Assembly (NCBI RefSeq): GCF_001999985.1
Contig: NZ_CP019645.1
Span: 434,001-498,000, forward strand
Origin: Helicobacter bilis
Lineage (GTDB): Bacteria; Campylobacterota; Campylobacteria; Campylobacterales; Helicobacteraceae
Direction: 5' to 3'
DNA length: 64,000 bases
The position numbers and the translations under genes are program-made. The stretch's first letter is position 1; every line of letters begins with the position of its first letter. Positions 1-64,000 of the stretch are shown here, one piece after another. Below the pieces are notes generated by a model. The model did no database searches. It saw nothing but the letters and a program-made list of their open reading frames with translations, and had not been told where the DNA came from.

Positions 1-1136
1 ATACTCTTAGTAGCATTGACTTTTTAGAATATAGTATGCACACACCAAATACAAATAAGTATTTTAATCGCTTTGATACGACTACAATCAATGCTTTTAA
101 TATACCTATTGAATACATTGCGACTTTAGAATCTGAAGGGCGACTAATCGATGTAGATACAACAAAGTGGAAATATCTTACGCGTCAATTTGATAATGGC
201 TACGAGTTTATCCCTATCTTGCGTAAAATGTTAGCTGATGCAGATGTGCCACAGGAGTTTTTATTTCTTGCTATGGCAGAATCTGAGTTTAAATCACAAG
301 CCCTAAGCTCCAAAAAAGCCGCTGGTATATGGCAGCTTATGCCAGCCACAGCAAAAGAGCTAGGACTAATCATAGATGAATATATAGATGAAAGGCAAGA
401 CCCTATAAAAAGCACACAAGCAGCTATTAAATACTTACAATATCTTCATAAAGCAACGGGTAAATGGTATCTTGCTGCGATGGCATATAATTGCGGTTTA
501 GGGCGATTAAATCGCGCGATAAGAGAAGCAGAAAGCGATAGTATAGAAGTGTTACTTGATGAAGAAAAGCAATATCTACCACTTGAAACACGCAATTATT
601 TGCGTAAAATTATGTCTATGTCTCTTACATTCTCAAACGCACATGAGTTAAAACAAGCTGATAAAGAATATATGCTTAATCGCGGAGCGGGTGATTCTCT
701 TGTGATTGTGAATGTAAAAGCTGGAAATTCACTTGCAAATATTGCAAAGGGTGCGAATATGAAAGTTGATGATTTATGGTATTATAATCGCCATTTTAAA
801 TATGATTTTGTGCCATTTTCACAAAAGGAATATCAAGTATATTTGCCCTATGAAAAATTAAGCTATTTTAAACAGCATTTTAAAAATGCACTTGATACGC
901 GACCGCGTTTTACAACATATAAGGTGAAAAAAGGCGATAACCTCTCAAGTATTGCAAGGAAACATAATACAAGTGTTGATAGAATAAGACAATTAAATGG
1001 ATTAAAATCAAATGCACTCATGGTAAATCAAATGCTAAAACTTCCTGCACTAAACACACAACAAAGCATTCAAAAGGGAAGCACGACAGCAGTAAATACC
1101 AAGCAGATGAAAACCAAAAAAATCACTAGGAGCTAA
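1..1136 (+). CDS. mltD: Membrane-bound lytic murein transglycosylase, MltD-like (5' end outside window)
   Basis: This protein is predicted to cleave peptidoglycan glycan strands in the periplasm. The first ATG is at 36, but the reading frame is open back to base 3 with no stop, and no signal peptide follows that ATG, so the true start lies upstream of the window. Counting from the ATG, residues about 55-180 are a lysozyme-like SLT domain with AESEF (Glu82 the likely catalytic residue), AAGIWQLMPATA and AMAYNCG. A divergent LysM-like stretch follows near 224-268, and a clear LysM domain near 296-340 (YKVKKGDNLSSIA). The gene is separated from rlpA by one base, so the two wall enzymes are probably co-transcribed, as in H. 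pylori HP1572-HP1571 (recalled synteny). Confidence 0.9.
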   Translation, partial: TLSSIDFLEYSMHTPNTNKYFNRFDTTTINAFNIPIEYIATLESEGRLIDVDTTKWKYLTRQFDNGYEFIPILRKMLADADVPQEFLFLAMAESEFKSQALSSKKAAGIWQLMPATAKELGLIIDEYIDERQDPIKSTQAAIKYLQYLHKATGKWYLAAMAYNCGLGRLNRAIREAESDSIEVLLDEEKQYLPLETRNYLRKIMSMSLTFSNAHELKQADKEYMLNRGAGDSLVIVNVKAGNSLANIAKGANMKVDDLWYYNRHFKYDFVPFSQKEYQVYLPYEKLSYFKQHFKNALDTRPRFTTYKVKKGDNLSSIARKHNTSVDRIRQLNGLKSNALMVNQMLKLPALNTQQSIQKGSTTAVNTKQMKTKKITRS

Positions 1137-1137
1137 A

Positions 1138-2973
1138 TTGCATTTTTTACACAAACATATTTGTATAGCAACGACATTGGGCAGTATTGTTTTATTCAAC
1201 GCATGTGCCCCAGAGAGTAAGTATAATGGTGGCAATGGTGCATTGCGTAGTTATGAATCAATGGATGCTTATGGCAATAACACCATTAAATATAGGCAAG
1301 ACTACACACAGCTTACACAATCAAGCTTTAGTAGCACCCTTGTAGCAAACGATAGAGACAATATTAGACAAACACCGCAAAATAATAGAGCCACACAGCA
1401 GCACACCACAAGCAAAAAAGGCACAAAATCCACACAAACAAATCAAGCAAATACGCATTATGAACCGCCCGTAAAAGGCGATGGGAGCTTTACGCCTACA
1501 CAATCGCTTTTAGGTGGAATGCGAGATAGTGAAGCAATACAAAGGGCTACTATGCGACCCTACACCGTGCGGGGTAAGACTTACCGCCCACACCCTGTAA
1601 AAGTCGGTGATACATTTGATGGTATAGCAAGTTGGTATGGACCAGATTTTCACGCTAAGGCTACTTCAAATGGCGAAACCTACAACATGCACGCACACAC
1701 CGCAGCCCATAAAACTTTCCCTATGAATACAATCGTTAAAGTCTATAATAAAGACAATGGCAAAACCACTGTGGTAAGGATAAATGATAGGGGACCATTT
1801 GTTGAAGGACGCATTATTGACTTATCAAATGTCGCAGCACATGATATTGCTATGGTTGGCAAAGGTATTGCGAATGTGCGAGTTGAGGTAGTAGGCTTTG
1901 GTGGAGATTTAGTCCATAATACACCACCAAAAGATTCCAAACCGCAAGCAACGCCTAAACAAACTAACCAAAAGCCAAACACACAGCAACAAGTAAAACA
2001 TACAGAATCTAGCCCACAGCCACCAAAAGAACAATACACTGCACCACAGCAGCAAAATACAATCTTAAAGCCAAGACAAAATACGCAAGTAACACATACA
2101 GAATCTATACCGCAAGAACCAACCACACACGCAATAGAATCTACAAATATAAATCAAACAAACAATACCACACAAACCCATAGTAACACCCAAAGCACAG
2201 ATACTTACACTATGCCTACACAAGATTCTAAAACACAAAGCATAAACCCACAAAATACACCTGTAAATACGCCACAAATAGAATCTAGCTATACAAATCA
2301 AACAAGCAATGTAGCAAATAGTCCAAAAGTAGAAAACAAAGAAATAGATTCCACGCCCTTTGAAATCAGTGAAGAAGAATTACCAGAATTTGAAGATACA
2401 ACACAAAGTAAAACTAAAGAAGCAAAACATGAAACAAAGCCAAAGCCACAACCAACAAAAGATGAAACTCTAGATTCTGCTTTTGTCGGCATTACCCCAA
2501 AACATATTGATAATACAGAATCTATAAAAGACATAGATGAAGCTATGCAAAGGCTAAAAGATTCCACAGAGAATCTTGCTAAAAAAGCACAAAATGAGAT
2601 AAAAAACCAAGCAAAAGAAAACACGCAGCAAACTGCAATAGATTCTAAAACAGATTCTAAAGTGGAAAATACAGAATCTAAACAGCCTAGCCACACAGAT
2701 TCTAAACAAATAGATTCTAATAACACTGCGACAAGTGATATTAATAAAGGCAATTTTATGATTTCACTCAATGTTTTTAGTGATGAAAATAGAGCTAAAT
2801 CATTCAAAGATGATAATCAAAGCATAGTAAAAGACACGAATTATTCAATCGATATTGTGCCAACTGATAAGGGCTATCGTGTCGCTTTGCGTGGATTTAA
2901 AACCTATGATGAAGCAAAAGCCTTTATCGCAAAGCATGATATCAAAGGCTATGTTGCACAAGAGAGTAAATAA
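1138..2973 (+). CDS. rlpA: RlpA-like septal lytic transglycosylase, lipoprotein with SPOR domain
   Basis: RlpA family proteins are outer-membrane lipoproteins that cut glycan strands lacking stem peptides and act at the division septum. The start is TTG, directly after an AGGAG ribosome site overlapping the mltD end. A hydrophobic N-terminus ends in a lipobox-like LFNAC. The double-psi beta barrel is near residues 155-265 (GIASWYGPDFHAKATSNGE and the catalytic-region motif VRINDRGPF). A roughly 270-residue low-complexity linker rich in Q, N, T, S and D-S-K follows, then a C-terminal SPOR domain (about 537-611) that would bind denuded septal glycan. At 611 residues it is much longer than typical RlpA, and the linker accounts for the difference. 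Confidence 0.92.
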   Translation: MHFLHKHICIATTLGSIVLFNACAPESKYNGGNGALRSYESMDAYGNNTIKYRQDYTQLTQSSFSSTLVANDRDNIRQTPQNNRATQQHTTSKKGTKSTQTNQANTHYEPPVKGDGSFTPTQSLLGGMRDSEAIQRATMRPYTVRGKTYRPHPVKVGDTFDGIASWYGPDFHAKATSNGETYNMHAHTAAHKTFPMNTIVKVYNKDNGKTTVVRINDRGPFVEGRIIDLSNVAAHDIAMVGKGIANVRVEVVGFGGDLVHNTPPKDSKPQATPKQTNQKPNTQQQVKHTESSPQPPKEQYTAPQQQNTILKPRQNTQVTHTESIPQEPTTHAIESTNINQTNNTTQTHSNTQSTDTYTMPTQDSKTQSINPQNTPVNTPQIESSYTNQTSNVANSPKVENKEIDSTPFEISEEELPEFEDTTQSKTKEAKHETKPKPQPTKDETLDSAFVGITPKHIDNTESIKDIDEAMQRLKDSTENLAKKAQNEIKNQAKENTQQTAIDSKTDSKVENTESKQPSHTDSKQIDSNNTATSDINKGNFMISLNVFSDENRAKSFKDDNQSIVKDTNYSIDIVPTDKGYRVALRGFKTYDEAKAFIAKHDIKGYVAQESK

Positions 2974-3002
2974 GATTCTAAAACAAATAAAAAAGGATTC
3001 TA

Positions 3003-3617
3003 GTGAATAATGCTTATTACAATATGCTAATCATATCTGGACCATCTGGAGCTGGAAAAAGCACATTAACAAAGGTTTTGCAGGCAGAAATACCAAACTT
3101 CTATTTCTCTATATCCACTACCACAAGGAAGCCAAGGGAAAATGAGATACACGGCAGAGAGTATTACTTCAGCACAAAGGAAGCCTTTAAAGAAGGTATT
3201 AGTAAGGGTGAGTTTTTAGAGTATGAAGAGGTGCATGATAACTTTTATGGCACAAGCATAAAACCGATAGAAAAAGCCATACAAGAAGACAAATTTATTC
3301 TCTTTGATGTCGATGTAAGGGGGCATAATAGCATTAAAAAATACTATCCACTTGCAAAATCTGTATTTATCACGCCCAAAAATCTACATGTTTTAAAAGA
3401 TAGGCTTTGCAAAAGGGGGACTGATAGCGATGAAGTGATACAAAAACGACTTTTTAATGCGAAAGAAGAGTTAAAATACGCAAATACTTTTGACTATTTG
3501 CTAATTAATGATAATATGACAAACTCTAAAAAGGCTATTTTACATATCGCAAAAAGTCTTATGTTTGCAAACCATGAGACAAAGATACAAGCCTTATTAG
3601 CACAGTATGCTTTATAG
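3003..3617 (+). CDS. gmk: Guanylate kinase
   Basis: Phosphorylates GMP to GDP with ATP in purine nucleotide metabolism. The P-loop GPSGAGKST is at residues 13-21, and the GMP-binding lobe follows with STTTRKPRENEIHGREYYF and FLEYEEVHDNFYGT. Length (204 residues) is normal for the family. The start is GTG at 3003, preceded by an AAAGGA-like ribosome site; an alternative internal ATG would remove strand 1 of the P-loop fold. It lies between rlpA and the tatA region, and the gmk-tatA-argS order is as I recall it from H. pylori (HP0321-HP0319). Confidence 0.95.
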   Translation: MNNAYYNMLIISGPSGAGKSTLTKVLQAEIPNFYFSISTTTRKPRENEIHGREYYFSTKEAFKEGISKGEFLEYEEVHDNFYGTSIKPIEKAIQEDKFILFDVDVRGHNSIKKYYPLAKSVFITPKNLHVLKDRLCKRGTDSDEVIQKRLFNAKEELKYANTFDYLLINDNMTNSKKAILHIAKSLMFANHETKIQALLAQYAL

Positions 3618-3658
3618 CTAAAGCAATAGTAAAAGGTTGAAGACATAAAGGAGAAATA

Positions 3659-3769
3659 ATGGGAAGCATGAGTATATGGCATTGGCTTGTAGTGTTGTTT
3701 GTAGTATTACTTGTAATTATTGCGATTGTGTTATTGTTAGTTTTTTTGATCAAGATATGCAAAAAGTAA
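3659..3769 (+). CDS. 36-residue TatA-like micro-protein (partial tatA duplication)
   Basis: A short ORF with its own ribosome site (AAAGGAG) encodes 36 residues: [13 protein letters not shown], then a long hydrophobic stretch ending LVFLIKICKK. The first 39 bases are identical to the start of tatA (3791-3829), including the 13 codons. After that it lacks the hinge and amphipathic helix of TatA ([14 protein letters not shown]). It is therefore a lone Tat-type membrane anchor placed immediately upstream of tatA. It may be a translated single-span protein, a leader controlling tatA, or a decayed duplicate. The open frame, start context and stop are seen; function is inferred only. Confidence 0.55.
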   Translation: MGSMSIWHWLVVLFVVLLVIIAIVLLLVFLIKICKK

Positions 3770-3787
3770 AGATCTAGGAGGCGTATA

Positions 3788-4063
3788 ATGATGGGAAGCA
3801 TGAGTATATGGCATTGGCTTGTAGTGTTGCTTGTAATTGTTTTATTATTTGGTGCGAAGAAGATTCCAGAACTAGCAAAAGGGCTTGGTAGTGGTATCAA
3901 AACCTTTAAAAAAGAAATGGAAGACGATGATGACAAAAAGGTGGAACAAACTAGTAGCGAAGCTAAACCGCAGCAAAAGAGTGAAAAAAAGCCAGAAGTT
4001 ATAGAAGCCCAAGTTATAGAATCTAGTCCAACTATCCAGCAAAAGCAAACCGAGAAAATATAA
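3788..4063 (+). CDS. tatA: Sec-independent protein translocase subunit TatA
   Basis: TatA oligomers form the translocation element for folded proteins in the twin-arginine pathway. The protein has one N-terminal membrane span ([14 protein letters not shown]), the glycine hinge [14 protein letters not shown], an amphipathic helix and an acidic/charged tail, total 91 residues. A strong AGGAGG site (3776-3781) sits before ATG-ATG, so either the 3788 or the 3791 codon may start it. It follows the micro-ORF that repeats its first 39 bases and precedes argS by 13 bp, suggesting one transcript from gmk to argS. Confidence 0.94.
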
Positions 4064-4076
4064 ACGGAAAGCTATA

Positions 4077-5903
4077 ATGTATTACAAGGTAAAAGAATTT
4101 CTAACAGAAGCTACGAAAGCCTATCTATCATCAATAGATCGCACAAATATCGTAGTCCAGCAAGGCACTAATAACGCCTTAAACCAAAAGAAAATTTCAT
4201 CAAAGCATAATGCAAATATCAGTCAAGATTCCATAATAGAATCTAAAACAGAATCTAAGAAAGATTCTAACAGCTCACAAGAAAAAATAAATCTAATCAT
4301 CGCATTAGAACACCCAAAAGATAAACGACACGGACATTTTGCAACACCGCTTTGCTTTACACTCACAAAGATTTTACGCACAAATCCAAAAGTATTAGCA
4401 CAGAGTTTGCAAGACTTTTTTATGCAATATGACTTAGATTCTAATAGCACTAAACCTTTTAAGAAAATATTTTCATCTATAGAGGCTCTAAATGGCTATT
4501 TAAATCTCACTCTCACGCATAGTTTCCTTACATATATGTTAGAAGTAGCATTACAATCACCAAAAGATTTTGCAAAAGGTGAGTGTAAAAATACAAAGAT
4601 TCTACTTGAATATGTAAGTGCAAATCCAACAGGACCACTTCACATAGGACATGCACGCGGGGCGATCTTTGGGAGTGTCCTGCAACGCATAGGAAAGCGA
4701 CTAGGCTATGATATAAAGGGTGAATATTATGTCAATGATGCAGGTAGTCAAATCGATATGTTAGCTCTATCTGTCTATAATAGTGCGGCAAAGATTCTAA
4801 ACTTAGAATCTCTTAGCGGTGAAGTGTATAAGGGAGAATATATTGATTCTGTCGCACAGGACGCGATTAAGCATTTTGGAGAGAGTTTTTTTCGCACAGC
4901 AGATTCACAAAAAACAGATATTTTACAAAAGATAGGACTATACGCAAAAGACATGATGCTAGAAGTAATTAAAGAGAATCTAGCTTCTTTATCCATTGAC
5001 TTTGATTATTTTGTGAGTGAAAAAGAGCTATACACAAGATTTGATGACACGATGAAAACCCTAGAAACACATAATGCCCTTTTACACCAAGATGGTGCAA
5101 TATGGCTACAATCAACACTCAAGGGCGATGAAAAAGACAGGGTTTTAGTCCGCGATAATGGTATGCCAACCTACATGGCAGGGGATATAATCTATCATAA
5201 AGACAAGTTTGATAGAGATTATAATCACTACATTAACATTTGGGGTGCTGACCATCATGGCTATATAGCACGCATTAAAGCAAGTATTGATTTTTTAGGA
5301 TTTGATTCTAAGAATCTAGAAGTATTACTCGCACAAATGGTAAGCCTTTTAAAAGATGGGCAACCTTATAAAATGAGTAAAAGAGCGGGAAATTTCATTC
5401 TCATTCAAGATGTGGTAAATGATATTGGGGCTGATAGCTTAAAGTTTGTATTTTTGAGTAAGAGCCTTGATACGCATTTGGAGTTTGATGTGCAGGATTT
5501 AAGTAAAGAAGATTCTTCAAATCCCGTGTTTTATATCAATTATGCAAATGCTAGAATCCATACTTTACTAGAAAAATCTAGCCTATCGCTTGAAGACATA
5601 AACAAAACAGACTTAAGCACTTTATTAGATAGTAATGATTCCTTAGGGCAAGATAGCATGCAGCTAATACTGCAAAGTTTAGGGCTTTTTTATGTGCTAA
5701 ATCAAAGTTATGAAGAGAGAGCATTACAGAAATTATGTGAATATCTAAAGAATCTCGCAAAATCTTTTCACACATTCTACAACGCACATAGAATCTTACA
5801 AACCGAGCATGAAGCAGGGATTCTAAAAATATTCTTACTTGTATCTTTAAGCCTTACAACAGGCTTTAATATGCTAGGCATTAATATTAAGACTAAGATG
5901 TAA
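4077..5903 (+). CDS. argS: Arginyl-tRNA synthetase
   Basis: Class I synthetase charging tRNA-Arg in the cytoplasm. The HIGH-type motif GPLHIGHARGA is near residues 188-198 and the KMSK motif YKMSKRAGN near 431-439, with the C-terminal DALR-type anticodon-binding domain after about 480. Its 608 residues include an insertion at about residues 33-75 rich in S, K and D-S-K, between the first helix of the N-terminal Arg-tRNA-synthetase additional domain and the rest (LIIALEHPKDKRHGHFATPL). Such linkers recur in this genome and are encoded by GATTCTAA-type octamers. It is spaced 13 bp from tatA. Confidence 0.96.
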   Translation: MYYKVKEFLTEATKAYLSSIDRTNIVVQQGTNNALNQKKISSKHNANISQDSIIESKTESKKDSNSSQEKINLIIALEHPKDKRHGHFATPLCFTLTKILRTNPKVLAQSLQDFFMQYDLDSNSTKPFKKIFSSIEALNGYLNLTLTHSFLTYMLEVALQSPKDFAKGECKNTKILLEYVSANPTGPLHIGHARGAIFGSVLQRIGKRLGYDIKGEYYVNDAGSQIDMLALSVYNSAAKILNLESLSGEVYKGEYIDSVAQDAIKHFGESFFRTADSQKTDILQKIGLYAKDMMLEVIKENLASLSIDFDYFVSEKELYTRFDDTMKTLETHNALLHQDGAIWLQSTLKGDEKDRVLVRDNGMPTYMAGDIIYHKDKFDRDYNHYINIWGADHHGYIARIKASIDFLGFDSKNLEVLLAQMVSLLKDGQPYKMSKRAGNFILIQDVVNDIGADSLKFVFLSKSLDTHLEFDVQDLSKEDSSNPVFYINYANARIHTLLEKSSLSLEDINKTDLSTLLDSNDSLGQDSMQLILQSLGLFYVLNQSYEERALQKLCEYLKNLAKSFHTFYNAHRILQTEHEAGILKIFLLVSLSLTTGFNMLGINIKTKM

Positions 5904-6119
5904 GAAGCAATCATGTCTTGCCATACTTTATGGCATATATCTTATCCGCAATGTTGCGATATACTTTTTTTGTTAGAGCATGTATCATAACTACACGCTT
6001 TGTGTGCTGTGTGCTTGTGGCAATAGATTATAAAAACCAAAATATTACCCCCTTTATATCTTAAAAATCACGATTTTTAGTTATACTTTAGATTCCAAAT
6101 GATAATAGGTGAGGAATAT

Positions 6120-7016
6120 ATGAAAAAGGTTAGTGTTAATATCTTTGCTTTCTTAATGGCATTGCTTTTAATCGCTTGTGCGGGGAATTCTAACATAGAT
6201 AAAGACGATGATAAAGAAGGTGTAGCAGAAGAAATTGCCGCTTTACATGCAGAGATGAATAAACTACATGGTAAAACTTCAGGCTATTATGCGAATGTTG
6301 CCATAGCAGACGAAGAGTATGATAAGGCTTATGGACTTCATTATAAGGAATGCAAACTTGGCTCAGTCATTGAATGCTTAAATGCCTATTATATTGGGGA
6401 AGAAAGGGCATTAAGTAACTATGATAGTGCGGAGTTTGCAGAAGATCTTACAAAAAGCATTGTAAAGAATGGAAAAGCGTGTAAAAAAGGTGAGAGTTTA
6501 GGCTGTGTGAATCTCTTTTTTGCATTTGAAGCCTTAGATGATAACAACGAGTTTTTAAAGCAAATTATCGCACCATCTCTAAAACATCATAATGATGAAA
6601 TGATCGTAGATAAAGCATTAAATCTTACAAAAAAAGAGTGTGAGAGAGATGATGCGACCTCATGCTTTTTTCATGCGCGCATGTTGCGTATAATAGACCA
6701 TTATGCTGATGTTGATTATTTTGTAACAAAGGGGCTTGACTTAGGCTATGCCATTGCGCCTTTTGTGAGATTGCCTATGCAATCACCCCAAACTATCGAT
6801 TATTTTAAACGCTCTTGTGCGTTAAATGAAGCTATGTCGTGTCGCTATGTTGCATACTGGTTTGATAAATATGAAAATAATAAAAACTTAGCAAAAAGCT
6901 TCTATCAAAAGTCATGCAAGCTAGGCTTGCAAGTCGCTTGTGATGAAATGGGTAAAACTTCTAAGGCAGCACAGCAAGTAGATGAAGTCGGTGCTCCAGT
7001 TATCAAACGCAGATAA
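6120..7016 (+). CDS. Hcp-like cysteine-rich Sel1-repeat lipoprotein
   Basis: The start is chosen at ATG 6120 because GTGAGGA precedes it and a textbook lipoprotein signal follows (MKKVSVNIFAFLMALLLIAC, lipobox LIAC). The ATG at 6099 is in the same frame but has no such support. The mature part contains five C-x7-C pairs at regular intervals (CKLGSVIEC, CKKGESLGC, CERDDATSC, CALNEAMSC, CKLGLQVAC). That is the disulfide spacing of Helicobacter cysteine-rich proteins, built from Sel1-like helical repeats. Such proteins are exported, and some Hcp proteins are antigenic; the role of this one is unknown. A possible -10 element TATACT is at 6082-6087. Confidence 0.75.
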   Translation: MKKVSVNIFAFLMALLLIACAGNSNIDKDDDKEGVAEEIAALHAEMNKLHGKTSGYYANVAIADEEYDKAYGLHYKECKLGSVIECLNAYYIGEERALSNYDSAEFAEDLTKSIVKNGKACKKGESLGCVNLFFAFEALDDNNEFLKQIIAPSLKHHNDEMIVDKALNLTKKECERDDATSCFFHARMLRIIDHYADVDYFVTKGLDLGYAIAPFVRLPMQSPQTIDYFKRSCALNEAMSCRYVAYWFDKYENNKNLAKSFYQKSCKLGLQVACDEMGKTSKAAQQVDEVGAPVIKRR

Positions 7017-7171
7017 TTGTTAGAAAATAGATTCTATATAAATGAATGCGGATTTATACCGCTATATTAGGGAATCTAGATTCTATAAGCAAAGATTAAT
7101 CTAGCATAACAGAATCTTTATAAGTTAGCAAAAGATTAGCTTTATAAGCCAAATATTACAAAAGGAATAAT

Positions 7172-7450
7172 ATGAATCATCAACATAGCCCAATAAATAT
7201 TGACATAAAACCACAGATTGATTATCCATGTATATGGCGTTATCGTGTGATAGGTTTTAGTAAAGAAATTGTGCTAGAAGCGATTGAAAAAGTCTTTATG
7301 GGTAAGGCAGATATTGCCCCTGTGGAGCATATCTCAAGTCATGGTAAATATGTCGCGCTTAATTGCTCGATTGAAGTAAAAGATGATTCTGAGAGGCTTG
7401 CGTATTTTGATGGTTTGACAAAACAGCATGGCATTATTATGGTGATTTAG
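7172..7450 (+). CDS. DUF493 (YbeD/HP0495-like) family protein
   Basis: A 92-residue protein with the family pattern YPCIWRYRVIGFS near the start, a central helix, and VALNCSIEVKDDSERLAYFDGLTKQHGIIMVI at the end, giving the small ferredoxin-like alpha/beta fold of DUF493. The H. pylori homologue is HP0495 from memory. The family may bind regulators or ligands through an ACT-like fold, but no function is established here. A good ribosome site (AAAAGGAATAAT) precedes ATG 7172. The next gene starts 12 bp after its stop, implying co-transcription. Confidence 0.85.
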   Translation: MNHQHSPINIDIKPQIDYPCIWRYRVIGFSKEIVLEAIEKVFMGKADIAPVEHISSHGKYVALNCSIEVKDDSERLAYFDGLTKQHGIIMVI

Positions 7451-7462
7451 TTTAGGATTTAT

Positions 7463-8002
7463 ATGATTGCAAAGATTTTAGCTGGGTTTTATCTGCTTCT
7501 TGTTGGGGTTTGCATAGGTGGCATTATTGTTACAAATATTTCAGAATCTATTATCATGAGTATAGATATAGTGTTTAGAAATAATGATTTTAGCACCACG
7601 CTTATCACAAAATATGATCAAGGCATTATTCTTGCGCCCATACTTTTGCAGGTTGGATATATGCTTGTGTTTGCGGCTATTTTTATGCTATTTTACGAAA
7701 CGATGAGCTATAGATTCCAAAAAAGCACCTTTTTTGTATGGGCGTGCAATGTGCTAAATGCTATCCTTATGTTTTTATTTGGTTTATTTTATGCACCAAA
7801 CATTGCAAAGATTTTCAATGAAGAGCCAAAAGTTATGGCAAGTCCAGATTCAGAATCTTTTTTAAATCAAAGTGAGCTGATACTAAAATTATTGCTTGCC
7901 ACTTTACTCATTGCCTTTTTTGCACGCATTATTCTTATGTATAAAAGGGGTGTAACAGAGTTAAGACTAACCAAACAAAAAGATGATAAAAAACCACAAT
8001 AG
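7463..8002 (+). CDS. Membrane protein, DUF4149-like
   Basis: A 179-residue integral membrane protein with four predicted spans: about residues 5-28, 52-78, 86-110 and 140-165. Between spans 3 and 4 a hydrophilic segment contains MASPDSES. The pattern of a first span with conserved glycines (YLLLVGVCIGGIIV) and a FGLFYAPNIAKIF-type segment resembles DUF4149/TMEM205-like proteins of Campylobacterota. No enzymatic motif is visible. It follows the DUF493 gene at 12 bp and precedes the YibQ-like gene, so an operon is likely. Confidence 0.65.
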   Translation: MIAKILAGFYLLLVGVCIGGIIVTNISESIIMSIDIVFRNNDFSTTLITKYDQGIILAPILLQVGYMLVFAAIFMLFYETMSYRFQKSTFFVWACNVLNAILMFLFGLFYAPNIAKIFNEEPKVMASPDSESFLNQSELILKLLLATLLIAFFARIILMYKRGVTELRLTKQKDDKKPQ

Positions 8003-8039
8003 CTATAACCATGTGTTACAGCCCAACAAGTCTTAATTT

Positions 8040-9317
8040 ATGAACGATATGCAATCACATAAGAAAAAATCTATTATCATATATCTCGTGTTTATTATCA
8101 CAGCCTTTATACTCAGTGTCTTTTCATGGTATTACATTGAAAAAGATTCTAAAAATAAAGATATTAATCCTTTGTCTCTAGACTCGCAGACTATGCAACA
8201 CTTACAAATAAACGAAGCCCCACCCATACATATCCAAACACATATAGAATCTACAACAGCCAACAAAAACCCTAAAGATTCAAAACAGCTAGATTCAGCA
8301 AGCTTTAATAATGAGGGTAATCACATATCAACACAAATAGATTCTAATAATTGCCATAATGCAAAATCCACTTTTTGCCACGACTTGCAAAGCCAAGCAT
8401 CTAACATAGAAACTAAGCAAAATTTAGATTCTAATAATTGCCATTTTGAGTATAGCAAACAATCTAACACAGATTCTAAAAACGATATTTCACCTGTTAC
8501 TAGTAATAAAGAATCTATTACCCACCCTTGCAGAAATGATAAGTTTCCAAACTCCATAAAAAATAGCGACAAAACAACCACAACATACACAAAAAATCTA
8601 CAAAGATTCTACAAAAAGCCAAAGGTTGTAATAATTATTGATGACCTAGCAAACAAAAAAGATATAAAAAACTTTCAATCATTACATTTAAAGCTAACGC
8701 TATCGCTTTTTCCAAAGCAATTCTTCAGCAAAAATAACCCAGACATTGCAAAAACACTTGAATTTTACATGATACATTTGCCACTTGAAGCACATAATTT
8801 TGAGCAACAAGGCGTTATAAATTTACGCATAGGCGATAGCCTCCAAACAATAGAATCTCACATCGCACAAATTAAAAAAGATTTTCCAAAATTAGCCTAT
8901 ATTAATAATCATACAGGCAGCCGCTACACAGAAAGCAGGGAAGATATGCAGAAATTACTGCAAGTCCTTGCTAGACATAAAATTAGCTTTGTAGATTCTC
9001 TAACGACTTCAAAAAGTGTTGCTGGAAAACTTTTAAAAGAACAACATAAAATCCATATCGCACGCAATGTGTTTTTAGATAATGAAACAAATGTTGCCTC
9101 CATTGCTAAACAACTGAATACAGCATTAAGAATAGCAGATAAACAAGGCTATGTCATCGCGATAGGACACCCAAAGCAAGCAACCTATCAAGTATTAAAA
9201 GAATATAAAGAAATATTATTAAATGATTATGAAATGCTTTATATAAACGAGCTTGACTTATTACTACAAAAACACAATATAAGCGACACAAAAACGCCAT
9301 TGCCTTTGCTAGAATAG
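8040..9317 (+). CDS. YibQ-like divergent polysaccharide deacetylase-fold protein
   Basis: The N-terminus is a signal anchor (membrane span about residues 11-32). A low-complexity region of about 160 residues follows, and then a divergent polysaccharide-deacetylase (DUF610/YibQ) domain at about 193-410. The domain shows KVVIIIDDLANKK, HLPLEAHNFEQQGVINL, INNHTGSRYTES and VIAIGHPKQATYQVL. The linker contains fragments that look like translated dispersed palindromic repeat (NNCHFEYSKQSNTDSKNDIS). The family sits in the cell envelope and its substrate is unknown. Start ATG 8040 has only a weak ribosome site. Confidence 0.82.
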   Translation: MNDMQSHKKKSIIIYLVFIITAFILSVFSWYYIEKDSKNKDINPLSLDSQTMQHLQINEAPPIHIQTHIESTTANKNPKDSKQLDSASFNNEGNHISTQIDSNNCHNAKSTFCHDLQSQASNIETKQNLDSNNCHFEYSKQSNTDSKNDISPVTSNKESITHPCRNDKFPNSIKNSDKTTTTYTKNLQRFYKKPKVVIIIDDLANKKDIKNFQSLHLKLTLSLFPKQFFSKNNPDIAKTLEFYMIHLPLEAHNFEQQGVINLRIGDSLQTIESHIAQIKKDFPKLAYINNHTGSRYTESREDMQKLLQVLARHKISFVDSLTTSKSVAGKLLKEQHKIHIARNVFLDNETNVASIAKQLNTALRIADKQGYVIAIGHPKQATYQVLKEYKEILLNDYEMLYINELDLLLQKHNISDTKTPLPLLE

Positions 9318-9383
9318 CGATATTTTGAGATTATTTAAAATACCTTATATCTCAACACACTAGCGAATTTTCCCAAATCATCA

Positions 9384-9402
9384 TTTTGCTGTTATAATAT
9401 CG
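9384..9402 (+). promoter_or_regulatory. Probable sigma-80 promoter for hom
   Basis: An extended -10 sequence TTGCTGTTATAAT (TATAAT at 9393-9398) lies 35 bp before the hom start in the gap after the YibQ-like gene. Campylobacterota housekeeping promoters typically depend on the -10 with little -35 conservation, which fits this site. Confidence 0.55.
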
Positions 9403-9432
9403 CACTGAAAAGAAAAGCATTCAAGGTATATT

Positions 9433-10719
9433 ATGAAAACTATAAATGTAGCAATTATTGGCGTTGGGGTTGTGGGGAGTAGCGTTATTGAGATTTTGCA
9501 GCAAAATAGAGATATCATACAGGCAAGAACAGGGGCTTTTATTATCCCAAAGATTGGTATCGCAAGAAATATTCACAATAAAAATGTCAATATCCCCTTA
9601 AGCACAAATATCGATGACGCGCTAAATGACCCAGAGATTGATATTATCGTAGAGCTTATGGGCGGTGTGGAGCTGCCTTATAAAATCGCCCTTAAAGCCT
9701 TAGCAAATAAAAAAGGCTTTGTTACTGCAAATAAAGCTATGCTTGCATATCACAGGCATGAGCTAGAGCTAAAAGGGAGTGAATCTTCCATTGGTTTTGA
9801 AGCGAGTGTGTGCGGTGGCATACCTATTATCAAGGCTTTGCGTGATGGCTTATGTGCGAATCATATCTTAAGTATCCGTGGCATTATGAATGGCACGAGT
9901 AACTATATCCTAACACAAATGAGTAATAACAACACAGATTTTGCTACTGCTTTGACACAAGCACAGAATCTAGGCTATGCAGAAGCCGATCCCACACTTG
10001 ATATTAATGGCAGTGATAGCGCACATAAGCTATTAATACTTGCTTCACTTGCCTATGGTATCCATGCGAAGATGGAGGATATTATCGTTGAGGGGATTGA
10101 AGATGTTAGCCTTGAAGATATCCGCTTTGCTTGTGAGCATGATTATAGTGTGAAGCTGCTAGGCATTGCTAAAAAGCAGGAAAATGCACTTGAATTACGC
10201 GTGCATTTATGTATGATACCAAAAGATTCTATGCTTGCAAAAACTGATGGTGCAATGAATGCCATTAGTGTAATAGGCGATAAAGTTGGTGAAAGCGTGT
10301 ATTATGGAGCGGGTGCTGGTGGGAGTGAGACGGCAAGCTCTGTTGTGAGTGATATTATAGAGATTGTGCGTAGCAAAACCGCACCTATGCTAGGCTATGT
10401 CGCAGGCTTTCAGCATAGCTTAGAGCAAAACATGGTGCTACTACCAAAAGATAAGATTATAAGTCGCTACTATGTGCGATTGCAAGTCGATGATAAGCCC
10501 GGCGTATTAGCACATATTGCAGAAGTATTAGCCACACATAATATTTCTATACAATCGCTTATCCAAAGAAAGCCAAAAGACCTTGACACACATTCAGCCC
10601 TGCTTTTACTTGCCACACATACATGCTCTGAAGTGCAGATAAAAAAAGCTTTAGAATCACTAGAAAACTTAAAAGAAGTCAGCAAAAAGCCCTATATGAT
10701 ACGAATAGAATCTTTGTAA
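9433..10719 (+). CDS. hom: Homoserine dehydrogenase
   Basis: Reduces aspartate semialdehyde to homoserine in threonine and methionine synthesis. The Rossmann motif IIGVGVVGSSV is at residues 8-18. The substrate domain shows GGIPIIKALRDGL and GIMNGTSNYILTQM, and the tail has the ACT regulatory domain from about residue 345 (DDKPGVLAHIAEVLATHNISI), suggesting feedback control by threonine. Length 428 is normal. ATG 9433 follows an AAGGTAT sequence. The next gene overlaps its stop codon by one base. Confidence 0.95.
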   Translation: MKTINVAIIGVGVVGSSVIEILQQNRDIIQARTGAFIIPKIGIARNIHNKNVNIPLSTNIDDALNDPEIDIIVELMGGVELPYKIALKALANKKGFVTANKAMLAYHRHELELKGSESSIGFEASVCGGIPIIKALRDGLCANHILSIRGIMNGTSNYILTQMSNNNTDFATALTQAQNLGYAEADPTLDINGSDSAHKLLILASLAYGIHAKMEDIIVEGIEDVSLEDIRFACEHDYSVKLLGIAKKQENALELRVHLCMIPKDSMLAKTDGAMNAISVIGDKVGESVYYGAGAGGSETASSVVSDIIEIVRSKTAPMLGYVAGFQHSLEQNMVLLPKDKIISRYYVRLQVDDKPGVLAHIAEVLATHNISIQSLIQRKPKDLDTHSALLLLATHTCSEVQIKKALESLENLKEVSKKPYMIRIESL

Positions 10720-11651
10720 TGCCTTGTATTTATTTCTTACTTTTTTCTCTATCCATTCTTTTTGTAGCTTGTGATAGCGATAAAAAAGATACAAATATTT
10801 TCATGCAAACTAGCAGTAATTTAGCATATACTACCGAAAAGCTAGATTCTAATTCGCTAACTTTAAAAGAGATTCCAAAAGAAGTAAATGATTATACAGC
10901 CCTTTATAATGCCTATTTGCAACGAAAAAGTAAAGGTAAAAAAAGCAGCATAAAAGAAGCAAAGATTATAGATAAAACCTTTGTAAGACTAAGACATACA
11001 TATAAAAATGATAAAGATATCATGCAGATTCTAGAATCTTTTTCGTGTATATTGCCAGATTGCAGTGCGACAAAGATAAAAGATACTTATTTCTACCCAG
11101 ATATGAATATACAAGAAGCCTTTTTTGCGATAATAGCGGATAAAAAGACAGAGATTTTCACGCATTTTGACATTATCAAAGATTATAGCTATGTGTTAAA
11201 AGACATGCAGACAACAAGTATCGACTTACAAGCCCAATATGATAAAATAACCCCATTTCAAACATTGAAATTCACATGGGATACACAATCTTTAGAGATA
11301 GCCCTCACCCCAAAAGAAGAGATATGCAAACCCTATATTTATACATATAGGACGATTTTTATACAAGATTCTGATGGTGTGAGAGTGGGACCGCAAGGAG
11401 AGCGATTAAGCGTATTTTCATATCCCACACAGCTTGTTGATTTTGTAGCAAAAAGTTGTGCTTGTGCGAGATTTTATAGGTATATCCCAGAACTCACCCA
11501 AGCAGAAAAGCAAGTAGCAAAAAATGCCCTAGCCCCAGATAAAAAACATTGCGAAAATCTCTCAATTGAGCGTAAAGCTTTATGGGATACATATATGCAA
11601 GATTCTAGAGTTATTAGAATCTTACAACATGAACAAAGTTTATATCCTTAG
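10719..11651 (+). CDS. Unrecognised putative lipoprotein translated after hom
   Basis: The ATG shares a base with the TAA of hom (TAATG), so translational coupling is likely. The N-terminus MPCIYFLLFSLSILFVAC is a short signal with lipobox LFVAC, followed by an acidic/serine-rich start of the mature protein. The remaining 290 residues show several cysteines (for example CILPDC and CACARFYRY) but no domain I recognise. It is likely periplasmic and membrane anchored. No function is assigned. Confidence 0.7.
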   Translation: MPCIYFLLFSLSILFVACDSDKKDTNIFMQTSSNLAYTTEKLDSNSLTLKEIPKEVNDYTALYNAYLQRKSKGKKSSIKEAKIIDKTFVRLRHTYKNDKDIMQILESFSCILPDCSATKIKDTYFYPDMNIQEAFFAIIADKKTEIFTHFDIIKDYSYVLKDMQTTSIDLQAQYDKITPFQTLKFTWDTQSLEIALTPKEEICKPYIYTYRTIFIQDSDGVRVGPQGERLSVFSYPTQLVDFVAKSCACARFYRYIPELTQAEKQVAKNALAPDKKHCENLSIERKALWDTYMQDSRVIRILQHEQSLYP

Positions 11652-11821
11652 ATTCTTAGTCTGTCAATGCAGTATCTAATAGAAAATATACCGCCCTATC
11701 CCAATTAAATAAAAATATCACTAAAACTAATTTCAACAACAATCACAAGCCAAACAATTAACGCTAAATAAAACAGCAATCAAACACTAAAACATGCAAA
11801 TAAAGCACCTACAATAAAAAC

Positions 11822-12130
11822 TCACTCTCCCTCAAAATTCCTTTTATCAAGCACCTCTAACCTTGCATCAAGCAGGGCTAATTGAAACTGCAAGAATCCT
11901 AGTATAAGATCTAGCTTTGCTTGTATTTGATTCTGTGTATCTTCAGCACTCTCTAACCATAAATCATCTTGTTTCAATCCCTCAAATAGCACAAATATAC
12001 GCTCTTTAAAGCTCTGTAAAAACTCCGTCTCACCAGTATTTACACCAAGCCTTATATCCTTAAATCCCTTTTCATCAACGCTATTTTCAATCTCACTCAG
12101 CGTTTGCAATACAACATCTTTTAATTCCAT
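11822..12130 (-). CDS. Small hypothetical protein with SFKERIFVLFEGL motif
   Basis: A 102-residue, acidic, mainly helical protein. The central segment EFLQSFKERIFVLFEGLKQ followed by a hydrophobic helix (LDLILGFLQFQLALLDARLEVLDKR) resembles the C-terminal part of CiaD-like proteins of Campylobacterota; this is recalled and weak. Its start overlaps the end of the upstream TPR-like gene by 10 bp, so both belong to one minus-strand transcript. No catalytic motif is visible. Confidence 0.6.
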   Translation of the reverse strand: MELKDVVLQTLSEIENSVDEKGFKDIRLGVNTGETEFLQSFKERIFVLFEGLKQDDLWLESAEDTQNQIQAKLDLILGFLQFQLALLDARLEVLDKRNFEGE

Positions 12131-12408
12131 TGACTAAACCACCCTGTTAAATTTTTTGGATTCTCTTTAAATATAGCGATTTTTTCCTGCATGAGTTTCA
12201 TGTCTAGATTCTTTGTGATAAGGCTTTTATCTCTCTTAAACTTTAATGCCATTTCATTTGCTTTTATGCCTAAATGTGCTTCTTTTATCAGCTCTGTGCT
12301 TAAGGTTTTAGAATCTTTTTCAAGCACCTGCTCAAAAAATGCCAACGCCTCTTCATGCCTGCCTATCATCTCATAAATATAGCCTAAGCTTAATAGTTTC
12401 CTACTCAT
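12121..12408 (-). CDS. Small TPR-like protein
   Basis: A 95-residue protein whose first half matches a tetratricopeptide repeat (LLSLGYIYEMIGRHEEALAFFEQVLEKDSK), followed by a helix and a C-terminal NLTGWFSQW segment. TPR units mediate protein contacts, so this is probably a small adaptor. It overlaps the next downstream gene (11822-12130), and upstream of it lies the FadL-like gene on the same strand with an 88-bp gap. Confidence 0.65.
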   Translation of the reverse strand: MSRKLLSLGYIYEMIGRHEEALAFFEQVLEKDSKTLSTELIKEAHLGIKANEMALKFKRDKSLITKNLDMKLMQEKIAIFKENPKNLTGWFSQWN

Positions 12409-12496
12409 AGCATTCCCCTAAATCATTAGAAAAATAAAGGCTAATTATAGCCTACTTCATCATTATTTCATATCTTTTTTGCAAAATGCCAAAGCA

Positions 12497-14236
12497 CTAC
12501 CACCTATATCCCAACGAAAAAGTAGCAATCCTAAGCTGTCCTACACCACCACTTGCATAAATGCTACTTGAGCTATCCTTAAAAGTATTACTCAAAGACA
12601 CACCCACATCAAAATCACGGAAATTATACTTCGCACCAAGCCCTATCATATAGCCATTACTATCAGGGATACCTATGGCAGTTTGTGGCACAGGGGCTTT
12701 ATCATACGCTGCTGAAAGCATAAGTCGCAGACGCTTTGTGATATAAGTCGCCCCAACCCTAAAAGTATGTGTATCCACCCAGCCATTCCCCATAGCTACC
12801 GCAGTAAAATCAGCCAAGCCCACCATACCCATGAGTTGCTCTTGGCTAAAGCTCTCTGGCACACTGCCCGGACTTGCGGTAAATTTTGCCTCGTCCCAGC
12901 CAAACTCTGTGTCAAACTTCCTACCCCTACTCCAAAATGTCCGCTCATAAGTCGCCTCTAGTCGTAACTTATGCTTATTTTTAAAGGTCCAGTCATGGCT
13001 ATATGCAATGGTTAGAATCTCAGGCATAGTTACATAAAGATATAGGGGGGCGTCCATTCGCACACTGCCTACTGGACCACCGATAATCGTATCTGCACTC
13101 ACCTTACCTTTAAACTGCATGGCAACCGGGCTATTATACACCACAGAAAACATACCGCCATCTCCCACTCTGGCCGACACACTTGCACGATAGCCAAAGC
13201 CTATATCACTACCATCACTTTTCTGCACGACTTGTGCTGTGCCGACAAGGCAGGTTTGAATTTTGGCTACCATAGCTTTAATGGCGTCTAGCCTAGTTGC
13301 ATTTGGTGGCAATCCAAGAAAAGGATATGCACCGGGATTCTCAATAATAGCATCAAACATGCCTGCCATATCGGGTGGGATAAGTCCGTCCGGTAAAGAT
13401 TCTAAAATTGTTGGATCAAAAGATGGTGTGCAATTTTTACCTGCCGTTGGTTCTTTTCCCTGCTGTATCTGTTCCTGCTGTATCTCTTCTGGCAATTTGT
13501 CGCCATTACCATTTTGCCCTTGTTGTTGGGCTGTCCCTAACGGCACATATACGATATTATTAAACTTCCCCATACCATATAAAAGGCGTGGGGCAAAACC
13601 CACAGAGATTCTATCTCTATAGGTGTAGCTAATCGATGGGGCAAACTCGATTAAGAATATAAACACATCTTGTAGAAACTCACCGCCTAAGCCATTCCAC
13701 TTCATCGCTAAACCACTAGGGGCGATGAAACTCGCCCCAAAGGTAAAGCCATTATAATTTTTTGATTTATAGAAAAATTTTGGCAACATAAAGTTTGTAT
13801 CGCCAGTCGAGCCATCTACCATAGCAGAATCTGCTTTTGTATGCTGCAATTCTATTTTCTTTGGTATTAAACTGCCAAGTATTCCCTCTACTTGCCCCAC
13901 AAGGCCCTTATAATCCATATATGTAACAGAACTTAAGCCTTGATTTGTAGTCGGCACTTGAAACTTAAATCCCGGGATATTAATAAGTGAGAAAGCAAAC
14001 TCAAACTCATGCTTATTTTCCCCCCAGTCATTTTTAAAGCCCATATTCGCAGGATTATAGTAACTTGCATCAGCACCCCTAGCCCCTGCTACATACGCAG
14101 AGCTTAAAGCTGTGGCATTCAAGCTTTGCTCTTGTATCTTAAAGCCATTTGCCGACATCTTCGCATAAAACATACATGATAATAGACATAATACTACTGC
14201 TTTTGTATTTATGCCTATTTGCTGACATCTTCGCAT
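12497..14236 (-). CDS. OMPP1/FadL/TodX-family outer-membrane protein
   Basis: A beta-barrel outer-membrane protein of the long-chain fatty acid/hydrocarbon channel family. After the signal peptide come the family hallmarks GFKIQEQSLNATALSSAYVAGA and ARGADASYYNPANMGF (NPA-type plug), then alternating beta strands to a C-terminal aromatic residue (FSLGYRW). The frame is open back to 15289, but residues upstream of 14236 translate repeats, so I place the start at ATG 14236. That gives 579 residues with a plausible signal (AVVLCLLSCMFYAKMSA, cleavage before NGF). No ribosome site is clear there; ATG 14278 or a non-standard start is possible because the signal region is tandemly duplicated. The H. 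pylori relative is HP0839 (recalled). Confidence 0.8.
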   Translation of the reverse strand: MRRCQQIGINTKAVVLCLLSCMFYAKMSANGFKIQEQSLNATALSSAYVAGARGADASYYNPANMGFKNDWGENKHEFEFAFSLINIPGFKFQVPTTNQGLSSVTYMDYKGLVGQVEGILGSLIPKKIELQHTKADSAMVDGSTGDTNFMLPKFFYKSKNYNGFTFGASFIAPSGLAMKWNGLGGEFLQDVFIFLIEFAPSISYTYRDRISVGFAPRLLYGMGKFNNIVYVPLGTAQQQGQNGNGDKLPEEIQQEQIQQGKEPTAGKNCTPSFDPTILESLPDGLIPPDMAGMFDAIIENPGAYPFLGLPPNATRLDAIKAMVAKIQTCLVGTAQVVQKSDGSDIGFGYRASVSARVGDGGMFSVVYNSPVAMQFKGKVSADTIIGGPVGSVRMDAPLYLYVTMPEILTIAYSHDWTFKNKHKLRLEATYERTFWSRGRKFDTEFGWDEAKFTASPGSVPESFSQEQLMGMVGLADFTAVAMGNGWVDTHTFRVGATYITKRLRLMLSAAYDKAPVPQTAIGIPDSNGYMIGLGAKYNFRDFDVGVSLSNTFKDSSSSIYASGGVGQLRIATFSLGYRW

Positions 14237-14302
14237 AAAACATACATGAAAATAGACATAATACCAACGCTTTTGCATGTATGCCTGTTTGCCGACATCT
14301 TC
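14148..14302. repeat. 70-bp tandem duplication over the FadL-like signal peptide
   Basis: Two units (14148-14217 and 14218-14287) and a third partial unit (14288-14302) each begin TTTGC(C/T)GACATCTTC. The units differ by a handful of substitutions. Because 70 is not a multiple of three, the duplicate encodes the same kind of signal peptide in a different frame (ALVLCLFSCMFYAKMSA in the outer copy, AVVLCLLSCMFYAKMSA in the inner copy). This obscures the true translation start. Confidence 0.85.
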
Positions 14303-14303
14303 A

Positions 14304-15110
14304 GTTTGTATTATTTTGTCGTTTTGGGAAAAAGCATTCTTGTCGTTTTGTGTTTTTTTGTCATTTTGAGCGAGGGCGAAAAATCTTTTTTTTATATTTG
14401 TGGTTTTTTGTTTGCTTGTCATTTTGGGAAAAAGCATTCTTGTCGTTTTGTGTTTTCTTGTCATTTTGAGCGATAGCGAAAAATCTCTTTTAGAATCTTG
14501 GCTAGATATTCCGCTTCGCTCAATATGACAATCTATTGTTTTAGATTCTAAAACCTTGTCATATTGTGTTTGTATTATTTTGTCATTTTGGGAAAAAGCA
14601 TTCTTGTCATTTTGTGTTTTCTTGTCATTTTGAGCGATAGCGAAAAATCTCTTTTTTATATTTGTGGTTTTTTGTTTTCTTGTCATTTTGAGCGAGGGCG
14701 AAATATCTCTTTTAGAATCTTGGCTAGATATTTCGCTTCGCTCAATATGACAATTTTTAGATTCTAGATTCTTATCCAAATGGGTGGGTGCAGGGCGTAG
14801 GGGTGCAAAATTGCAAGATTCTAGATTCTGTTTAGAGATTAGGTTTTGTTTAAATTCTAAAACCTTGTCATATTGAGCCATAGGCGAAAAATCTTTTTTT
14901 GTTTTTATACCCTTAATTTTCATATTTGCGGTTTTATGTGTTATACCCGCTACATTTGTTTCCACATCTTTAACACTTTGTTTGCTTGTCATTTTGAGCG
15001 AGGACGAAAAATCTTTTTTAGAATCTAAATCTTGCTTAGATTCTAGGTTAGATACTTCAGCTAACGCCGTAGTATGACAAACTATCTTAGATTGCAAAAC
15101 TTTGCCATTT
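14304..15110. repeat. Cluster of dispersed palindromic repeats upstream of the FadL-like gene
   Basis: The stretch is packed with units containing TTGTCATTTTGAGCGA and GCTCAATATGACAA that can pair with each other. A 123-bp segment is directly repeated (14304-14426 and 14568-14690). The 930-codon minus-strand frame crosses all of it without a stop and gives peptides such as CHIERSEISSQDSKRD, the typical translation of this repeat. I treat it as noncoding repeat DNA that happens to be open, not as a protein domain. Confidence 0.8.
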
Positions 15111-15400
15111 CTTAGAGAATCTCTGCTTTGCATATCAAGCAAAGAATCTGTTTTAGATTCTATGATATTTGTATCTTGCTGTTTTATTATGGTTTTGAAT
15201 CTTTGCGAATGTATAAAATTATGTTTTTTGCCCCAAATCCCTACACCCATATATTGAAATAATTTTAATATATAATTGTTTTTATACATTCTCTACCCCA
15301 AAATATTTTTACTCTCAATCATTTATATTGCGTATTTTACAAGCATTTGTGTAAATGATCGTTACCACCCTTTTACATTATGATACACTAATGCAATGAT

Positions 15401-15481
15401 ATATTTGCAAATATGTTTCATAAATCGACATTATAGCCTAAAATTTGGATTTTTCTCCAAATATTTGCATATGCAAATATT
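15401..15481. promoter_or_regulatory. Pair of related perfect palindromes at the left edge of the island
   Basis: ATATTTGCAAATAT (15401-15414) and a perfect 22-bp palindrome at 15460-15481 with core ATTTGCATATGCAAAT share half-sites. Between them lies another inverted repeat, ATTTGGA/TCCAAAT (15443-15462). They sit between the minus-strand FadL-like region and the start of the phage-derived frame. They could be operators or an attachment/recombination site; only the symmetry is seen. Confidence 0.45.
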
Positions 15482-15814
15482 AAAATGTGGTTTTTTAAAG
15501 ACATTAGTGCGAAGGCTTAATGACCCTTTAGATTCTATGCAAGAGTTAAAAAGGCTGCAAAAGCAAGAAAATTACTGCCACTAGCAAGAAGCAAACATGC
15601 AAGCATTGATAACTTACAAAATGCCCTAAGTGATACAGACTTTAAAGCTACATTACTGCAAGGCTACAAACAAGTAACAGATGATGCAATTGAAAGCTTA
15701 GGACTTGATAATCAACTCACAAATACTTTAATACGAGAAACACAAAAGCTAGAATCTAAACCAAATATAAGTCTAAGCGAAGCGATAGAATTACGCAAAA
15801 ATATAAATGAAATC

Positions 15815-18800
15815 ATGCGAAATTATGAAAAAAGCAGCAGTGATTTAAAGAAGTTTAGGGCAAATAAACACCTAGATAACATAAAAGATAATATTGATAA
15901 TGCGATTAAAAACGCCCTAGATTCTAAGGTTATAAAAGATGAAATTGCAATAAGGGAATTTGGCGAAAATTATCCACAATTTTATCATAAACCACAAGAA
16001 GCAATCAGCCATTTACTAGAAACAAGAAGTGGGCAAGTTCAAGCTGCGATGCATAAAAAAGGCGTGGGTGATATTGATTTTATTTGGGGTGATTCTGAAA
16101 AAGGTTTGCAACATATATTAGAGAGACGCACCCAACAATATGGGGAGGAAAAAGCTTTAAAATTTGTAAAAGATTTGCCTAGAATGATAGATGAAGCAGT
16201 TGTCTTTGAGAGTCTAAAGCATAAAATTATTTTAAAAACACCAAAAGCAACAATCGTCTTAGGAAAAAGAGAAAACAATCAATTCGTATTAAGTGGTTTT
16301 TATGATCGTAAAAACAAGAAGTTGGGGATTAGCAGTCCTAGTTACGAAGCTAATTTTACAGATAAGTCGGGATTCCAACATAACGATGGCGGTGTTCTCT
16401 TATCAAACCGCCCAAATCCTACCCAAAAAACATTAACGCGTCAAGAAGCAGACGAACTTTTTTCAAACTTTCAACAAGCAAATAAAAACTACGCACAAAT
16501 AAAAGAGTCTTTAAATGACAAATTTGCCAAAGCCCTAACCAAAGGCATGAATAAAAAAGACTTAGATTCAAGACTTACCATAGAGCAATGGAAACAAAGA
16601 GTGCTAGACACACAATGGGGTGATAGCATAAAAGGGCTAGAGAACACAATATTTAAAAACTTTAATCCAAGAATGCAAAAACACACACAAATGCTAACAA
16701 TACTTAGGGCATTAGACAGAAATGTAAAGCTAAATGATGATACATTCCCAATTGATTTTACTAAGATTTTAAGCGATATTGAGAATCTAGAAAAGCTTAC
16801 ACTGCACCCTGAAATCTATCCTATACTCGATACTTTTAAAAGCTATGCTAAAAGCTATCAATTCGCCCAAGAAATAAGCAAAGCAAAAGCATTAGAAAAC
16901 CAAGTAGGCAGCGGTGCATTAGCCACAACACTAGAGGGCAGAATAAAAGTCTTTTTAACCAATAGATTATTTAAAAAGCTTTTTGCCTTTATCCCTTACA
17001 TAGGCGATAATGCAGCCATAACAAAAGCCTTGCAAAGTGCTATAAAAGATTTAAAATACCCAAGTGAAATCACACTAGAAACGCTTAAAGTGCTAAATAA
17101 AGCAGATTTAGACAAAGGCTTTAAACCCATAAAAGATAAAGAGAATAAACCAAGATTTGAATACAAGGCAAACACACCTTTAAGTGATAAAGAATTACAG
17201 AGCCAAATAAGAGGTAATACACAGATATTAACCCCAAAAGATACAAGCGAGATAGAAGCCATTGCAAGTAATCCACTCATTCAAAACATGGAGAGACAAG
17301 CAAAGTATAATGAAGAACTCACACAAAAAATAAGCCAATTTGAAGCAAATAAAGAAAACATTCAACAAGATATATTAAATAATCTAGTTGTTGCCACACA
17401 AGAGATAAAGCAAAACACAGAGTTATTAAAACAACTAGCCCAACAACTCACACACAATAACCCAATCCACACGCCAAATAAAAGCATAATAAAAGCAGAG
17501 GCAAATAATGAAACCTATTTCATAACAACAGATAAAAACAACATCACAGCCATAGAAAAACAAGAATTGCAGCTAGCACAGCCAAAAACTTATGATGAGT
17601 TAATGCAAAGAGACAAAAACGAAAACGCAACACTAGAATCATACAGAGACCAATATGCAGATATAGCAGAGATAAAAGAAGCACAAGCACAGAAGCAATT
17701 GTTGTTAGAGTATAAGCCAGAAGTTGCGAAAGCTAGTGAAACAATAGAAAAAGGCGTAGATGAAAAAATAAAAGTGTTACCTAAAATCAACTTAAATACA
17801 GCAAAAAGAGGCGAGATAAAAGAATACTTGTCGCAAATTTTAAAGCCGATTTTAGACAAACCTTTGAGAAATACGCAGGGCTTACAAGCCTATTTAAATA
17901 ACGCTTCAATCGATAAAATGATAAGCGATAAAGCCATAACAAAAAGCGTAGAAAACGGATTTAGTAAGCAAGAACACTTAGAAGCGGTGGCGGATATAGA
18001 AAGGCTTTTTAGCATCTCTAAAGAAGCAATCGCACACAGCCACAGAGAGAATAACCCGGGCGTAATCATTCACAGATTAAACGCACCTTTTAAAGAATCT
18101 AATGCACTGATAACGACAAAAGAAAGCCTAGATAAAAATAAAAATAGAATATATAGTGTAGAGTTAGAATTAACCCCTCGCTTCAACACTTCTACACGCC
18201 CGACAGATATAGAAGCTAACAAGGGCGGTTTTAACTCACTAAATGGACAAGGCGGACAAAACTTACCGACTATTGCTAAAACCGATACCGACATTATACC
18301 ACAAAAGCTAACAGAACGCATAAAAAACGATTTAGATTCTAACGATTATGCAGAAATGCTAAAAAGTTTAAAGCAATTAGAAAATAAACAAGCAGAGATT
18401 GATACATTTACAAATGAAGCCAACTTAATACGCAACACTTTAGAAAAGCAAGAGACAGAGAAATATGAAAAAATAGTAAGTCCTTTATTTGATAAATATC
18501 CAATAATGAAAGAGTTTTACAATGAAAGAGATATAAATACACATATCTATTTTAAACGCTTTAAAAACGAGTTTTTAGAGCGATACAACACGCAATATGA
18601 TTTCTTTACTTTAGATGAAAAAGCCTTTCTAGCTAAATATCCAAATTTTACTCAACAAGACTATAAGGAAGCTACAACACAGAATCTAAAAGCCTTAAAA
18701 GATAAAAATGTAAGCATAAATGAATATGTCTCTTTTGCTAAAGAATATATGGATATTGTAAATAATCCTGTTTTTGAAAAGATGGCGAAAGAAATTGATT

Positions 18801-20464
18801 CTGTAGATAAAAAATATTGGGATACTCACTTTGAGATGAGTGAGCAACGGGATTCTAAAGTAAATGAAATCATTGCCATACTTAAAAAGGATATTGACTC
18901 TATTGATATTGCAAACAAGGCAGATGTTAGCATTGATAATTTCCATAAATTAGGCAGATACCTTGCATTTATGAAGCAGCCTGAATTTGGATTTGCTAAC
19001 AAACTGACATTCACAAAAACTGGGTTTTTTGGAAAATTTTTAGAACAGACAGATATAAAACAACGAGAACTTTTAGGCGAATTATTATCAGTAGAAAAAC
19101 TTTTAGAGAAAGAAGGAAAAGCTAACAGAGTTTTACAAGATAGGCTTTTCACTATATTTAGGTTAATGCGAGGGGAAGAGTTACTAGATAGAGAGATAAA
19201 AGATGTACCATTAGCAAGAGAGTTGATAGAAAAACAGCTAAACATTAAACCCATAAAAGAATTTGGCACAAACTATGCAGAACATTATCACAGCGGCGAG
19301 ACTGCTATACAAAAACTCATAAATGAAGCACAAGCACATAAAGAAAGCGGAGCTAAGGGCGAGTATAAAGGACAAGTTGCAGGGGCATTTCATCGTAAAG
19401 AATTGGGGGATATTGATTTAGTATGGGGAGAAGTAACAGGCAAAGGCAAAGAAGCTAAAGGCTGGGGACTTGCTAAGATTATTGAAAAGCATGGCGATGA
19501 GTTTTCAAGTTTTAGCGGAAATACAGAAGAACAAAAACTTATAAATGGTATAAATGAGATTATACAAAATGGCAAACTACTTACTGAAAATGGCGTAAAT
19601 ACGCTTTATTTACAAAAAGATAACAAAGTATTTTTAGTAGGATTAAGTAAAGGTTGGGATAAAAAAGGCGAAAATCAATGGATAATCACAAGTTATGAAG
19701 CAAATAATCTAAGCCCTGATATATTAGAAAAAATCGGTGCTAACAAAACTATTTCTGCTGATGAAAGCCTTAATGCGTTACAGACTTTTAACGCAACCGA
19801 CAACAACATTATACCACAAACCTCACAAGAAATAGTTAAAAATAACAATATAAAAGAATCCGCAAATATGCTAGAATCTAAAGTAAAAATGCAAGGGCAA
19901 GATTTGGATTTATTTAGCACTTTTATAGAAAATGGCAGAATTAGAGAAGATGTATTAAACAGCTATGCTAAGAAAATGCCAGATATGCTAAATCAGCAAG
20001 AATTTTTAGCACAAATCCCGCATAAAGACAAGCAGGGATACAGCACAATACAAACACCCATAGGAAATATAAAAATTAATTTAAACCACGCTTGGAATCA
20101 CTTGAATAAAGGCAATACCTACAAGAAAGATAGAAGTTTATATAGCGGTGCATTCCTTGATACCCTTGCCGACCCGCTTTTTATCGTTAAGCAAGAATAT
20201 ACCCCTAATCCTAAAGTGTCTGCGAATGCTAGGGAAATGCAAAATAGCAAACTAGTGCAGACTAGAGATGATGAAAGTATAGCACAAGATTCTTATGTAT
20301 TCTTTAAGCCTTATAAAATTAAGGATAAATTTAATTATATGGTTGGCTATGCGTTAGATATACAGGGAAACATTATCAATACAACATTTATTCCTATGAG
20401 TAATAGAGATTTTGGCAGAATTAAGAAAATGTTTAGCTCTCAAGTGCTGTATGCGAAGTTATAG
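15815..20464 (+). CDS. Polyvalent phage protein with DUF3519/PBECR nuclease-like modules (5' truncated)
   Basis: Polyvalent proteins are giant, multi-domain phage or plasmid proteins thought to enter the host with the DNA. The first ATG is 15815, but the frame is coding-like from 15524 (ARVKKAAKARKLLPLARSKH...) with no ATG, GTG or TTG, so the N-terminus appears lost. Residues 50-195 and 1148-1292 are two copies of a Barnase/ColicinE5-like endoribonuclease module (AAMHKKGVGDIDFIWG...GLQHILERR and AFHRKELGDIDLVWG...GLAKIIEKH). Residues 712-788 resemble the LPD3-type domain (AVADIERLF...IYSVELELT). Residues 1390-1549 form a third nuclease-like tip (HAWNHLNKG, DTLADPLFIVKQEY, YVFFKPYKIKDK). Long coiled-coil regions link them. 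Activity is inferred from family only. Confidence 0.8.
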   Translation: MRNYEKSSSDLKKFRANKHLDNIKDNIDNAIKNALDSKVIKDEIAIREFGENYPQFYHKPQEAISHLLETRSGQVQAAMHKKGVGDIDFIWGDSEKGLQHILERRTQQYGEEKALKFVKDLPRMIDEAVVFESLKHKIILKTPKATIVLGKRENNQFVLSGFYDRKNKKLGISSPSYEANFTDKSGFQHNDGGVLLSNRPNPTQKTLTRQEADELFSNFQQANKNYAQIKESLNDKFAKALTKGMNKKDLDSRLTIEQWKQRVLDTQWGDSIKGLENTIFKNFNPRMQKHTQMLTILRALDRNVKLNDDTFPIDFTKILSDIENLEKLTLHPEIYPILDTFKSYAKSYQFAQEISKAKALENQVGSGALATTLEGRIKVFLTNRLFKKLFAFIPYIGDNAAITKALQSAIKDLKYPSEITLETLKVLNKADLDKGFKPIKDKENKPRFEYKANTPLSDKELQSQIRGNTQILTPKDTSEIEAIASNPLIQNMERQAKYNEELTQKISQFEANKENIQQDILNNLVVATQEIKQNTELLKQLAQQLTHNNPIHTPNKSIIKAEANNETYFITTDKNNITAIEKQELQLAQPKTYDELMQRDKNENATLESYRDQYADIAEIKEAQAQKQLLLEYKPEVAKASETIEKGVDEKIKVLPKINLNTAKRGEIKEYLSQILKPILDKPLRNTQGLQAYLNNASIDKMISDKAITKSVENGFSKQEHLEAVADIERLFSISKEAIAHSHRENNPGVIIHRLNAPFKESNALITTKESLDKNKNRIYSVELELTPRFNTSTRPTDIEANKGGFNSLNGQGGQNLPTIAKTDTDIIPQKLTERIKNDLDSNDYAEMLKSLKQLENKQAEIDTFTNEANLIRNTLEKQETEKYEKIVSPLFDKYPIMKEFYNERDINTHIYFKRFKNEFLERYNTQYDFFTLDEKAFLAKYPNFTQQDYKEATTQNLKALKDKNVSINEYVSFAKEYMDIVNNPVFEKMAKEIDSVDKKYWDTHFEMSEQRDSKVNEIIAILKKDIDSIDIANKADVSIDNFHKLGRYLAFMKQPEFGFANKLTFTKTGFFGKFLEQTDIKQRELLGELLSVEKLLEKEGKANRVLQDRLFTIFRLMRGEELLDREIKDVPLARELIEKQLNIKPIKEFGTNYAEHYHSGETAIQKLINEAQAHKESGAKGEYKGQVAGAFHRKELGDIDLVWGEVTGKGKEAKGWGLAKIIEKHGDEFSSFSGNTEEQKLINGINEIIQNGKLLTENGVNTLYLQKDNKVFLVGLSKGWDKKGENQWIITSYEANNLSPDILEKIGANKTISADESLNALQTFNATDNNIIPQTSQEIVKNNNIKESANMLESKVKMQGQDLDLFSTFIENGRIREDVLNSYAKKMPDMLNQQEFLAQIPHKDKQGYSTIQTPIGNIKINLNHAWNHLNKGNTYKKDRSLYSGAFLDTLADPLFIVKQEYTPNPKVSANAREMQNSKLVQTRDDESIAQDSYVFFKPYKIKDKFNYMVGYALDIQGNIINTTFIPMSNRDFGRIKKMFSSQVLYAKL
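19769..19814. repeat. Module-junction repeat, copy 1 (inside the polyvalent gene)
   Basis: This 46-bp stretch starting CTTAATGCGTTACAGAC lies just before the C-terminal tip module and recurs at 21896-21941 with one mismatch. A shorter relative (ACCGATACCGACATTATACC) is near 18280, after the LPD3-like module. These junction copies fit homologous exchange of C-terminal modules. Confidence 0.75.
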
Positions 20465-20503
20465 CATACCTGCCTTAATTTTACTCAAACAAAACCAGCC
20501 CCT

Positions 20504-20821
20504 ATGCCAGAAGGTATGCCAAGAGATGATATAAAAAATTTATTTCAACATTTTAAAGGGAAAATCGATGAGAGAGAAAGAAAACTTTATTCTAAACTTA
20601 TTGATGACACCAAAGCACACCCAGACATTACACTAGAATTAGAGAGAGAAGGACACGCAAGAAAAGGCTATATTAAGGCTTACCAGCATAAAGAAACACA
20701 CGATTTATATTATATGTATATAACGCAAGATAACGACAGAATAGACATTACAGGTATGCCGATGACTGATTTAAAAGATGTGATTGCACAGGTGAGAAAT
20801 TGCGTAAAAGTGGTTAGTTAG
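20504..20821 (+). CDS. Orphan C-terminal PBECR-like module (in frame after the polyvalent gene stop)
   Basis: The ORF is in the same frame as the 1549-residue gene, 13 codons after its TAG. The residues before the ATG (TQTKPAP) continue the proline-rich linker style. The 105-residue product shows LELEREGHARKGYIKAYQHKETHDLYYMYITQDNDR and DITGMPMTDLKDVIAQ, which looks like an alternative small nuclease tip of the PBECR type. It has no convincing ribosome site. It may be a displaced former C-terminus, be expressed by amber readthrough, or be translated independently. Domain assignment is by eye and moderate at best. Confidence 0.55.
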   Translation: MPEGMPRDDIKNLFQHFKGKIDERERKLYSKLIDDTKAHPDITLELEREGHARKGYIKAYQHKETHDLYYMYITQDNDRIDITGMPMTDLKDVIAQVRNCVKVVS

Positions 20822-20949
20822 ACATCACCAAGGATTCCTTATTCTAACTCCCCCTAGATTAAAAATCTCTAAGCCTTGGAGGGAGTGTAATTATACCACA
20901 AAAACACATAAAAAAACAAGGTTATATTTACAATAGCTAGAAAGTAAAA

Positions 20950-21020
20950 AGCGAGGCTCTTTGGGGGATACAACAAACCGCGAAGCCGACTTTATAAGTC
21001 CATAGCCCCAAACTTGTAAC
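20950..21020. other. Possible structured RNA or terminator between converging genes
   Basis: TTTGGGG (20960-20966) can pair with CCCCAAA (21006-21012). Inside the enclosed loop is a second hairpin, GACTTTATAAGTC (20988-21000), and a GC-rich CCGCGAAGCCG. Read on the minus strand it is followed by GCCTCGCTTTTT, so it could end the minus-strand dUTPase-fold transcript. It lies between converging genes and could equally be a small structured RNA. Confidence 0.35.
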
Positions 21021-21060
21021 GATATTATAATATAAAAAAGCTAAAAGACAATAGATAGCT

Positions 21061-21309
21061 TTATCTTTGACTTTTATACACTTGCAAAAGTTTTATGATA
21101 AAAGTATCCCAATTTGTATGTTCTTTATTTTTCAGCATTTTTAGAATCTCACTGCTGTTATTTTCGTGTCTCTCTAGTTTTAAGCCTAGTAAGTTAAAAC
21201 TATCATAAATATCATTTAGAGTTGGCGTTAAATGCTCTTGCTTAGTCATAGTCTCTTGTATCGTGCATTGTATGATTGTGATGAGTTTATTTATTTTTGA
21301 GTCGTGCAA
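21061..21309 (-). CDS. Small hypothetical protein downstream of the dUTPase-fold gene
   Basis: An 82-residue charged, helical protein (LTPTLNDIYDSFNLLGLKLERHENNSSEIL). It overlaps the end of the dUTPase-fold gene by 23 bp, which supports coupled translation. No domain is recognised. Small partners of phage dUTPases are known, but no such role is shown here. Confidence 0.5.
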   Translation of the reverse strand: MHDSKINKLITIIQCTIQETMTKQEHLTPTLNDIYDSFNLLGLKLERHENNSSEILKMLKNKEHTNWDTFIIKLLQVYKSQR

Positions 21310-21865
21310 GGATTTCTCCTATTTCTTTATCGTTAAATTTAGGGATTGAAAGCTCATTTTCATTTTGATATTTTGAGTCATTGAGTGAGCCATAAGGGAT
21401 AGCTTCACCCTTCAATTCACAAAACAATAATTGCATAATCCTTATGTAAGGTGGAATTTTAATAATAGAATTAGAGGCATTGAAAATCACAATAGGTAAG
21501 TTTCCATTATACCCGGGATTAACATACGATGAAATAGGCAGAATTAAGCCTATTCTAGCAAAGGAGCTTCGCGGTAAGACTATGCCGCACATTGTATTTG
21601 GCATAGTGATAGTTTCTACACTTTTTGAATAAAGATAGCTTTGTGGCTTAAGCTCATAGCCCTTTGCTAAATCCACTTCATCATAAATATCCGCACATAA
21701 ATCTTCCACACTATCCACTTGAAACAAATCAATTATATCATCATTTTTTTTAATAAAAGCCTTGTCATCAATGCTTAAATCAATGCTACTTCCCCTTATA
21801 TTGTTATCATTTAGGGCAGTGATATTGTGGCGGATTTTTTCTAACTCACTTGTGGCTAAAATCAT
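21287..21865 (-). CDS. Dcd/dUTPase-fold protein with altered active site
   Basis: Family members deaminate dCTP or hydrolyse dUTP. The fold signature is clear: RGSSIDLSI (residues 24-32), PRSSFARIGL (98-107, keeping the R-S-S-x-x-R triphosphate motif), PGYNGNLPIVIFNAS (117-131) and a C-terminal DSKYQNENE. In Dcd the central segment normally reads (H/A)xxID-G-x-x-G followed by a catalytic Glu (VLE). Here it is SSYVNPGYNGNLPIVIFN, with Asn116 at the usual Asp and no Glu. It may be catalytically inactive, regulatory, or use different residues. It is read opposite to its island neighbours. No strong ribosome site was seen before ATG 21865. Confidence 0.75.
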   Translation of the reverse strand: MILATSELEKIRHNITALNDNNIRGSSIDLSIDDKAFIKKNDDIIDLFQVDSVEDLCADIYDEVDLAKGYELKPQSYLYSKSVETITMPNTMCGIVLPRSSFARIGLILPISSYVNPGYNGNLPIVIFNASNSIIKIPPYIRIMQLLFCELKGEAIPYGSLNDSKYQNENELSIPKFNDKEIGEILARLKNK

Positions 21866-21895
21866 TTCATATTCCTTTTTTGTAAGCGTGAATGA

Positions 21896-21941
21896 CTTAA
21901 TGCGTTACAGACTTTTAACACAACCGACAACAACATTATAC
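21896..21941. repeat. Module-junction repeat, copy 2 (displaced)
   Basis: Copy of the 46-bp sequence at 19769-19814 with one difference (ACGCAAC to ACACAAC). It is followed by ATACCACAAAATCCC and a CAAGCCCCTAT segment similar to the linker before the orphan module (CCAGCCCCTATG, near 20500). No nuclease tip follows, so this appears to be the scar of a lost or exchanged module. Confidence 0.7.
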
Positions 21942-22143
21942 TAAATCATACCACAAAATCCCAAATAAAACAAGCCCCTATATTTCAATTAAAAAAGTAA
22001 ATATAATAAAAAGTATCGCTTATGTTTTAAGCAGTTTTACGCAATAAAGCATAAGCCCCCATTATTAGCATATGCGTAATGGGATTAACTCTAAGATAGT
22101 ATAAAAAAGCCTTGCCTCGTTGCTTTCTCTTGTCATGTTGCGT

Positions 22144-22250
22144 TTGTCATGTTGAGTGCAAAGCACGAAACATCTCGCAAGTTTTGCAAGGCGGGTAAAA
22201 TCCTTTTTATTTACAAGTAAAGATGTTTCGGCTTTGCCTCAACATGACAA
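22144..22250. repeat. Dispersed palindromic repeat (intergenic)
   Basis: TTGTCATGTTGAGTGCAAAG at the left pairs with the right end CTTTGCCTCAACATGACAA, and the inner arms CGAAACATCT and AGATGTTTCG also pair. A partial extra TTGTCATGTTG precedes it. It lies within the 425-bp gap between the dUTPase-fold gene and the next membrane protein. That gap otherwise holds the displaced junction repeat. Confidence 0.8.
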
Positions 22251-22290
22251 GTGAGAGACTCAACAATAAACCATAAGGATAAAAAGCAAA

Positions 22291-22809
22291 ATGCTAAAAA
22301 CAATTGGAAATATTATTTATGATTATTATCAATTCTTTATACTCCCATTCTTAAGCATAAGTATATTCTATGCTATGGAATATATGAGTCGGGGTGTAGA
22401 GTTTTTTGTTGATGAAAAGGGTGTGAAGTGGCGATTTTTAAGCTTTTGCGCTTTAATGCAATTTTTCGTTAGCTTAGTTGTTATTTTAAGCGTTTCTGCT
22501 ATGTTTAAAAGTGATGCCCTGCAAGAATATCAAACCTTGCAACTTGTAGCCATTATCTTACTTGGCACAACACCCTTTAACATAAGCATTTTAATATGGG
22601 TAGCTATAAAACTAGAGATTTACAGACTTATGCGGAATCGATATGAAAAAGAATTTAAAGAGATGATACATACAGACTCCTTATTACAAGAAGCCCTAAC
22701 AGGTAAGCCACAAAGCACACAACAAGAAAACAAACTAAAAGAGCTAGCACAAACACACACCACACAAACAGAATCTAAAACACAAGCAAATAAAGAAAAA
22801 GACATATAA
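22291..22809 (+). CDS. Small membrane protein of the island, three predicted spans
   Basis: A 172-residue protein with hydrophobic spans at about residues 13-32, 48-72 and 84-108 and a hydrophilic, glutamine/threonine-rich C-terminal tail (TQQENKLKELAQTHTTQTESKTQ). Size and topology would suit a holin, and its position in a phage-derived block is compatible, but no sequence motif proves it. A TAAGGATAAAAAGC ribosome context precedes ATG 22291. The next gene begins 11 bp after the stop. Confidence 0.6.
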   Translation: MLKTIGNIIYDYYQFFILPFLSISIFYAMEYMSRGVEFFVDEKGVKWRFLSFCALMQFFVSLVVILSVSAMFKSDALQEYQTLQLVAIILLGTTPFNISILIWVAIKLEIYRLMRNRYEKEFKEMIHTDSLLQEALTGKPQSTQQENKLKELAQTHTTQTESKTQANKEKDI

Positions 22810-22820
22810 AGGTAATTGCA

Positions 22821-23207
22821 ATGAATACAAAAACAATAATAGCTTTTGCTGCTTTAGCCTTATTTTTATATATACAACTAAACGCAAAGCTAGATGATAT
22901 CATTTTAGGCATAGATTCAAATGCTAGTGTTTTAGTGTCTTTAAGAGATAGGCAAAAAATGCAAGATGCAGATGGGAAAATTGTATTAATAAAAAATAAC
23001 ATTAAAGCCTTAGAGGATACAGAATGTAAAAAATGCCATGTATTAAATGAAAATCTATTATTACCTATTGAGAATAAACATATAAGCTATGAAACTTTTT
23101 TAAGGTTTGTAAGAGAAGGAGGCTTATATATGCCAAGCTTTTCGCCTGAAAGTATAAGTGAAACAAAAATACAACAAATCTATACAAAATTGTATAACAG
23201 CAAATAA
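22821..23207 (+). CDS. Membrane-anchored protein with c-type heme motif
   Basis: 128 residues. The N-terminus is a single hydrophobic anchor (TIIAFAALALFLYIQL). At about residues 73-77 is CKKCH, a C-x-x-C-H heme-attachment motif. The C-terminus reads FVREGGLYMPSFSPESISETKIQQIYTKLY, with a methionine in the position of a distal heme ligand and the terminal helix seen in small class I cytochromes c. It sits 11 bp after the three-span membrane gene. A c-type cytochrome is unexpected in a phage-like block; it could be captured host cargo, or a zinc-binding protein. Confidence 0.55.
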   Translation: MNTKTIIAFAALALFLYIQLNAKLDDIILGIDSNASVLVSLRDRQKMQDADGKIVLIKNNIKALEDTECKKCHVLNENLLLPIENKHISYETFLRFVREGGLYMPSFSPESISETKIQQIYTKLYNSK

Positions 23208-23283
23208 GATTTTTACTTTTATGAAGGGAAATCATGTAAAGAAGTAAAGCAAACAGACACACTTGTCATGTCCGCCCCTTTCC

Positions 23284-23363
23284 TTGTCTTGTTGAGTGTA
23301 AAGCACGAAACATCTAACCTTTATGCAAGTAAAGATGTTTCGGCTAACGCCTCAACATGACAA
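23284..23363. repeat. Dispersed palindromic repeat
   Basis: TTGTCTTGTTGAGTGTAAAG and CGAAACATCT are mirrored by AGATGTTTCGG and CCTCAACATGACAA. It is the same family as at 22144-22250 and fills most of the gap before the hairpin leader of the next gene. Confidence 0.78.
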
Positions 23364-23439
23364 GAGAAAGGCAAACAAAGATTTAAAAACAGGCAAACAA
23401 AACCCAGCTTTTTAAGGTTGCGTTATAGCTTTTGTAACT

Positions 23440-23546
23440 TTTTCTAAATTTTAGCTAGGCGCATACTAGTCGTATGTAACTAGCTAAAATTTAGAAAATT
23501 TGCAGAATGTATAACCAAAATGAAAGCTTTTAAAAAGAAAGGATAA
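23440..23546 (+). promoter_or_regulatory. Hairpin leader with mini-ORF upstream of the 619-residue protein gene (type A, copy 1)
   Basis: A perfect 19-bp inverted repeat (23440-23458 with 23480-23498, arm TTTTCTAAATTTTAGCTAG) encloses a 21-base loop. The loop itself folds as CATAC-TAGTC-GTATG. A mini-ORF at 23520-23546 encodes MKAFKKKG, and the main gene starts 6 bases later after AAAGGATAA. The same arrangement at 25675-25781 keeps the structure with compensatory changes, so folding appears selected. Possible roles are RNA regulation, processing or ssDNA recombination. Confidence 0.65.
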
Positions 23547-23552
23547 ATAACA

Positions 23553-25412
23553 ATGTATAAAGTAGAAGATGTAAGAGAACACACCTACCCTTACAACCAA
23601 AGCTTTTTAGACAAATATCCCTTTATGCTAACAAGCTTTAAAAGTGATAATTTACCCATGATTGTTTTAGATAATGAAGAAATAGATTTAATCTTTGATT
23701 TAGCAACACATTTTTACAGAAAGCTAAGACGATTAAAGGTGCTACAAGATATGAAATGGGGTATTGTCTCATTAACAAAAGATGTAGCTAGTTATGTTTT
23801 AACCGCTGCAAGTATTGGATCTCAATTTATCCCATTAGTAGGACAGCTTATGAGTGCAGTTTTAGCTTTAGCGCAATTAGGATTAGAAATAATTTATACC
23901 TTTACTAAAAAATTTTGGGAATACCCAGATTATATAAATGAGTTGTATTTTGTGATAAAGATGTTTGTAACTTGGGCTAAGATTAGCGATGGCAACAAAC
24001 AAGAATTATTAAGCGGGGTAACAAACTATATAGAAATGCAAAAAGAAGAGTTTAACGACTTAGTGCATGAAGAAGGCTATGCTGAGCTTGATGAGTTAAG
24101 CATAATGTATATTATGGATAATTATCTCCCCGCATTTAAAGCAAGGGTTAAAAAGGTAATGAAAAAAAGCGGTAAAGATTTAAGTCAGGCAATACCTGAT
24201 ATTAACCCAACAGCACCCGGAAAAGATGATACTAACGAAATAGACTTTGCAAAAGAACCACAAGAAGAAAACCCGCAAGAAAAAAGAGAGCATTCAAATG
24301 AAAACGAGGGCAAGATTCTAGATACCATGCGAAACAGACAGAGTAAAGAAATGCCCGGCAGCAATCATTATGACTATGAGTATAGTAAAAGGGGTTTTAA
24401 TATAAAGCTAGAAAAAGCACAAGAAATTGATATTACAAAAGATTTAGCACAAGAAGCCGCAGTCGCACAAGTGGTAAAAGGGGGTGTTTTGGCGTTATGC
24501 AGTTTGCATTATTGCAAAAGATATAAGGCTTTGCGAGAATTTAACGATATTTGCGAAGTAAAAGCACATATCCCAACAGATATGCAAGAACAAGAAATAA
24601 ACCCAAGCATAAAACGCTTTAATAACCAAATCGCACATAAACAGCTAAAAGATTCACAAAACAGATACAAAGAGGGCTATCAGCCAAAAATCACGCATTA
24701 TTTAAAGCTTGATTTAATCGATGAAAGCATAGACAGATATTATAGAGATTATATGAATCTATACAGCCAATTAAGCGAGGAGAGTAAGCTAAAGTTTGGT
24801 TTTGTGGAATTAACAGAGAGTAAAGAGGCATGGTTTTATTCCCCACATATTTGCAAAGAAAAAACACAGGGCAAAAGAACCCCTCCAAGTGAAGAAGAAG
24901 CAAAAAAGATTATAGAAAACTACACAAAACAAAGAGAGATAAAGAAAAAGGAATTTGAGAGTAAAGAAGAAAATGTAAATAAAAGATTTTATTTAAGGCA
25001 GGTTAATCTAAGTAGGACAGATTTAACCCTAAAAAAATATGCGTTTCAAAAAGGGGATTATGTATTTAGCGATAGCAATCATAAAATATTTATTGCAAGT
25101 TATGATGGCGAAGGGTTTAGACACACAATAAAAACACAATACTTTTATGTAGATAGCATTGCAACAGGGGAGTTTAGCATTCAACCTTATGAAGTGGAAG
25201 AGTGGGACGGTGAGGAAAGCATAAGTGTAATATATTATCGCCTACTTATCACACACAGAGTTACACTCAAACACAAAGTCGATAAAGATTTTCTACAAAA
25301 AGAAATAGGCAAGCTTGTTACACAACTTGCAATCGATGGAAAGAATCATGGCTTACCACAAAATACAATAGATAAGAATTTAGATAATTTAATACAAAAT
25401 GGAATGTTATAA
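23553..25412 (+). CDS. Unrecognised 619-residue island protein with central membrane segment
   Basis: I do not recognise this family. Residues about 80-118 are hydrophobic and glycine/alanine-rich (VLTAASIGSQFIPLVGQLMSA), like a membrane hairpin. Residues 150-330 are charged, and a basic/acidic middle contains several proline-rich acidic stretches. The C-terminal third looks beta-rich (FQKGDYVFSDSNHKIFIASYDGEGF, YFYVDSIATGEFSI). It lies between the type A leader and a strong terminator, so it is a single-gene unit. Size and position next to a capsid gene suggest a virion or injected protein, but it does not show portal features that I can point to. Confidence 0.6.
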   Translation: MYKVEDVREHTYPYNQSFLDKYPFMLTSFKSDNLPMIVLDNEEIDLIFDLATHFYRKLRRLKVLQDMKWGIVSLTKDVASYVLTAASIGSQFIPLVGQLMSAVLALAQLGLEIIYTFTKKFWEYPDYINELYFVIKMFVTWAKISDGNKQELLSGVTNYIEMQKEEFNDLVHEEGYAELDELSIMYIMDNYLPAFKARVKKVMKKSGKDLSQAIPDINPTAPGKDDTNEIDFAKEPQEENPQEKREHSNENEGKILDTMRNRQSKEMPGSNHYDYEYSKRGFNIKLEKAQEIDITKDLAQEAAVAQVVKGGVLALCSLHYCKRYKALREFNDICEVKAHIPTDMQEQEINPSIKRFNNQIAHKQLKDSQNRYKEGYQPKITHYLKLDLIDESIDRYYRDYMNLYSQLSEESKLKFGFVELTESKEAWFYSPHICKEKTQGKRTPPSEEEAKKIIENYTKQREIKKKEFESKEENVNKRFYLRQVNLSRTDLTLKKYAFQKGDYVFSDSNHKIFIASYDGEGFRHTIKTQYFYVDSIATGEFSIQPYEVEEWDGEESISVIYYRLLITHRVTLKHKVDKDFLQKEIGKLVTQLAIDGKNHGLPQNTIDKNLDNLIQNGML

Positions 25413-25476
25413 GTTTTGTTAGTCTCTGTCTTTTGCTAAAGAAGCTTTTATTTGTAGATTTGAAGTATAATTTTAC

Positions 25477-25519
25477 TGCCGCTTAAGCTACGAACTTAAG
25501 CGGCAATTTTCTCTTTTCT
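25477..25519 (+). terminator. Rho-independent terminator after the 619-residue gene
   Basis: A perfect 11-bp stem TGCCGCTTAAG / CTTAAGCGGCA (25477-25487, 25495-25505) with a 7-base loop is followed by ATTTTCTCTTTT. It lies 65 bp after the stop codon. Confidence 0.85.
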
Positions 25520-25674
25520 AGCAAGAGCCAGAAAGGAGGCTTTGTTTTTAACATGTTTTTACACAACATAAAATAACACCACAAAGCAAAGAAACCACAT
25601 AAACGCAACAAAGCCCTAAAACCATGCAAAAGACAAAACCAGCTTTTTAAGATTGCGTTATAGCTTTTGTAATT

Positions 25675-25781
25675 TTTTCTAAATTTTGGCTAGGAGTTAT
25701 CTAAGCGATAATGACTAGTCAAAATTTAGAAAATTTGCGAAATGTATAACCAAAATGAAAGCTTTAAAAAAGAAAAAATAA
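25675..25781 (+). promoter_or_regulatory. Hairpin leader with mini-ORF upstream of the capsid gene (type A, copy 2)
   Basis: The arms TTTTCTAAATTTTGGCTAG (25675-25693) and CTAGTCAAAATTTAGAAAA (25715-25733) pair with one G-T wobble. The 21-base loop has the same 3-5-5-5-3 layout as copy 1, with TTATC/GATAA replacing CATAC/GTATG. A mini-ORF encoding MKALKKKK occupies 25755-25781. A run of seven C (25794-25800) lies between it and the capsid start. The flank before the hairpin (GCTTTTTAAGATTGCGTTATAGC) is also shared with copy 1. Confidence 0.65.
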
Positions 25782-25864
25782 AAAACAAAATATCCCCCCC
25801 TTTAAATGAACACAAAAACAAACTAATATACAAAACAAATACTCACAACACAGGAGCTAAGACA

Positions 25865-27028
25865 ATGAGTTACACTCTAACAGATATTATAAATAACCCT
25901 AACATAGGCATTGAAATCGGCAAAGAAATAGAGTCTATGAGTTGGATTAAAAGCCCTTTTGAACCACTTGTAGGGCAGGGAAGCGACAGAGGCATAAGAA
26001 GTTATCAAATCGCAAATAAACAGCCATTCCGCCCACGACTTAAAGCAAGATTGACCGGCACAGGAGTCCAAGATAATGAGGAATTTCAAACAAATTATGA
26101 TGAAATGGAAATCCTAAATCAGACAATTTACCCAAAAATTAGCGGTAATGGTTTATTAAGCCCAGTATTTCATTATAGTGAAATGCAGTTTATTGACTTT
26201 GAAAAAGAAGCAAAAGATAGCCTTGCTACATGGATGATGGATACAAGAGATAAGCAATTTATAGCCGCTTTAACAAATGATTTAACAAACTGCGTAGTAG
26301 CTGATGCCACAAATGGCTACAAAGACACCACAGCTGAGACAAGTGTCAAAAATGCAAGTAAAAAGATACAAAAGGGCGATACAATCAGCGTTAAAGCAAT
26401 CCGCAGGGCGATTTTTCTAGCAAGGACTGGCATTGATTATAAAAATAGAGAGATTTTCCCACTTAAACCAATCCGCGCACAAAGCATGAGTAATGGCGGC
26501 ATAAGCACAATGCACTATTCTTATATTATTATGCTTGATAGCTATGGAATCCAGCAGTTAAAGAATGATGAAGAATGGCGAGACATGCAAAAATACGCAG
26601 GGGAGAGAGGACCTAGCAATAATCTTTTTATGGGATTAGTAGGCATGATTGATGGCTGTCCAGTATTAGACTTTGGCGTATGGAGTGAAGCAGCAGCGGG
26701 ATTATGCAATTCTGAAGTCAAAGATAAAGACTTTTTACGCTTTTTAAATAAAGATAACACACATAATAAGATTGTAAAGCCTAGTGATTATGCAGACGCA
26801 CAGCCAGTGTCAATTGGCTTTTTAATTGGAGCTAGTGCATTGTTAATCGCTGGGAATCTAAGCCCTAGAATGTATGTAGAACAAAAAGATGCAGGAAGAA
26901 AAATCGCAGTAGGTATGGATAGAGTTATGGCAATTGCTAAGGCTAGATTTGGTGAAGATGATAATGGGTTATTAAAGTATAGTGGGCAGGATTTTGCCAC
27001 GATTGGGTTGTTTTATTCTAAAGAATAA
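25865..27028 (+). CDS. N4-gp56-type (DUF4043) phage major capsid protein
   Basis: The family forms the icosahedral shell of N4-like and related podophages. Start ATG 25865 is chosen because AGGAG precedes it; an upstream in-frame ATG (25742) overlaps the leader hairpin region. The 387 residues show the pattern LKARLTGTGVQDNEEF, then IYPKISGNGLLSPVFHYSEMQFIDFEKEAKDSLATWMMD and DKQFIAALTND. The later HK97-like core includes YIIMLDSYGIQQLKNDEEWR. Length is normal for the group. No terminase, portal or protease gene is adjacent. Identification is from pattern recall and should be confirmed by profile search. Confidence 0.75.
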   Translation: MSYTLTDIINNPNIGIEIGKEIESMSWIKSPFEPLVGQGSDRGIRSYQIANKQPFRPRLKARLTGTGVQDNEEFQTNYDEMEILNQTIYPKISGNGLLSPVFHYSEMQFIDFEKEAKDSLATWMMDTRDKQFIAALTNDLTNCVVADATNGYKDTTAETSVKNASKKIQKGDTISVKAIRRAIFLARTGIDYKNREIFPLKPIRAQSMSNGGISTMHYSYIIMLDSYGIQQLKNDEEWRDMQKYAGERGPSNNLFMGLVGMIDGCPVLDFGVWSEAAAGLCNSEVKDKDFLRFLNKDNTHNKIVKPSDYADAQPVSIGFLIGASALLIAGNLSPRMYVEQKDAGRKIAVGMDRVMAIAKARFGEDDNGLLKYSGQDFATIGLFYSKE

Positions 27029-27054
27029 AATTTAGTTAGCGTTTGTCTTGCGGA

Positions 27055-27141
27055 CACTTTTAAGGGAATTATCGCTTTTTTGTTCGGTCATGTATGTATA
27101 ATACACTCCCTCTCAAAAAATCTCAATAACCCTTAAAATTG
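27055..27141. promoter_or_regulatory. Large imperfect hairpin, type B copy 1
   Basis: CACTTTTAAGGG...TTTTTTG pairs with CAAAAAA...CCCTTAAAATTG across a TGTA-TGTATAA-TACA tip. It lies 26 bp after the capsid stop and belongs to a 140-bp block repeated at 27986-28127. The matching pair in the second copy changes GGG/CCC to GTG/CAC, a compensatory change. It could be a terminator-like or RNA-processing element. Confidence 0.55.
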
Positions 27142-27283
27142 CCGCAGCACATACTTCACGCTTTAAAGTCTCTAGTTTGCAATTTGCAAATCTTAGAATC
27201 TAGTTTAGTTACATGCAAGGCGATAAAGCTAAAAAGCAAGGCAGCCTAAAAGGCAGATAAACCACTTTCCTGCTATAAAAAAA

Positions 27284-27331
27284 GGTAAATCATTAATTTG
27301 TTACCACGAGATGAAAGCTTTAAAAAATTAA
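27284..27331 (+). promoter_or_regulatory. Shared leader with mini-ORF MKALKN
   Basis: The 38 bases 27284-27321 (GGTAAATCATTAATTTG, then TTACCACGAGATGAAAG) recur identically at 28223-28260. Here they run into a mini-ORF (27311-27331, MKALKN stop), followed by AAAAAAGGATAAC and the start of the next gene. Identity over noncoding bases points to a common regulatory or recombination origin. Confidence 0.6.
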
Positions 27332-27344
27332 AAAAGGATAACAA

Positions 27345-28010
27345 ATGGCACTAAGGCGTAAAACACCACAAGATAAAGACATTCAGCAATTACAAATAAA
27401 AGAATTACAAGAAATTGTAACAAATCTCACAAAAGAAATACAAGAGCTAAAAGAGCAACAAAAAAGCGAGGGCAATTTAGGCGAAGTGGTGAATACACTT
27501 ATACAAGAGATTAAGGGTTTGCAAGATTTTACATTTTCGTTGCAGAAAACCTTAAAAGAACATGCAGAAAATAGTCAATACCTACTCTCTAAGATTAATA
27601 AAACCGAAGGTATTGCAGATAAAAACGCAGGTGATATTTATAACCTAAAGATAAAAGAGGGTTTGCATAGTGATTTACTCGATAGGGCAAAGCCTATTAT
27701 TGAGATTGCAGATCCTTTGTCTACAGTTGCATTTAGAATCCAAAAGCTAGAAACAAGTTTGCAAAAAGTTAAGGATTTTAACCCCCAAGAGTTAAAAGAG
27801 AGAGAAGAAGTAAATACTAATTGTATAACCGATTTGCAAACAGACTTTTTATTGCATGGGCAAATGTTGGCAGATTTAAGACTAGAGATTGAAAAAGTAA
27901 AAAAACTTCAAGCCCTGCATGATAAGCAAATACACGCCCTGAAGCATGAAGTAAGTAAAAGTGTATGGGAAAAATTGTTTAAGTGGCGTTTGTCTTTTGG
28001 ACGCTTTTAA
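27345..28010 (+). CDS. Coiled-coil island protein
   Basis: 221 residues, almost entirely predicted helix with heptad patterns (IQQLQIKELQEIVTNLTKEIQELKEQQ; LRLEIEKVKKLQALHDKQIHALKHEV). No signal or enzymatic motif. Its last codons (KWRLSFGRF) are encoded by the start of the repeated type B block, so its C-terminus was probably created or altered when that block was inserted or duplicated. It lies between the capsid and the fibre gene and is likely a structural or scaffold-like protein. This is inference from position. Confidence 0.6.
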   Translation: MALRRKTPQDKDIQQLQIKELQEIVTNLTKEIQELKEQQKSEGNLGEVVNTLIQEIKGLQDFTFSLQKTLKEHAENSQYLLSKINKTEGIADKNAGDIYNLKIKEGLHSDLLDRAKPIIEIADPLSTVAFRIQKLETSLQKVKDFNPQELKEREEVNTNCITDLQTDFLLHGQMLADLRLEIEKVKKLQALHDKQIHALKHEVSKSVWEKLFKWRLSFGRF

Positions 28011-28127
28011 GTGAGTTATCAATTTTTGTTCGGTCATTACCTATTATAGGTAACTCCCTTCACAAAAATTTCAACAACACTTAAAATCGCCTCAAAATAC
28101 TTCACGCTTTAAAGTCTCTAGTTTGCA
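27986..28127. repeat. Type B intergenic block with large hairpin, copy 2
   Basis: Direct repeat of 27039-27181, starting GCGTTTGTCTT and ending CTTTAAAGTCTCTAGTTTGCA. The hairpin occupies 28002-28089: CGCTTTTAAGTG pairs with CACTTAAAATCG, ATTTTTGT with ACAAAAAT, and the tip TTACCT-ATTAT-AGGTAA is perfect. It begins inside the coiled-coil gene and ends in the gap before the fibre gene leader. Confidence 0.7.
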
Positions 28128-28147
28128 GTTAAAGCAAACAGGCAGAT

Positions 28148-28219
28148 TTGTCATCAAAGCCCAAACATCTTTTTATTTGCAAAGCTAGAGATATTTCGCC
28201 TTGCGGCTCAACATGACAA
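28148..28219. repeat. Dispersed palindromic repeat (degenerate)
   Basis: TTGTCAT at 28148 and AAACATCT are mirrored by AGATATTTCG and GGCTCAACATGACAA ending at 28219. The left arm is more eroded than in the copies at 22144 and 23284. It separates the type B block from the shared 38-base leader. Confidence 0.65.
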
Positions 28220-28282
28220 AAGGGTAAATCATTAATTTGTTACCACGAGATGAAAGCTTTTAAAATTAAAAAAGGATTAAAT

Positions 28283-30526
28283 ATGAATGACACACAAGAA
28301 TTTCAAAGAACAACAATAGCAGAAGTTACACAAAACACACAAGCAGATTCTAGCCCAGATGAAAGCCAAAAGATGGGCGAAGCAAATGCACTAGATTCTA
28401 AAACACAAGACACACAAACAGAATCTACACAAGCCCAAAGCATTACAGAGCAATTACATAACGCCATGCAAGAAGTGGATAAACAAATAGCCCAAGAAGT
28501 AAAAGATAAAAAAGCAGACCTAGCAAACCCAATAAATCCCCCACAAAGCATAACCCAAGCCGATAAAGACAGGCTAGAAAAAGTTTATACAGATATGCAA
28601 AACGCACTCACACAGAATGCAAACTTTATTATTAAAACAGATTTAAGCCTAAGGGGCATTACTGAACTCATTGCTATTATGCGTATTTTAAATGACTTTT
28701 ATCTCTATCATGTAGAATTGCTTAAAGACAATAAAGAAAGCATTGAGGTAGCAGTCATTGACATTGAAGCGATGAATAAGAGATTTAGCGAAATGGTGAG
28801 ACTTGCAAACGGCTACATCATGCAAGCCTTAAAAGAAATAGATAATGCAAACGCTACTTCCCTTGCCCTGCGTAATGAAATAGAAGCCCTGCATGATGCT
28901 TGTCAGCTAGATTTAGCCGATACAAAAAACACCATGCAAAAGGTTACACAAACCTATGAGAAATTACAGCTTATAGAACATAATATAGGGAATTTAGAAC
29001 AAGCCATAGAAGAGTTTGAGAGGCTTACAGAGAATAACGAAAGCCTTTTAAATGATATGCGAGATTTCTTAAATACAGAGTTAAATAACGCAATAGCTGC
29101 GTTAATGCTAAAAAAAGAAGAGTATGAAAGAGATTTGCAAGATAATTACACAGGTTTGCAAGAAGCATTCAACAAGCTTTTAGCACAACTCCAAACACAA
29201 GCCCAAGATTTCATAGTAGAATCAAATCAAATAAAAACAGACACAATCAATGAGATAAATTCTGTTGCAAACAATAGACTCCAAGAAGTAAAAGCCCTTG
29301 ATACTGAAGTAAATGCAAGACTAACAGCCTTGCGTGATGAATCTTTACAAGCCCTAGATACAAAGAAAACAGAGGGGCTTTTAGAGTTAGAGACAAAGGC
29401 AAATGAACTAGCCACAGAATGCAATACTAAAAAAGAGTTATACCTCCAAGCAATCACAGATTTAAGCGAAAAAAGCTTAGAATCTATCACAGCAAAAGGC
29501 GATGAGAAAAAAGCCGAACTAGAAACACATACGCAAAACTTCATACAAGAAGCAGAAAATAAAAAGCAAGAGATAACAAATACGCTAGATTCTAAAAAAG
29601 CCGAGTTAGAACAAGCAAAAGAAAATGGGCTAAATGAGATACGACAAGAGGCAAGCACACATGAGACACAACTCCAAACCAAGCTAGAAGAAAGCCTAGA
29701 ATCTATCATTCAAAAAGGTGAGGAAAAAATACAAGAAATAGAAAACAACACCACACAAGCAAATACAAATCTAGACTCTAAACTCCAAGAGATAGAAACA
29801 AAAACACAGCAAGTAGAAAACAATGTCAATACAATGATACAAGAGCATAATACGCATTTAAACAGCTTTGCTACACAATCACAAGAAGCCTTAAATGCGA
29901 TTAAAACAGAGGGTATGCAAGAGATTCGCACAGAAGCCCAAAGACTATTAGAACAAATCAAAAATAACACGACCACACTTGATCAAAATGTAAGGCAAGA
30001 GTATGAGACATGGCTTTTAAACTTGCAAAATAAAGGACAAGAAGCACAGACTTTAATACAAGAGGGCATAAATACAACAATCCCAAATGCCCTGCAAAAC
30101 TCTCAAACAGAGCTAGAGACGAAGAAAGAAGAGCATTTACAAAGCATAGATTCACAAAAAGAAAGCAGTTTAGAATCTATAAATGAACTCACAGAACAGA
30201 CAATAAGTCAGCTAAAAAGCACATTTTCTTTTTTAATGAGTGATTTAACTCATGAAAATTTCACACAGACAACAACCTGGAATAAGCCACAAAATGTAAA
30301 AAGAGTGTTTGTAAATGTCTTAGGTGGCACAGGGGCAAATAATGCCACAACAAGAGGCACGCCCTCTTCCTTTGGCAGTTTTGTAACCGCGCAAGGTGGC
30401 GTGGGAAATGCAGGGGGAAATGGGCAGTTTGGGGAAATGAAGTTTAGCATTGTGGATATACCAGAGAGTGAGACTAGCATAAATGTAAGTATTGGAGCAG
30501 GGGGAAGTGTGGATATATTTTATTAA
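28283..30526 (+). CDS. Phage tail-fibre-like protein: long coiled coil with glycine-rich tip
   Basis: Start ATG 28283 is supported by AAAAAAGGATTAAAT. An in-frame ATG at 28250 belongs to the shared MKAFK leader, which in this copy has no stop and would add 11 residues. Residues about 60-640 are a long alanine/glutamate/glutamine-rich helical shaft with quasi-repeats such as (L)ESI-x-KGEEK and KKAELE. The C-terminal about 80 residues switch to VKRVFVNVLGGTGANNATTRG...GGVGNAGGNGQFGEMKFSIV...VSIGAGGSVDIFY. That is the glycine-rich tip found at the ends of phage receptor-binding fibres. It is the last island gene before rimO. Confidence 0.7.
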   Translation: MNDTQEFQRTTIAEVTQNTQADSSPDESQKMGEANALDSKTQDTQTESTQAQSITEQLHNAMQEVDKQIAQEVKDKKADLANPINPPQSITQADKDRLEKVYTDMQNALTQNANFIIKTDLSLRGITELIAIMRILNDFYLYHVELLKDNKESIEVAVIDIEAMNKRFSEMVRLANGYIMQALKEIDNANATSLALRNEIEALHDACQLDLADTKNTMQKVTQTYEKLQLIEHNIGNLEQAIEEFERLTENNESLLNDMRDFLNTELNNAIAALMLKKEEYERDLQDNYTGLQEAFNKLLAQLQTQAQDFIVESNQIKTDTINEINSVANNRLQEVKALDTEVNARLTALRDESLQALDTKKTEGLLELETKANELATECNTKKELYLQAITDLSEKSLESITAKGDEKKAELETHTQNFIQEAENKKQEITNTLDSKKAELEQAKENGLNEIRQEASTHETQLQTKLEESLESIIQKGEEKIQEIENNTTQANTNLDSKLQEIETKTQQVENNVNTMIQEHNTHLNSFATQSQEALNAIKTEGMQEIRTEAQRLLEQIKNNTTTLDQNVRQEYETWLLNLQNKGQEAQTLIQEGINTTIPNALQNSQTELETKKEEHLQSIDSQKESSLESINELTEQTISQLKSTFSFLMSDLTHENFTQTTTWNKPQNVKRVFVNVLGGTGANNATTRGTPSSFGSFVTAQGGVGNAGGNGQFGEMKFSIVDIPESETSINVSIGAGGSVDIFY

Positions 30527-30607
30527 GTTAGGCGTTTTCTCAATTGCATAACAAACCAAAAAGTCTAATATATAGTTGGGCTTGGGCTATTAACAATTGC
30601 TATCGTA

Positions 30608-31903
30608 TCACTCAAAGCGATTTTTTATACTACCAATTAGGATATTATCCTTTGTTTGTGTGATATGCACATTATAGTAGCCCGGTCCGCTATATTCACC
30701 ATCATTTATGAGAATCTCACCATCAATATCCTTTGCCCATCTCATATCTCTTGCACTATAAAAATGTGGGCTCAACATGCTTTTACCCTCGATAATGCAG
30801 GGGATATGTGTATCTAGCATGGCAGAAAAATGTTGCTTATCAATTTTTGCTAGAATCTTTTTTACTTTATTAATGCGTTGTGTGCGTATCTTTCGCGGGA
30901 TTTCTTCTAGCTTTCCAGCTTCTGTGTCCTCTTCTTTTGAGTATTCAAACACATTTAATCTATCAAAGCGAAAAGATTCTAAAAACTCACAAAGAGCGTT
31001 AAAATCGTCTTCAGTTTCTGTTGGATAGCCTACAATCACACTGCTACGCACAAAGCTATTTGGGATTTTTTTCATATATTCAAGTAGTTTCATCATGTCT
31101 TTATGGCTTCTTTGCATGTGTGAAAGCACGGATTTTGCACTATGCTGTATTGGCATGTCATAGTAGTTTTGAAAAATTTGTGAATTTGCAATGCCATCTA
31201 GCAGCGCTATATCTGTAGAGCTTGGATATAGATAAAGGATTCTGGCACTCTTAATCGCCCCTTGTGCGTCTATAGCATTAATAAGTTTTAAAAGTCCATC
31301 ATTCACACCTTTATCACGCAAAAATGAGCTTGTATCTTGTGCGATAAAGCTTATATCCTTATAGCCCTCTTTTGCTAGAGATTCCACTTCATTCAATATG
31401 GAATCTATGCTTCTGCTTTGTAGCTTACCCTTAAAGTTAGGGATAGCACAAAATGAGCATTGCTGATTGCAACCTTCGCTAATTTTCACATAAGCATGGA
31501 TTTGTGAGCCTGTAATCACTCGCTTTTCATCTTTTTGCAAATATACGCTATCATTCATTACGCCTTTTTTGTCTTTAATCATTGTATCTATTTTGTCATA
31601 ATCACTCACACCTGTGAGAATGTCAATCTCTGGAATCATCTCTTTAATCTCTTTTGCATAGCGTGCTACAAGACAGCCACTAGCCACTAGCAATGCCCCC
31701 TTTTTACGCCCCTCTAATGCTTCAAATATATGTCCTAAACTTTCTTTTTTTGCTGCCTCGATAAAACCGCAAGTATTGATTATAATCACATCGGCACTGC
31801 CTAAATCCTGCGTGATCTCATAATCTTGCAATTTACCTAACATAACTTCAGAATCTACAAGATTCTTAGAACACCCAAGTGAGACTACATGGAGTTTTTT
31901 CAT
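30608..31903 (-). CDS. rimO: Ribosomal protein S12 methylthiotransferase RimO
   Basis: A radical-SAM methylthiotransferase that modifies an aspartate of ribosomal protein S12. The N-terminal UPF0004 domain has the three cluster cysteines (SLGCSKN, INTCGFI, ASGCLVARY). The radical-SAM site is CNQQCSFCAIP, and a TRAM-like C-terminus (IPCIIEGKSM, IGSIKNRF) is present. Length 431 fits RimO rather than MiaB. It converges on the end of the phage-derived island, which stops 80 bp before it, so this gene marks intact core DNA on the right side. Confidence 0.94.
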   Translation of the reverse strand: MKKLHVVSLGCSKNLVDSEVMLGKLQDYEITQDLGSADVIIINTCGFIEAAKKESLGHIFEALEGRKKGALLVASGCLVARYAKEIKEMIPEIDILTGVSDYDKIDTMIKDKKGVMNDSVYLQKDEKRVITGSQIHAYVKISEGCNQQCSFCAIPNFKGKLQSRSIDSILNEVESLAKEGYKDISFIAQDTSSFLRDKGVNDGLLKLINAIDAQGAIKSARILYLYPSSTDIALLDGIANSQIFQNYYDMPIQHSAKSVLSHMQRSHKDMMKLLEYMKKIPNSFVRSSVIVGYPTETEDDFNALCEFLESFRFDRLNVFEYSKEEDTEAGKLEEIPRKIRTQRINKVKKILAKIDKQHFSAMLDTHIPCIIEGKSMLSPHFYSARDMRWAKDIDGEILINDGEYSGPGYYNVHITQTKDNILIGSIKNRFE

Positions 31904-32223
31904 AATTGCTATTCCTTTTATATCAGCTTGTTTTGTCTATTTGTCGTATAAATTAACAGAGAGTTTATAGCAAAACTTTATGAGATATGGCAAATATGAA
32001 TGGCTTATGTAGCGACTCTATGCTTCGTTTATAGAATCTATTTTGCCATACAATCAATAGCTAAAAAATTAAACTCAATTTCAGAGTCTTTATATAGCCT
32101 TTTAAATTTTTAGATTCTACACAGCGCAAATAACACGATCCTAAAATTTGGATTCAAAATCATGTATCACTTACATTCAACTAAAATATATATATAATAA
32201 TAGTAATGGATATTATATTTTAT

Positions 32224-32252
32224 ATAATAATAAAATTTTATGCTATTATTAT
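32224..32252. promoter_or_regulatory. Candidate metal-responsive operator before the TonB-dependent receptor
   Basis: A 9-bp inverted repeat ATAATAATA / TATTATTAT with 11-base spacing lies in a very AT-rich stretch (about 32180-32265), 95 bp before the receptor start. It resembles Helicobacter Fur-type boxes (TAATAAT-type half sites). The remainder of the 442-bp gap between rimO and the receptor shows no ORF. Confidence 0.45.
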
Positions 32253-32345
32253 AATTAAATTTTGGTGTAAATACCTAAACATTGCTTGGCGTATAAAGCT
32301 GTATTTTTGTGTAAATGTCATAAAACTTGAAAGGATAATTTAATA

Positions 32346-34541
32346 ATGAAACATAAGGGAATATTTGGAATCTTTTTAATCTGTGTTTGGCTCAATGTTG
32401 CGTATGCGATAAACACAGAGGATAACAACACTCTTGATAAAGAGAAATCATCTGCAAAAAGCTATAAATTAAACAAAGTGATTGCCACTGTTAGCACAGC
32501 CACCGGTTTTGAACAGGAACTAAAGAATGCCCCAGCGTCCATGTCTATTATAACTAATAAAGACTTGCAAGGTCGTCCCATTCGTGATTTAGGCGATGCA
32601 GTCTCACAAATACCCGGAGTTAGCATTGATGCAGGGGCAACAAATACTGGCGGATACTCTGTGTCTATACGCGGTATGCCAAGTAGCTATACATTATTCC
32701 TTGTTGATGGCACAAGGCAAGATGTAAGCAGTGAAGCATTTCCAAACTTTAGCTTTTCTCAAGGCTCATTTATGCCGCCTATTAGTGCAATTGATAAAAT
32801 TGAAGTGATAAGAGGTCCTGCATCAGTAATTTATGGCAGTGATGCTATTGGCGGCGTTGTTAATGTTATCTTGAAAAGACACTTTGAAAAATGGGTGGGT
32901 AATGCAACCATAGAAACGACACTCCAAGAGAAAAATAATTTTGGGCATGTTGCAGGCGTTATGTTATTTAGTGCGGGTCCGCTTGATTCTGCAAAGAAGT
33001 GGTCTTTGCAAATTAGGGCAAAAGAATCCTATCAATTTGCACCAAAAACTTTTGTTGTGCCTATACCAAATAGTCAAACAACACTCACAGGCAATAGCTC
33101 AATCATTGGTGCAGGTGAGAATAATCAAGCACAAGTTGGCACAAGGCTTGGCTACACTATGAATGAAAATAATTACTTTTATGTTGATGCAGCACATTTT
33201 AATCAATGGTATGATCCAAATGTATTTGAAAATTCATTTTTTACACGCAATAATTTGATTGCACGACACCAAGGCAGTTATGGGGAAAAGGGGCTTATAC
33301 GCACAGATTCTAGTATGCAATATAACTCCATGTATAATCAAACTAGAAATCGTCTAGCACAAGATGTCATACTAGAACATAGGACAATTTTTCCATTTTG
33401 GCGTATGAAGATTATAGCAGGAGCTCAATATGTGTATAATAGTGTTGCAGCACTCAATGGCACTGCATTTGGCGGGGATACACCATCGCTTATAGATAGA
33501 CATACACTAAGTATTTATGCTGAAGATGAATATATGATACTTGATGATTTAATATTGACATTTGGCGGACGAATGAATGTCAATTCTGCATTCGGGTTTA
33601 ACTTCTCTCCAAGAGCATATCTCATTTACCATGCGATAGAAAATGAAACATTTGGCGATCTCACTATTAAGGGTGGCGTATCTACAGGTTACAAAATGCC
33701 AACTATTACAAATGTAACACCCGGGTGGAGCTCTAGCACAGGAAAAGGAGCTATTAGGGTATATGGAAATCCAGATTTAAAGCCAGAATCTTCTATTAAC
33801 TATGAACTTGCGGTTATGCATGACACAGATTATAGCGATATATCTGCTACCGCTTTTTTTACTCAGTTTTATGACAAAATTGCAAGTTATGCGGTTGCAA
33901 AAGGTGGGAGTTTGCCTGCAGGATTCACATGTGAGGCTAATTGGGCTAATGGTAATACTAGCAGTGGCACTATAAGTCCATCATGTCAAAGCTATTATAA
34001 TGTTGATAGTGCAATAAGCTATGGAATAGAGCTTGCCTTGCAATTAAAACCGATTGATATAGTGTATGGTGATATTGGTGCTACATTGTCATACACTTGG
34101 AATAAAAATGAAGCTACTTCTGGAAATAGCAAAGGCTTACCACTTACAGGGATACCAGAGCACACACTAAATATGGCGATAAATTATAACTACAATGATA
34201 TATTTGGCACATTTTTACGCGGTGAATTTCGTGCAAACCAACTTCGTATGAATGTATTAGGCAGAACGAGTTCTAAAGATGCACTAGAAACTTTCTATAA
34301 TAATAATCCGGGCTTAAGCATATATTATAAACCATATTTTCTTTTGCATCTAGGTGGCAATTATAATATCACTAATAATCTAAGGCTTAATTTTGGAATC
34401 TATAATCTTTTGGATCATAACTTTATTGATTATTATCTTGCTAAAAGTAGCTCTAATGGAAGTGCAACTACTGCTTATAATAACTATGCAACAATTTATG
34501 AAGGTAGAAGATATTATATTTCTGTAAGTATGGATTTTTAA
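32346..34541 (+). CDS. TonB-dependent outer-membrane receptor (FrpB/CirA-like)
   Basis: Imports a metal complex such as iron, heme or siderophore across the outer membrane with TonB energy. The signal peptide ends at VAYA (residue about 22). The plug domain (about 45-180) shows NAPASMSIITNKDLQGRPIRDLGDAVSQIPGV, SIRGMPSSYTLFLVDG and IDKIEVIRGPASVIYGSDAIGGVVNVI. A 22-strand barrel follows and ends in an aromatic residue (VSMDF). Length 731 is typical. The upstream AT-rich inverted repeat suggests Fur-like control. The substrate cannot be told from the sequence. Confidence 0.92.
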   Translation: MKHKGIFGIFLICVWLNVAYAINTEDNNTLDKEKSSAKSYKLNKVIATVSTATGFEQELKNAPASMSIITNKDLQGRPIRDLGDAVSQIPGVSIDAGATNTGGYSVSIRGMPSSYTLFLVDGTRQDVSSEAFPNFSFSQGSFMPPISAIDKIEVIRGPASVIYGSDAIGGVVNVILKRHFEKWVGNATIETTLQEKNNFGHVAGVMLFSAGPLDSAKKWSLQIRAKESYQFAPKTFVVPIPNSQTTLTGNSSIIGAGENNQAQVGTRLGYTMNENNYFYVDAAHFNQWYDPNVFENSFFTRNNLIARHQGSYGEKGLIRTDSSMQYNSMYNQTRNRLAQDVILEHRTIFPFWRMKIIAGAQYVYNSVAALNGTAFGGDTPSLIDRHTLSIYAEDEYMILDDLILTFGGRMNVNSAFGFNFSPRAYLIYHAIENETFGDLTIKGGVSTGYKMPTITNVTPGWSSSTGKGAIRVYGNPDLKPESSINYELAVMHDTDYSDISATAFFTQFYDKIASYAVAKGGSLPAGFTCEANWANGNTSSGTISPSCQSYYNVDSAISYGIELALQLKPIDIVYGDIGATLSYTWNKNEATSGNSKGLPLTGIPEHTLNMAINYNYNDIFGTFLRGEFRANQLRMNVLGRTSSKDALETFYNNNPGLSIYYKPYFLLHLGGNYNITNNLRLNFGIYNLLDHNFIDYYLAKSSSNGSATTAYNNYATIYEGRRYYISVSMDF

Positions 34542-34820
34542 CTGAGTATGATTTTATTTTGCAATATCACTATCACATATTAGAAAATAAAATAAGGGAT
34601 AACATGCAGATATGTGAAAGATGATTGCAGATAGTATTACAGAATCTTAAATAAAACAAAGAAGTCGTTTCAATGTGCATTTGGTTTGCATACACAGATT
34701 GCTTTAAACTAAATTTTAGAATCTTTATATAACTTTTTAAGCTTTTAGATTCTATAATTCGTGTTTTTATTTTCATAGACTTAATCCCCTACATATTTTA
34801 ATCATAATAAAGAAGGTAAT

Positions 34821-34916
34821 ATGGAAACTTTAGATATTGTGTTAGTGATATTTTTATTGCTGGTTGTTATTGTCGGTTTGGGTGGTTATATTTTCTTTGC
34901 GTATAAGAATAAATAA
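34821..34916 (+). CDS. 31-residue single-span membrane peptide before queH
   Basis: A short ORF with an AAGAAGGTAAT ribosome context encodes a 31-residue product. An acidic N-terminus METLDIV is followed by one hydrophobic span (VIFLLLVVIVGLGGYIFFAY) and ends in KNK. The stop is 9 bases before the queH start, which has its own AAGGAG. The size, span and spacing look like a genuine small membrane protein. No homologue is recalled. Confidence 0.6.
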   Translation: METLDIVLVIFLLLVVIVGLGGYIFFAYKNK

Positions 34917-34925
34917 GGAGCAATA

Positions 34926-36119
34926 ATGTTAGTGCATATATGTTGCAGTGTTGATAGTCATTATTTTCTAAGTGAGCTTCACAAAGCATATCCAGATGAG
35001 AATCTAGTAGGCTTTTTCTATAATCCTAATATTCACCCAAAAGAAGAGCATGATTTGCGATTGCAAGATGTAAGGCGAAGTTGCAATATGCTTAATATCA
35101 AACTTATAGAGGGTGAGTATGATACACAGGTTTGGTTTGAAAATGTAAGGGGTTTAGAAGATGAACCAGAAAAGGGTGATAGGTGTAATGTATGCTTTGA
35201 TACAAGGCTTGTAAAGACAGCACAACTTGCAAAAGAAATGCAGATTCAAAAATTTACTACAACGCTTTTAAGCAGCCCTATGAAAGAACAGCAAGTCCTT
35301 TATAAGCAGGGCGATATAATTGCGGCAAAAAATGATTTAGAGTTTATTAAGATAAATGTTAGAGCAAATGGCGGGGTTAATAAGCAAAACGAGCTTGCAA
35401 AAGAAGATAGGCTGTATAGACAGAATTATTGTGGTTGTCAGTTTGCCCTAAAACAGCAAAGAAGCAAACAGGATAAAGTTGTATTTGAGATGATGAGTAA
35501 TGTGAGTGGGCAGATTATGCCAGCAAGCAATGAATACAGAAAGCTAACATTTAATCAAAGGGATATACTAGAAAAAGAGGGAAAAGGCTATGTTTTAACA
35601 CAGCAAGAAAACCTTGTGTGGCGACTTTTACTCGGCAGAGTTTGGCATAAAAAAGAGGTTATCCCATCATACATTATTGCAAGATCTAACTCAAAAAAGA
35701 AAGCAAAAAGCAGTAAAATAACATGGGCAAAACCAAAGATTGAATCTTTTTATCAAATCTTTCAAACACAATTAAAAGACCTTTCAAACAAAGAAAAAGT
35801 TAGCTTTTTAACCCAAAAAGAAGAGCGATATAAGCTAGATTCTAAGCTGCTCATTGGCTTTTCACAAAAAGATGATAGCATGTTTATAGATATAAATACT
35901 TTGAATTTTTTCTTTAACACAGATTATAAGAATGTAGCCGATATGATAAAAAATCCCCCAAAATACACACAAGAAATGCACCTAAGATATGGTTTGTGTG
36001 GTATGGAGAGTATGAATCCTATCGTTATCCTTGACACGCAGATTCCACACGATATTACTTTAGAGATACAAAGCGTATTTCAAAATGAGCGTAATTTTGT
36101 AGTATTTGAAGAAATGTGA
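34926..36119 (+). CDS. queH: Epoxyqueuosine reductase QueH (DUF208)
   Basis: Performs the final step of queuosine synthesis in tRNA, reducing epoxyqueuosine, and is unrelated to QueG. The family cysteines are present: HICCSVD at the N-terminus, DRCNVCFDTR near residue 96, and YCGCQFALKQQR near 170. The DUF208 core covers about residues 1-180, and a further 210-residue extension seen in Campylobacterota members follows (397 in total). The extension's role is unknown. The start has a clear AAGGAG ribosome site. Confidence 0.88.
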   Translation: MLVHICCSVDSHYFLSELHKAYPDENLVGFFYNPNIHPKEEHDLRLQDVRRSCNMLNIKLIEGEYDTQVWFENVRGLEDEPEKGDRCNVCFDTRLVKTAQLAKEMQIQKFTTTLLSSPMKEQQVLYKQGDIIAAKNDLEFIKINVRANGGVNKQNELAKEDRLYRQNYCGCQFALKQQRSKQDKVVFEMMSNVSGQIMPASNEYRKLTFNQRDILEKEGKGYVLTQQENLVWRLLLGRVWHKKEVIPSYIIARSNSKKKAKSSKITWAKPKIESFYQIFQTQLKDLSNKEKVSFLTQKEERYKLDSKLLIGFSQKDDSMFIDINTLNFFFNTDYKNVADMIKNPPKYTQEMHLRYGLCGMESMNPIVILDTQIPHDITLEIQSVFQNERNFVVFEEM

Positions 36120-36189
36120 TATGTTTGTATCAAAATGTTACATAGATATAAGATTTTATGTGTATAAACTTAATTTTGCGTTATTGCTT

Positions 36190-36201
36190 TCGTGTTATAA
36201 T
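36190..36201 (+). promoter_or_regulatory. Probable sigma-80 promoter
   Basis: TCGTGTTATAAT gives an extended -10 (TATAAT at 36196-36201) 43 bp before the start of the following gene, in the gap after queH. Confidence 0.5.
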
Positions 36202-36244
36202 CCGATTTTGAACTTTTACATGAAAATATTTGATAAGGAATAAT

Positions 36245-37108
36245 ATGGCAAGCGCGGATATGTATAATCTCAATCCACAAGATATCACACATGATTTTCA
36301 AGCAGTCCCGCAGGATACTGACTTTTATGCTGAGATTGATGAAAAATTTATCGCCCCATTACTCTCTGGGAGTGCATATCATGTCGCTATAAAAGAGTTT
36401 AATTCACTTGCAAAAAGCCCACTTTTAACGCGTTATAATGAGTTTGGATTGACGCAAGAACTTCAAAAAGGCTATCGTAATGAATACAATATTGTATTTT
36501 ATCCTTATGTTGTAAGTTTTGATTTTCATTACAATAATGTATATTTGGATACTCTTCGCACACTTTTTGCACAGCTTTCAAATAAAACTTATTGTTCTAA
36601 TGAGGCTATACGGAATCTAAAGGATTTGCGTCATTTCGATATGTCGTGCGTGGCATTTGGCGATTTTGATTTAGAGTATATAGAACGCGAAGGCTGGTAT
36701 GGAATTAAACATTTTTACCTTGATAATTTTCAAGCCATACCACTTGAATACTCCCGCTTACTCGCACAAAAATTGCATCGCCTTTCATCTTATTTGTATT
36801 TTTCTTTCACAGATTCTACACAAGAACATATTGTTGGCGTGTATTCAGATTTTAGGGATTACAGCCTTGAGTGTTATAATACAAAAATGGAGAGAAAGAT
36901 TAGCCGCTTACTCGCAAATACAAAACGCACAACCTTTGCAACCTATCAAGTTGAGCCATTAAGTCCGATGGCTTTATCATATCGTTTGCGATCATTCTTC
37001 CTTGTGCGTGAGAAGGCAGAAGAAAATAGCTATGCTTTCATTATATTTCTAAGCGAAGAAGAGATAAGCCGTATTACAAATATCCGTGCGTATGCTAAGG
37101 CAGAGTAA
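36245..37108 (+). CDS. Hypothetical protein of 288 residues
   Basis: Start ATG 36245 is chosen since TAAGGAATAAT precedes it; an in-frame ATG at 36230 has no ribosome site. The protein is soluble, with no signal or membrane span, and rich in tyrosine and phenylalanine (YNIVFYPYVVSFDFHYNNVYLDTL; WYGIKHFYLDNFQAIPLEYSRLLAQKLHRLSSYLYFSF). No motif I recognise. It has its own promoter and is monocistronic by appearance. Confidence 0.65.
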   Translation: MASADMYNLNPQDITHDFQAVPQDTDFYAEIDEKFIAPLLSGSAYHVAIKEFNSLAKSPLLTRYNEFGLTQELQKGYRNEYNIVFYPYVVSFDFHYNNVYLDTLRTLFAQLSNKTYCSNEAIRNLKDLRHFDMSCVAFGDFDLEYIEREGWYGIKHFYLDNFQAIPLEYSRLLAQKLHRLSSYLYFSFTDSTQEHIVGVYSDFRDYSLECYNTKMERKISRLLANTKRTTFATYQVEPLSPMALSYRLRSFFLVREKAEENSYAFIIFLSEEEISRITNIRAYAKAE

Positions 37109-37242
37109 TTTTCTTTCGCTATAAATGAATATCTAGATTCTAAAGATAATTTTACTCACTTATGCTTTGATGATAAGTAAATAGAATCTAAGCAATCAAG
37201 GACTACAAAAACGCATAGAAAATAGCAAAAGTCATGCCAACC

Positions 37243-37782
37243 TTACCCCACGCCACCATCATGCTGCATTGTGATAAAAAAGAGTTGGTGCGTCATCTTT
37301 AGCTTTTCTAGCGTTGCTACCAATGCTGCATAACTTGCGTCCATATCATTTTTACCTTTCTCTTTTGCATTTTTTTCAATATTAGTGAGATTTGTATAGA
37401 GTTCGCGTATAGTCGGTAGGGCTTGTGGATTTGGCTTTCTACGCACGGAATAATAGCCAATAATTTCGCCATTTGCATTAAATGAGGGCGTTACATTTGC
37501 ATATACCCAATACTCTAAGCCCTCTTTGTTTCTATTAAGCACAAAGGCATTAATCTCTTTGCCACTTTTTATCGTATCCCATAATACTTTGAAAATAATG
37601 CGTGGCATAAGCGGATGTCGTATAATATTATGATTATGCCCAATGAGTTCTTCTTCATCATAACCGCTAAATGCTATAAAATCAAAATTCGCATAGGTGA
37701 TATAACCGCGTAAATCCGTTTTTGAAGTGATAAGACTGCTTTCATGTAAAATAAGCTCATTACCATTTCTCTCTATTTCCAA
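37243..37782 (-). CDS. PAS-domain energy-taxis protein, CetB/Aer-like
   Basis: A 179-residue protein made of one PAS domain (about residues 15-115) and a helical tail. The Aer-type signature is strong: ITYANFDFIAFSGYDEEELIGHNHNIIRHPLMPRIIFKVLWDTI and AFVLNRNKEGLEYWVYANVTP. In Aer and CetB this pocket holds FAD and reports redox state. In Campylobacter CetB works with the separate transducer CetA; no CetA-like gene is in this window. It diverges from truB, with 85 bp between the starts. Confidence 0.8.
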   Translation of the reverse strand: MEIERNGNELILHESSLITSKTDLRGYITYANFDFIAFSGYDEEELIGHNHNIIRHPLMPRIIFKVLWDTIKSGKEINAFVLNRNKEGLEYWVYANVTPSFNANGEIIGYYSVRRKPNPQALPTIRELYTNLTNIEKNAKEKGKNDMDASYAALVATLEKLKMTHQLFFITMQHDGGVG

Positions 37783-37867
37783 AGCTTATCCTTTTTATTT
37801 TATTTAGATAATTATAACGAATATGAAGTAAAATATACCTTACGACTCTATTTAATAAGGGCTATTT

Positions 37868-38965
37868 TTGCAAGATACAATGCCGCAAAACTTTTTTGCA
37901 ATCGCTTCTAAACCACCAAATATTTCAAGTCTTAGTTTTGCTAATATGCTTAAAAAAGGTTTGAAAGAGCTAGGCTATCCTGTTAAAAAGATAGGATTCT
38001 CTGGCACACTTGACCCATTCGCACATGGTATGCTAATACTTGGTGTAAATCACTACACAAAGCTATTATCACACATTAGGAAAGACTATAAGACATATAA
38101 AGCCGTGCTATTTTTAGGTTTAGAGAGTAAAAGCCTTGATATTGAAAATATCGTATGCCTTCATCAAATAAAACCATATAGCCACGAAGAGATAGAAAAA
38201 GCAATACAAAACATACAAGGCAATATATCCTATAAACCACCAAAATTTAGTGCAAAGCATATTAATGGTGTGCGTGCTTATGAGCTTATGAGAAAGGGCA
38301 TAGACTTTGATATAGATACGATTACAACAGATATAAAGTATATAAAGATTCTAAACTATTCACATCCTTTCTTAAGCTTTGAAGTATGTGTGAGTGAGGG
38401 TGGATATATCCGCAGTATAGGGGAGATTATTGCTAAGAATCTAGGGATATGCGGGAGTTTATGTAGCTTAGAGAGAGTGCAAGAGGGAGAGTGGAATTAT
38501 AAAAATATGCTTAAAGATTCTATGACACATAAACAAAATAATGTTTTAGGGTGCATAGAAGTGCCATTGCAAATACAAGGGATACGCCAAAATGCAAAAG
38601 TTATAATTTTAAATATAAAAAATGCCTTAAAATATGATACAATTCAGCTTACAGAATATGCAAAAATCGCATATAATGGTGCAAAGTTTATACTTAATCC
38701 CTCTTTGTGTGCAAAGATTTTTAGTGATATGGTGTGTGTAGCAGATTCTAAGAAAGATTCTAAACAACACACGCAGCAATCGCAAAATATACAAGCAACT
38801 CATTTAGAATCAGGGTGTCATAACAAGGAAGTTTGCCCAGATACCATGTGTAAAGATTCTGTAAGCAAGATATTGCTTGCAGATTTTGACACGCATTTTG
38901 GAATCATTGAAGTATTTCAAGATGGCAAGGTAAAATATATTTTAAATAGGATTGATAAATGTTGA
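37868..38965 (+). CDS. truB: tRNA pseudouridine(55) synthase TruB
   Basis: Converts U55 of the tRNA T-loop to pseudouridine. The catalytic motif is [17 protein letters not shown] with Asp49, followed by [32 protein letters not shown] and [11 protein letters not shown]. The start is TTG at 37868 after AAGGG; ATG 37880 is also possible but begins close to the fold. At 365 residues it exceeds the usual length because of a C-terminal extension of about 120 residues containing D-S-K and H-L-E-S-G-C-H stretches like the dispersed repeats. Its end overlaps csrA by 7 bases. Confidence 0.9.
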
Positions 38966-39252
38966 TTTTGTCCAGAAAACAAGAAGAGAGTGTCGTTATT
39001 GGAAATGATATTATTCTTAAGGTGGTAAGCATTGATAAAGGCAGCGTGAAGCTAGGGTTTGAAGCACCACCAAAAACACTTATTTTGCGTGCAGAACTCA
39101 CTGAAGCCATCAAAAGCGAAAACACAAAAGCTACAAGCGACTCTGTAAGTATGGATATGCTAGATGCACTTGGTATGCAATTGAAACTCAAAAGATCAAA
39201 AGAGATGAATGCAAAAGATAAGTTTAAAAAAGAGCAAAATGGTAAGAGATAG
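38959..39252 (+). CDS. csrA: Carbon storage regulator CsrA
   Basis: An RNA-binding post-transcriptional regulator that blocks or stabilises mRNAs at GGA sites and controls motility and stress genes in Helicobacter and Campylobacter. The dimer-forming strands are [23 protein letters not shown] and [17 protein letters not shown], with the key arginines preserved. The C-terminal tail is longer than in gamma-proteobacteria, as usual in this phylum. Its ATG lies inside the truB end (GATAAATGTTGA), implying translational coupling. The 323 bp after it hold an imperfect stem (GGATTA...TAATCC, 39376-39409) and no gene. Confidence 0.95.
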
Positions 39253-39575
39253 GGCGTTTAAAGTGAATTTGGGTGAAGTCGTGGAATCTATCTTATTTTC
39301 ATGTTTGTAAATATATGTGGAATGTCTTTTCTGGTTTTTCATATTGGTTGGTTATTTCATTGTGTAGCACAACATGGATTAGATATTTAATGTAAAAAAT
39401 ATTTAATCCGACATTTATAATTTTAAAACAATAATATGAAGTCATTTGTTTTTTATAGTATATAAAGCTAATATTTAAGCACATCTAGCTCTGCATTGTA
39501 TACCATCGTGTTGCTAACAAAAACATATTATTGTGTTTCACATGTCTCATGTGTTTGTCCTATAGTAAAAGATTA

Positions 39576-40504
39576 TTAAAATGAAATTGGAATATTTGGC
39601 AATTTCTCACCATTTGGATAATCAAGATTTGGTATATCACCACATTCATTTCGTAAGGTAAAATCTCTTGGTAATAAGTCTTTTCTTGCGTAGCTCACCT
39701 CAAACACATTTGCCATAAAACGATCTTTGACATAAAAATTATGTCCATATGGATTAAAGTGTAAATGTATTGGTTGAAAGGCATGATGAAACCTTTCTAG
39801 TATGGCTACATGTCGTTCTGTTTGCAATGAGACTCTAGGATCACAATCATGGAATTCTAAAATAATTTGTGAAAAATATTTTTCAAGTATGCTAAAATCA
39901 AGCCTTTCAAAAATCTCCCATTCCGCCCCTTCAATATCTATTTGCAATATATTATGATCTTTTTCATTGAAGCTATATTGCTGCATAATGTCATCAAAAG
40001 TGATTGTTTGATGATCTCTTGTCGCTCCAACAAATTTTTTATGAAAAATCATGTTTTTATGTGTATCTGGGGCTTTTTCTATGCTCGCATCATATTGCAA
40101 TACCTGATAGCCCATATTTGCCATTTCTAAATCCCAAGGGGAAAAGTCAGAAACGCCTAGAGAGACTGCCTTTGGTTGTGAGTTTGACAATGGGGGGGGG
40201 GGGGTAACATCACATATCCACCATCCATTTTGCCACCCATTCGCACAAGATTATCAAGTTTTGCAGGACGCACAGCATTAAGATATTTTTTTGTATTTTC
40301 AATGCAAGACTTACGAGAATCTACTGATACCCACAATCCCATTTGAAGCATTGCAAAGAGTAAATCTTTATGTTCTTCATTTTTCACACAAGCTTGTATC
40401 GCATGGCTTGTGCTAGTAAGTCTCTGCAAAGCATGCAAACCTTCATTAACGCCATTTAATCTTCTTTTCACACCGCCTAATGGATTTAAACGCAATTTTC
40501 TCAT
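39576..40504 (-). CDS. FkbM-family methyltransferase, phase-variable, OFF in this sequence
   Basis: Two minus-strand frames together encode one SAM-dependent methyltransferase of about 310 residues. The first (40504 to about 40157) ends VRMGGKMDGGYVMLPPPP and then runs to a premature stop. The second carries KAVSLGVSDFSPWD, HNILQIDIEGAEWEIFERLDF, IILEFHD and HLHFNPYGHNFYV, the FkbM motifs. They join at a tract of 13 C on the coding strand (40204-40192). With 14 or 11 C the reading frame is continuous (PPPPPLSNSQPKAVS), so the gene is off at 13. Such genes often modify surface sugars. Confidence 0.85.
40192..40204. repeat. Homopolymer G13 tract (phase-variation switch)
   Basis: Thirteen G on the plus strand lie within the methyltransferase coding region. 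Slipped-strand changes here would switch the frame. ON lengths follow from the frames of the two halves: 40504 and 40190 differ by 314 bases, so one added base or two lost bases restores continuity. Confidence 0.9.
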
Positions 40505-40638
40505 AAATTCAACTCCGTATTATAAAATAAAGCCTTGTATTATAGCACATATTAAGTTCAAATGCTTAGTCTCTAGTGATTCTAAATTCTCATTATCTTG
40601 CACCCCTACGCCCTGCACCCGCCCAAATGGTTGAGTTT

Positions 40639-42876
40639 CTAAAATCCAACTTCAATAGTCCCAAGCACTTCAAATGAAGCGTTTGGATCGATTTCAGCGT
40701 GGCTTAAAACTACGACGGAATCTAGCTTAAATTGCTCTAATTTAATGCTTAAAGGCATGCGTAATTGTGGATCAACCACTAAGATAACAGGTGTGATATT
40801 TCTTTGTAAGATTTTCACGCTTTCTTGCTCTACTGCGTCAATTAGCTTTTGCATTTCGCTTGTATTCAGTAGTAAGAATTTCGCACCATGCTGGTCTTTT
40901 AGCTTATTTAATAAGAAATGCTCAGAATCTTGAGAGAGTGTAACAAGCTTTATGTTGCCATCTTCAGATTTAAAGACATTTGTAATAACGCGTGAAAGCT
41001 TAGATCTTACTTGCTCCACGATAATTGCCACATCATTTTGCACACTTGGGGCAATATCTGTGATTGTCTCAAGGATTGTAAGCATATCTTTAATCGGTAT
41101 GCCCTCATGCAGCAAGGCTTGCAATACGCTGCGGATAACGCTGGAAGGCACTTTCTTTGCCTCTTCGATTGCGGCTGGATACTCTTCTTCAAGTCTATCC
41201 ATAAGTTTTTTAACTTCATCTTTTGTGATAAATTCTTCAGCGTATTTTTTCACAAGCTCACTCATGTGAGTTGCAATAACCGTTGATGGATCAATAACCG
41301 TGTAGCCTTGAATAATCGCATCTTCTTTTAAATTCGCATCAATCCACATAGCATCAAGCCCAAAGGCTGGCTCTTTTGTGGGGATTCCATCAATCTCTTT
41401 TGCTACCATACCTGTATTCATAGCAAGGAATTTATCTGGCATGACTTCACCGCTACCAATTTCAATGCCTTTTAAGAAAAATTGATAAGTTGTAGGTCCA
41501 ATGCCCGGGTCATCTGTCATGCGGATTTGAGGCATTAAAAAGCCATAGTCTCTTGCTATCTTTTTTCTAATCCCACGCACTCTCTCTAGTAAATCTCCAC
41601 CTTGATCTACTGCGGCAAGACGGATTAAATGATAGCCTAAATGCAACTCTAAAAATTCTACTTTTAGCACTTCATTTATTGCTTTTTCTTCTTCTTTTTT
41701 GATTTCTTCTTGTGTTTTTGGTGGTCGTTTTGGTGCTGGTTCTTGTATCGGCACTTTTTCCCCGCTTGCTTGTGCTGCCTTTTTTGCGGCTTTTTTTTCT
41801 TTTGCTTTTTTGTTGCCAAAACCGCCTATTAATTGATTGAATTTCGCAAATACAGAATCTTCATTATCCCTATTAATAAGCCATGCAGCAAACCAAAATA
41901 CCGCACCAACAAATGCAAGTGGTAAGGTAGGAAAGCTTGGGGCAAGTGAGAATATAAATAGGATAAAGCCTACAATGATGAGTGTTTTTGATTTGTCTGT
42001 TAATTGTTTTACAAGATTGTTTGCAAAGTTTTCTTCTTCACCCTTTGTAGTCCGTGTCGCTACGATACCTGTAGCAGTCGCTACGATTAGGGCTGGGATT
42101 TGTCCTACGAGACCATCACCGATAGTAAGAATGGTAAATACTTTTGCCGCTTCTGCCATTGTCATATCATTTTGAAATACACCGATACAAAATCCACCGA
42201 TAATATTAATGATAGTAATGATAATAGCAGCAATCGCATCACCCTTTACAAACTTACTCGCACCATCCATTGCACCATAAAAGTCGGCTTCTTGCGCTAA
42301 ACTTTCACGCCTTTGCTTTGCTTCTTTCTCATCAATTAGCCCTGCATTCATATCCGCATCAATTGCCATTTGCTTACCGGGCATCGCATCAAGGGCAAAA
42401 CGCGCTCTAACTTCTGTTACACGCGTTGAACCATTTGTGATAACAAGCAGATTCACTATGATAAGAATCACAAAGATGATAACACCAATGGTATAGCTAC
42501 CACTTGCTACAAACTCGCCAAATGCTTCTACAATGCGACTCACATGTGCTGCACCATTGCTACCCTCGCTAAGAATCATACGCGTTGTAGCTACATTGAG
42601 TGCGAGTCGATACGCCGTTACAAATAAAAGCAGGGTTGGAAAAGTAGAAAAATCCATAGGTTTATTAATATAAAGTGCGATTAAGATAATAAGAATAGAA
42701 AGGGCAATAGAAATGGTTAATAATAAATCAAGCATAGGTGCTGGTAGTGGCACAATGATGACTGCTAGAATCATCACTACAAACACCACAACACCAAGAT
42801 CCTTTGACTTCCCAATGAGCTTTAGAAACGGAAAAGCTCGTTGTAGAATACCACCATTTTGTTCTTTGTCTGCCAT
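40639..42876 (-). CDS. flhA: Flagellar export apparatus protein FlhA
   Basis: The inner-membrane export gate of the flagellar type III system. The N-terminal half has about eight spans with the FHIPEP-family signature [16 protein letters not shown] and [20 protein letters not shown]. The acidic loop [30 protein letters not shown] follows. From about residue 370 is a charged linker ([18 protein letters not shown]), then the cytoplasmic ring domain. Length 745 is close to Helicobacter FlhA. In H. pylori loss of FlhA also shuts down flagellar gene regulators. It diverges from rpsO, as in H. pylori (recalled). Confidence 0.97.
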
Positions 42877-42902
42877 AATAATTTTTACCTTAAATTCCTG
42901 TT

Positions 42903-42985
42903 TCTTGTCATATTGATCCTTTGAAAAAGGCGAACTACCTTACAAATCCATAGCTGGATATTCCACTTCGCTCAGCATAAACAAG
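42903..42985. repeat. Degenerate dispersed palindromic repeat between flhA and rpsO
   Basis: CTTGTCATATTGA at the left and CACTTCGCTCAGCATAAACAAG at the right are recognisable eroded arms. The middle includes a GCTGGATATT element like those at 14500. It lies in the divergent promoter region. Confidence 0.5.
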
Positions 42986-43060
42986 TTATTTTAGAATCTA
43001 GTTTCCTTTAAGTTTTTAGAAATAAATTGCATATTTTACCAAAAATATTGAAAAATATGT

Positions 43061-43066
43061 TAAAAT
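43061..43066 (+). promoter_or_regulatory. Probable -10 element for rpsO
   Basis: TATGTTAAAATCC places TAAAAT 39 bp before the rpsO start, after an A/T-rich stretch typical of Campylobacterota promoters. Confidence 0.4.
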
Positions 43067-43105
43067 CCAATCTTTAATTTCATTTTACCATTTATGGAGG
43101 TCATC

Positions 43106-43381
43106 ATGGCTACTGAATTGGCAAATAAGCAAGAGATTATCTCACAATTTGCTAGAGATTCTAAGGATACAGGCTCAAGTGAAGTGCAGATCGCACTTTT
43201 AACACATAGGATTGCAAATCTCACACAGCATTTAAAAAGCAATCCAAAGGACCACTCAAGTAGATTGGGACTTTTAAAGCTTGTTGGACAAAGAAAAAGT
43301 TTGCTGAAGTATTTAAAGAAAAATAAATATGAAAGCTACATTAAAACCATTAAAGCGTTGAATATTAAAGATAAAGTGTAA
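43106..43381 (+). CDS. rpsO: 30S ribosomal protein S15
   Basis: A small-subunit protein that binds the 16S rRNA central domain. The start is ATG 43106 after a strong TGGAGG site; the in-frame ATG at 43094 lies before that site. Core motifs [50 protein letters not shown] are complete, length 91. The 477 bp downstream to ccoN have no ORF that I can support and contain the ccoN promoter region. Confidence 0.97.
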
Positions 43382-43858
43382 TCGCATATTATCATATTAT
43401 CTTAATCACGCCTTATGACTACAAGCTAGATTCTAATGTTTTTTGAGATCATTGCAGGACATTTGAAAAGCAAATTTTCTTGGGATAACAGAATCTAGCA
43501 CATCTTGCTACATTAAGCTTTTACTCAATTTTTAAGTTTTGCTGTTTATTTTTATACATTGTGCAACATAATCTAGATACATTTGGTTTCATCAATTATT
43601 ATGTGCGTGATTTTTGGGATTACCTTTTTGTGTTTTAGATGATAGATTCTAGCTGCATTAGCATGTGGTGTAAAGCAAGTAACTTTATTGCAATAAGTAA
43701 CGCCATAACTATCTCGAAGCACTGCATTAAATTGTTGTAGTGTAATGTCGTTAATTTTTTATTAACCATTTCCTTTATTTAAGCTATTACTAATAAAATG
43801 AATACTAAAATTACACTCGTGTTCATGTGACTCAAAATTTTGGAAGAAGGAGACTTGT

Positions 43859-45322
43859 ATGCAAGAGGGCATAAAGCAGTATGACTACTCACTTGCGAAG
43901 CTTTTTTTGCTTGTTTGTATAGCAACGGGCTTTCTAGGTATGTTGATAGGTGTGGTTTTGGCATTTCAGTTGGCAGTTCCAGATTTAAACTATATCGCTG
44001 GGGAATATTCTATTTTTGGTAGATTGCGACCATTACACACAAATGTGATTATTTATGGTTTTACATTGAGCGGTATTTGGGCTGGCTGGTATTATTTAGG
44101 GCAAAGGGTGCTTAAAATCACATATCATGACCACCCGTTTTTAAAACTTGTTGGTATGTTGCACTTTTTCATGTATCTTGTGGTGCTTGTGTTAGCACTT
44201 TATACATTGTTTTCTGGGATTACTCAATCAAAAGAGTATGCAGAGCTTCCATGGATTGTGGATCTTTTGGTTGTAGTTACTTGGGTGCTATGGGGTATGA
44301 GTATGTTTGGGTCTATGGCAGTTAGAAGAGAGAAGGTTATCTATATCTCTTTGTGGTATTTCATTGCTACTTTTACTGCTATTTCTGTGCTTTATATCTT
44401 TAATAACCTTTCTGTTCCTACACAATTAGTTACGGGTTATGGTAGCTTTTGGCATAGTATATCTATGTATGCGGGGACAAATGATGCACTGATTCAGTGG
44501 TGGTGGGGGCATAATGCGGTTGCATTTGTTTTCACTTCTGGTATTATTGGTTTGATTTATTATTTCTTACCAAAGGAATCTGGACAGCCTGTATTCTCAT
44601 ATAAATTAACATTATTTTCATTCTGGAGTTTAATGTTTGTATATATTTGGGCTGGCGGACACCATGTTATCTACTCAACCGTGCCAGATTGGGTGCAAAC
44701 TCTTGGGTCTGTATTCTCTGTTGTGCTTATTTTACCTTCTTGGGGAACTGCTGTAAATATGCTTTTAACCATGAGAGGGCAGTGGCATCAGCTTAAAGAG
44801 TCACCATTAATCAAATTCTTGATTTTAGCATCTACTTGGTATATGCTTGCGACACTTGAGGGTCCTATTCAGTCTATTAAATCAGTTAATGCTTTAGCGC
44901 ACTTTACTGATTGGATTGTAGGGCATGTGCATGATGCGGCACTTGGCTGGGTTGCTTTCACTATTATTGCTAGTGTGTATCACATGTTGCCTCGTCTTTA
45001 TGGTAGAGAAATCTATTCTAAAAAGATTATTGAAGCACAATTCTGGATTATGACAATAGGTATTGTATTCTACTTCTCAAGCATGTGGATTGCAGGTATA
45101 GTGCAAGGTATGATGTGGAGAGATATTACACCTTTAGGTCAGCTTAAATATTCTTTCATTGATACTGTTGCGGTATTAAAACCATACTTTATTATGAGAG
45201 GTATTGGTGGATTGCTGTATCTTGTTGGCTTTGTAATGTTTATCTATAATGTTGTAATGACTATGGTGGCTGCTAGAACTCTTAATAAAGAGCCTGAGTA
45301 TGCTTCACCTATGGCATCTTAA
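43859..45322 (+). CDS. ccoN: cbb3-type cytochrome c oxidase subunit I
   Basis: The catalytic subunit of the high-affinity terminal oxidase used under low oxygen. It has about 12 membrane spans with heme and copper ligands in RPLHTNVIIYGF, WWWGHNAVAFVF and GGHHVIYSTVPDW, and the HVHDAALGWVAF segment. Length 487 is normal. GAAGGAG precedes ATG 43859. It opens an operon with ccoO, ccoQ and ccoP and downstream assembly-like genes. In H. pylori this is the only terminal oxidase (HP0144-HP0147). Confidence 0.97.
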   Translation: MQEGIKQYDYSLAKLFLLVCIATGFLGMLIGVVLAFQLAVPDLNYIAGEYSIFGRLRPLHTNVIIYGFTLSGIWAGWYYLGQRVLKITYHDHPFLKLVGMLHFFMYLVVLVLALYTLFSGITQSKEYAELPWIVDLLVVVTWVLWGMSMFGSMAVRREKVIYISLWYFIATFTAISVLYIFNNLSVPTQLVTGYGSFWHSISMYAGTNDALIQWWWGHNAVAFVFTSGIIGLIYYFLPKESGQPVFSYKLTLFSFWSLMFVYIWAGGHHVIYSTVPDWVQTLGSVFSVVLILPSWGTAVNMLLTMRGQWHQLKESPLIKFLILASTWYMLATLEGPIQSIKSVNALAHFTDWIVGHVHDAALGWVAFTIIASVYHMLPRLYGREIYSKKIIEAQFWIMTIGIVFYFSSMWIAGIVQGMMWRDITPLGQLKYSFIDTVAVLKPYFIMRGIGGLLYLVGFVMFIYNVVMTMVAARTLNKEPEYASPMAS

Positions 45323-45331
45323 GGAGGCTTT

Positions 45332-46030
45332 ATGTTTGCTTGGTTAGAGAAAAATCCTTTCTTTTTCACAATTGCATTTGTTGTTGTGTTTTCTGTGGCT
45401 GGGTTGGTGCAGATTATCCCTGACTTTAGAAAGTCTTCGCAACCTATAGAGGGTTTGCGTCCGCTAACAGTGCTTGAGACTGCCGGGAGACAAGTATATA
45501 TTAAAGAGGGTTGTTATAACTGCCATTCACAGCTTATCCGTGAGTTTAAAAGCGAAGTAATGCGCTATGGTATGTATAGCCTTAGTGGTGAGTATGCTTA
45601 TGATAGACCATTCTTATGGGGTTCTAAGAGAACTGGACCTGACCTACATAGAATTGGCGATAGAAGCAGTAGCGACTGGCATGCTAATCACATGTATGAT
45701 CCAAACTCTGTTGTGCCTAAGTCCATTATGCCAGCATATAAGCATTTATATGATAAAGAAATAGATTTTGACACTGCGTATGCAGAAGCATTAACTCAAA
45801 AGAAAGTCTTTAATGTGCCTTATGATGTTGAGGGATTAAAGACTAGCGTTAAGCTTGGGACTATAGAAGAGGCAAAAGAGCAATTTAAGACTGATGCAGC
45901 ACGGATTGTAGAAGAGATGAAGCATAGTCAAACCGCTCAAATGTTTGATGATGGCAATGGTAAGATTACTGAGATTGTCGCACTCATTGCCTATCTTAAT
46001 AGTTTGGGTTCAAGTAGAATTGTTAAATAG
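45332..46030 (+). CDS. ccoO: cbb3-type cytochrome c oxidase subunit II (monoheme)
   Basis: Passes electrons to the CcoN active site. One N-terminal span (about 9-29) is followed by the heme c site CYNCHS at residues 61-66. A methionine-containing region VVPKSIMPAYKHL provides the likely distal ligand. Length 232. It begins 9 bp after ccoN behind TAAGGAGG. Confidence 0.97.
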   Translation: MFAWLEKNPFFFTIAFVVVFSVAGLVQIIPDFRKSSQPIEGLRPLTVLETAGRQVYIKEGCYNCHSQLIREFKSEVMRYGMYSLSGEYAYDRPFLWGSKRTGPDLHRIGDRSSSDWHANHMYDPNSVVPKSIMPAYKHLYDKEIDFDTAYAEALTQKKVFNVPYDVEGLKTSVKLGTIEEAKEQFKTDAARIVEEMKHSQTAQMFDDGNGKITEIVALIAYLNSLGSSRIVK

Positions 46031-46054
46031 ATTGGAATCTAAAAGGAGATTTGT

Positions 46055-46288
46055 ATGAGTCTTGTAATATATGGTTTTGATTTATTGAGTTTAAAGGGGG
46101 CTTATTTGCTCTCTACTATTTTTCTAGCAGTTTGGCTATATGCTTACATTTATCATCTTTATCGCTCTCAAGCGACTGGAAAAATAGATTATGAAAAGTA
46201 TGGCAAACTTGCACTTCAAGATTCTTTAGACGATGCGTTAATAGAATCTTGTGATGACAAAAACAACAAGACAGCAGAAAGGAGATAA
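46055..46288 (+). CDS. ccoQ: cbb3-type cytochrome oxidase subunit CcoQ
   Basis: A small single-span subunit thought to stabilise the complex. 77 residues: one membrane helix (YLLSTIFLAVWLYAYIYHLY) followed by RSQATGKIDYEKYGKLALQDSLDD, the usual CcoQ pattern. AAAAGGAG precedes its start, and ccoP begins 2 bp after its stop. Confidence 0.9.
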   Translation: MSLVIYGFDLLSLKGAYLLSTIFLAVWLYAYIYHLYRSQATGKIDYEKYGKLALQDSLDDALIESCDDKNNKTAERR

Positions 46289-46290
46289 TA

Positions 46291-47178
46291 ATGGGTTGGT
46301 TAAGCGATCATGTCAATTTACTTGGCTTTATTGGTGCTGTGGTGATTCTTTTACTAACCATTGCAATAGCGTGGTTTTACATTCAAAAGATGAAGACAGA
46401 GAGTGTAGGTGGAGAGCTTACGGAGCATTCATGGGATGGTATTAAAGAGTTTAATAATAATATCCCAACGGGTTGGCTTTTATCCCTTTTGGGACTTATG
46501 ATATGGGCTGTTTGGTATATCCTTTTTGGCTATCCTTTGAACGCTTACTCACAAATTGGTGAATACAATCAGGAATCTCATGCCTATAATCAAAAGTTTG
46601 AAACCGTGCATGCAAATCTAGATTCAGATAAATTGCGTGAAATGGGTGAGCAAATCTTCCTTGTGCAATGCGCACAATGTCATGGTTTAACAGCTGAAGG
46701 CAATGATGGTAAAGCACAGAATCTTACTCATTGGGGTAAGATCGATGGCATTATGGATACTATCCGCAATGGTAGCACAGGGCTTACAAAAGAGAATGGC
46801 GAAGAGTTTGGTGGTATGCCTCCGGGTCTTTTAAGTGAAGAAAAAGATATTCAAGCAGTTGCTCACTATGTAATGAGTGAAATCGTTAAAGACACTTCTA
46901 TGAAATATGATGAAGAGCTAGTAAAAGCTGGAAATGAAATCTATCATAGTGAAGAAAATGGCACATGTTTTCAATGTCATGGTGCTAATGGCGAGGGTGT
47001 AGAAGATATGGGTCCATCACTTCAAACCTATGGAAAAACTGAGTTTTTAGCAAATGTTTTGAAGCATGGCAAAAAAGGCGAAATAGGTCTTATGCCATCT
47101 TTTGAATATCTTAATCTAAGTCAAAAAGAAGTAGAAGCTTTGCAGTCATTCATCGCAGCAAAGCAAAAGATTCAGTAA
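46291..47178 (+). CDS. ccoP: cbb3-type cytochrome c oxidase subunit III (diheme)
   Basis: A diheme cytochrome that feeds electrons into the oxidase. Two N-terminal spans (about 12-30 and 66-86) precede the heme sites CAQCHG (near 127) and CFQCHG (near 225), each followed by a methionine ligand region (GGMPPGLL and LMPSFEYL). Length 295. AAAGGAG overlaps the ccoQ end. Confidence 0.97.
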   Translation: MGWLSDHVNLLGFIGAVVILLLTIAIAWFYIQKMKTESVGGELTEHSWDGIKEFNNNIPTGWLLSLLGLMIWAVWYILFGYPLNAYSQIGEYNQESHAYNQKFETVHANLDSDKLREMGEQIFLVQCAQCHGLTAEGNDGKAQNLTHWGKIDGIMDTIRNGSTGLTKENGEEFGGMPPGLLSEEKDIQAVAHYVMSEIVKDTSMKYDEELVKAGNEIYHSEENGTCFQCHGANGEGVEDMGPSLQTYGKTEFLANVLKHGKKGEIGLMPSFEYLNLSQKEVEALQSFIAAKQKIQ

Positions 47179-47192
47179 TCTAAGGAGAATGT

Positions 47193-47402
47193 ATGCAAGC
47201 GATTATAAATATTCTAAATAGTTTGGTTGGCTTTTTACTTGCCGTGTTGCTTGTAGTGGCTGCAGCAGCGATTGGCGGTTATAATGCTGTAAAGATTCAG
47301 CAATCAAGTGCTACAACATTTTATAGCATTGATTCACATAATCTAAAAAAGAATGACACTGCAAATCGTGATGCGTTTAAAATTGTAGAAAGCAAGGAAT
47401 AG
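47193..47402 (+). CDS. DUF4006 family cbb3-associated small membrane protein
   Basis: 69 residues with one span (LNSLVGFLLAVLLVVAAAAIGGYNAVKI) and a hydrophilic C-terminus. In Campylobacterota this family follows ccoP (H. pylori HP0148, recalled), so a role in oxidase assembly or stability is inferred from context. Ribosome site AAGGAG; 14 bp after ccoP. Confidence 0.8.
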   Translation: MQAIINILNSLVGFLLAVLLVVAAAAIGGYNAVKIQQSSATTFYSIDSHNLKKNDTANRDAFKIVESKE

Positions 47403-47412
47403 GAAGGAGTTT

Positions 47413-47523
47413 ATGATGAAATTTACAGGACTTGAAAAATTTGTAGCACTTGTGCTTGTTGGATTTGGCTTACTTACTATCGCGCTTACGCTTATGCCTT
47501 ATGAATTTTTGCATGCAGTATGA
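47413..47523 (+). CDS. 36-residue membrane peptide in the cbb3 operon
   Basis: A short ORF behind AGGAAGGAG encodes MMKFTGLEKF followed by one span (VALVLVGFGLLTIALTLM) and PYEFLHAV. It starts 10 bp after the DUF4006 gene and overlaps the next start by ATGA, so it is locked into the operon by translation. It may correspond to the small proteins often missed after ccoP. Function is unknown. Confidence 0.7.
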   Translation: MMKFTGLEKFVALVLVGFGLLTIALTLMPYEFLHAV

Positions 47524-48281
47524 AGCAAGAAGTGAGTTGCAGTTTGAATAAAGCATATATTTTAATATATATTATTCATTTAGCCATACTGCAAACATTT
47601 ATGTTTGCAAATGGTAGTAAGCAATCTAGCATTGCAGATACAGAATCTACTCTGCTAGATAAATCTAGCAAAGATTCTAAAACTAATGAAAAATTGGCAC
47701 AAGGTGCTAGTGCATATTTGCAAGGGGATATTGATATACTCTCGCAAAATGCACCTACAATCGTGCAAGAACTCTCTAGTATTATATATGAAAAAACAGG
47801 TGTAAAAGTCTTTTTACATGTTGTTAAAAATACGCCGCAAAATGATACACAGACAGATATAAATGCAAAATTTCAAAACAGAAGATCCTATGAGACTCAC
47901 ATTACAGAACAAATACAGGGTAATTATGCTATTATATTTCTTTTCTATAATGACCATGCCATAACGCTAAAAAGCAATTTGCCTTTTTTAAACGATACTC
48001 ATGCAGCAGAGTTACTAGAAGACTATGCCTATCCTTATTTACCCGCTGATTCCGTTGGGACATTGCGATATAATGATGGGGTAAATGAAGGGGTGTCAAA
48101 TCTATATCTTGCATTAACACATAAAATTGCAAAGCATTATAATTTTGAGCTTAACGCACCAAAACCTATGGAAAAGCAAAGCGATGTAACAAAAGTCATA
48201 ATATACGCCATGCTACTCATTCTCATTGGTTTATTTATTTTAGTGCGATTTGGGCTACTTGCATTTAAGAAAAAAGGATAA
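47520..48281 (+). CDS. Membrane-anchored periplasmic protein, possibly TPM-domain
   Basis: 253 residues: signal peptide (ILIYIIHLAILQTFMFA), a D-S-K containing low-complexity part, then a globular domain at about 75-205 with LSSIIYEKTGVKVFLHVVKN and NYAIIFLFYNDHAITLKSN. The C-terminal membrane span is at 226-246. The domain resembles TPM/YgcG folds, but the match is by eye. It overlaps the previous micro-ORF by 4 bases and is the likely counterpart of H. pylori HP0150 in the same operon position (recalled). Confidence 0.65.
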   Translation: MKQEVSCSLNKAYILIYIIHLAILQTFMFANGSKQSSIADTESTLLDKSSKDSKTNEKLAQGASAYLQGDIDILSQNAPTIVQELSSIIYEKTGVKVFLHVVKNTPQNDTQTDINAKFQNRRSYETHITEQIQGNYAIIFLFYNDHAITLKSNLPFLNDTHAAELLEDYAYPYLPADSVGTLRYNDGVNEGVSNLYLALTHKIAKHYNFELNAPKPMEKQSDVTKVIIYAMLLILIGLFILVRFGLLAFKKKG

Positions 48282-48283
48282 AG

Positions 48284-48904
48284 ATGACAGAAAGAAAACG
48301 CACATTATGGCCACTTGGGATATTGCTTGTTATCGCATTGGGCATTGTTCTCATTGTGATAAGCATTAGGATTTCAAGTAAGCAAAGCATTGATACAGAT
48401 CGCACTTTTAACCTAAAACGCATAGAGCTAGATGAAAAAATTAATGCCATTATGCAACAACAAAATGCCTTTGAAAGTCTTTATAATGTGCGTATCAGCA
48501 CCATTGGAGATCGCATGAATGCAGTGATTATGAAAAATCCCTATTATGTAACCCCTGTTCCACGAGACACACCAGAAAAAGAGGGTTTATTGCAAAGTAA
48601 AGATAATGTAATCACAATATATGTTGAAAAGAAAAAAGATAGCAATAATATACAAGATATGCTTATAGAATCTGTCGGATTAGAGTTTGTAAGACTTGAC
48701 CAAGGTGAAAAGGAAGTGAGTGTGCTTACCATTCCTATGGAAAAGAGTGAGGAAAATACATATTCCACTAAAACTTTTTCATTACCTATGCAAGGGTATT
48801 ATCAAGCTAGATTTAAGATTGATGTTAAAAATGCGACACAAGATAAAGAAATCCCGGTTTATTTTTATCATTGGGTGTTTAATAAGCAAGATTCACATCT
48901 ATAA
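48284..48904 (+). CDS. Single-span membrane protein, possibly FixH-like
   Basis: 206 residues: basic start, one N-terminal span (LGILLVIALGIVLIVISIRI) and a periplasmic beta-rich domain with NPYYVTPVPRD and YQARFKIDVKNATQDKEIPVYFYHWVF. Topology and place after ccoNOQP recall FixH/CcoG-group assembly factors, but the sequence evidence is weak. Two bp separate it from the preceding gene. Confidence 0.55.
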   Translation: MTERKRTLWPLGILLVIALGIVLIVISIRISSKQSIDTDRTFNLKRIELDEKINAIMQQQNAFESLYNVRISTIGDRMNAVIMKNPYYVTPVPRDTPEKEGLLQSKDNVITIYVEKKKDSNNIQDMLIESVGLEFVRLDQGEKEVSVLTIPMEKSEENTYSTKTFSLPMQGYYQARFKIDVKNATQDKEIPVYFYHWVFNKQDSHL

Positions 48905-48919
48905 TATTAAGCGATATTC

Positions 48920-49345
48920 ATGCAGCAATCTACAAATACAAAACATAAGAAAATAGACACGCTAAAAAATTCCTATGAATTTGATATAGTGTTTAAAAAT
49001 GGTTTGCGTTTTAATAGGGATTTCATGGCAATTTATGCTATGCCTTTGCGTGATTTTATATTTCATTTACGCAAAAAAAAACAATACAATCGTTTTATAG
49101 AATCTAAAATGCTTTTGGGTTTTAGCATTAATAAAAAAGTGGCGAAAGCATGCAAAAGAAATCTCATTAGACGCAGGATTAAGGCAGTTATGCAGGAATG
49201 TGGCACAAAATACAGGGGATATGCCTTTGTTTTTATATGTCGAAAAGGTATTAGTGACTATGATTTTATCGCGTTAAAAAAACATATTCTATATAGCACA
49301 AAAAAGCTCACTCAACCAAGAAATACAATTGAAGATAAACGATAG
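48920..49345 (+). CDS. rnpA: Ribonuclease P protein component
   Basis: The protein cofactor of RNase P, which matures the 5' ends of tRNAs. Motifs are NSYEFDIVFKNG near the start, the central KACKRNLIRRRIKAVMQE (RNR motif) and GYAFVFICRKGISDYDFIALKKHI. Length 141 includes an insertion FIFHLRKKKQYNRFIESK. It is normally placed between rpmH and yidD/yidC; here it follows the cbb3 operon by 15 bp and is followed by 2 kb of decayed DNA. Confidence 0.88.
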   Translation: MQQSTNTKHKKIDTLKNSYEFDIVFKNGLRFNRDFMAIYAMPLRDFIFHLRKKKQYNRFIESKMLLGFSINKKVAKACKRNLIRRRIKAVMQECGTKYRGYAFVFICRKGISDYDFIALKKHILYSTKKLTQPRNTIEDKR

Positions 49346-49964
49346 TGCGACCACCAACAAGATAAGTTCTGATTAAAGAATTTAAATTCCTTGATACAAA
49401 ACTATAGTATCCACTTTAGCACACATGGGAAACTTTGTTTTGTAAAACAAAAGCCAACATAACACTTGAAACAAAATTATCTTTAAAGCATTACAAGATT
49501 ATTGATGCTTTAATCCAAGTTAAAACAATGTAAACAAAAATACTTTAGTTTTTGCATTCTTTACTTAATAGATTTATAATCTTTATTATGTAGTTTTATA
49601 TGCCTTTTAAGCACATAAAACCTAACTTTAAACATGAGCAATGTTTTTGTGTATCCTTTTTTAGAATACATAAAAAAATACACATAAGGCACAGACAAAA
49701 AAATGTGTATGGAAGTAAAAAAGAATTTAACATATAGGTAACTTTAAATAACTTGTTAAAAATTCCTTAAATAATGGTTTGCAAGTGTTGGTGTGTGTTT
49801 GTATTTGTGATTGGGTATTTTTGTGTTTAAGTTTTGTAAAAAGTGTATCCTTGTATGTGTTTTATTGAAGATATAGGAGTATGGGAAATATGATAACCCA
49901 CTATCAAGCATTATGCAAAATATACAAACACTAAGACAACCTCTAGACAAATTGATAGGAGTGT

Positions 49965-50193
49965 GTCATTATAAAAAATATTAAAATTTGCATTGTTGGC
50001 ATAAATTGCTCTGGTAAAAGCACACTTTTTGGAAAAACCGAAAGATTTGTTGCCGCATTGTAAGATTATTGGAGACTCTCATACATTATGTGAGATTGGT
50101 AAAATCCAATCAATAAACATTGAAAAATCTCGACAAACAAGCAAAGATGGGCTAAGAAAAAAGTTGTTAGTAAATATTAGAATCTACAAGTGA
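49965..50193 (+). pseudogene. Remnant of a P-loop protein
   Basis: One frame reads IKICIVGINCSGKSTLFGKTERFVAAL and stops at 50063; it contains a Walker A motif (GINCSGKST). A second frame continues to 50193 (IIGDSHTLCEIGKIQSINIEK). A one-base shift joins them. The surrounding 49.4-51.3 kb is AT-rich and without intact genes, so I read it as a decayed ATP- or GTP-binding gene. Confidence 0.5.
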
Positions 50194-50485
50194 AAATGTG
50201 ATCGCAAGTGAGCATTGTAGCTGTTTTAAGTAAAAATACCACCTTTAGAATTGCAGTAAAAAAAAGGGGGGGGATATAAGATTTGATGGCTTAATATTAT
50301 TGTAGATATTGATATTGGAGTAATTAGGCAAAGAATGCGGAATAGAAATAGAATGGATATGAGATTTAAAACGCTATGAGTGAAAATTCGATTTTATCAA
50401 TGATTTTGTGCAGTGTTGTTTCTTTTTCACTCTTACATGCAAATCATTAAAGGAACATAAAGCAAAGAGGATACAAGAATAGGTT

Positions 50486-50958
50486 ATGTCGAGAAGGAAT
50501 TACTATGAAGATGAAAATCTTTATATTGAAGCACCATATAAAAACGGAGCGATATGTGGTACAGGAAAAAACCATTATTGAAGTGGGATTAAAGTCCAAA
50601 ATGCTATTTAAAAATGCAAAATTAGAAAGTATTTATAAGCTATATAATAAAAGCGGGAATCTTCGATTTGAAATGCCAATTGAAAATAATAAACGAGAAA
50701 GCACGGCAATATTCTATTGACCAGGCGGAGATATATCCGCAGAAATCCAATATACAAATGACAAGATAAACGGCATTGTAAAATTTTATGACAAAGAAAA
50801 AATTTATCTGGCAAGCCAATGCATAAAATGGCAAACTTGTTAGCGGAAAATACCCTAGTGGTAAATCCCCAACAAATACACATCTTACAAGATTAACTAA
50901 TGATATAAACCAAGATGGCGTTGGCTATGCTTACTGATATGATATACATGAAAAATAA
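50486..50958 (+). pseudogene. Decayed MORN-repeat (YwqK-like) protein gene
   Basis: Fragments in different frames show the repeat pattern of YwqK/MORN_2 proteins: YYEDENLYIEAPYKNGAICG, then LYNKSGNLRFEMPIENNKRES, GGDISAEIQYTNDKINGIVKFYDKE and GKYPSGKSPTNT. They are split by stops at 50579-50581 and 50718-50720 and by frameshifts. Intact relatives are common in Campylobacterota; this copy is clearly nonfunctional as one protein. Confidence 0.7.
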
Positions 50959-51350
50959 ATGAAACTTAGAAATTTTATAATGTAAAATAGCATTGAAGAT
51001 TCTAAATAGATTAATCTCTTAGGTTTTAGAAACAGATATTTTCTAAAACCTAGCTTATGGATTTCAACGCAAAATCTTGCTATAAATTGAAATCAATATC
51101 CAATTGGCATTATTCCTGATTTTATTTCCCTGAAGCATAAATCACTTCTTGTTTATCCTTGCTTAACTCTTTAATTTCTTGCGTATTCGTGTATTTATCT
51201 GCTAAATTTATTTATTGTTTTTTTACTTTTGTTGTGTGATTGGGTTTATATCCATTCACCACATTATGTGTTATTGCATATCAATTCTGTGTAAATAGTA
51301 AAACATACGATAAAACACATGGATACTTTATCAATTACATAGTTTTTCAG

Positions 51351-51356
51351 TATAAT
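51351..51356 (+). promoter_or_regulatory. -10 element for the secreted protein gene
   Basis: TTTTTCAGTATAATGC gives TATAAT at 51351-51356, 28 bp before the ATG, with TTTTAGGAG as ribosome site between. Confidence 0.5.
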
Positions 51357-51383
51357 GCAAAAATTATTTTTTTAGGAGTTTAA

Positions 51384-52319
51384 ATGTTAAATTTTAAAAA
51401 TTCAACATGTGGTGTGCTTATGGCTTTATGCCTTGTTTCACCACTACATGCAAAGATAAGTGCAAAAGATTCTGTGGAAAAAGCGATGATAGGTTTAGGT
51501 AAAGGCGTGTCAAACTTTACCTATGATTGTCAAGGCAATGATGTGAAAGCTAGTTGCGTTGCTAAGAAGATAGATTATGAAGATGGGATTGGCTTTCGCA
51601 ATGTAAAGCTTGATTACATGATAGACAATAAAAATTTAAATGGGGCAATATCCTTTGATACACAAGTATCAGATCCTAGAGTGGATAGAGAAATGCTTGA
51701 GTTTATACCAAAAAGAGTAGTTTGCTCTTCGCCTAGCAGCTTGCAAGGTAAAACATATAAGGGGCAGATAAATTGCGAGATTATCGCGCCAACCTATGTT
51801 TTAAAAACTAAGGGTGTTGGCTCTATGGAATCACATAGATTCTTAAACAAGGATATAGACAAAGTGTTTGATGATTTAGAGCAAATGCTAGAGGATATTG
51901 ATGATTCTAATATGCAGCAAAAGTTGAAAGATTTTAAGGTTGATATTAGAGAGATTGTTTTAGATGTGAAGGGCATTCAGTTTGCAAATAAGATGTTTAA
52001 TGTTTTGAAAAAAGATGATCCAAATTTCACAAAAGAGCAGTATAACGCAACCGTGAATATGGGCGTAGCTATGGTGCCAGTAGGACTTGCCAATGCAAGA
52101 GTTTCAGAATCTAGTTTAGAACAAGTCTCAAAAGCAGCGGCAGCCTTAGGCGATATAGCACTCTCAAAGAAACAACAAGCGATTATTACGCTAAAGCGTA
52201 AAAGTGCGGCAATGCTAGAACTTGCAGATTTACCAAACTTAATTGCAAAAATAGATGCTGATCCATCAGTTTTATTGAAATACCTTGATGAGTATGAAAT
52301 ATCTGTTGTTACACGCTAA
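51384..52319 (+). CDS. Secreted hypothetical protein
   Basis: 311 residues with a signal peptide (CGVLMALCLVSPLHA, cleavage near residue 24) and four cysteines in the first half of the mature part (TYDCQGNDVKASC; VVCSSPS...GQINCE), probably two disulfides. The second half is helical (KVFDDLEQMLEDIDDSNMQQKLKD; QVSKAAAALGDIALSKKQQAIITLKRK). No family recognised. It is monocistronic, with its own promoter, and flanked by decayed or repeat DNA. Confidence 0.75.
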   Translation: MLNFKNSTCGVLMALCLVSPLHAKISAKDSVEKAMIGLGKGVSNFTYDCQGNDVKASCVAKKIDYEDGIGFRNVKLDYMIDNKNLNGAISFDTQVSDPRVDREMLEFIPKRVVCSSPSSLQGKTYKGQINCEIIAPTYVLKTKGVGSMESHRFLNKDIDKVFDDLEQMLEDIDDSNMQQKLKDFKVDIREIVLDVKGIQFANKMFNVLKKDDPNFTKEQYNATVNMGVAMVPVGLANARVSESSLEQVSKAAAALGDIALSKKQQAIITLKRKSAAMLELADLPNLIAKIDADPSVLLKYLDEYEISVVTR

Positions 52320-52649
52320 ATTCTTAGTTTAATCTTGTTGTGTTTATCGCAAGGCAAAAAATGTAGTTTGTCATCTACGCTTTGTGTGTTTTTGGGATTA
52401 GATTCTAAAGTTTTGTCATCACAGAAGCGAATGTGTAGTGGGCGAAACTACAAATCCGATGCATAAATTCTTCCAAATTATGCGTATCTTTGGAAAAAAC
52501 ATGTTAAATTACGAAAGCCCAACATGGCTTCCATGTAAAAGATGTTTTGCCTACACATTAGTGTAAAAAGATCTAGGTTGTACAAAAATAATACAAATGA
52601 CTGAATGTGAATGTTAGCACAAGGGCAAATCTTATAAAAAGGAGAGAGA

Positions 52650-53723
52650 ATGAAAAAACAAATCGCAGTAATACAGGGCGATGGTATCGGCAAAGAAGTC
52701 ATCACACAAGCCCTAAAGGTGTTAGATTCTATATCAAAAGTGTATAAGCACGAGTTTGTGTATAAGGAAGTCTTAGCAGGTGGCTGTGCGATTGATGCTT
52801 GTGGGGAGTGTTTGCCCAAAGAAAGTTTAGAAGTTTGTAAAAATAGTGATAGCGTTTTGCTAGGGGCGGTTGGCGGTCCAAAATGGGATAAAGAGCCAAG
52901 CCATAATCGCCCAGAATCCGCCCTTTTACGACTTAGAAAAGAGCTAGGCGTATTTGCTAATATCCGCCCAGCCACGCTTTTGCCGGAGCTAAAAAATGCT
53001 AGTCCGCTAAAGAGTGAGATTTTACAAAAGGGCATTGATTTTGTTATCGTGCGTGAGCTTGTGGGTGGAGCGTATTTTGGTAGGCATTTGTGTGAGGAGA
53101 AAAATGGCGAAAAAGTCGCTACCGATGAGATGAGCTATACACAATCTCAAATTGAATCTATCGCAAAAGTAGGCTTTGAAATCGCACAAAAACGCAAAAA
53201 AAACCTTGTGTCCGTGGATAAGGCAAATGTGTTAAGCTCATCGCGTTTATGGCGTGAAGTGGTGGAAAATGTGGCAAAAGACTATCCCGATGTAAGTCTA
53301 GAGCATATGTATGTGGATAATGCAGCAATGCAGATTTGTAGAATGCCGAGTGCGTTTGATGTGATTTTAACGGAGAATATGTTTGGGGATATTTTGAGCG
53401 ATGAAGCAAGTGTCATCACAGGCACCATTGGCGTAATCCCTTCAGCTTCACTCTCTCAAGGCACTTTAGGGCTATATGAGCCAATCCACGGCAGCGCACC
53501 GGATATTGCCGGACAGGATAAGGCGAATCCTATTGGCACGATTTTATCCGTGGCGATGATGTTAGAGCTTTCATTTGGGCTAAAGCAAGAGGCACAAGCG
53601 GTGCGAAATGCGGTGAATCTTGCCTTGAAAGAAGGCTATCGCACAGGCGATATGATGGATAAAGATTCAAAGCTGATAGGCTGTGAAAAAATGGGGGATA
53701 TTATCAGTGGGTTTGTGGGGTAG
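52650..53723 (+). CDS. leuB: 3-isopropylmalate dehydrogenase
   Basis: Oxidises and decarboxylates 3-isopropylmalate in leucine synthesis. Motifs are AVIQGDGIGKEV at the start, RPESALLRLRKELGVFANIRPA, SVDKANVLSSSRLWR, DNAAMQICRMPSAFDVILTENMFGDILSDEAS and GSAPDIAGQDKANPIGTI. Length 357 is normal. The ribosome site is AAAAAGGAGAG. No leuA, leuC or leuD gene is in the window. The 330 bp upstream hold a weak palindromic remnant (TTGTCAT near 52373) and no gene. Confidence 0.95.
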   Translation: MKKQIAVIQGDGIGKEVITQALKVLDSISKVYKHEFVYKEVLAGGCAIDACGECLPKESLEVCKNSDSVLLGAVGGPKWDKEPSHNRPESALLRLRKELGVFANIRPATLLPELKNASPLKSEILQKGIDFVIVRELVGGAYFGRHLCEEKNGEKVATDEMSYTQSQIESIAKVGFEIAQKRKKNLVSVDKANVLSSSRLWREVVENVAKDYPDVSLEHMYVDNAAMQICRMPSAFDVILTENMFGDILSDEASVITGTIGVIPSASLSQGTLGLYEPIHGSAPDIAGQDKANPIGTILSVAMMLELSFGLKQEAQAVRNAVNLALKEGYRTGDMMDKDSKLIGCEKMGDIISGFVG

Positions 53724-53750
53724 CTATATTGATATATGTAATATGGAATT

Positions 53751-53859
53751 TTAGTTTCTATAACAAATTGTCATACTGAGCCTTTGAGCGAAGTATCTAA
53801 TATAGAATCAAAGATATTTCGTGCTTACGCACTCAATATGACAAGATTTTAGAAACTAA
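53751..53859. repeat. Dispersed palindromic repeat with extended outer arms after leuB
   Basis: Outer arms TTAGTTTCTA (53751-53760) and TAGAAACTAA (53850-53859) enclose TTGTCATACTGAG and CTCAATATGACAA, then AGTATCT and AGATATTTCG in the interior. It is one of the most complete copies. It sits in the 365-bp gap between leuB and the helicase, where nothing else is seen. Confidence 0.8.
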
Positions 53860-54088
53860 GAGTATTTTACACATAAAGATTCGGATTTAAAAACAAGTTT
53901 TTTTTGCAATCTGTCACCCTTAGAGTATCACTTGAGACAGGGGGTTTGTGGGCGAACAACATGAAATTCTAGCTTAACAGAGCTAAGGAAGTTATGCAGA
54001 ATCTAAAAAGCGTTTTTTCGTTTACCAATTTAGAAATGAAAATATTGTGAGAATTATTTTAGACGAAGTAATAATATGGTAACTACAT

Positions 54089-56122
54089 TCATGCAAAATC
54101 TTGCTTGTTTAATAACCCCCCTTCAAATAAAAAAGCTGATGGCTTATATGAGGTTTTGCTATCTTGCTTTGCATAAGAGAGATAGAGATACTCCTTTGCC
54201 CTAGTTAAAGCTACATAAAAAAGTCGTCTTTCTTCTTCAATGCTTCCACCCCTTGCTGCAAGCTTATGATTTGGGAATCTACCATCCATTAAATCCACTA
54301 CAAATACACATGAAAACTCCAGCCCTTTACTCGCATGCACGCTTAAAAGATTTACCCCATCTTCCTCATTTATATCACTGCCACCAAGCACCATTGCATT
54401 TAAGAACGACTGGATATTAGAGTAGTTTTCACTGATATTACACAGGATATTAAGACGCGATAATAGCCTTTTTTTAGAATCTTCATAGAGTGTGTCATCT
54501 TGTTTTCCATCTTTAGTTTTTGAGCGATCTTTGAGTAGAGATTCTGTATAATTTTTATAAAGTGGTGTTTCTATTAGATTTTGCAATAGAGACCTTGGCG
54601 TGAAAATAGCATTATTTTCCTTATATGCGGTAAAAAAATCATTAAAAAACGAGGCTGCTTCATGCTCTATTTTAGGATGTGAAAAAAGCGGGTGTGAGTG
54701 AAAATCTTTGTGTAAAATGTTATTGAATCTAGAGCATTCCTCATGGCGAAAAAAGTCATCAAATAGCCCCAAACCGCTATTTATAGCCTTTTTTGGATAG
54801 CACTCTTTTGTTCTATCTGGTGTTAATAAACCCTTTTTACAATTCCCATGCCCTAGAATGATTAAGGCTTCAAAAATATCTTTTGCAATGCTATTCCCAA
54901 TACCTTTTGCATGGCTTAATATATGAATGTAGCTCATCATATCCCGCTCATTTGTAAGCACACTGCATAAACATAGTAAAAACTCAATCTCTTTAGAATC
55001 AAAAAAGCTCCCACTCCCCTTTCTCTTGCTACCAATATGAAGCGCTCTTAATGCTGCTTGCAGACCATCGGCACTGACATTATTACGATAAATAATAGCA
55101 AAATCATTATAGGGCAGCCCCTCTCTTTCATGTATCTCTTTTATCCGCTTTGCAATACCACTATATTGTGAAAACATATCTTCATACACAAGCACAGAGG
55201 GCAGGTGTGCTACGCCACTTTTTATCACCTCAAGGCTTTTTGGATAGATTCTAGGATTATGTGAGATGACTTTATTTGCAAGGTCTAAGATATGTTTGCC
55301 TGAGCGATAATTTTTACTCAAGGAAAAGACATTTGCATTTTGATAATTCTCCACAAAGTTTGTAATAATGCTAATATCTGCCCCATTAAACGCATAAATG
55401 CTTTGGTCATAATCCCCCACACAAAAAAGGCTTTGTGGTGAAATCGCACGAATGATAGAATCTTGCAAGGGATTAGTATCCTGATATTCATCACATAGCA
55501 CTTCAATATAGGGTATCTCGCCATTCTCTTTTAATCGCACCAACTCTTCTCTATATAAAAGCAATAAGTCATTATAATCCGCATAAGCATACTCTGCCTT
55601 TAGATTCTGAAACTCATCAAAAATATCTTCATAAATATCGATAAAATCCATCTGTTCTGCGTTTTTATTACTTAGCCATTCTCCATAGCTTTGATCTATT
55701 GTGCTGTTTTTATAAAGTGAGTATGAATCATAGAGATATTGATAGGAATAGGGTGCTTTATCAAACTTAAACTGCCGTCTATCATAAATGCTTTTAAATA
55801 GAATCTTTAGCTCTCGTGGCTGCTTAAGCGTGATTTTTTTATGCTCTTTTAAATAGCGGTAAGCGACACTATGAAATGTCCCTGCTTCAATCTTATTTGC
55901 TAATGTTTTATCAAATATCTTTCCCACTCGCTCAATCATTTCATGTGAAGCTTTATTTGTAAAAGTAAGCAGTAAAATCTCATGAGGTTTAATGCCCCGC
56001 TCAATTAAGGTTGCAATGCGTCCTACAATCGTTGAGGTTTTGCCTGTCCCAGCACTTGCTATTACAAGATTATGCCCTAAGGGGGCATTACATGCTTTGT
56101 ATTGCTCTTCATTTAATTTCAT
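54089..56122 (-). CDS. rep: UvrD/Rep-family superfamily I DNA helicase
   Basis: An ATP-driven 3'-5' helicase acting in replication restart or repair. Walker A is ASAGTGKTST (residues 23-32), motif Ia LLLTFTNKAS, motif II CDEYQDTNPLQ, motif III VGDYDQSIYAFNGA, motif IV LSKNYRS, motif V LLSVHASKGLEFSCVFV and motif VI RRLFYVALTRAKEYLYLS. Length 677 resembles both H. pylori Rep and UvrD; Rep is my preference from overall look and is not certain. It is followed on the same strand by no close gene. Confidence 0.88.
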   Translation of the reverse strand: MKLNEEQYKACNAPLGHNLVIASAGTGKTSTIVGRIATLIERGIKPHEILLLTFTNKASHEMIERVGKIFDKTLANKIEAGTFHSVAYRYLKEHKKITLKQPRELKILFKSIYDRRQFKFDKAPYSYQYLYDSYSLYKNSTIDQSYGEWLSNKNAEQMDFIDIYEDIFDEFQNLKAEYAYADYNDLLLLYREELVRLKENGEIPYIEVLCDEYQDTNPLQDSIIRAISPQSLFCVGDYDQSIYAFNGADISIITNFVENYQNANVFSLSKNYRSGKHILDLANKVISHNPRIYPKSLEVIKSGVAHLPSVLVYEDMFSQYSGIAKRIKEIHEREGLPYNDFAIIYRNNVSADGLQAALRALHIGSKRKGSGSFFDSKEIEFLLCLCSVLTNERDMMSYIHILSHAKGIGNSIAKDIFEALIILGHGNCKKGLLTPDRTKECYPKKAINSGLGLFDDFFRHEECSRFNNILHKDFHSHPLFSHPKIEHEAASFFNDFFTAYKENNAIFTPRSLLQNLIETPLYKNYTESLLKDRSKTKDGKQDDTLYEDSKKRLLSRLNILCNISENYSNIQSFLNAMVLGGSDINEEDGVNLLSVHASKGLEFSCVFVVDLMDGRFPNHKLAARGGSIEEERRLFYVALTRAKEYLYLSYAKQDSKTSYKPSAFLFEGGLLNKQDFA

Positions 56123-56216
56123 AATACGCCTTTGTTGATTGTATAATTTTATTTCTCAAATACTTTTTAACATTAAAATAATACTTGAATAAAATGATAA
56201 ACTAGGCAATGATAAA

Positions 56217-57059
56217 TCAAGACTCACTCACCCCAAAGGCTTCGTGTATATCTACTTTGCTTTCAAATGTATAGCCTAGAAGTGAAGTCTTTTGACAATG
56301 CAGCATTAATCGCTTTGCTTTTATTAAGCTTGTTTTATTATAGATAATATCGCCTATGATTGGGTGTTTAATGCTTTTTAGATGGATTCGTATTTGATGG
56401 GTTCTACCTGTTGGAATCTGCACGGATACAAGCGTGGTATGCGTAAAAGTTTGCAAGGGTGTAACTATGCTTTGTGCATGTAAGCCTTCATTATCTACAT
56501 AACTTTTTGCTTTAGAATCTTTTTGTGTGCTAATCTTTTTTTCAATATTTATTTCTTCATAGAGTTTGCCCTCAATTAAGGCAAAATACATTTTTTCCAC
56601 TTCTTTTTGCTTGAAAGCTTGGATTGCTTTTTGTCGCATTTTTTCATTTTTTGCAAGTAAAATCACGCCGCTTGTGTCTTTATCAAGGCGATTTATAAGC
56701 TTATAATGCGGATAGGTTTTAAGCAAACTATAGCTTTCAATCCCCACACTTTTATCAAGGGCTAGTATATCATCATCTTCAAATATCACGACACAAGGCG
56801 TAGTAAGCACTTCAAACTTTGTATTAAGCGGCAGTAAAGTCCTTGCGATAAGCAACCTTTTCCCCTTAATGCTTACCCTACCTGAATCAATTAAATCTTT
56901 TGCTTTATTTGTAGATATATTGCGTTGCAAGGCAAGTAGTTTATAAGCCTTTTCGCCTTGCTCTGTTCGTATGGGCTTTTTTGTGAGTATTTTTTGTGTT
57001 TTAGTTGTTGCATCTCTTTTAGCATGAGTTTTGTTTTTAGGTGCTTTTTTACGCTCCAT
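56217..57059 (-). CDS. RluA-family pseudouridine synthase
   Basis: Modifies uridines in rRNA or tRNA. The N-terminal part is basic with an S4-like segment (NISTNKAKDLIDSGRVSIKGKRL). The catalytic motif is YKLINRLDKDTSGVILLAKN (Asp of RLDKDTSG), followed by VEKMYFALIEG and PTGRTHQIRIHLKSIKHPIIGD. Length 280. The target position cannot be told from sequence alone. It follows the SLC13 transporter gene (upstream on the minus strand) by 25 bp. Confidence 0.88.
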   Translation of the reverse strand: MERKKAPKNKTHAKRDATTKTQKILTKKPIRTEQGEKAYKLLALQRNISTNKAKDLIDSGRVSIKGKRLLIARTLLPLNTKFEVLTTPCVVIFEDDDILALDKSVGIESYSLLKTYPHYKLINRLDKDTSGVILLAKNEKMRQKAIQAFKQKEVEKMYFALIEGKLYEEINIEKKISTQKDSKAKSYVDNEGLHAQSIVTPLQTFTHTTLVSVQIPTGRTHQIRIHLKSIKHPIIGDIIYNKTSLIKAKRLMLHCQKTSLLGYTFESKVDIHEAFGVSES

Positions 57060-57084
57060 AGTTATCCTTATTTAGAATCTAGTT

Positions 57085-58746
57085 TTAGCCAAGCGGTTTT
57101 ACTTCAAGGAAGCTCCACCAATACCACACAGAAAATAGCGTAACACACACAATGCCAACAAGGCTTAATAAAAAGCCAAAGCGTATCATATCCCATGCCT
57201 TAATTCCCCCTTGTGCGAAAACTATCGCATTAGGCGGTGTGCTAATAGGAATCATAAATGAAAAACTCGCACAAATAGTTACCACAAGCATAAGCAACAC
57301 ACGAGAAGTATCACTTAAAAATGGCTGTGTGGCGACTTCTATAATAGGCAAAAGTATGGCGATTAAAGCCGTAGTTGATAAAAATCCAGTCGCTATAATA
57401 GAAAACACACAAGCAAAAAAGATAAAAGCAATGAAAGGCAGACCATCAAAACGCGCAAAAAATGAGGTAAATGCCCCGCCAAGCTCTGCTTGTGAAAACG
57501 CAGTGGCAATGCAGAATCCAGCACCAAATAAAAAGATAATCTCATAAGGTATAGACTTTGTATCGTCCCAATCTAAAAAGCCAATTTTAGGGATAAACAT
57601 CATTAAGCCAAAAGCAAGTAAAATGACATTTTCATTAAAGCCAAGCCCATTATAAAATGGTCGTATCGGCGAGTTTAAAAGCAATATCACAAGTAAAGCA
57701 GCAATGAAAACTAAAAGTCTTTTATGCGTACCATTCACATGGATAGAATCAAATAGGCTAAGATTAAGGGGCTCTTCACTCACACCATAGGATAGAATCT
57801 TTATCATCATAAATAGCATTAAAAATGTAAGGGGCGCCATCATAAAAATCCAAGTTGTAAAGCTAATGCCGCTTAAACCTTGAGATTCTAAAAAGCCAAG
57901 ATAAATGAGATTGGGCGGACTGCCAATGGGCGTCGTAATGCCGCTAATACTTGCCCCAAAAGCTACTGCGAGTAAAAACCTTGTGCGTAAAATCTTATTA
58001 TCTGTAATTGACATAGCAACAGGGAGTAATAATAGGGCAACAGTGGAGTTTGATAACGCTGTCCCAAGTGCCACAGAAGCCACACCTAAGGCGGATATAA
58101 CGCCCTTTGTATTCTTTGGGAATCTTGCTAAAAACCATTTTGCTATCACTCTGTGGAGTCCTATCTTCTCTGTCGCGGTTGCTATCATAAAGCCACCTAA
58201 GAAGAGATAAATGATAGGATTAGCATAGTTTGCAGTGGCACTTTTTGTATCAAGTATGCCAAAGCTTGGGAATAAAATGATAGGAAGCAAGGATACAACG
58301 CCCATAGGCAATGCCTTATTCGTCCAAAGTGTTACAAGTAAGCCCATAATGCCTATAAGCGTTGAAACTTTCAAGGTTGCATGTAAATAGAAATATGCAA
58401 AGCAAAACACAATCGCACCTATAATAAGAGCTAAACCAACGCCAAGCAGGACGCCTAGAATCTTTTCTTGTTGTTTTTCTTCTTTTTGTGTTGTGTTTGC
58501 ATTATTTGTGTCTTCTGTTATTTGTTGTGGATTTATAGAATCTGTGTTATGTGTTTGGTTGCTTTGTTGTGATGAAGTTTCTGTGTTATTTGTAGATTCT
58601 AAAGTTTTAGAATCTAGCTTTTTGTCATATTGAGCCGTAGGCGAAATATCTTCTTTAGATTCCATATGAGATACTTCGCCTAAAGGCTTAGTATGATAAA
58701 TATTAGAATCTAGCTTCTCTCTATCCCTTGTGCTTGTATTTTGCAT
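57085..58746 (-). CDS. SLC13/DASS-family anion:Na+ symporter
   Basis: A membrane carrier for di/tricarboxylates or sulfate. It has about 12 spans with the family pattern TLWTNKALPMGVVSLLPIILFPSFGIL, NPIIYLFLGGFMIATATEK, ISGITTPIGSPPNLIYLGF and PISTPPNAIVFAQGGI (the two SNT-like/TP loops). The first 95 residues are hydrophilic and partly look like translated palindromic repeat (SNIYHTKPLGEVSHMESKEDISPTAQYDKKLD), so the ancestral start may lie nearer residue 90. The substrate is unknown. Confidence 0.85.
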   Translation of the reverse strand: MQNTSTRDREKLDSNIYHTKPLGEVSHMESKEDISPTAQYDKKLDSKTLESTNNTETSSQQSNQTHNTDSINPQQITEDTNNANTTQKEEKQQEKILGVLLGVGLALIIGAIVFCFAYFYLHATLKVSTLIGIMGLLVTLWTNKALPMGVVSLLPIILFPSFGILDTKSATANYANPIIYLFLGGFMIATATEKIGLHRVIAKWFLARFPKNTKGVISALGVASVALGTALSNSTVALLLLPVAMSITDNKILRTRFLLAVAFGASISGITTPIGSPPNLIYLGFLESQGLSGISFTTWIFMMAPLTFLMLFMMIKILSYGVSEEPLNLSLFDSIHVNGTHKRLLVFIAALLVILLLNSPIRPFYNGLGFNENVILLAFGLMMFIPKIGFLDWDDTKSIPYEIIFLFGAGFCIATAFSQAELGGAFTSFFARFDGLPFIAFIFFACVFSIIATGFLSTTALIAILLPIIEVATQPFLSDTSRVLLMLVVTICASFSFMIPISTPPNAIVFAQGGIKAWDMIRFGFLLSLVGIVCVTLFSVWYWWSFLEVKPLG

Positions 58747-58860
58747 AAAACCCCTTTATAAGACTAAAAGCAGGATTATAACAAAAAAGTATCGATTACA
58801 AAAGTCCTAGATATCATTTACATGTTATTAATGAGTAAGGTTTTAAGGCTAGATTCTAAA

Positions 58861-59370
58861 CTAACCATAAGTCAAAAGCAAAGCAGTGATAGCATAAATA
58901 AAATACAAAATACCATCAAGCATTTTAATACGCCATGAATAAATCGGTGTCAATAAATAGCTAATAAAAAGCACAAAGCCTAGCAATAAAAGCATATAAA
59001 TATCACGCAAATGCAATACATAAAGCACAATATAAGCAGCAATAATAAAAAGCGTATTGACAAGCAAGTATTTTAAACGCAACATAACAACACAAAAATG
59101 CAAAATCACAGCGACAAATAAAAAACCATTTTCAAAAAATGGATTATTTGCTAAAGATTCTGGAAAGCCCAAGTTAAAAACAGAAACAATAAAGACATAT
59201 AGCCCACTCATAATTAAGGCAATAAAAAGACTGACAAAAAGCCATGAAGTCTGCCCTGCGGTTGCACTATCCATGCCACTTTTTTCAAGGCTATGCTTTA
59301 GGGGTGTATAGAGTGGGATACCGCCTTGTTCTTCATTCTTTTCTTTTTTATTTTTCTTTTTAATAGACAT
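58861..59370 (-). CDS. Membrane protein, four predicted spans
   Basis: 169 residues: a charged N-terminus (SIKKKNKKEKNEE) with a SLEKSGMDSATAGQTSWLF segment, then hydrophobic spans at about 42-66, 80-98, 102-122 and 125-165. No motif recognised. It lies downstream of the DUF502 gene with 20 bp between, in a minus-strand group running from nrdA through rnr. Confidence 0.65.
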   Translation of the reverse strand: MSIKKKNKKEKNEEQGGIPLYTPLKHSLEKSGMDSATAGQTSWLFVSLFIALIMSGLYVFIVSVFNLGFPESLANNPFFENGFLFVAVILHFCVVMLRLKYLLVNTLFIIAAYIVLYVLHLRDIYMLLLLGFVLFISYLLTPIYSWRIKMLDGILYFIYAITALLLTYG

Positions 59371-59390
59371 ATTATTCTCTATTTAAGAAT

Positions 59391-59975
59391 CTATTTCATA
59401 CCAAAAGATACGACCTTTTTCAAACCATCACTCACACTCATTGACGACTTTTTCAGCTTATCTTTATGAATCCTTAATAAAAGCCCAGAAGTAGGTGGTG
59501 TAAGCGGACAAAATACCCAAAAATACTCCCCCTCTTCTTTTGTGATAAATCCTAGAATCTCCCCTTCACCAATCGTTACATAAGCAACCCCCAAATATTT
59601 ATCCTTTGAGCTGCCACCTATCATGCTGACTAGATCTTTAATCGTATAATACACACTTCCCATAACAGGAATCTTAGATAGCACCCACTCCCCAAGCTTC
59701 ACAAAAATGGCATTTTGACGCTTCTCAAATTTATATCCAATATAAAGGATAATCGCAAACATGACTAAGAGTAAGCCAATGCTTACAACAATGCTAGGAA
59801 GTGTTGTATCAAGATTCTCATTTGCTATCTTTTTCACAATAAAATGCACCATATCAAGTATGAGAATCCATATACCCTCCAAAATTCCAAATAAGAAGAA
59901 AAGTAGCCACACTACAACTGCAAATGGCAAAATCACCATTATGCCTTTACCCAAGATTCTAAATATTGCGTTCAT
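59391..59975 (-). CDS. DUF502 family membrane protein
   Basis: 194 residues with two N-terminal spans (about 8-32 and 60-84). The family core follows: SKIPVMGSVYYTIKDLVSMIGG, VAYVTIGEGEILGFIT and FCPLTPPTSGLLLRIHKDKLKKSSMSVSDGLKKVVSFGM (PTTPNPTSG-type motif, here PLTPPTSG). The function of DUF502 is not established. It starts 9 bp after the rnr stop and is probably co-transcribed. Confidence 0.85.
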   Translation of the reverse strand: MNAIFRILGKGIMVILPFAVVVWLLFFLFGILEGIWILILDMVHFIVKKIANENLDTTLPSIVVSIGLLLVMFAIILYIGYKFEKRQNAIFVKLGEWVLSKIPVMGSVYYTIKDLVSMIGGSSKDKYLGVAYVTIGEGEILGFITKEEGEYFWVFCPLTPPTSGLLLRIHKDKLKKSSMSVSDGLKKVVSFGMK

Positions 59976-59984
59976 ATATTCCCT

Positions 59985-62270
59985 TTATGTATTATTTTTT
60001 TGTATTATAGGCTCTGCTTTGAGGCTTAAAGTATTAAAATCGACACCAATTATTTGAATCTGTATAACTTCATGTGTGTTTATAACGCAATCCTTACAAT
60101 CAATCTCAACACTACAATAGCCAACTTTATGCAAAGGAAAACCATAGGCGACACTCTTTCTCACCATAAAGACTAAGGCTTCATCATTAAAAGGCACTAA
60201 GTCTTGTGCGTAGCGAAGCATTTTTAAGCGTTTATAATATGATTCTATAGAATCAAATTGCACTTCTCTCTTGTTGATATGGGCTAATATAGTCTTTGTT
60301 TCACGCATAATGTATTGTAATATTTTTGTGTTATTTTGTAAATGTGCTGTGATTAAGCGATGGACTAAAAGATCGCTATAACGGCGAATAGGCGAAGTGA
60401 AATGCGTATAAAATGGGAATCCTAATCCAAAATGCCCGATACTATTACTCATATAATTTGCTTTAGCAAAATGCCTTACAATGCAAAAATCTACAATATG
60501 CCTTTTATGCTTTTTTATCGCCTCTTTTTGTAAAGATTGTAGGGTAGTTAGCATACTATTGTGTTTTTTATTGCGTTTAGATTCTATGCTTTTATTGCCT
60601 ATATTCATATTTGATAAAACATTTAAAAGTTTGTAGAAATCCCTTTTATTTGGCTCTGCATGATTACGATAGATTCCATGTTTTATGCTGTGTAGATACA
60701 TTGCACTTGCTTGATTTGCAAGTAGCATTGCTTCTTCTACAATAGTGTGAGAAATATCTTTAGAATCTATTGTTATAGAATCTAGTTTTTCATCATCATC
60801 TACTTGTAAGGAAAAATCCCTTAACGCTAAATCGATCCCATTTTGCATACGCTTTTTGTATAATAAAACTGCAAGTTTTGAAAAAGCAAGTAAAGACTCT
60901 TCAATGGCTTGATTATTTATGGGTTTAGATTCTATATTTTTGCAAGATTTAGAATCTAGTCTAGATTCTAAAAAATGGCTGACTTGCTTATAATTGAGTG
61001 AAGCATGCGAGCAAATCACTGCTTTAAAGATTTGAGAATGCAGGACTTTTACATTTCTTTTATGCAGTTTTAAAGCCCAAACTAATGCTAGTCTCTTTTC
61101 ATCTTGCTTTAAGGAACAAGCATGAGAGCTTAGCTGTGGTGGCAACATGGGAAAGACTTTATTTGGAAAATACAGACTAAAAGCCCTATCCCTTGCTTCT
61201 TTATCTAAAGTGCTATCTAGAGAGACATAGCTGCTTACATCAGCGATTGCTACATATAAAATGCTATGTTTAGAATCATAATAAATCGCGTCATCATGAT
61301 CTTTTGCATTCACAGGGTCAATCGTGCAGAAAGGCAAATGTGTCAAATCATAGCGACATGTATTATCTAGTTGCTTTTTTATATGATTTTTAGGCAATGG
61401 TATAGATTCTGTATTCATAAAGCTTTTTGCCATATTTTCTGCTTCATTCAAGGCTTTTTGGCTAAAGTCTTTTGGTGTGTAGTCGTTGATATAGAGGGCT
61501 ATTTCTCTATCTAAACTGCCTTGTGTGAGATTCCCTAAAACTTCTGTTATCTCATGATTTTCATTAACTGCTATGAGTGTAAATTTTGGCAGGGCTTTTA
61601 GGGCTTTTTGTGTGGCTTTTACAGGTAGTATCATGCGGGTATTCAGGGCTTGTGCTACTATTCTTTTTTTGCGTTCTGTAATCATGCAAATATGTCTTGT
61701 TACTGCATTAGATTCTGTTGTTTTATGTTTTTTAGAATCTTGTTTTATGTGGCTTGTGTGTTGATTATTTGCATAATATAGATTCTTATTTATTATTATG
61801 TTTAGCCCATGTTTATAGTGTAATTCTAACTGCATGACTTTTTTATAGTCATGCTTTGGAATCTCTTGATATTTTTTAGAATCTTTTTTTATTCTAATAA
61901 GTAGTAAATCATGTATTTGCAATGGCTTTTTTGAAGTGAGTGCAACATAATAGATATAAGGATTTGTTCGTATAGAATCTTTTTGGGCTTGAAGTCTCTT
62001 ATAAGATATGCTAAAAAAGGCTTCTGTTAGCATGAGTTTATAGGAAGTGTCTGTATGTGGGATTTTCTCTAGTTTTGTAACTACCATAAATTTTACATCT
62101 TTTGGTAGAAAATAATATTCACCTTTTGTAGATATAAGTTTATTTTTACATTCATTTAAAAATGATTGTATAGTTTTGCTTGTCTTAATAGGCGTTTTGC
62201 TTAAAGCATGAAAAAGTGCGAGTTTCTTTGCATATTCTTTTGTGCCATTTTTTATTGACAATTTACGCAC
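59985..62270 (-). CDS. rnr: Ribonuclease R (RNB/S1 3'-5' exoribonuclease)
   Basis: Degrades structured RNA from the 3' end. Cold-shock-like N-terminal domains are followed by the RNB catalytic core with FCTIDPVNAKDHDDAIYY (metal-binding aspartates) and YVAIADVSSYVSLDSTLDKEARDRAFSLYFPNKVFPMLPPQLS. Further on are AMLLANQASAMYL, HFTSPIRRYSDLLVHRLI and a C-terminal S1-like domain. At 761 residues it is longer than H. pylori RNase R owing to small D-S-K insertions (HIKQDSKKHKTTESN; LDSKSCKNIESK). Its start overlaps the nrdA end by 19 bases. Confidence 0.92.
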   Translation of the reverse strand: MRKLSIKNGTKEYAKKLALFHALSKTPIKTSKTIQSFLNECKNKLISTKGEYYFLPKDVKFMVVTKLEKIPHTDTSYKLMLTEAFFSISYKRLQAQKDSIRTNPYIYYVALTSKKPLQIHDLLLIRIKKDSKKYQEIPKHDYKKVMQLELHYKHGLNIIINKNLYYANNQHTSHIKQDSKKHKTTESNAVTRHICMITERKKRIVAQALNTRMILPVKATQKALKALPKFTLIAVNENHEITEVLGNLTQGSLDREIALYINDYTPKDFSQKALNEAENMAKSFMNTESIPLPKNHIKKQLDNTCRYDLTHLPFCTIDPVNAKDHDDAIYYDSKHSILYVAIADVSSYVSLDSTLDKEARDRAFSLYFPNKVFPMLPPQLSSHACSLKQDEKRLALVWALKLHKRNVKVLHSQIFKAVICSHASLNYKQVSHFLESRLDSKSCKNIESKPINNQAIEESLLAFSKLAVLLYKKRMQNGIDLALRDFSLQVDDDEKLDSITIDSKDISHTIVEEAMLLANQASAMYLHSIKHGIYRNHAEPNKRDFYKLLNVLSNMNIGNKSIESKRNKKHNSMLTTLQSLQKEAIKKHKRHIVDFCIVRHFAKANYMSNSIGHFGLGFPFYTHFTSPIRRYSDLLVHRLITAHLQNNTKILQYIMRETKTILAHINKREVQFDSIESYYKRLKMLRYAQDLVPFNDEALVFMVRKSVAYGFPLHKVGYCSVEIDCKDCVINTHEVIQIQIIGVDFNTLSLKAEPIIQKNNT

Positions 62271-64000
62271 TCCATGCTTCTATCAACGACATCATCGGCT
62301 TCTTTGCTTTGAGAGCGTAGGTAATAAGTAGATTTTAGTCCCAAACTCCATGCAAGCATATAGATTTCATGTAGCTGCTTTCCACTTACAGAATCAAGTC
62401 GTATAAAGATATTTAAGCTTTGCCCTTGGTCTATCCACTTTTGACGCACGGCTGCTGCACGCACAAGGTCATGTTGATTAATAGAATAGGCTGATGGATA
62501 GAAGTTTATTGTTTCTAGTGTGAGATTAGGCACAACGCTTTTTATCATTCCGCTTAGATTCTCTTCATGCCATATTTGTTTATAAATAGGCTCAATAGTC
62601 TGTGTCGTCCCAACGAGTATGCTAATAGAACTTGTAGGTGCGATAGCCATTAAATAGCCATTTCTAATGCCCTCACTCTTCACTAAATCCCTTAAAGATT
62701 CCCAATCATAGTGAAAGCTTCTCTCTACAATGGCTTTTGCCTTCTCGTTTGCCTTATCAATAGGGAAAATGCCCTTACTCCAGTTTGAACCTTCATAAGT
62801 AGGATATGCCCCCCTTTCTTTTGCTAACATTGCACTTGCTTTAATCGCATTGTAGCTAATTGCCTCCATAATGCTATCAATAAGGCTAAAGTGTGCTTCA
62901 CTCCCCCATAAGACAAGCTTACTTGCAAGAAGTTCAGCCTCCCCCATAACGCCTAGCCCTATCGCACGATTTGCCATATTTGTTACTTTCACCTTGCGAC
63001 TTGGATAGAAGTTTAAGTCAATCACATTATCAAGCATGCGAACCGCAATAGGCACAATCCGCTCAATATCTTCATGCGTATGAATCTTGCTAAGATTAAT
63101 ACTAGCTAGATTACACACAGCAGTTTGCCCGCCTGTCTGCACTCTTTGTGTGTTAAATATCTTTTTGCCTTTGAGTGAATCTATACTTGTTAGCTTATTT
63201 GCCCTTTTTGTTACACCGCTATCTACAACTACTTCTTCATTCTCTTCAAAATAGATTCTCTCTCCATCATCAAACTCTACTTCAACCCTATAATGACTTG
63301 GCTCTGTATTTTGAAAAATCTCTGTGCAAAGATTACTACTGCGGATAATGCCACTATGTGCGTTTGGATTTGCCCTATTTGCACTATCTTTAAAGCATAG
63401 GAAAGGTAGCCCTGTCTCAAAATAGCTATTTAGAATCTTTTTCCATAAATCTTTTGCCGGCATACTTGATACGACCATATTAGGCATTTTTTCTAATTCT
63501 TCATACCGCTTTTTAAACTCATCTCCATAAAGATTTGTTAGCTCCCTGCAAGTATATGGATCAAAGAAGCTCCATTGAGAATCTGCTAATACTCTCTCCA
63601 TAAATAAATCGCAAATCCATAAAGCAGGGAATAAATCATGCGTTCTTCTTCTCTCTTCACCGCTATTTTTACGCAGCTCGATAAACTCTGTTACATCATT
63701 ATGCCATATCTCAATATAGGTTGCTATCGCCCCCTTTCTTGTGCCAAGCTGATCTACTGCAATAGCTATATCATTTGTGATTTTTAAGAATGGGATAATC
63801 CCACCTGCTGCATTCTTATGCCCATCAATGAAGCTACCAATAGTCCTTACTTGTGAGAAATCCCAGCCAATACCACCGCCATATTTACTAAGTAATGCCA
63901 TCTCTTTGTATGAATCAAAGATTCCCTCAATATTATCAGGCGTGCTACCAATATAGCATGAGCTTAATTGATGTCTTGTAGTCCTTGCATTTGAGAGTGT
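62252..64000 (-). CDS. nrdA: Ribonucleoside-diphosphate reductase alpha subunit (5' part outside window)
   Basis: The class I catalytic subunit that makes deoxyribonucleotides. The frame is open to the window edge (TLSNARTTRHQLSSCYIGSTPDNIEGIFDSY precedes the ATG at 63901), so the start is beyond 64000. Present are the substrate cysteine region LSSCYIG, KYGGGIGWDFS, the core SNLCTEIFQN, VCNLASINL and IGLGVMG, and the C-terminal redox pair CVNC. The last 19 bases overlap rnr. Orthologue in H. pylori: HP0680 (recalled). Confidence 0.95.
   Translation of the reverse strand, partial: TLSNARTTRHQLSSCYIGSTPDNIEGIFDSYKEMALLSKYGGGIGWDFSQVRTIGSFIDGHKNAAGGIIPFLKITNDIAIAVDQLGTRKGAIATYIEIWHNDVTEFIELRKNSGEERRRTHDLFPALWICDLFMERVLADSQWSFFDPYTCRELTNLYGDEFKKRYEELEKMPNMVVSSMPAKDLWKKILNSYFETGLPFLCFKDSANRANPNAHSGIIRSSNLCTEIFQNTEPSHYRVEVEFDDGERIYFEENEEVVVDSGVTKRANKLTSIDSLKGKKIFNTQRVQTGGQTAVCNLASINLSKIHTHEDIERIVPIAVRMLDNVIDLNFYPSRKVKVTNMANRAIGLGVMGEAELLASKLVLWGSEAHFSLIDSIMEAISYNAIKASAMLAKERGAYPTYEGSNWSKGIFPIDKANEKAKAIVERSFHYDWESLRDLVKSEGIRNGYLMAIAPTSSISILVGTTQTIEPIYKQIWHEENLSGMIKSVVPNLTLETINFYPSAYSINQHDLVRAAAVRQKWIDQGQSLNIFIRLDSVSGKQLHEIYMLAWSLGLKSTYYLRSQSKEADDVVDRSMECVNCQ

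Follow-up and report, generated by a model that had tools for sequence, protein, structure and literature searches.

Two long hairpins stand before neighbouring genes of a Helicobacter bilis prophage, one upstream of a gene for a 619-aa protein and one upstream of the major capsid gene. An earlier note had read them as leaders of these two genes, and the locus raises the question of whether they serve the phage as regulatory leaders or represent something else. To answer it, the hairpins were examined within the window, the whole 64,000-nt stretch of DNA analysed (NZ_CP019645.1, positions 434,001 to 498,000), and their relatives were then collected from other genomes. The hairpins look like parasitic DNA rather than phage regulatory leaders.

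The two prophage hairpins and their surroundings

The inner hairpins were present at 23440-23498 (+) and 25675-25733 (+) of the window, and both had the 19-bp stem, the 21-nt tip and the 3-5-5-5-3 geometry that had been reported. The tip of copy 1 was GCG-CATAC-TAGTC-GTATG-TAA and that of copy 2 was GAG-TTATC-TAAGC-GATAA-TGA. As described before, four of the five inner pairs changed in a compensatory manner from CATAC/GTATG to TTATC/GATAA, and one outer pair changed from G-C to G.T; a further compensatory change from A-T to G-C beside this wobble had been overlooked. The inner hairpins folded far better than dinucleotide shuffles (z = -10.1 and -10.4), and none of 200 shuffles was equally stable. 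The arm pattern was unique to these two hairpins within the window, with a chance expectation of 0.53 matches, and ATGTATAACCAAAATGAAAGC followed both of them directly and exactly.

The hairpins were therefore real, but their boundaries had been drawn too narrowly, since the pairing extended outward on both sides to a total of about 129-130 nt. The flanks AGCTTTTTAAGRTTGCGTTATAG and GTATAACCAAAATGAAAGCT also paired, so that each copy formed one continuous hairpin, with folding energies of -52.8 kcal/mol for copy 1 and -50.1 kcal/mol for copy 2. The whole copy 1 spanned 23400-23534 (+) and the whole copy 2 spanned 25635-25769 (+), and they matched the covariance model R1 described below with 117.1 and 128.6 bits, respectively. 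The mini-ORF MKA(F/L)KKK, which the earlier note had placed behind each hairpin, turned out not to be conserved, because its ATG and ATGTATAACCAAA were the outer 3' arm of the hairpin. In copy 1, ATGTATAACCAAA and the supposed mini-ORF ATGAAAGCTTTT...TAA (23507-23546, +) consisted of this arm and then the run-in to the gene, and the arm paired with AGCTTTT at 23406-23412 and with GCGTTAT. A leader peptide was ruled out, as the reading frame was absent where the arm was GAATCT, GAATAT or AAATCT instead of AAAGCT. The hairpins were also ruled out as intrinsic terminators, since they had no T-run; the likely terminator of the 619-aa gene was the hairpin TGCCGCTTAAG/CTTAAGCGGCA, which was followed by a T-rich run at 25477-25515 (+), 3' of the gene and outside the element.

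The genes around were those of a tailed-phage-type prophage, including a capsid, a portal-like protein, a DnaG primase, a DnaB-like helicase and an integrase-like protein. The 619-aa protein (23553-25412, +) had no Pfam or PHROG match. As a probe, it found no match in phage records or viral contigs and matched only three H. bilis-group contigs, and the nearest named contigs belonged to Helicobacter bilis and H. rappini. Four nucleotides past the stop codon of the major capsid gene (25865-27028, +; Phage_capsid_3, phrog_334), a diverged third copy was found in antisense (27032-27168, -; 44.2 bits) with the inner stem TGTAT/ATACA. Its minus strand folded at -44.2 kcal/mol compared to -27 kcal/mol, over slightly different spans. 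A diverged fourth copy, also antisense, overlapped the end of the 221-aa gene (27979-28114, -; 45.9 bits). Only the right half of the element was present upstream of the 221-aa gene (about 27270-27319, +; 3' arm CTGCTATAAA... to ATGAAAGC) and upstream of the 758-aa tail-type gene (about 28218-28258, +).

The same prophage stretch occurred twice in the chromosome, at about 22291-30526 of the window and at G000:C1:812356-820600, where G000 is this genome. The second stretch, at 812-829 kb, repeated both hairpins, with copy 1 at 100% identity, so its copies are not independent of the first two. A second palindromic repeat family, TTGTCATGTTGAG...GAAACATCT / AGATGTTTCGGC...GCCTCAACATGACAA, was seen at 22144-22267, 23284-23366 and 28186-28222 of the window, directly upstream of hairpin elements, and it accompanied other element copies too. 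The window also carried a 1549-aa polyvalent prophage protein (15815-20464, +) with a PBECR1 nuclease and an LPD3 domain.

A dispersed family with covarying arms and a fixed strand

An inverted-repeat scan of the prophage regions of this genome and three close relatives returned dozens of hairpins, which had the common tip TAG-GAG-TTAYC-n-GRTAA-TGA-CTA on quite different stems. Overall, the conserved tip had the form GAG-N5-n4..7-N5-TGA and sat on a TAG/CTA base. RNAalifold, applied to 44 aligned copies, gave 40 pairs, 31 of which had changes on both sides, and these copies were the seed of the covariance model R1 (137 positions, 40 pairs). Among 100 distinct copies collected with R1 from fetched loci, 95.5% of the cells were paired, and both-side changes were found in 34 of the 40 pairs. 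The double-changed cells numbered 1110, compared with 338 in shuffles, and the covariation score was 0.673 against 0.177 for shuffled and at most 0.115 for slid alignments. The covariation of the outer arms was visible by eye (AGCTTT/AAAGCT, AGATTC/GAATCT, ATATTC/GAATAT, AGATTT/AAATCT and AAATTC/GAATTT). In every copy, one of the strands is able to form a single long hairpin, and all helices covary.

The search of Helicobacter genomes with such a model, which was the main test named in the earlier note, returned many further covarying homologues, and these bore out its view that the structure is conserved over the sequence. R1 found about 56 loci in the 2.62-Mb genome. Across the family, matches were obtained in at least 41 of 121 Helicobacteraceae genomes and 7 of 13 genera, with dozens in some genomes; these counts are lower bounds, as strict filters were applied. 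The element was also found in prophages of H. canis and H. cinaedi. An order-level search of 399 genomes gave four weak matches outside the family, with E values of 5e-8 to 4e-6.

The two strands of the element were not equivalent. On the strand carrying the tip, G.U pairs and A.C mismatches occurred at 325:38, and at about 189:37 without two columns in which G.U was the commonest pair. Phage copies at gene starts had a ratio of 57:6, and antisense copies next to stops had one of 41:4. In alignment-free folding, the tip strand folded better in 93 of 97 copies (-50.7 vs. -39.9 kcal/mol). The same held for 16 of 16 antisense trailers, and when G.U was forbidden, the two strands came out almost alike. 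The counts based on the covariance model lean to the modelled strand, while the folding comparison has no such pairing bias, although its copies were collected with the model. These results indicated that it is the tip strand that folds, irrespective of the orientation of the adjacent gene. The polarity of the foldable strand is fixed and independent of that gene.

Placement at gene boundaries and within genes

Most prophage copies had their 3' end within 0-35 nt of the start or stop of a gene, while their 5' end was usually much farther away. The 3' end abutted gene starts in sense copies and stops in antisense copies, and 20 of the 50 assigned prophage copies lay in antisense at the stop-codon end of the adjacent gene. 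The element was thus no leader dedicated to the 619-aa gene and the capsid gene, since it also occurred behind stop codons in antisense and in frame inside host genes. At homologous junctions in two prophages, position and orientation were kept and the subfamily was different. This placement of the 3' end is not predicted by random insertion and is a hint that the position matters or that the unit is larger and composite. The 3' end itself may have a role, or the element may belong to a composite repeat whose 5' part would be the second palindromic family (GTCATGTTGAG...AAACATCT).

At 25 of the 56 loci, of which 21 were sense and 4 antisense, one open frame spanned the element completely and continued for at least 34 codons on either side; 8 of these 25 were weak model matches below 50 bits. 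In contrast, the frame of the prophage copies was nearly always closed. One frame offset was common to 21 of 24 in-frame copies. The host ORFs included PriA, GalE, FolP, HypF, AlaS, MurJ, RavA, ThiE, phospholipase A, PEP-synthase-like, GtrA-like and YidC-like proteins and others, as well as IlvD in another genus. In GalE, FolP, HypF, AlaS, MurJ and IlvD, both sides of the insert matched the same enzyme family. The insert of folP comprised about 110 aa and held the element together with an adjacent second repeat-encoded peptide. It was present in four H. bilis-group genomes and missing in 7 other relatives (4 of 11 compared), and some of the relatives without it carried other short insertions at that place. 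Every galE allele recovered with its 5' end carried the element or a rearranged one.

Copies in unrelated genes were up to 92-94% identical, and identities of up to about 94% imply recent dispersal. The coding and prophage copies formed distinct subfamilies with a best cross identity of about 0.74, so that no recent jump from prophage to chromosome was seen.

Several further observations were made on genes of this kind. In the galE of this genome (L173), the element is followed by a poly-G tract, which makes phase variation possible, and the galE allele of G003 has stops. Two copies lie inside the DnaG primase ORF of an H. canis prophage (BK070053; L110:7094-7224 and 7739-7875), which encodes 682 aa compared with 525 aa in the H. 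bilis prophage. A 930-aa ORF of the window (12497-15289, -) has a FadL/OmpP1-like C-terminal part and, on its N-terminal side, a long run of peptides encoded by repeats (CHIERSEISSQDSKRDISPSLKMT...), which resemble those flanking the element in FolP and other proteins.

Probable mobility and relation to known elements

The hairpins are very probably prophage-borne copies of a dispersed, approximately 137-bp Helicobacter palindromic element, which would belong to the RPE/MITE type of selfish mobile DNA and would be non-autonomous. Other explanations were weighed against this one. A cis-regulatory phage leader RNA, in which a hairpin in the 5' UTR controls how the mRNAs of the 619-aa and capsid genes are translated or how stable they are, would agree with the sense copies ending 9-35 nt before many prophage gene starts and with the position and orientation kept between prophages despite differing subfamilies. 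But the stop-side antisense copies retain the same strand polarity, many copies lie inside ORFs, and the Shine-Dalgarno-like AAAGGATAA is outside the hairpin. Moreover, the element had no Rfam match at or above the gathering score, and none was found in H. pylori phage 1961P despite its related capsid and primase. We consider such a leader very unlikely. The structure may instead be unselected, the arms being complementary only through template-switching correction of quasipalindromes in replication; template switching is known to produce concerted arms (PMC6649704). Two copies (L012:5973-6026 and L080:10256-10309), in which the asymmetric tip has become a perfect palindrome with 24-bp arms and a 6-nt loop, are what this correction is expected to give, and chimeric arms were seen in the galE of G003 and at L080:9795. 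However, it should erase G.T and A.C alike, yet G.U exceeded A.C five- to ten-fold on one strand, and the asymmetric GAG/TGA tip mismatch was kept in nearly all copies. The polarity of the tip strand thus argues against both a plain mRNA leader and template-switch correction alone, and the latter seems slightly less probable still.

Recombination linkers that shuffle prophage modules, such as the PeSL cassettes of T4-type phages or integron attC sites, would fit the prophage genes often bracketed by inward-facing copies and the different subfamilies at homologous junctions, but not the copies inside chromosomal genes. Inspection of the alignment by eye revealed no attC boxes (RYYYAAC...GTTRRRY) at the hairpin base; the GTTAT/ATAAC pair is in the opposite order to attC boxes, and other copies have TGGT/ACCA. 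This origin appears highly improbable. The typical substrates of Y1 enzymes are hairpins with a directional tip, and the element could accordingly be of the REP/RAYT or IS200/IS605 type and moved by a Y1 HUH transposase. Nevertheless, PF01797 was absent from the copy-bearing genomes G000, G002, G003, G006, G012 and G013, the first four of which also had no reverse transcriptase despite many copies. PF01797 was common in genus g2, which had no R1 match among the genomes listed, and the correlation of Y1 and reverse transcriptase with the element over 121 genomes was negative. The element is also several times longer than REPs, and we give this explanation the least credence of all.

A selfish palindromic element therefore remains our preferred reading, and the element is probably mobile. 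Mobility was deduced from the distribution because no insertion event with exact ends or a target-site duplication was caught among the compared alleles. During its spread, an enzyme may recognise the folded tip strand as RNA or single-stranded DNA, and prophages might ferry the element between strains. In-frame copies would persist because each orientation has one stop-free frame, which comes to lie in protein loops that tolerate it. If sense copies, as structured 5' leaders, have a regulatory effect at all, it would be of secondary importance. A more specific and rather unlikely version is a phage-carried element with a folded single-stranded RNA or DNA intermediate and an enzyme unlike Y1 transposases or known reverse transcriptases, which would combine compensatory rewriting of its stem with in-frame insertion into essential proteins.

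The earlier note knew of no described element like this one. No Helicobacter description was found in the non-subscription literature, and a 2025 survey of Helicobacter prophages mentioned no palindromes, hairpins or inverted repeats (PMC11840440), but the Rickettsia palindromic elements (RPEs) are a close functional parallel. According to published accounts (Ogata et al., 2000, via PMC2229807 and PMC10969869), RPEs are long imperfect palindromes of about 105-150 bp in several subfamilies with no known transposase, located between genes and in frame inside unrelated conserved genes. The Helicobacter element is likewise a palindrome of about 100-150 bp that forms one long hairpin and lies in frame inside unrelated protein-coding genes. 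Unlike RPEs, it belongs to another phylum, extends across Helicobacteraceae instead of being confined to Rickettsia and Wolbachia, and is carried by prophages. It also keeps its arms paired, with a bias between the strands, while the arms of RPEs reportedly become less identical over time (PMC6649704). NCBIfam scans of the element-bearing proteins matched no RPE model; TIGR01045 (RPE1) was silent in this genome, and its control genomes were silent too. The element thus appears to work like an RPE and, by sequence and as far as tested, is no member of that family.

Similar to ERIC/IRU and other bacterial MITEs (NEMIS/Correia, RUP, bcr1), which are dispersed hairpin repeats of 100-200 bp with terminal inverted repeats, tens to hundreds of copies and transcripts that are predicted to form long stem-loops, the element is short, non-autonomous and dispersed, and its terminal inverted repeats are arms such as AGCTTT/AAAGCT, AGATTC/GAATCT and ATATTC/GAATAT. 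MITEs are mostly intergenic, however, while nearly half of the loci here are in frame within ORFs. The coding palindromes of Nematomorpha mitochondria are inverted repeats in protein genes, and both of their arms are translated and remain complementary (PMC6649704); they share this arrangement with the element but are mitochondrial and form no dispersed family with a common core. REP/RAYT sequences are also directional palindromes in many copies, but a REP has 20-40 bp and a Y1 enzyme, compared with about 137 bp and no Y1 (RAYT) enzyme for the element.

The best-known palindromic repeats in protein-coding DNA are those of Rickettsia and Wolbachia, and a large Helicobacter family would mean that such selfish DNA arose more than once. 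For annotation, stretches like KTTNSSNCSMALEALxELEGRSYLSDNDYPSN in PriA, GalE or FolP should be read as inserted repeat DNA. The Helicobacter case offers prophage carriers, tens of copies per genome and a strand-specific G.U signal for the folding strand. With it, the movement of such elements and their tolerance by proteins become questions that can be tested in bacteria amenable to culture.
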